In this document: positions 1-7,347 of the stretch, one piece after another
How the letters are laid out: each line of letters opens with the position of its first letter
Position numbering within the stretch: the stretch's first letter is position 1
Source: Bacteroidaceae bacterium
GTDB lineage: Bacteria > Bacteroidota > Bacteroidia > Bacteroidales > Bacteroidaceae
Direction: 5' to 3'
Assembly (NCBI GenBank): GCA_017466965.1
Contig: JAFTTD010000257.1
Span: 1-7,347 of the forward strand
Length of the DNA stretch: 7,347 bases
The notes under the pieces: generated by a model
The model's input: the letters and a program-made list of their open reading frames with translations, nothing else
The model's database searches: none
Told to the model about the DNA's origin: nothing
Position numbers and translations under genes: made by a program

Positions 1-127
1 TACCGATTATTGACACCTCAAAACAGGCTCAAATCAATAAAATCGTTAAATCTTCACCCTTTAGAATGCACCCTTAAAGGTCTATGACATATTTCTGACT
101 TATTACGCACAAAATATTGAGTAATAA
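1..127. other. Noncoding left flank, foreign to the LRR gene
   Basis: This AT-rich stretch shows no leucine-rich-repeat pattern in any frame, although the reading frame that follows begins inside a repeat. Frame 1 is open from 1 to 87 for 28 codons and ends in TGA, but the translation resembles nothing I recognise and could be chance. The frame of the LRR gene is closed by TAA at 125-127. A short motif recurs in inverted sense around 57-80 (CACCCTTTAG and CACCCTTAAAG, read as GGGTG on the other strand). The abrupt switch to LRR coding fits the edge of an inserted element or a rearrangement junction, but I see no transposase and cannot define a terminal repeat. Confidence 0.35.
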
Positions 128-145
128 CTGGTTGCAAATACAGGA

Positions 146-2917
146 TTGTGTAAAGGATTGACATCTATTGTTATTCCGTCAAGTGTTACGAGCATAGGTG
201 GTTTTGCATTTCATAGCTGTTCAGGCTTGACATCCATTGAAATCCCAGCAAAGGTAACAAGCATAGGTACACGTGCATTCGGCTATTGTTATAGTCTTGA
301 GTCAGTTGTTGTGGCAGAAGGGAACGAAGTATATGACTCGAGAGAAAACTGTAACGCTATAATAGAAACGAAAACGAATAATCTTATTCTGGGATGCAAG
401 ACGACAACCATTCCTTCAAGTGTGACAAGTATTGGTGAAGTTTCATTCTATGGTTGTTTAGGCTTGACTTCTATTGAACTCCCAGAGAGTGTAACAAGCA
501 TAGGAGGTGAAGCATTCTATGGCTGTTCTGGTTTGGCTTCAATAAATATTAAGCAGATAACTCCACCAACTGTATACAATACTTCTTTCGATACTTACGA
601 AACGACTGTCCTTACTGTTCCTGTAGGTGCAAAGTCTGCATATCAGTCAGCAGACGTGTGGAAGAATTTTGCTACTATCCGTGAAGAGGGAGAAGGTGAA
701 ATTAAGGATGGAGACAAGTTTGAGACGGATGGTATCTACTATAAGATTGTATCTGCAAAGGACAAGACTGTAGAGGTAACTTACAATGGAGATGATTTCA
801 GGGACTTGGAACGATATAAAGGAGATGTCGTAATACCTTTGGAAGTAAATTATGATGGTGATGATTTCTATGTGATAGGTATAGGTGATAATGCTTTTAC
901 TACTTGCATTTATCTCAATACGGTAAAGGTCTCCGGTGGTGTCAATGCGGCAGGATATGGAATTTCTTATATAGGTAAGGAAGCTTTTATAAGTTCTGGA
1001 CTTACGGCAATAGAATTGTCGGACGAAATAACACGAATAGATGCAAGTGCTTTTTCACATACAAAACTGTCTGAAATAACTTTGCCGCAGAACTTGAAAA
1101 AACTGGAAAGCGCTACATTCAGCAATTGCACCCAATTGAAATCAATACGCATATCTGCCGGTATAACAGATATTGATGCATCTTGTTTCACCGGGTGTTC
1201 CGGATTGGAAACTATTAAGGTTGACCCTGAGAATCCTGTATATAGCAGCCCTGATAATTGCAACGCAATAATAAATGCTGAAAACTGGTTGGTAATAGGA
1301 TGTAAGAACACAGTGATACCAGAAGGCGTGAAAGGATTGTTGTATGAATCATTCCGTGGCTGTACGTATTTAGAATATATTGAAATACCAAGCAGTGTGA
1401 ATGAAATTCAGGACGCTGTGTTCCATGAATGCCCTAATCTTAAGGTTTTGAATGTGAAAAATGCAACACCGGCATTGTTGAGCAATAATACATTTGAAGA
1501 AGCGCAATATGAGGATGTAGCACTGATAATACCTTCAGGAGCATCAGCGGCATATAGTAACGCAAATGGTTGGAACAAGTTCCATAGAATCAGTGAGAGG
1601 GTTACAGGTGGAACAGAAAATGTTGAATTAGACAACATTGCCGGTACAATGAAGTATGTGCTTGATGAGATACAGAATGTAAAGTCTCTTACGGTGTCTG
1701 GAAGTCTTGACGGCTCTGACATTCGTCAGATACGCAGTATTTCCGGACTGGAGCGTCTTGATATAAAGTATTCGAATATTGTTGCGGGTGGAGATGATTA
1801 TGTGGATGGCAAGAAGACAGAGGACGGCATCGTGGGTGACGGCATGTTTGATGACATGAAAAACTTGCGCTGGTTGTCATTACCACAGTACGGAACATGC
1901 GGCAACGGTGTTGTCAATTCAGAAACACTCAGAGAACTCTACTGGAACAGCACTATGTCATTCAGCAAATCTGTATTTGTGAATCCGGATGCTGCTACCA
2001 ACATGATTCTCTATATCACTGCTGAAACGGCTTGCGACTATGATGGCAATGTCGTGAGGGATGGAGTGGCAGAAGATATTCTCCTGACAGACGCTCTTCC
2101 TCTGCAGATAACAACAGGCTTTACGGCTAAGAAGATTTCATATACCCGTCATTTCGACAAGGTGACAGTGCCTCACGAGTCGGGCGGATGGGAGAGCATA
2201 GTCCTTCCGTTCGATGTGCAGTCGTTCTTGAGTGAAGAGGCGGGCGAGATAGCTCCTTTCAATAGCGGAAATGTTGGCGCAAGACCATTCATGCTGGCGC
2301 AGATGACAGGCAACGGTTTCGTTGTGGCAACAGAGATGAAGGCAAATGTTCCTTATATCCTTGTTATGCCGAACAGCGAGGTGTATGGTGACGATGAGAA
2401 TATCAGCGGAAACGTGATGTTCTGTGCTGAATCGGCAGGTGGAGTGGCTGTGAAGCCAACCGTTGAGGCTGTTAAGGCTGAGGGCAGTGAGTTTGACCTT
2501 GTGCCTTCATACGAGGGCGAGGTGCGTGACTTCTCTGTGTATGCATTGAATGAGATGTCGTATAACGATATGCTTCCGGGCAGCGCCTTTGTTTCCGGAC
2601 TCCGTGAAGTGAAGCCTTTTGAGGCATACGCTTCTGTAGAGTCAAAACCAGCCAATGCAAAGACGCACTTCGTCATTGGCGGAAATGGTACGGCTACTGA
2701 CATTCAGCGCCTGTACGACAGACTCTTCGAAGGACTGGAAGTTGAGAGTCGTGATGGCGTATTGTATATACATTCTTCAGAAGCTCAGAACATAGGCCTT
2801 TATAGTTCTGACGGCAGACTTGTAAGAATAATGCGCCTGAATGAAGGAGTGAACACCGTAACCGGACTCGCTAAGGGTGTATATATGGTGGGTAAGAAGA
2901 AGGTTGCGGTGAAGTGA
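146..2917 (+). CDS. BspA-like LRR_5 surface protein with T9SS-like tail, 5'-truncated
   Basis: This is a cell-surface leucine-rich-repeat protein of the BspA (Treponema pallidum-type LRR_5) family, whose members act in adhesion and binding outside the cell. Residues 2-135 are 23-residue repeats of the form C-GLTSI-IPSSVTSIG--AF, closed by a capping module at about 136-180 (TPP-VY, then VPVGAKSAYQ). A second block starts at about 187 (GIYYKI, VIPLEV, IGIGDNAF) and runs to about 485 with the same cap (IIPSGASAAYSNANGW). Residues 490-850 are a less repetitive region common in large Bacteroidales surface proteins. Residues 860-923 (SSDGRLV, then GVNTV-GLAKGVYMVGKKKVAVK) resemble a Por/T9SS C-terminal sorting domain. 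The frame begins mid-repeat with TTG as the only nearby start; the next in-frame ATG is residue 503. There is no signal peptide. The gene is probably a truncated, non-secreted remnant or one part of a rearranged gene. Confidence 0.85.
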   Translation: MCKGLTSIVIPSSVTSIGGFAFHSCSGLTSIEIPAKVTSIGTRAFGYCYSLESVVVAEGNEVYDSRENCNAIIETKTNNLILGCKTTTIPSSVTSIGEVSFYGCLGLTSIELPESVTSIGGEAFYGCSGLASINIKQITPPTVYNTSFDTYETTVLTVPVGAKSAYQSADVWKNFATIREEGEGEIKDGDKFETDGIYYKIVSAKDKTVEVTYNGDDFRDLERYKGDVVIPLEVNYDGDDFYVIGIGDNAFTTCIYLNTVKVSGGVNAAGYGISYIGKEAFISSGLTAIELSDEITRIDASAFSHTKLSEITLPQNLKKLESATFSNCTQLKSIRISAGITDIDASCFTGCSGLETIKVDPENPVYSSPDNCNAIINAENWLVIGCKNTVIPEGVKGLLYESFRGCTYLEYIEIPSSVNEIQDAVFHECPNLKVLNVKNATPALLSNNTFEEAQYEDVALIIPSGASAAYSNANGWNKFHRISERVTGGTENVELDNIAGTMKYVLDEIQNVKSLTVSGSLDGSDIRQIRSISGLERLDIKYSNIVAGGDDYVDGKKTEDGIVGDGMFDDMKNLRWLSLPQYGTCGNGVVNSETLRELYWNSTMSFSKSVFVNPDAATNMILYITAETACDYDGNVVRDGVAEDILLTDALPLQITTGFTAKKISYTRHFDKVTVPHESGGWESIVLPFDVQSFLSEEAGEIAPFNSGNVGARPFMLAQMTGNGFVVATEMKANVPYILVMPNSEVYGDDENISGNVMFCAESAGGVAVKPTVEAVKAEGSEFDLVPSYEGEVRDFSVYALNEMSYNDMLPGSAFVSGLREVKPFEAYASVESKPANAKTHFVIGGNGTATDIQRLYDRLFEGLEVESRDGVLYIHSSEAQNIGLYSSDGRLVRIMRLNEGVNTVTGLAKGVYMVGKKKVAVK
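149..554 (+). repeat. LRR-encoding 69-nt tandem repeats, block 1
   Basis: Units of 69 nt (23 codons) begin at the conserved cysteine codons at 149, 218 and 287, and again at 455 and 524. The DNA is similar as well as the protein: GGCTTGAC recurs at 225 and 460, and ATTCTATGG with TGTT recurs near 444 and 512. A longer insert between the unit pairs (residues 55-90, with NCNAII and ILGCK-T-IP) recurs in block 2 at residues 357-391. Near-identical units of this kind favour homologous recombination and repeat-number change, which bears on the truncated 5' end. Confidence 0.7.
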
Positions 2918-2958
2918 CGGACATGATGTCTGTATTGCCCTAAAAAATAAAATATCGC

Positions 2959-3025
2959 AAAAGCGTAAGGGCGTGTCAATGTGATATATCCTATCATTTA
3001 GTTTGACACGCTCTTACGCTTTTTT
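2959..3025 (+). terminator. Strong hairpin terminator after the LRR gene
   Basis: A 21-bp stem pairs 2959-2979 with 3003-3023, with one G-U wobble (2970 with 3012). The 23-nt loop can form an inner stem (TGATA 2982-2986 with TATCA 2992-2996). The right arm ends in a run of six T ending at 3025. It lies 42 nt after the LRR stop codon, between that gene and the convergent minus-strand sigma gene. The left arm begins with only four A, so termination of minus-strand transcripts is possible but weaker. Confidence 0.85.
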
Positions 3026-3098
3026 GTGTCCTTAGAATCTTGCTTTTGGCTGTTCTATAGACGGATTGAATATAAACCTGTTTTTGGCGAAAAAGTGT

Positions 3099-3201
3099 TG
3101 AAATTCCAGCGCAGAGGCATTTGAACTCCAGCGCAGAAGAAATGAACTTTCAGCGCAGAAGAATTTTGTTTCCAGTGCGCCGGTATAATCTTTCAGTCAG
3201 A
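3099..3201. repeat. 22-bp tandem repeats with CCAGCGCAGA core
   Basis: The core TTCCAGCGCAGA starts at 3104, recurs at 3126 (CTCCAGCGCAGA) and 3148 (TTTCAGCGCAGA), and again at 3170 in a degraded form (TTCCAGTGCGCC). A weak fifth copy (CTTTCAGTCAGA) starts near 3190. The spacing of the first four is exactly 22 bp. Units are separated by only about 10 nt of AT-rich sequence, so this is not a CRISPR array. The period is not a multiple of three, so it does not encode peptide repeats. It is close to two helical turns, as expected for repeated protein-binding sites, but no function can be assigned. Confidence 0.7.
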
Positions 3202-3219
3202 ATGTTCTCTTTGCCATAG
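3186..3219. repeat. 34-bp direct repeat, copy downstream of sigma gene
   Basis: This segment matches 5208-5241 at 30 of 34 positions, in the same orientation, at an offset of exactly 2022 bp. The differences are at 3191, 3199, 3205 and 3217. It lies 136 nt beyond the 3' end of the sigma/barrel gene and abuts the 22-bp repeat array. Similarity stops at both edges. It reads as a displaced copy of the 3' end of the PAP2 gene. Confidence 0.75.
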
Positions 3220-3322
3220 CGGCAGGTGAACCATAAAGTCGCTGCTGGCCTATAAGTGCATCAAGTTCCTGTAGTGACTGGCAGGGCGGTTTCTCAATGA
3301 ACACTGTCAATGACATGCCCAT
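3197..3322 (-). other. Small 41-codon open frame, doubtful gene
   Basis: The frame starts at ATG (3322-3320), 32 nt after the sigma/barrel stop codon on the same strand, and ends at TGA (3199-3197). The product would begin MGMSLTVFIEKPPC and end AAMAKRTF. It has no recognisable domain, signal peptide or membrane segment. Its end is the more informative part: MAKRTF-stop-LKD at the DNA level matches the C-terminus of the PAP2 protein, LAKRAFRLKD, with an AGA-to-TGA change. It may be a real small downstream gene, or a chance frame over a displaced gene end. Confidence 0.2.
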
Positions 3323-3354
3323 ATTTTATACGTTTAGCAAAAAGATAGCACCGG

Positions 3355-5034
3355 TTACCACGTAAATCTGATGCCGAAGGGCAGCGAGAGGTCAAACGGA
3401 TGCTCTGTGCGGTAGGTTTCTACCGGGCTACCAGTGGGGATGTAGTATTGTAGGCGTGGTTCGAAATAGACGTTGACGTGGGGCAACAACTGGTATTGCA
3501 CACCAGCACCTATATTCACCGAACATTGCCAAGGGGCTTTTACTTTGGCGTGGGATGTCGGCAAAATCAACGAGTCGGCATGTTCTGGCTGATACTGGCC
3601 GATATAGATGTATTGTGTTGTTTCCTTGCCACTCACAGGAATGTCAAGGCCTACACCGCCAGATGCGTACAACTGCCAACGGTTCTTTTCCAATAGCGTA
3701 TATGTCAGTTTCAGTGGCAGACCGACATAGTGGAGTTTCTGGGTGCGGCGAGTGAGCATATTTCCGTCATCACTCTCAAAGGTGGACTTCATGCGTGAGT
3801 AACTAATTCCGCTGGTCAGATTCCACCGCTTAGATATGGGATAACTCAACGAAAGTTCAAAGGTGCGTGGACGTTCGTGGTACTTTCTTTCTGATACGGG
3901 GGCGTTTGGATGGCTTGCATTGGTCATGGCTATACGCTTCATGTTCATGGCATCCACGCTGTCCATCTCGCTGGCATAGTTATTCACATAGTCTATGTAC
4001 TCACCCCAGTTATAGATGCGTATGCTGCGGGTATGGTCGCCAGATGCATAGTCAACGACGGTCAAGAAATTGTCGATGACGGATGTGCCGTTTGAGCGTA
4101 GGCCAGCGTAGGCCAGCATCGTACTCAACGGTGACTTCTTTTTCACAGGCGTAATGTCGTTTGTGTTTGGTAGTGTGTCTGAAGCCTCTGCTATCTGTAT
4201 ATTGTCGTAGAGTCTGACATTTGGTAGTGGACGTTCAGTGTGCATGGTGTCTGTTTGTTCGTCTCGCTCTATCGGATGCAGGATAGTATCTAATGGACTA
4301 ACGGAGTCTGTTGACATTTGATGGACGGGCACAATGGCTATTTGCGGAGTCGTTGTTATGGAATCACAGGGGATTTTAGAACTTGTTGATTTCTTGGTCT
4401 CAGTTCGTTTGCTGTGCAGTGTTGTTATGGGTTGAACTGTCTCTATGCGTCTGTTTAACATATAGGTATAGAACGCTACGGGCAGCAACAATGGCAGCGT
4501 CCACAGCATCCAGTACTGCGCCAGTAACTTGCGGAGCATTTTCTTTGCTCTTGTTAGTTGCGATGAAGAGGAATGTGGCTCTATGCCTAACATGTTGGCA
4601 ATCTCCTTGTGTTTCATTCCTTTAAACACTGAGAGTCGGAACACCTTGCCATATCCTTCTGGCAACTTGTCTATCAATTTCAATACTTCTTCTAAAGGAA
4701 CACCTTTTACGGTAATTTCTTCATTGTGAGCCTCTAATGACTCAACCACCTCCAAAGGAACAAAGGAATGATTTTTCTGATGGTCTTTGTATTTCGATGC
4801 TACGTTTCTCGTTATCGACATCATCCACGACTCAGCTATTCTATTGTCTCGCAAACGGTCAAACGAAGTGAAGATAATTACAAAGGCATCGTGCAACACA
4901 TCGTCCACCGTCTGCTCATCGCTGATATAGCGTCGGCATATGCCCCTCATCCTTTGGGCATATGCCTTGTATAGTTCTCCGAGGGCATCTGCGTCCCCCT
5001 GTTTGCATCGTTCTATCAGCCTTGTTATCTCCAT
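3355..5034 (-). CDS. ECF sigma factor fused to TM helix and OM beta-barrel
   Basis: Residues are numbered from the longest start at 5097. I prefer ATG 5034 (M22), where MEITRLIERCKQGDADALGELY begins like a normal ECF sigma factor; ATG 5043 is also possible. Sigma region 2 is at about 37-107 (DDVLHDAFVIIF, then AESWMMSITRN). Region 4 is at about 133-192 (LPEGYGKVFRLSVFKGMKHKEIANMLG, a helix-turn-helix, then PHSSSSQLTRAKKMLRKLL). A membrane helix follows almost at once (195-214, WTLPLLLPVAFYTYML), with a basic N-side that places the sigma domain in the cytosol. Residues 215-340 are a polar Ser/Thr/Pro-rich linker. Residues 410-580 show about eight amphipathic strands ending in FGIRFTW, with the terminal aromatic typical of an outer-membrane barrel. 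The product would span both membranes. No anti-sigma domain is visible. Release of the sigma part, for example by proteolysis, is inferred. Confidence 0.9.
   Translation of the reverse strand: MEITRLIERCKQGDADALGELYKAYAQRMRGICRRYISDEQTVDDVLHDAFVIIFTSFDRLRDNRIAESWMMSITRNVASKYKDHQKNHSFVPLEVVESLEAHNEEITVKGVPLEEVLKLIDKLPEGYGKVFRLSVFKGMKHKEIANMLGIEPHSSSSQLTRAKKMLRKLLAQYWMLWTLPLLLPVAFYTYMLNRRIETVQPITTLHSKRTETKKSTSSKIPCDSITTTPQIAIVPVHQMSTDSVSPLDTILHPIERDEQTDTMHTERPLPNVRLYDNIQIAEASDTLPNTNDITPVKKKSPLSTMLAYAGLRSNGTSVIDNFLTVVDYASGDHTRSIRIYNWGEYIDYVNNYASEMDSVDAMNMKRIAMTNASHPNAPVSERKYHERPRTFELSLSYPISKRWNLTSGISYSRMKSTFESDDGNMLTRRTQKLHYVGLPLKLTYTLLEKNRWQLYASGGVGLDIPVSGKETTQYIYIGQYQPEHADSLILPTSHAKVKAPWQCSVNIGAGVQYQLLPHVNVYFEPRLQYYIPTGSPVETYRTEHPFDLSLPFGIRFTW
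4095..4117. repeat. 10-bp tandem duplication within the linker
   Basis: AGCGTAGGCC occurs at 4095-4104 and 4105-4114, followed by a partial third copy AGC. It encodes LAYAGLR (residues 328-334) in the periplasmic part of the sigma/barrel protein. Because 10 is not a multiple of three, loss or gain of one unit would shift the frame after the transmembrane helix and remove the barrel. Confidence 0.8.
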
Positions 5035-5072
5035 CGTAAACATACGTCTATATCTATATAGTCCTACAACAG

Positions 5073-5111
5073 AAAAAAAGACTGCACCATCACGCACTTT
5101 TTTTTGATGGT
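5073..5111 (-). terminator. Hairpin with U-tract before the sigma gene
   Basis: Read on the minus strand, two alternative stems are possible. One is ACCATCA (5111-5105) with TGATGGT (5092-5086). The other is eight bases, seven of them A, at 5104-5097 with the complementary T-rich arm at 5080-5073, plus an inner TGC/GCA pair. Either is followed by seven T (5079-5073). This can end transcription of the PAP2 operon or act as an attenuator in the leader of the sigma gene, whose likely start lies about 38 nt further on. The stems are short or A-T rich, so strength is uncertain. Confidence 0.4.
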
Positions 5112-5206
5112 TTTTATGTTCTTCGGCTGAGCTTAGTTTCTTTTTTCGTCATGGTTTGTCCTGTTTTAAACAAAACTCATCAAACTCTTGATTATATGTA
5201 TTATGG

Positions 5207-6172
5207 CTAATCCTTCAGTCTGAATGCTCTCTTTGCCAAAGGATATGCCTTGTCCATTGCTATGAAGATGATGATGGCAGAGAAGAATCCTGCTATGGAA
5301 TCGACAAGGTAGTGCGCCTGGATATATACTGTGGCACAGCAGAGCAGAAGATAGAAAGGTACCATCACCCAGAAGAGCCACTTGTTGCGTGTCTGCCAAG
5401 CAAGCATCATTGTGACAGTGCTCATGCCTACATGGCTGCTCGGGAAGGCTGCCGTAGGGCGTTCGCCCACTTCTTGCGCTCCTACCACAAGTTGGCTGAA
5501 TATGCCTTTTATTTCCGGCTTGAGCATTTCGGTGTTTGTCTGAAAATAGTATCCTATCTCAGGGAAGATGCCTGTCTGTGCGGCTTCGGTGCCTACGGCG
5601 CAGAAATAATACTGCGGTCCTGCCACAGGGAGAAGGTCGTAGATGAGATAGAACACGAAGAAGGATCCGAGGAATATGAAACTTGCCTTTTCGTAGTCGC
5701 TATAGCGGAAGAAGAGATAGAAGAGTACTGTGAGCACCATCATGTAGTAGTATGCATAGTAGCCCATATTGAAGGCTTCGCTCCAGAATGTTGTGCTCAG
5801 AAGTTTGCGGAACTCAAATGCCGGCTGGCATCCGAATAGTGTCTGGTCGGCCTGTGCGAACAGGTGGTCAAGATATGGATATTGACTGCAGAACTCGTAT
5901 GTTTCAGGATACCATTGGATGAGCAGCAGTAGCATCGGTACGCAGCGCAGCACTATTCCGAGCTTGCATGGGTAGATGCGGTATATCAGGTTTGTAACTG
6001 CAATAGCGCCTAATGCTATGGCGCGAAGGGTTATCATGCCGACAGGATTGGGGAGACCGTTCCAGTGGATGGCGATGAGTACTGATGTCAATAGTGAATA
6101 GGCTATGGTCAGCATTTCAACGCTTGACAGGCCTGATTCGTTCTTTTTTACGATTAAATCTTTTATAGCCAT
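5207..6172 (-). CDS. PAP2-family membrane phosphatase/phosphotransferase, Aur1-like
   Basis: This is an integral membrane lipid-phosphate enzyme of the PAP2 superfamily. Hydrophobic segments lie at about 20-36, 50-64, 73-86, 138-154, 163-182, 264-283 and 290-305. The catalytic motifs are near the C-terminus: ERPTAAFPSSHVG (237-249, His247) and QAHYLVDSIAG (285-295, His287 and Asp291). Earlier motifs D-TLFG-QP (109-117) and LLPVAGPQYYF (180-190) resemble the Aur1/inositolphosphotransferase-like branch (PAP2_3) more than simple undecaprenyl-diphosphate phosphatases. Known members transfer or remove phospho-headgroups on lipids such as ceramide; the substrate here is unknown. The ATG at 6172-6170 lies inside the end of the upstream dehydrogenase gene (10-nt overlap), so the two are translationally coupled. 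Its last codons form one copy of the 34-bp direct repeat. Confidence 0.87.
   Translation of the reverse strand: MAIKDLIVKKNESGLSSVEMLTIAYSLLTSVLIAIHWNGLPNPVGMITLRAIALGAIAVTNLIYRIYPCKLGIVLRCVPMLLLLIQWYPETYEFCSQYPYLDHLFAQADQTLFGCQPAFEFRKLLSTTFWSEAFNMGYYAYYYMMVLTVLFYLFFRYSDYEKASFIFLGSFFVFYLIYDLLPVAGPQYYFCAVGTEAAQTGIFPEIGYYFQTNTEMLKPEIKGIFSQLVVGAQEVGERPTAAFPSSHVGMSTVTMMLAWQTRNKWLFWVMVPFYLLLCCATVYIQAHYLVDSIAGFFSAIIIFIAMDKAYPLAKRAFRLKD
5208..5241. repeat. 34-bp direct repeat, copy at PAP2 3' end
   Basis: This is the upstream copy of the direct repeat seen at 3186-3219 (30 of 34 identical). Here it forms the last codons of the PAP2 gene (LAKRAFRLKD) and two bases of its stop codon. Together the copies flank the sigma/barrel gene. 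A repeat completing the 3' end of a resident gene is a usual arrangement for attachment sites of integrating elements, but no integrase lies between the copies. Confidence 0.75.
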
Positions 6173-7263
6173 TTTTCTTTTTTATACCAACTTATTGTTT
6201 CTTCTACTCCGCGTTCCAGGTTCCATTGTGGAACGTATCCTAATTCTCGCATCATGGGAGTGATGTCGCACTGCCAGTTGCGCTGTTTCATTATTTTGTA
6301 TTTGTCGGCGTTCAGTGTTGACGGTTTGCCAGTGAAGCGTGACAAAAGTTCTGATATGGCGGAGACGCCTTTCAGCACCCATAGCGGTGCCTTGATGTGC
6401 ATAACCCCTGATATGCCAAGTTCTCGCTGCACGAGGTCGCTGAAAGCACGACTTGTATATACATATCCGTCTGTGACAAAATATGTGCGTCCTGTGATTC
6501 TGCGGTCTGTTGCGGCGAAGATGGCTCCGACAAGGTCTTTTACATAAACGAATGTTATCTCTTGCGGTTTGAAGCCTACGGCAAAGTCAATGTGCGACTT
6601 AATGCTTTTTGCCATAAGGAAATAGTCGCGTTCGCGTGGGCCATATACTCCTGTAGGTCTGAATATGACGGTTGGGAATTCTTTGCCAAGCGATTTCAGG
6701 TATTCTTCGCTCTTTATTTTGCTCTTTCCGTATGCTGTGTTGGGCATAGGCTCATCAGCCTCTGTCATAGGTGTATATACTGATTTTCTGACAGTGTATC
6801 GGCTTATGAACTCAACGTCTTCTTCTGCACCGTTGAGAAGTTCTACATCGTGGGGCTTTATGGCGCTTTCCCTTAGTGGCCCCAATACGCTGAGGCTGCT
6901 GACGTAGATGAACTGCTGTGGCACCATGTCGAGCTTGCGCAAAGTCTCAACAAGATTGTAGGTGCAATGGTAATTAGCTCGTTCGAACTCCTCTTTGTGA
7001 AGGCATTTTGTTGCTCCTGCTGCATGGATGATGATGTCCCACTTTCCGTATTTGTTTTTGAAGTCGGTAAGCTGTTTTTCAAGGCTTTCTTCATCTTCCA
7101 TGTCAAGAGTCGCAAATTTCAGCCATTCGCTTTGCAGCCATTTCCTTTTTGAACCGCGTCTCATTCCTGCCCAGACGCTCATGCGGCGGCGTAGTGCCTC
7201 TTCGCAAAGGAAACTGCCTATAAATCCGCTTGCTCCGGTAATTAATATTTTTGTTTGTTCCAT
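6163..7263 (-). CDS. Extended SDR, NAD-dependent epimerase/dehydratase family
   Basis: This is a cytosolic NAD(P)-dependent oxidoreductase of the extended short-chain dehydrogenase family. The Rossmann signature GASGFIG is at residues 10-16, HAAGAT at 80-85 follows a typical beta4 strand, YVSSLSV at 120-126 supplies the catalytic serine, and Y178-x3-K182 (YGKSK) completes the active site. FRPTGVYGPRERDYF (201-215) is the usual substrate-side motif. The length of 366 residues is slightly above average because residues 131-165 form an extra segment between the serine and YxxxK motifs. Members act as sugar-nucleotide epimerases, hydroxysteroid-type dehydrogenases or 3-ketosphinganine reductases. 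The coupled PAP2 gene favours a lipid role, but the substrate cannot be read from the sequence. ATG 7263 follows an A-rich leader, as is usual in Bacteroidales. Confidence 0.88.
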   Translation of the reverse strand: MEQTKILITGASGFIGSFLCEEALRRRMSVWAGMRRGSKRKWLQSEWLKFATLDMEDEESLEKQLTDFKNKYGKWDIIIHAAGATKCLHKEEFERANYHCTYNLVETLRKLDMVPQQFIYVSSLSVLGPLRESAIKPHDVELLNGAEEDVEFISRYTVRKSVYTPMTEADEPMPNTAYGKSKIKSEEYLKSLGKEFPTVIFRPTGVYGPRERDYFLMAKSIKSHIDFAVGFKPQEITFVYVKDLVGAIFAATDRRITGRTYFVTDGYVYTSRAFSDLVQRELGISGVMHIKAPLWVLKGVSAISELLSRFTGKPSTLNADKYKIMKQRNWQCDITPMMRELGYVPQWNLERGVEETISWYKKEKWL

Positions 7264-7268
7264 TTTAG

Positions 7269-7347
7269 TTTTTAAGTTTTTGAGTTCTGAAGTTTTTGAG
7301 TTGCTTACCTTGTAACAAAAGGAGTTGAGGAGTTCGGGAGTTCAGGA
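7269..7347. repeat. In-register 8-bp repeat tract
   Basis: From 7269 the DNA divides into octamers in constant register: TTTTTAAG, TTTTTGAG, TTCTGAAG, TTTTTGAG, two diverged units (7301-7316), then AAAAGGAG, TTGAGGAG, TTCGGGAG and TTCAGGA at the window edge. The 13-mer AAGTTTTTGAGTT recurs exactly at 7274 and 7290, and GGAGTT recurs at 7321, 7329 and 7337. The tract occupies the whole visible leader of the dehydrogenase/PAP2 operon and probably continues beyond the window. It could change length by slippage and alter promoter or leader spacing, but no promoter can be placed. Confidence 0.65.

Follow-up and report, generated by a model that had tools for sequence, protein, structure and literature searches.

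A single open frame in the DNA of a Bacteroidaceae bacterium of the gut or rumen joins an ECF sigma factor to a predicted membrane helix, a disordered tether and a predicted outer-membrane beta-barrel, and the comparison with related two-gene systems shows that this fused form lacks an anti-sigma segment. The gene is located at positions 3355..5034 on the minus strand of the analyzed stretch of 7,347 nt (GCA_017466965.1, contig JAFTTD010000257.1), which is called the window below. What is new here is the lack of the anti-sigma segment, the separation of the fused proteins from the two-gene forms, a promoter element and a private operon. The fused form itself is of a known kind, since Bacteroides thetaiotaomicron Dma3, which is a Dma-family member with an N-terminal sigma domain and without an adjacent sigma gene, has already been described (PMC13088901).

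To understand the organization of the fused protein, its 559-aa sequence was compared with Pfam families and its structure was predicted with AlphaFold2 (coordinates are on the minus strand). The frame starts with the ATG at 5034, and an alternative in-frame ATG is located 9 nt upstream. The sigma-70 region 2 was matched above the Pfam cut-off at residues 21–83 (4786..4974), while region 4, at residues 115–167 (4534..4692), was defined by the match to PF08281 (E 4.1e-12) and by the model. Region 3 was absent by Pfam, sequence matches and the model, which together with the presence of regions 2 and 4 is characteristic of ECF sigma factors, and the sigma part also matched SigW and sigmaE chains by sequence. 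Among the four main frames of the window scanned with Pfam, only the fused gene contained a sigma domain; hence, as in the description of Dma3, the sigma domain is N-terminal and no separate sigma gene adjoins it. The final helix of region 4 is continuous with the membrane helix in the model, where the two form one helix from residue 153 to 198. The inner-membrane part of it, at about residues 173–198 (4441..4518), was defined by sequence, hydropathy and the model helix, and contains a proline inside the hydrophobic stretch. It is followed by a predicted disordered periplasmic tether at residues 199–299 (4138..4440), with pLDDT below 50 at 199–298, which has the lowest conservation of all parts in both alignments, A1 and A2 (0.39 in A1).

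The C-terminal part, residues 300–559 (3358..4137), was predicted as a barrel by the AlphaFold2 model, by fold alignment and by a PF13568 match above the cut-off at residues 392–522. The count of eight strands is our own reading of the model, in which strand 1 is at residues 304–310, the other strands start from 382, and the C-terminal residue is Trp. The segment between strands 1 and 2, at residues 311–381 (3892..4104) by the model and fold alignment, has a conservation of 0.70 in A1 and 0.44 in A2; the modeled topology suggests that it is the first extracellular loop, and it could possibly serve as a sensor. When AlphaFold2 was used with 35 close relatives, sigma region 4 was unresolved, while it was resolved with 40 more diverse rows; the initial Foldseek comparison used the weaker model, based on the 35 close relatives. 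Fold matches alone do not demonstrate insertion into the outer membrane, which is the putative location of the barrel. The Dma-like helix, tether and barrel are likewise predicted, from hydropathy, pLDDT, Pfam and fold, and the protein would span both membranes and could sense the state of the envelope.

The protein search returned 2186 relatives at E ≤ 0.001, and 117 of the 120 homologs listed among them combine the sigma and barrel families in one chain. In a set of 80 loci, which were the best 80 of 210 relatives and came from Prevotella, other Bacteroidaceae, Muribaculaceae and related MAGs, the frame was intact in 78 and interrupted in L006 and L028. All 78 intact loci have the top hydrophobic stretch at 170–186 and the terminal Trp. 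The two interrupted loci are the only observation in favor of an assembly or annotation artefact merging two genes, while the intact frame in independent genomes and the homologs carrying both families in one chain make such an artefact a negligible concern; an assembly fusion was therefore rejected. These results agree with the initial annotation, which had described from the sequence an uninterrupted frame with sigma regions 2 and 4, a membrane helix, a linker and a barrel of about eight strands with a C-terminal aromatic residue, and the frame proved to be on the minus strand. It had also pointed to a stop codon that might always separate sigma region 4 from the helix in homologs, which is contradicted by the intact loci, and to a barrel at residues 410–580, where the model does contain one. 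The search for homologs that it had suggested likewise returned both families in one chain.

Related proteins also occur in a two-gene form, in which the sigma gene overlaps or abuts the gene for a protein consisting of a cytosolic segment, a membrane helix, a tether and a barrel. Among 61 genomes drawn from one family, 47 had a match at E ≤ 0.001, many of which were just other sigma factors. The fused and two-gene forms coexist in several genomes, for example G002, G011, G014, G021 and G039. The genome G002 (L111–L115) contains three fused proteins and four two-gene pairs, which makes a large set of barrel-linked sigma factors.

The comparison of the two forms showed that the cytosolic segment is 26–64 residues long in the 39 two-gene proteins, where the count begins at the nearest Met that precedes the helix by 25 residues or more, which sets a floor of 25 for this length. 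In the fused form, on the other hand, the offset between the last residue of the sigma region 4 match and the start of the membrane helix is −2 to +7 residues (median 1) in all 96 rows, within a search range of −10 to +60 residues. These rows are the 98 fused frames without L081 and L082, and correspond to 94 distinct proteins, because L111 repeats L042 and L044 equals L045. Hence, the fused form has no anti-sigma segment, and the proposal of the initial annotation that the sigma domain takes the place of the anti-sigma part is upheld. A tether of 138–227 residues is kept in the 96 measured fused rows. Proline is present in the membrane stretch of 88 of the 96 fused rows versus 3 of the 39 two-gene proteins. 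Among six additional fused proteins it was found in one, only at the end of the stretch in P0148 and P0220, and not at all in P0123, P0124 and P0165. Because of these exceptions and of the shared ancestry of the rows, the proline is best considered a trait of the window's lineage and not a rule.

To compare the relationships of the two forms, trees were built from the sigma and barrel parts, using just 18 fused rows from L001–L080 and leaving out three broken fused copies that resemble pairs (L006, L091 and L125) and the repeats of other loci (L081 and L082). In the careful sigma tree (175 columns; 35 fused, 39 two-gene and 2 outgroup rows) the two-gene proteins form one side of a branch with support of 100/100, which was recovered in 99% of bootstrap trees. 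The fused group requires two changes in this tree, because of the point at which the outgroup is attached, and only one change in 26% of bootstrap trees. In the barrel tree the split between the fused and two-gene forms corresponds to one change (83/88), as it does in 82% of bootstrap trees. When the six additional fused proteins, some of them from Bacteroides sp. and Muribaculum, were included in a quick sigma tree, each group required one change, with SH-aLRT values of 89 and 86; the fused proteins named Bacteroides sp. (P0045, P0165 and P0220) were located on the window's side. The simplest reading, which is not proven by these trees, is a single ancient fusion or split. The nearest neighbor of the window is L004 in the sigma tree and L003/L001/L002 in the barrel tree. 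Recombination between the sigma and barrel parts was considered as a source of this difference, and no such claim is made, because the sigma data are compatible with a clade of the window, L001, L002 and L003, which is left unrejected with an AU p of 0.335.

The upstream region of the fused gene contains a putative promoter, TGCAGTCTTTT-N11-GGACTATA, at 5057..5086 on the minus strand, with 0 mismatches to the family consensus. This family element, TGCAGTCTTTT-N11-GGACTWWA, is located ahead of the fused gene and recurs behind it. The box [AG]TGCAGTCTTTT or its close variant was found in 78 of 79 upstream regions, including that of the window, while L027 has one base changed in the box; 2 of the 81 loci were dropped, having too little upstream DNA. 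The box is positioned 51–54 nt before the start codon, or 70 nt in two loci, and is followed by 11 poorly conserved positions and then by GGACT and an AT-rich stretch. As [AG]TGCAGTC could include a start codon, a leader peptide starting in the element was considered, which is unlikely, because in 69 of 78 regions an in-frame stop precedes the fused gene.

The distribution of the element was determined by a search with up to 2 mismatches, using a consensus derived only from the regions upstream of the fused genes. In the 81 loci (820,686 bases) this search returned 144 sites and the reversed-pattern control 0. Upstream of the fused gene there were 65 of these sites, 59 were within 150 nt past its stop codon, 15 at 150–900 nt, and 5 at 0.9–3.2 kb downstream. 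The scan of 21 whole genomes (7 + 14), selected for holding a fused gene, returned 41 sites, versus 4 for the reversed control. Fused-gene loci contained 39 of them, and 2 were elsewhere, in a search that would miss divergent targets at other places because its consensus derives from the fused-gene family itself. Within 0.9 kb of the fused gene there were 37 of the 39, including one before a second fused copy, and the two others were 1.9 kb and 3.2 kb downstream. A third promoter copy (TGCAGTCATTCGTTGCAATTTTGGACTTTA and near variants) was seen 638–706 nt after the fused gene in L003, L009, L011 and others, and in this copy the spacer is conserved too, unlike in the other two.

The first half of the element extends beyond the close relatives. 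Upstream of more distant fused genes a GCAGT box was found in 13 of 15 cases, with the exception of L113 and L116. A TGCAGTA-like (GCAGTA) box also precedes 12 of the 39 two-gene sigma genes (L094, L097, L099–L101, L103, L104, L109, L110, L124, L126 and L129), while the second half of the element differs. A −35-like box common to the fused and two-gene lineages could be used to split the promoter specificity by sigma region. From its position and conservation, the element is probably a promoter used by this sigma lineage, from which we infer self-activation, which would be accompanied by local control of the neighboring operon.

In the relatives, the fused gene is followed on its own strand by the gene for a lipoprotein, which was assigned as such from its signal sequence, and by those for a radical-SAM/SPASM protein and a Gfo/Idh/MocA oxidoreductase. 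Among the 56 loci with at least 2.9 kb of downstream DNA, the lipoprotein was present in 43, the radical-SAM protein in 46, and the oxidoreductase in 44; 32 loci had all three genes and one (L001) had none. No family above cut-off was obtained for the lipoprotein, when six were compared with Pfam and two with NCBIfam, and the NCBIfam matches of a single radical-SAM and a single oxidoreductase representative were far below the cut-offs. Outside the close lineage the operon is patchy: among 14 divergent fused loci the radical-SAM gene was found at L085, L086, L088 and L089, accompanied by the oxidoreductase at all but L085, while L118 had only a weak 18-bit radical-SAM match, and the remaining nine had no operon match in the available DNA. 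None of the three genes was matched at the two-gene loci, a result that rests on 20 of the 39 pairs, for which 1 kb or more of downstream DNA was available. In place of the radical-SAM gene, L003 (8404–9189) contains the promoter element followed by a methyltransferase gene, and L001 (1976–3228) a methyltransferase-like frame and an acyltransferase. Hence, the cargo varies near the window's lineage, and its exchange behind the same promoter is possible in these two loci. It is plausible that the operon may have a role in changing a surface molecule.

In the window itself this operon is represented by a 32-codon remnant of the oxidoreductase gene (3212..3307, minus strand; tblastn, best row 81% identity, E 4.9e-16), and all 47 proteins that matched it at E ≤ 1e-3 belong to the Gfo/Idh/MocA oxidoreductase cluster. 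A second or third promoter site was not seen in the window even at 4 mismatches. As only the remnant is left and there are no further sites, the operon has decayed in the window, where the fused gene together with its own promoter is still intact. Because of this loss, the fused sigma factor of the window may control itself alone or genes elsewhere. The fused gene is preceded by genes for a PAP2 phosphatase (5207–6172) and an NAD-dependent epimerase-family protein (6163–7263), both assigned by Pfam and on the minus strand. A 34-nt end of the PAP2 gene recurs right behind the remnant (3186–3219 vs. 5208–5241, 88%), which points to an earlier rearrangement at this site of operon decay. On the plus strand, a 923-aa frame for a BspA-type leucine-rich-repeat protein (146–2917, Pfam) ends close to the decayed operon. 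A terminator-like inverted repeat with 21-nt arms, which are 95% complementary and 23 nt apart, is located between the convergent genes at 2959–3023, and at 3087–3174, between the remnant and the inverted repeat, a 22-nt unit around CAGCGCAGA is repeated imperfectly in tandem. The window contained no tRNA and no Rfam family at gathering scores.

The closest described systems are the Dma proteins of Bacteroides, which consist of an anti-sigma domain, a membrane helix, a disordered tether and a barrel (PMC13088901, 2026). The initial annotation had stated that they act on a separately encoded sigma factor; sigma is a separate protein for the two-gene Dma1 and Dma2, and Dma3 carries a sigma domain of its own (PMC13088901). 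The interpretation of the architecture and of the anti-sigma replacement in that annotation was borne out, and the fused form, whose earlier description it had left open, is already in print. The likeness to Dma3 concerns the N-terminal sigma domain on a Dma-type protein without an adjacent sigma gene, and the two were compared by description. The authors state that very little is known about Dma3, and the available part of that text gives no promoter element or regulon for it (PMC13088901). Both dma1 and dma2 mutants show increased expression of the dma3 locus (bt_2778-2779), and their vesiculation persists when dma3 is deleted (PMC13088901). In the same study, das2 and its neighbors bt_1555-1557 were among the genes most induced by dma2 deletion, which in B. 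thetaiotaomicron parallels the local control proposed here, and Das1 and Das2 were assigned to ECF21 (PMC13088901). A two-gene pair with a predicted barrel is also known from P. vulgatus, where it is induced by the antibacterial toxin BcpT, probably via envelope stress, and was likened by the authors to the EcfO system of B. fragilis (PMC9308784). The fused protein shares with Dma1, Dma2 and the P. vulgatus pair the membrane helix, the disordered tether, the C-terminal barrel, a related sigma factor and, in 12 of 39 cases, a similar −35-like box. The two-gene systems, in contrast, have their own separate sigma factor and a cytosolic anti-sigma segment, which the fused protein lacks, and the forms separate in the trees.

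Sigma factors joined to a membrane-anchored regulator in one chain are also known from P. putida IutY (ECF243), in which the sigma factor is fused to an anti-sigma part and proteolytically released through Prc and RseP, and from ECF48, ECF52 and ECF53 (PMC8999054). These proteins are described in the available text with an anti-sigma-like part and with no mention of a barrel (PMC8999054), while in the fused protein no anti-sigma part was found between the sigma domain and the membrane helix; region 4 leads straight into the helix, and a barrel forms the C-terminal end. The sigma-fused barrel form is mentioned in PMC13088901 and was not seen in the available parts of PMC9308784, PMC8999054 and PMC12596196.

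These data could be explained by a Dma3-type switch that passes a signal from the envelope to a promoter within one protein, in which anchoring is the off-state, proteolysis frees the sigma factor, and the gene itself and its operon are driven; we give this explanation an even chance. The barrel would be in the outer membrane, the disordered tether would cross the periplasm, and the sigma factor would be held at the inner membrane through its last, DNA-recognizing helix. Anchoring itself would silence the sigma factor, with no anti-sigma segment involved, because RNA polymerase could hardly dock when the recognition helix extends without a break into the membrane. The trigger would be an outer-membrane event, such as failed assembly of the barrel, or a ligand or damage that affects the barrel or its first loop, and would make the periplasmic portion accessible to proteases. 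Roughly residues 1–172 would then be released by regulated intramembrane proteolysis, and the free sigma factor would transcribe from its own promoter and from the promoter copies before the downstream genes, which are the lipoprotein gene and the genes of the radical-SAM/SPASM protein with the Gfo/Idh/MocA oxidoreductase. The data show the domain composition, the intact frame, the lack of an anti-sigma segment, the conserved element with its positions and the conservation of the operon, and in this proposal the topology, the anchored off-state, the proteolytic release, the signal, the element as the gene's own promoter and the operon function are inferred. The proline in the membrane stretch would suit intramembrane cleavage, although 8 of the 96 fused rows are without it. 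The site-2 protease family PF02163 was present in 8 of 8 genomes, but it is uninformative, because all 14 of 14 controls have it too.

The sigma factor could alternatively work while anchored, recruiting RNA polymerase and its own locus to the inner membrane, with the barrel only modulating this activity. Membrane-bound activators of the ToxR/CadC kind act from the membrane. The lack of an anti-sigma segment to switch the sigma factor off would be consistent with such activity, and nearly all sites adjoin the fused gene, as expected for a factor that does not diffuse. However, the predicted continuity of the region 4 and membrane helices (153–198) would leave almost no room for DNA and polymerase, and the characterized fused case, IutY, requires cleavage (PMC8999054), which makes activity in the anchored state unlikely. 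It is more doubtful still that every chain is cleaved once it has been made, or is produced as two pieces, so that the sigma factor and the barrel act apart and the common frame only couples their amounts. The poor conservation of the tether and the different nearest neighbors of the window in the sigma and barrel trees would fit this explanation, but the neighbor difference is not significant, the frame is intact in 78 of 80 loci, and a tether of 138–227 residues is retained in the 96 fused rows measured.

The upstream element could also be a site for another regulator, with the operon controlled otherwise, for example by a Das/Dma pair in the same genome. The box shared with a part of the two-gene sigma genes is consistent with this explanation, as is the response of the dma3 locus to dma1 or dma2 deletion, which the authors consider possible cross-talk (PMC13088901). 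On the other hand, in our reading the −35-like half is shared while the −10-like half differs between lineages, a pattern that promoters of related sigma factors would be expected to show, and the layout of two blocks with a poorly conserved 11-nt spacer also argues against it. Hence, control by another regulator is improbable, nearly to the same degree as activity of the anchored sigma factor.

The transfer of a signal across two membranes to a promoter usually takes two or more proteins, while here one chain would suffice, without an anti-sigma segment. Because one chain would reach the outer membrane, an outer-membrane event could be read out by cutting that chain. The fused protein may thus be a transcription factor silenced by anchoring alone, with the cut chain as the readout and, in this lineage, with a private regulon comprising the gene itself together with a short operon behind copies of the same promoter, a view which we hold tentatively, with somewhat less than even confidence. 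The role of Dma3-type proteins becomes directly testable through the promoter element, the private operon and the missing anti-sigma segment.
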